Assembly (NCBI GenBank): GCA_016931085.1
Contig: JAFGFO010000113.1
Coordinates: forward strand, 1 to 5,437
DNA length: 5,437 nt
Direction: 5' to 3'
DNA from: Thermoflexales bacterium
Lineage (GTDB): Bacteria; Chloroflexota; Anaerolineae; Fen-1058
The notes under the pieces were generated by a model, which made no database searches, was not told the DNA's origin, and worked only from the letters and a program-made list of their open reading frames with translations. The position numbers were made by a program, and so were the translations under genes. Below, one piece after another: positions 1 to 5,437 of this stretch (position 1 is the first letter of the stretch; the number at the start of each line of letters is the position of its first letter).

Positions 1-201
1 AACCTGGGTATACATCCCTTCGAATTGGGCCAGTTGGGCCTGGTAGGAAGGGATCTGGCTCGTTCAGACCGGGGTCCAGGCCAGGGGGAAGAAGGCGATC
101 ACGACGTTCTTCTTGCCACGATAGTCGCCCAGGCGAACGATCTGCCCCTCGTGGCTCTTGAGGGTGAAATCGGGGGCTGGCTGCCCCACTTTGAGCACCA
201 T
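1..201 (-). CDS. Selenocysteine-containing peroxiredoxin (AhpC/TSA family), N-terminal part, TGA recoded as Sec
   Basis: Reduces peroxides in the cytoplasm through a nucleophilic Cys or Sec. The 67 visible codons read MVLKVGQPAPDFTL, then GDYRGKKNVVIAFFPLAWTPV, a TGA, and TSQIPSYQAQLAQFEG. The 'G..APDF.L' opening and 'FFPLAWTPx' followed by a charged/aromatic helix are typical of peroxiredoxins. In this family P-x3-T-x2-C carries the peroxidatic cysteine. Here P39, T43 and codon 46 (TGA, bases 64-66) keep the exact spacing. There is no other stop, and homology-like sequence continues in the same frame, so this is not a natural end or a frameshift. TGA is a true stop in two neighbouring genes, so code reassignment is unlikely. 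The start ATG (199-201) has GGAGGA six bases upstream. No resolving cysteine is visible in the part present. The gene runs off the left edge; about 150-160 residues would be usual. The alternatives are a nonsense mutation or a sequencing error (TGC/TGT to TGA). Confidence 0.85.
14..54 (-). promoter_or_regulatory. Candidate bacterial SECIS stem-loop
   Basis: In the mRNA sense (reading from 54 down to 14), AUCCCUUC (54-47) pairs perfectly with GAAGGGAU (21-14). Inside it, CCAG (43-40) pairs with CUGG (33-30) around a six-base loop GCCCAA (39-34). The hairpin spans 41 bases and begins nine bases after the UGA. The apical loop starts with a G, 24 bases after the UGA. Bacterial SECIS elements typically lie just 3' of the UGA inside the coding region, with an apical loop about 16-37 bases away and a G among the first loop bases, so the geometry fits. 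The interior between the stems is asymmetric (3 against 8 bases). Base pairing is seen directly. SelB binding is inferred. Confidence 0.65.
64..66 (-). other. In-frame TGA at the peroxidatic Cys position (Sec recoding site)
   Basis: The codon is TGA on the minus strand (TCA on plus) and is residue 46 of the peroxiredoxin. It sits three residues after the conserved Thr43 and seven after Pro39, where the family has its catalytic cysteine. Selenocysteine commonly replaces catalytic redox cysteines, and selenocysteine peroxiredoxins are known, for example PrxU of Eubacterium acidaminophilum. The identification rests on motif alignment and the hairpin downstream. The Sec machinery genes (selA, selB, selC, selD) are not in this window. 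Confidence 0.82.
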
Positions 202-207
202 AGTTTA

Positions 208-213
208 TCCTCC
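208..213 (-). promoter_or_regulatory. Ribosome binding site of the peroxiredoxin
   Basis: GGAGGA on the minus strand, six bases before the ATG at 201-199. It is a near-ideal Shine-Dalgarno. It fixes the start codon and argues that the truncated-looking reading frame is actively translated rather than a relic. Confidence 0.8.
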
Positions 214-234
214 AATGAGTATCTTCCCAGAATG

Positions 235-270
235 TAGGGGCAAACCTGCGTGTTTGCCCAGGGCAGACAC
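235..270. repeat. REP-like palindromic element in the peroxiredoxin leader
   Basis: Plus-strand GGGCAAAC (238-245) is a perfect inverted match to GTTTGCCC (252-259), separated by six bases. The right arm also belongs to a second near-palindrome: GTGTTTGCCC (250-259) against GGGCAGACAC (261-270), with one mismatch that is a G-U pair in RNA. The unit opens with GTAGGGGC. Short GC-rich palindromes of this style are scattered as intergenic repeats in many bacterial genomes. Only one copy is in this window, so repetition is inferred. The fully transcribed hairpin (259-238) would lie close to the 5' end of the peroxiredoxin mRNA and could stabilise it. Confidence 0.5.
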
Positions 271-271
271 T

Positions 272-300
272 ATTATACACCAGAAGTGCAGACATGCCAG
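272..300 (-). promoter_or_regulatory. Sigma70-type promoter of the peroxiredoxin
   Basis: A perfect -10 box TATAAT (277-272) lies 17 bases from a -35-like CTGGCA (300-295; 4 of 6 to TTGACA). Transcription would start near 265, giving a leader of about 64 bases that contains the palindromic hairpin. The promoter lies between the regulator's stop (330) and the peroxiredoxin start, so the peroxiredoxin can be expressed on its own. Confidence 0.6.
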
Positions 301-329
301 CCGCGCTGTCCCCAAACGGAAATGCCCCC

Positions 330-1136
330 CTACTCGCAGCTCTCCATCGCGCGGGCAAACAGCGAGCGATCCTCTTCTTGAATGATCTCTAGCGCTCGAT
401 CGCCTAGCAGAGCCAATATCTGGGGCAGGTATAGATCGGTGCGCAGATGGTGCTCGGCGATAAAGACCAGCAGCGGCGAGCTGGTCCACGAGGCGCGCGC
501 CTGGCTCGCCGTCAGCCACTCGCCCACCAGGACCTCGGCGGCGTCAATCACCAGGATCAAGCCCAAACCCCTGGCCTGGCTGAGCGTCTCCCCAGAGACA
601 GAAGCGACGACCACCTGACAGCCGGCTATGGGCAGATCACCCGTGGTGTAAATGACCACGCGCACCCCCCGCCGGACGGCCGCCTCCAATGCCGGCTGCA
701 GACCCGGGAAGGTGGCCGGCAAGAGCGCCAGGTAAATCCGCTGCCTGGCCTGTTCAATCATCTCAAGCGCCTTGCTGACGATGTTGTCGTGCCCCTCGAT
801 ATTCCACACATATTCCAGGTCAGGCGTCGAGGCAAACGCAGTCAAGTCAGCCTTGAGGCCGGCGATGAGCTGCTGCTGCTCGCCGAGCATTTGGTCGAGG
901 AATTCATCGGCCGGCACCGGGGCGTACTTGACGCCATCATTCGTGCGAAGCGTCAGGGCCGCGCCGCTGGCAATCAGCTTGCCGGCCACTTCGTAGATCA
1001 TAGAGCGAGGAACACCCGACAGCTTGGAAAGCTCGTAGCCTGTCACGGGACTCTTGCGAAGCAAGGCCACGTAAGCCTTGGCCTCGTATTCCGAGAAACC
1101 GATTTTGGTCAACTTCTCGATCGGATCATCGCCCAT
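330..1136 (-). CDS. TrmB-family transcriptional regulator
   Basis: A 268-residue one-component DNA-binding regulator. Residues 6-60 form the TrmB-type winged helix: 'KLTKIGFSEYEAKAYVALL' followed by 'TGYELSKLSGVPRSMIYEVAGKL', a very typical opening in which the SGVPRSMIYE helix is the recognition helix. Residues 76-102 look helical and link to a C-terminal sensor domain (about 107-268) beginning 'NIEGHDNIVSKALEMIEQARQRIYLALLP', as in the phospholipase-D-like effector domain of TrmB proteins. In archaea such domains bind sugars. The ligand here is unknown. The ATG is preceded by AAAGGGG with six bases of spacing after the G run. It lies upstream of, and in the same direction as, the peroxiredoxin (128 bp gap), and divergent from the WYL regulator. 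No clear terminator was seen after its stop, so read-through into the peroxiredoxin is possible. A cysteine in the sensor domain (IAGCQV) and one near the end (MESCE) could sense redox, but that is speculation. Confidence 0.9.
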   Translation of the reverse strand: MGDDPIEKLTKIGFSEYEAKAYVALLRKSPVTGYELSKLSGVPRSMIYEVAGKLIASGAALTLRTNDGVKYAPVPADEFLDQMLGEQQQLIAGLKADLTAFASTPDLEYVWNIEGHDNIVSKALEMIEQARQRIYLALLPATFPGLQPALEAAVRRGVRVVIYTTGDLPIAGCQVVVASVSGETLSQARGLGLILVIDAAEVLVGEWLTASQARASWTSSPLLVFIAEHHLRTDLYLPQILALLGDRALEIIQEEDRSLFARAMESCE

Positions 1137-1153
1137 GTCAATCCCCTTTCGAC

Positions 1154-1167
1154 GTTATTGAAATAAC
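1154..1167. promoter_or_regulatory. Palindrome at the TrmB gene start site, possible autoregulatory operator
   Basis: The minus strand reads GTTATTTCAATAAC, two perfect 6-base arms around a 2-base centre. It lies immediately downstream of the -10 box, at about +1 to +14 of the predicted transcript, where a bound dimer would block transcription. TrmB-type regulators bind palindromic DNA and often repress their own gene. The position is seen, the regulator that binds is inferred. Confidence 0.5.
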
Positions 1168-1174
1168 TACGATT

Positions 1175-1204
1175 ATTATACTTCAAGTGCTCGTGCCTTG
1201 TCAA
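1175..1204 (-). promoter_or_regulatory. Strong sigma70 promoter of the TrmB-family gene
   Basis: On the minus strand a perfect TTGACA (1204-1199) and a perfect TATAAT (1180-1175) are separated by 18 bases. Transcription should start near 1168, about 32 bases before the ATG. Such a strong core promoter normally needs a repressor, and a palindrome lies just downstream of it. Confidence 0.8.
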
Positions 1205-1235
1205 GGGCGTTTCCAGACCCTAAAGGCCCGTATTT

Positions 1236-1252
1236 ATGACAGATTACGTCAT
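1236..1252. promoter_or_regulatory. Palindrome upstream of the WYL regulator, possible operator
   Basis: ATGAC (1236-1240) and GTCAT (1248-1252) are perfect inverted arms separated by seven bases. The centre-to-centre distance of 12 bases approximates one helical turn, as for dimeric regulators. It covers the region where the -35 box should be. It may serve autoregulation of the WYL gene or control by its divergent neighbour. Confidence 0.4.
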
Positions 1253-1259
1253 GATTTCA

Positions 1260-1268
1260 TGGTATAAT
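1260..1268 (+). promoter_or_regulatory. Extended -10 promoter of the WYL regulator
   Basis: TGGTATAAT matches the extended -10 form TGnTATAAT exactly. No convincing -35 hexamer exists at 16-18 bases, and the nearest TTGACA-like match (ATGACA at 1236-1241) is 21 bases away. Extended -10 promoters need no good -35. Expected start is near 1275, with GGAG at 1286-1289 five bases before the ATG. Confidence 0.65.
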
Positions 1269-1294
1269 GAGAGCAATCTGACCATGGAGAGTCT

Positions 1295-2257
1295 ATGAGC
1301 AACGTTGCAACGCGCTTGCTGTCGCTGATCATGCTGCTTCAATGCAGGTCCAGTTGGAAGGCGAGTGATCTGGCGGGCGAGCTGGATGTTTCAGAGCGCA
1401 CAGTTCATCGCTACATGGAGATGCTGGAAGAAATGGGCATCCCGCTTTACTCAGAGCGGGGTCGTTACGGCGGCTTTTCGCTGGTGCGCGGGTACAAGCT
1501 GCCGCCCTTGATCTTTACGGCTGAAGAGGCAACGGTGCTCTACATGGGCGCGAACCTGGTCAAGGAAGTGTGGGGGCAGACCTACGCGCAGGCTGTCACG
1601 GCGGTCACGGCCAAGCTGGACAACGTACTGCCGGACGAGCTGCGCCAGGCGGTGGCCCACGCCAGGCTTTGCCTGGTGGTGGAAGGGCTGGCCGGCCGGG
1701 ACTATCGTCCCTGGGAGCCAACGATCCACACGCTGCGCCAATGCGTCGAGGGACGGCGCTGCGCTCGTCTGCGCTACCAGGCGATGGCGCGCCAGGAAGA
1801 AAGCGAGCGCGTGGTCGAGCCTTACGCGTTGGCTTTCCAGTGGGGGTTCTGGTACACAGTCGGCTTTTGCCATCTGCGGCAGGCGGTGCGCATGTTCCGG
1901 GTGGATCGCATCCGGCAAGTGGAAGCCCTGGACGAGCGCTTTGTGATGCCGGCCGATTTTTCGGCGCGAGAATACCTGGCGCATGCTTTGCGCTACGAGT
2001 CGGTCTACAAGGTAACCGTGCACATGGACGCCAGCGTGGCGCGTGGGGTGCGGGAGGGTCACGCTCACTGGCTGGAAATCGACGATCACGACGATGGCTC
2101 GATCACTGTGCGCTTTGGCACGGCTAACCTCGATTGGGCAAGCGGCTGGGTGCTGAGTTATGGGCCGGCCGCGGTGGCACTGGAGCCGCCCGAGCTGGTG
2201 GAGCGCGTGCGCACGGCGGCTGAAGGGGTGCTGCGCCGCTACAACAGGCTCAGTTGA
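1295..2257 (+). CDS. WYL-domain helix-turn-helix transcriptional regulator (YafY/DeoR-like)
   Basis: A 320-residue single-polypeptide regulator. Residues 6-62 are an HTH_11/DeoR-like winged helix: 'KASDLAGELDVSERTVHRYMEML' gives the helix-turn-helix and 'RGRYGGFSL' the wing. The central part holds a WYL domain (about 140-215), a ligand-binding fold linked to sensing nucleotides or nucleic acids. The signature is slightly altered, W186-Y187-T188 rather than W-Y-L, and is followed by the usual 'RMFRVDRI' strand. The C-terminal 100 residues fit the WCX dimerisation extension. The length is normal for the family. The start has GGAG five bases upstream. The gene is divergent from the TrmB gene across a 158-bp region and converges on the radical SAM gene, overlapping it by 19 bp. 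The target genes are unknown. WYL regulators control DNA-repair, stress and defence genes in various bacteria, but nothing here shows which. Confidence 0.92.
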   Translation: MSNVATRLLSLIMLLQCRSSWKASDLAGELDVSERTVHRYMEMLEEMGIPLYSERGRYGGFSLVRGYKLPPLIFTAEEATVLYMGANLVKEVWGQTYAQAVTAVTAKLDNVLPDELRQAVAHARLCLVVEGLAGRDYRPWEPTIHTLRQCVEGRRCARLRYQAMARQEESERVVEPYALAFQWGFWYTVGFCHLRQAVRMFRVDRIRQVEALDERFVMPADFSAREYLAHALRYESVYKVTVHMDASVARGVREGHAHWLEIDDHDDGSITVRFGTANLDWASGWVLSYGPAAVALEPPELVERVRTAAEGVLRRYNRLS

Positions 2258-3108
2258 GTCGCCGCTTGAGGCTGGTAGGGGGTCATGCCTATCGCCAGGC
2301 CGTAGCGGCCGCACAACTCGCCCAGGAGCTTGGCCAGGCGGCCGGCGTTGTTGGCCGCGCAGGAATAGCGCTCCCCAAAGCGCCGTTCGTACTTTTGCCT
2401 CAGACCGGGGAACAAGTGGTCCAGGCGCTCGTAATAGTACGCTCTCTGCCGGTCGCGCAAGGTCATGCCAAACGCCGGGATGATGTAGCTGGCGCCGTGC
2501 TCGTGCGCTTGGGTGGCGATGGCGGCGATGTTGTCCTCGTTATCCTCGATGAAGGGCAAGACAGGCATCATGGCGACGCCCGTGTAGATCCCGTGCGCCG
2601 CCAGGCTTTGCATGGCCGCAAATCTGGCCGAGGGAGGCGGCGCGAAAGGTTCCAGCTTCCGGGCCAGTTCGTCGTCGGCCGTCGTGATGGTGAAACTGAC
2701 AGCGGCGTAGCGCTGCTTGATCTCGATCAGGCTGTCCAAGTCGCGCAGCACCAGGTCGCTCTTGGTGACGATGTGGACGGGGAAGCCAAAGCGGGCGATG
2801 ATCTCCAACGCGCGGCCGGTCAGGTTGAGTTGGCGCTCCAGTGGCATATACGGATCGTTCATCGAGCCGGTACCCACCGTGCCCTTGACGCGCTTGCGGG
2901 CCAGCTCTTTTTGGAGCAACTCGAGGGCATTCACCTTGACCAGCACCTCGCCGTCAAAGTCCTCGATCTGGTAGCACTCGCTGCGGCTGTCGCAGTAAAT
3001 GCAGCGATGCATGCAGCCCCTGTACAGGTTCATGGTATAGTGGATGCCGAACCACGGATCGGGCTGCTTGGCGTGCGACAGCAGTACTTTGGCCTGGATC
3101 TCTTTCAT
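2239..3108 (-). CDS. SPL-family (spore photoproduct lyase-like, Rv2578c-type) radical SAM protein
   Basis: A 289-residue radical S-adenosylmethionine enzyme. Cys32, Cys36 and Cys39 in 'RGCMHRCIYCDSRS' form the CX3CX2C motif that holds the 4Fe-4S cluster, in the 'YTMNLYRGC' context typical of this family. 'GTGSMNDPYMPLERQLNLTGRALEIIARFGFPVHIVTKSDLVLRDLD' is the next strongly family-like block. The family is related to spore photoproduct lyase, but its members in non-spore-formers have no firmly established reaction. A short C-terminal region (about 230-289) follows the barrel. The length is normal for the shorter members. The start is supported because the family's conserved N-terminus begins only a few residues before 'PDPWFG'. 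Its 3' end overlaps the WYL gene tail to tail, and no partner enzyme is adjacent. Confidence 0.92.
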   Translation of the reverse strand: MKEIQAKVLLSHAKQPDPWFGIHYTMNLYRGCMHRCIYCDSRSECYQIEDFDGEVLVKVNALELLQKELARKRVKGTVGTGSMNDPYMPLERQLNLTGRALEIIARFGFPVHIVTKSDLVLRDLDSLIEIKQRYAAVSFTITTADDELARKLEPFAPPPSARFAAMQSLAAHGIYTGVAMMPVLPFIEDNEDNIAAIATQAHEHGASYIIPAFGMTLRDRQRAYYYERLDHLFPGLRQKYERRFGERYSCAANNAGRLAKLLGELCGRYGLAIGMTPYQPQAATQLSLL

Positions 3109-3116
3109 CGCCTCCC

Positions 3117-3144
3117 ATTATACCGCTTTGGCGGCACACTACAA
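3117..3144 (-). promoter_or_regulatory. Promoter of the radical SAM gene, possibly leaderless
   Basis: A perfect TATAAT (3122-3117) lies only eight bases from the ATG (3108-3106), with a weak TTGTAG (3144-3139) 16 bases farther upstream. The usual start point, about seven bases after the -10 box, falls at or just before the ATG. A GGGAGG sits between them (3116-3111), but only two bases from the ATG and probably upstream of the transcript's 5' end. A leaderless mRNA is therefore likely if this -10 box is the one used. Confidence 0.5.
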
Positions 3145-3157
3145 GCGAGAACTGAGC

Positions 3158-3185
3158 TTGCCCTTTTTGCCGTTATAGCTATACT
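3158..3185 (+). promoter_or_regulatory. Probable promoter of the alpha/beta hydrolase
   Basis: TTGCCC (3158-3163, 4 of 6 to TTGACA) and TATACT (3180-3185, 5 of 6) are 16 bases apart. The predicted start near 3192 leaves a leader of about 34 bases containing GGAG (3215-3218), seven bases from the ATG. It is back to back with the radical SAM promoter inside a 117-bp divergent region. Confidence 0.5.
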
Positions 3186-3225
3186 TGAAAAAGTAGGGCG
3201 ATTCAAGAATTAGTGGAGAAAAATT

Positions 3226-4368
3226 ATGTCACAACACTATCAACACCTGGGCATTTTTAGCGACTGGGTGGAAGAGGCGCGCCGGCAGGGGCCGCTCTTT
3301 CCGCTTGCCGCGCCTGGGGCAGAGACACAACGCCGCGTGCGCGAGGTCTTGGGCTTTTGCGCCGGGCCGGAGATGCCGCTCGGCGTTCGAGTAGAACAAG
3401 AATGGGAACGCGACGGATTGATCGGCCAGGAGATCTCGTGGTCAGTCGGCTATGGCCCGCGCACGGCAGCCTACGCCCTCAAGCCGGTCGGGGTCAACCG
3501 GCCTTTGCCCGGCATCGTGGCGCTGCACGACCACGGGGGGTTCAAGTTCTATGGCAAAGAAAAAATCGCCGATGGGGCAAGCCAGCCTTCACCGGTGCTC
3601 GTTGGGTACCGGCAACAGTATTACGGCTCGCGGGCTTATCCCAACGAGCTGGCCAAAGAGGGATTCGTCGTGCTCGTGCACGATACTTTTTTGTGGGGCA
3701 GCCGCAAGTTCCCGCTGGAAGAAATGCCCATCCAGGTGCGAGACATCACCTCCAGCCTGCTGCAGGCTGCGCCGCCGGACCCGAGCGTGCCCTTCGAGAT
3801 CGCCGAATACGACACGGCGGCCAGCCAGCACGAGCACTGGGTGGCGAAATACTGCAACGTCTTGGGCACCAGCCTGTCCGGCGTGGTCAGCCACGAAGAC
3901 CGCATCGCGGTCAATTATCTGCTTTCGCGTCCCGACGTGCAGCCGGATCGCGTCGGATGCATAGGCCTTTCGGGCGGCGGGAATCGCGCGGCACTGCTCA
4001 ACGCGACGCACGAGCGCATCACGGCGACGGTGATTGTGGGGCTCATGAGCACCTACGCCGGGCTGCTCGATCACAACATGTCGCACACCTGGATGCTGTT
4101 TCCGTTCGGCTGGGCGCGCGATGGGGACTGGCCCGACCTGGCCGCCTGTCGCGCTCCGGTGCCGCTGATGGTCCAATATGACCTGGAAGACGATCTCTTC
4201 ACAGAGCAAGGGATGCGCGAGGCCGACGCGCGCTTGAAGGCACACTACCAAAGCGTCGGTCAGCCTGGGGCATACACTGGGCAATTTTATCCAGGGCCGC
4301 ACAGGTTTGACTCAGGAATGCAACAGGCGGCGTTCGCCTGGTTGAAGCAGGTGTTGGGTGCGCAATGA
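3226..4368 (+). CDS. Alpha/beta hydrolase, dienelactone hydrolase / acetyl-xylan-esterase-like
   Basis: A 380-residue serine hydrolase, probably a cytoplasmic esterase acting on a carboxyl ester. No signal peptide is visible. A helical N-terminal segment (1-45) precedes the fold. 'PGIVALHDHGG' (95-105) gives the HDHGG oxyanion-hole turn. Ser249 in 'CIGLSGGGN' is the nucleophile elbow (GxSGG). An acidic residue in 'QYDLEDDLFT', probably Asp322, and His359 in 'GPHRFD' complete a plausible triad in the expected order. A long insertion between the oxyanion strand and the nucleophile (about 106-230) probably forms the substrate lid and includes 'HDTFLWGSRKFPLEE', as in the larger members related to acetyl xylan esterases. 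The substrate cannot be told from sequence. The start has GGAG seven bases upstream. It appears to be a single-gene unit divergent from the radical SAM gene. Confidence 0.88.
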   Translation: MSQHYQHLGIFSDWVEEARRQGPLFPLAAPGAETQRRVREVLGFCAGPEMPLGVRVEQEWERDGLIGQEISWSVGYGPRTAAYALKPVGVNRPLPGIVALHDHGGFKFYGKEKIADGASQPSPVLVGYRQQYYGSRAYPNELAKEGFVVLVHDTFLWGSRKFPLEEMPIQVRDITSSLLQAAPPDPSVPFEIAEYDTAASQHEHWVAKYCNVLGTSLSGVVSHEDRIAVNYLLSRPDVQPDRVGCIGLSGGGNRAALLNATHERITATVIVGLMSTYAGLLDHNMSHTWMLFPFGWARDGDWPDLAACRAPVPLMVQYDLEDDLFTEQGMREADARLKAHYQSVGQPGAYTGQFYPGPHRFDSGMQQAAFAWLKQVLGAQ

Positions 4369-4387
4369 TGGCCTGGGGGCATGTCGC

Positions 4388-4416
4388 TTGACATACTCAC
4401 TCAATGCACTTATAAT
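4388..4416 (+). promoter_or_regulatory. Perfect consensus sigma70 promoter upstream of the response regulator
   Basis: TTGACA (4388-4393), a 17-base spacer and TATAAT (4411-4416) match the sigma70 consensus at both boxes with the optimal distance. It starts only 20 bases after the hydrolase stop. The predicted start near 4423 lies about 289 bases before the response regulator's ATG. Confidence 0.85.
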
Positions 4417-4446
4417 CGGCCTGACGCGATTTGGCATAGACGCCAC

Positions 4447-4707
4447 ATGAATACAAAAGAGCGGGAGGTATTCGGGCGCGCTGGCAAAGGCGTGAGACGA
4501 ATGAGCAGCTTTTGCCATCCACATCACATGGACCCGTTCTCCACGAAAAACGGGAAGACGAAATTGGCCTATGGGCGGGCTCCTGCGGATACTCTGGAAA
4601 TCTTGAGCTTCTACCTCACCGAAGAGGGAATGGCCGAGATCGTCCAGGACGACTATTTGAAAATCTCGCAGAGGAAGCTGCAAGCCTACGTCCATTGGCC
4701 CGGGTAA
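4447..4707 (+). CDS. Small ORF of unknown function ahead of the response regulator; possible gene remnant
   Basis: An 86-codon reading frame that I do not recognise with confidence. I chose the ATG at 4447 because the earlier in-frame ATG at 4381 lies upstream of the promoter; 4501 and 4528 are other options. None has a convincing Shine-Dalgarno, which weakens the case. The second half looks more coding, with G/C-rich third positions: 'LEILSFYLTEEGMAEIVQDDYLKISQRKLQAY'. That stretch resembles in style the C-terminal helices of periplasmic PstS-like or other ABC substrate-binding proteins (F..FL..EGQ.IV...GY), so it could be a remnant or a diverged fragment. The resemblance is weak. The stop (TAA) is four bases before the response regulator start, which suggests translational coupling. 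The whole 4369-4711 stretch otherwise holds only the promoter, and I see no tRNA, riboswitch or terminator in it. Confidence 0.35.
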   Translation: MNTKEREVFGRAGKGVRRMSSFCHPHHMDPFSTKNGKTKLAYGRAPADTLEILSFYLTEEGMAEIVQDDYLKISQRKLQAYVHWPG

Positions 4708-4711
4708 TCGC

Positions 4712-5437
4712 ATGTCGTACAAGGTTTTCTTTGTCGAGGACGAGATTGTGGCCCGCGAGGGCATCCGAGATAACGTTGACTGGGAGGCCCACGGTTTTGA
4801 ATTTTGCGGCGATGCTCCCGACGGCGAAATGGCCTTGCCACTCCTGCAAACGGTCAACCCGGACGTTCTGATCACCGACATCAAGATGCCATTCATGGAT
4901 GGCTTGCAGCTTTGCAAGATCGTTCGAGAACGCATGCCATCGGTAAAAATCATTATTCTCAGCGGGCACGATGAATTCGAGTACGCCAAGGAAGCGATCA
5001 AGCTGGGAGTTACAGAGTATCTCCTGAAACCTGTCAGCGTACAGGATTTGCACAATGTGCTGCAGAAGGTTGCCTCACAACTTGAGCAGGAGAGAAAAGA
5101 ACAAGAGACCTTGCGAGAGTTGGAGGAAAGTAACCAGGCCACCCTCAGAGAAAATCTTCTGCTCAAGCTGGTGATGGGGGCGCTTTCCTCGGCGGAAGCC
5201 ATTGAGAAAGGTCAAGTCTTGGGCATCGAGTTCATCGCTAGATACTACCTGGTCGTTGTCATCAAAGTGGAGCTCTGCGACTCCTTGAAACGATTCGGCT
5301 ATCATGACTATTGGCAAGTCCAACAAATCGTATCAAGCCTGGTGGGAAACAATCCGGACGTTTTTTTGCTGAAAAAGGACATGGAAGAGCTCGTGCTGGT
5401 CATGAAAGGGAACACGCTTGAATATTTGCAGGAGGAG
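4712..5437 (+). CDS. Response regulator, YesN/AraC-type, N-terminal part (runs off the window)
   Basis: The first 242 codons of a two-component response regulator. Residues 3-120 are a complete receiver domain: acidic pair E9-D10, phosphorylated D56 in 'LITDIKMPFMDG', switch S84 in 'ILSGHDEFEYAKEAI', and K106-P107 in 'YLLKPV'. 'SGHDEFEYAKEAIKLGVTEYLLKPV' is typical of the YesN family, which ends in an AraC-type helix-turn-helix pair. A charged helix with coiled-coil character (about 117-150) follows, then a linking domain starting 'VLGIEFIARYYLVVVIKVE'. The DNA-binding part lies beyond the edge, so the class is inferred from the receiver. YesN-type regulators usually pair with a YesM-type sensor kinase and often control sugar ABC transporters. 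Neither is in view. There is no good Shine-Dalgarno (only GGGT six bases away), so coupling to the preceding ORF may drive translation. Confidence 0.9.
   Translation, partial: MSYKVFFVEDEIVAREGIRDNVDWEAHGFEFCGDAPDGEMALPLLQTVNPDVLITDIKMPFMDGLQLCKIVRERMPSVKIIILSGHDEFEYAKEAIKLGVTEYLLKPVSVQDLHNVLQKVASQLEQERKEQETLRELEESNQATLRENLLLKLVMGALSSAEAIEKGQVLGIEFIARYYLVVVIKVELCDSLKRFGYHDYWQVQQIVSSLVGNNPDVFLLKKDMEELVLVMKGNTLEYLQEE

What the first reader, a model, noticed from the sequence alone, without database searches (positions are those of the whole stretch)
1..201. Selenocysteine peroxiredoxin hidden behind an in-frame TGA
A peroxiredoxin N-terminus reads without interruption except for one TGA, which replaces the peroxidatic cysteine exactly (P39-x3-T43-x2-codon 46). 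Conserved-looking sequence (TSQIPSYQAQLAQFEG) continues in the same frame. The gene has a strong RBS and promoter. Random nonsense mutations would rarely hit precisely this codon. Selenocysteine peroxiredoxins are known but uncommon, and the combination with this AhpE/BCP-like motif, TPV-Sec-T, would be missed by standard gene calling.
Basis: partly seen in the sequence, partly recalled or inferred. Interest (0 to 1): 0.9.

Follow-up and report, generated by a model that had tools for sequence, protein, structure and literature searches.

The report
Selenocysteine peroxiredoxin gene, truncated at edge
The start of a gene for a peroxide-destroying enzyme carries a TGA codon that is most likely read as selenocysteine rather than stop, as in most of its close relatives found in Chloroflexi bacteria; this kind of enzyme is already known.

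Summary
Window 1-201 (-) encodes the first 67 residues of an AhpE-like peroxiredoxin, with one in-frame TGA (64-66) at the peroxidatic cysteine in P39-xxx-T43-xx-U46. It is not a random nonsense codon: of the 80 best related loci from public genomes, 78 have TGA there, 2 have Cys codons, none TAA or TAG. A hairpin follows, its loop 27 nt after the TGA. Over 79 sequences this region folds far better than codon-preserving shuffles (mean -19.7 against -13.8 kcal/mol, sd 0.30). Sec genes occur in relatives' genomes, all four in four isolate genomes. All 80 loci also carry a C-terminal WCxxC motif of glutaredoxin type. A Cys clade nests inside the Sec clade; the three Cys DNAs examined keep only part of the lower stem. 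Most likely: a selenocysteine peroxiredoxin, probably fused to its own glutaredoxin. Sec peroxiredoxins are already catalogued (PMC13188914, passages); I found no Sec-Prx/Grx fusion in print with my searches. Limits: the window ends at residue 67, its genome is not held, and its best-scoring hairpin loop lacks the canonical G.

The parts
1..201 (-). 5' part (67 codons) of an AhpE-like peroxiredoxin gene, cut off by the left edge of the window
   Evidence: Translation with TGA read as U; Pfam AhpC-TSA 64.9 bits; M. tuberculosis AhpE is the best PDB match, E 2.1e-13
64..66 (-). In-frame TGA, codon 46, proposed selenocysteine at the peroxidatic position
   Evidence: TGA at the aligned codon in 78 of 80 relatives' loci, Cys codons in the other 2
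14..54 (-). Putative bacterial SECIS hairpin: lower stem AUCCCUUC/GAAGGGAU (54-47 with 21-14), upper stem GGCC/GGCC (40-37 with 31-28), loop 36-32
   Evidence: -17.4 kcal/mol; all 8 lower-stem pairs form in the window; family-wide folding beyond codon-preserving shuffles
209..213 (-). Shine-Dalgarno GGAGG, 7 nt before the ATG
   Evidence: Read directly from the sequence
272..300 (-). Sigma-70-like promoter CTGGCA-17-TATAAT
   Evidence: 10 of 12 consensus matches, mean 0.1 sites in shuffles

Best explanation
The gene encodes a selenocysteine-containing peroxiredoxin of a Chloroflexota bacterium, most likely of the Anaerolineae. UGA 46 is decoded as Sec by SelB and tRNA-Sec with the help of a hairpin just downstream. 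The selenolate attacks H2O2 or an organic hydroperoxide and becomes a selenenic acid (inferred from peroxiredoxin chemistry). In the full protein this is probably reduced by a C-terminal glutaredoxin domain (C-x-x-x-C-x-x-C) on the same chain, possibly through a Cys at about position 77; this amounts to an AhpE/mycoredoxin pair fused into one enzyme. Shown: TGA at the catalytic position, its conservation, RNA structure beyond coding in the family, Sec machinery in relatives, the second domain in relatives. Inferred: Sec insertion in this cell, the fusion in this gene, the host's identity, and the catalytic cycle.
For: TGA at the aligned codon in 78 of 80 loci, never TAA or TAG. Cys at that position in 117 of the 120 listed protein homologues. 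For nt 10-56 counted from the TGA in 79 sequences, mean MFE -19.67 against -13.80 (sd 0.30, lowest -14.56) in 100 shuffles that keep each protein and each codon column; in the 46 sequences of the window's register the third-codon-position pair 18-48 is TA 15, AT 9, CG 8, GC 2 and pairs in 74% against 41% (highest 61%) in shuffles. Matches over the curated cut-off in 48 relatives' genomes: selB 41 (2 of 14 controls), selA 39 (1 of 14 controls), selD 44 (2 of 14 controls), most of the selD matches over cut-off having one in-frame TGA themselves; tRNA-Sec at 62 bits or more in 37. All four are present in the genomes behind L044, L064, L070 and L078. The 3 Cys-codon DNAs examined form at best 3/8, 4/6 and 3/6 of the lower-stem pairs, against a median of 100% in the 79 TGA sequences. 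WCxxC near residue 180 in 80 of 80 loci. The WYL regulator gene in the window, complete by its domains, ends in TGA, which speaks against a general recoding.
Against: The window's own genome is not held, so its Sec genes are unseen. [quoted passage not shown] a fold whose loop begins with G is 3.4 kcal/mol weaker. Only 49 of 79 sequences have that G. The window hairpin alone is only moderately better than shuffles (z -2.38; z -1.48). 14 of 79 TGA sequences form less than 83% of the lower stem and the lowest has 50%, so the ranges of TGA and Cys sequences overlap, and only three Cys DNAs were available. The shuffles do not keep the relatedness of the sequences. No single Sec marker was found in all 48 genomes; the chromosome-level record behind L002 lacks SelB over cut-off. 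Single-domain Sec relatives exist (L166 and others), so the window gene need not be a fusion.
Confidence: 0.93

Rival explanations
1. UGA is read as cysteine by an unusual tRNA (such as a tRNA-Cys with anticodon UCA), giving an ordinary Cys peroxiredoxin.
For: Cys is the residue at this position in 117 of the 120 listed homologues. That such tRNAs exist is recalled, not from a call; I did not search for one.
Against: Sec machinery is common in relatives' genomes, structured RNA follows the TGA, and the 3 Cys-codon DNAs keep only part of the lower stem, as expected if the hairpin serves Sec insertion.
Confidence: 0.03
2. Nonsense mutation or sequencing error in a Cys peroxiredoxin gene (pseudogene).
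For: One TGA in an otherwise open frame, seen in one stretch that is cut off after 67 codons.
Against: The same TGA is found in 78 of 80 loci from other assemblies, with ORFs open for about 200 further residues.
Confidence: 0.02
3. General reassignment of UGA to Trp or Gly in the host.
For: Two database relatives show Gly and Trp at this position (P0002, P0005).
Against: In 77 of the 78 TGA loci the TGA is the only stop in the alignment to P0002 (L065 has a second), whereas Trp or Gly codons would be hit at many places. The window's WYL gene ends in TGA after its last domain. Trp or Gly could not serve as peroxidatic residue (established chemistry, recalled).
Confidence: 0.01
4. A Sec peroxiredoxin, but single-domain, without the glutaredoxin (an alternative within the best explanation, so its odds overlap with it).
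For: Single-domain peroxiredoxins with TGA at this codon occur in the same class (L149-L154, L156-L158, L166). P0003, 70% identical over the query, has 172 aa and no glutaredoxin domain, with Cys.
Against: All 80 loci of the close family have the C-terminal WCxxC, among them L004, L007, L017 and L023, 76-78% identical to the window.
Confidence: 0.15

Closest known systems
Bacterial Sec peroxiredoxin (Prx, PF00578, motif PxxxTxxU; the Eubacterium acidaminophilum type)
   Same: Same domain, Sec codon at the peroxidatic position, P39-xxx-T43-xx-U46 (motif and family from passages of PMC13188914)
   Different: Nearest relatives carry a C-terminal glutaredoxin-type domain; low score to NCBIfam PrxU (34.3 against cut-off 270, but only 67 residues could be given)
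AhpE of Mycobacterium tuberculosis (1-Cys peroxiredoxin)
   Same: Best PDB match by sequence and, for the Cys relative P0004, by fold (TM-score 0.83-0.93 by AhpE length, 39-40% identity)
   Different: TGA in place of the Cys codon; AhpE is reduced by the separate protein mycoredoxin 1 (passage and reference title in PMC10950700)
Cys peroxiredoxin/glutaredoxin fusions of Anaerolineae (P0004, P0006-P0009, P0011-P0013)
   Same: Same two-domain layout, 63-69% identity over the query stretch
   Different: Cys at position 46; with L043 and L062 they form a clade inside the Sec clade (support 100/99)
Prx5-type peroxiredoxin-glutaredoxin hybrids of Haemophilus (recalled)
   Same: Peroxiredoxin fused to glutaredoxin
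   Different: Other Prx subfamily, no Sec (recalled, not tested)

Membership tests
Bacterial Sec peroxiredoxin | Peroxiredoxin (AhpC-TSA) domain | tested here: met
   64.9 bits against cut-off 26
Bacterial Sec peroxiredoxin | UGA at the peroxidatic position, PxxxTxxU | tested here: met
   P39, T43, TGA 46; Cys aligned in 117 of the 120 listed homologues
Bacterial Sec peroxiredoxin | TGA conserved in other organisms, with Cys homologues elsewhere | tested here: met
   78 of 80 loci TGA, 2 Cys
Bacterial Sec peroxiredoxin | bSECIS hairpin with loop 16-37 nt after UGA | tested here: met
   Loop 27 nt after UGA in the window, 22-30 nt in 79 of 79 by predicted fold; range from passages of PMC13188914
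Bacterial Sec peroxiredoxin | G in the first two loop positions of the bSECIS | tested here: inconclusive
   Absent in the window's best fold, present in a fold 3.4 kcal/mol weaker; 49 of 79 in the family
Bacterial Sec peroxiredoxin | selA, selB, selC, selD in the same genome | tested here: inconclusive
   Window genome not held. In 48 relatives' genomes: selA 39, selB 41, tRNA-Sec of 62 bits or more 37, selD 44
Bacterial Sec peroxiredoxin | Selenium in the protein | not testable with these tools
   Needs mass spectrometry or 75Se labelling
NCBIfam NF040737 (PrxU) | Score above 270 bits | tested here: inconclusive
   34.3 bits for 67 residues of a truncated protein
AhpE | Closest peroxiredoxin of known structure by sequence and fold | tested here: met
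   window; relative P0004
AhpE | 1-Cys mechanism without resolving Cys | tested here: inconclusive
   A further Cys at about position 77 in 69 of 78 Sec relatives; the window ends at residue 67
Prx-Grx fusion | C-terminal glutaredoxin domain with CxxC | tested here: inconclusive
   WCxxC in 80 of 80 loci, Pfam Glutaredoxin in the two relatives scanned, P0002 and P0004; not visible in the window

The most novel reading that the evidence does not exclude
The window gene belongs to a large and mostly mis-annotated family of Anaerolineae enzymes in which a selenocysteine AhpE-like peroxiredoxin is fused to its own glutaredoxin. It would be a self-contained selenoperoxidase whose Se at residue 46 is recycled by the CxxxCxxC of the fused domain, and from which at least one lineage switched from Sec to Cys and let the SECIS decay while keeping Sec genes.
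Probability: 0.75. Interest if true: 0.55.

Novelty: new member of a known kind. Interest (0 to 1): 0.45.

Why it matters
It is a selenoprotein gene that ordinary gene calling cuts short: 78 genomic loci carry the TGA, yet among the best 120 of 723 protein-database hits only three look like traces of it (Gly, Trp, or an ORF ending at that codon). If the fusion holds, it offers a compact system for asking how a selenenic acid is recycled, and the nested Cys clade a natural experiment on losing selenocysteine.

Tried and rejected
Rfam search of the window gave one match, far below its gathering score. A viral-contig scan found no relative. Gene order gave no help with the host: among the 118 loci then held, with at most about 3 kb of flank for the first 80, the window's TrmB, WYL, hydrolase and 108-codon ORFs found nothing, the radical SAM gene one clear relative (38% over 278 aa, in the Cys locus L043) and the response regulator one weak one in L039. 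RNAalifold on all 79 sequences returned no structure; the likely cause is two registers of the lower stem (46 and 33 sequences), then counted apart. That split was made on the same sequences and favours pairing within each group; the MFE test does not use it. Before the split, mean pairing of the window's structure over 79 sequences was 70.8% against 67.8% in shuffles (highest 69.5%), so the single-register effect was small. Co-occurrence of selA with the TGA gene was not discriminating: selA is over cut-off in 315 of 396 genomes of the class, and, by my comparison of the two printed lists, in 27 of the 32 genomes with a P0002 match of 276 bits or more (G244 counted from its E-value; G014, G144, G222, G246 and G328 lack it). 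All 32 of those matches contain one TGA by the tool's stop count; one (G328) covers only residues 4-197, and the TGA position was not checked for those not also. The window's place beside L004 is weak (86/60). The genome scan found 128 relatives and kept the best 80; Sec genes were sought in the 48 genomes behind 48 of those 80 loci, whose completeness was not told.

Full report
What is in the window. The complementary strand of 1-201 encodes the first 67 residues of a peroxiredoxin, preceded by GGAGG 7 nt before the ATG and a promoter-like CTGGCA-17-TATAAT. Pfam AhpC-TSA matches at 64.9 bits, and the best solved structure by sequence is AhpE of M. tuberculosis. One TGA, codon 46, interrupts the frame. 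The gene is cut off at base 1.

Is the TGA meaningful? Of the best 120 homologues listed (723 found), 117 have Cys at position 46, one Gly, one Trp, and one ends just before it. The Gly (P0002) and Trp (P0005) proteins are the kind of entry produced when TGA is translated by another code; I could not see their DNA. A scan of genomes gave 128 relatives, of which the best 80 were kept. In these the codon is TGA in 78, TGT in one and TGC in one, the two Cys loci coming from one assembly. TAA and TAG do not occur. In 77 of the 78 the TGA is the only stop in the alignment to P0002; L065 shows a second one, but its frame of 248 residues has the WCxxC motif.

RNA structure. In the window the 52 nt from the TGA fold at -16.6 kcal/mol (z -2.38, 5 of 200 dinucleotide shuffles as good). 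In 79 sequences (78 loci and the window) I shuffled codons among sequences within each column and amino acid, which keeps every protein and the codon use of each column but not relatedness. Mean folding energy was -19.67 against -13.80, sd 0.30, in 100 shuffles; 63 of 79 sequences had z below -1, the window -1.48. Tested first with the window's structure on all 79, pairing was only slightly above shuffles (70.8% against 67.8%, highest 69.5%), because the lower stem occurs in two registers, best in 46 sequences (window included) and in 33. In the first, pair 18-48 is TA 15, AT 9, CG 8 and GC 2 and pairs in 74% against 41% (highest 61%) in 500 shuffles; in the second, 18-47 pairs in 91% against 73% (highest 85%); the other pairs are fixed by the protein or the codon columns and say little. 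The loop starts 22-30 nt after the TGA in 79 of 79, inside the 16-37 nt of the published bSECIS model, which also asks for G in the first two loop positions (PMC13188914, passages). That G is present in 49 of 79 and not in the window's best fold; a fold with G is 3.4 kcal/mol weaker. This is the weakest point for the window itself.

Sec machinery. The window's genome is not held. In 48 genomes behind the loci (47 with TGA, one with Cys), matches over the curated cut-off were selB 41, selA 39 and selD 44; among 14 control genomes the same searches passed the cut-off in 2, 1 and 2. Most of the selD matches over cut-off contain one in-frame TGA themselves. For tRNA-Sec the cut-off proved unspecific here (5 of 14 controls over it), so I count only matches of 62 bits or more, 37 of 48; the next match is 51 bits. 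Each of the 48 has at least one of the four. The chromosome-level record behind L002 lacks SelB over cut-off but has the other three. The genomes behind L044, L064, L070 and L078 (Levilinea saccharolytica, Anaerolinea thermolimosa, Leptolinea sp. HRD-7, Ornatilinea apprima by record title) have all four. In the class at large selA is over cut-off in 315 of 396 genomes, so co-occurrence is expected and proves little.

What the full protein probably is. All 80 loci have WCxxC near residue 180 (157 in L047, whose start is cut off) and proteins of 227-268 residues; Pfam calls the second domain Glutaredoxin in the two relatives scanned, P0002 and P0004. In the 78 Sec proteins the Sec position, C181, C185 and C188 are invariant, and C77 is present in 69 (L017 numbering). 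AlphaFold2 on P0004 (Cys form, 19-sequence alignment, mean pLDDT 87.9, pTM 0.72) shows two domains joined by a weakly predicted linker at 165-169; the model's best PDB matches are AhpE, over the first domain. AhpE is reduced by mycothiol and mycoredoxin 1, a glutaredoxin homologue (passage and reference title in PMC10950700). A Sec AhpE-like domain fused to a glutaredoxin would hold both halves on one chain. This cycle is inferred. The window does not reach the second domain, and single-domain peroxiredoxins with TGA at the same codon occur in the same class. Of 20 regions that I picked from the lower hits, 12 have TGA at this codon (L149-L154, L156-L158, L166-L168) and 8 Cys (L155, L159-L165); ten of the TGA ones stop 107-109 codons later, L168 after 122, and L167 runs on for 232.

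Evolution. In a 98-row tree 10 Cys fusions form one clade (100/99) whose sister is the Sec protein L053 (100/99), with L048 next (93/93). The simplest reading is a Sec-to-Cys change. P0002 and P0005 were labelled Sec in that tree by inference, and the lone Cys protein P0003 sits elsewhere with weak support (80/39). In the family of the Cys genome, 2 of 9 genomes have Cys fusions. The three Cys DNAs form at best 0.38, 0.67 and 0.50 of the lower-stem pairs; L053 and L048 form 1.00 and 0.88; the 79 TGA sequences have median 1.00, lowest 0.50, with 65 at 0.83 or more. So the decay is likely, but the ranges overlap and three sequences are few. The Cys genome G043 still has selB, selD and tRNA-Sec; no selA was found in it.

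Against what is known. Sec peroxiredoxins with PxxxTxxU are an established selenoprotein family (PMC13188914, passages; PMC1794560, passages), and three selenoproteins of three families were counted in Chloroflexi in 2006 (a table passage in PMC1794560). Fusion of a Sec Prx with a PP2C-type phosphatase is described (PMC2398784, passages). I found no description of a Sec peroxiredoxin-glutaredoxin fusion or of a Sec peroxiredoxin in Anaerolineae: the search for selenoprotein + peroxiredoxin + Anaerolineae gave 0 papers; no title or abstract start listed names one; none of the 10 papers listed holds 'Prx-Grx'; PMC12013277 has no occurrence of peroxiredoxin or glutaredoxin, and the passages of PMC9312934 name no such fusion. 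The library holds open-licence papers only, and I read passages, not whole papers. The window gene is therefore a new member of a known kind. The fused variant is the more novel reading and is likely, but not shown, for this gene.

Noticed in passing
4388-4416 (+): A perfect sigma-70 consensus promoter TTGACA-17-TATAAT (12 of 12; mean 0.3 promoter-like sites in shuffles) follows the hydrolase gene and precedes a response-regulator gene (4712 onwards).
   Followed up: partly
4381-4707 (+): A 108-codon ORF in the same frame as the hydrolase gene beyond its TGA stop; no Pfam or NCBIfam match. Probably not a read-through product, but unexplained.
   Followed up: no
330-1136 (-): TrmB-type regulator gene directly upstream of the peroxiredoxin on the same strand; no relative of it in the loci held.
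   Followed up: partly
1295-2257 (+) and 2239-3108 (-): A WYL-domain regulator and a radical SAM gene (Rv2578c/PA0069-like) overlap tail to tail by 19 bp. A radical SAM relative (38% identity) also lies about 2 kb before the Cys peroxiredoxin gene in L043.
   Followed up: no
L149-L154, L156-L158, L166: Single-domain peroxiredoxins in the same class with TGA at the same codon (mostly AFHPFAFT-x-x-U-DKQIPSY), four of them in genomes that also have the fusion: G022, G038, G014, G015.
   Followed up: partly
L043, L062, L119: Cys-codon Prx-Grx fusions; the first two nest within the Sec clade (L119 was not in the tree), and all three keep only part of the post-codon stem; a likely Sec-to-Cys switch.
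   Followed up: partly
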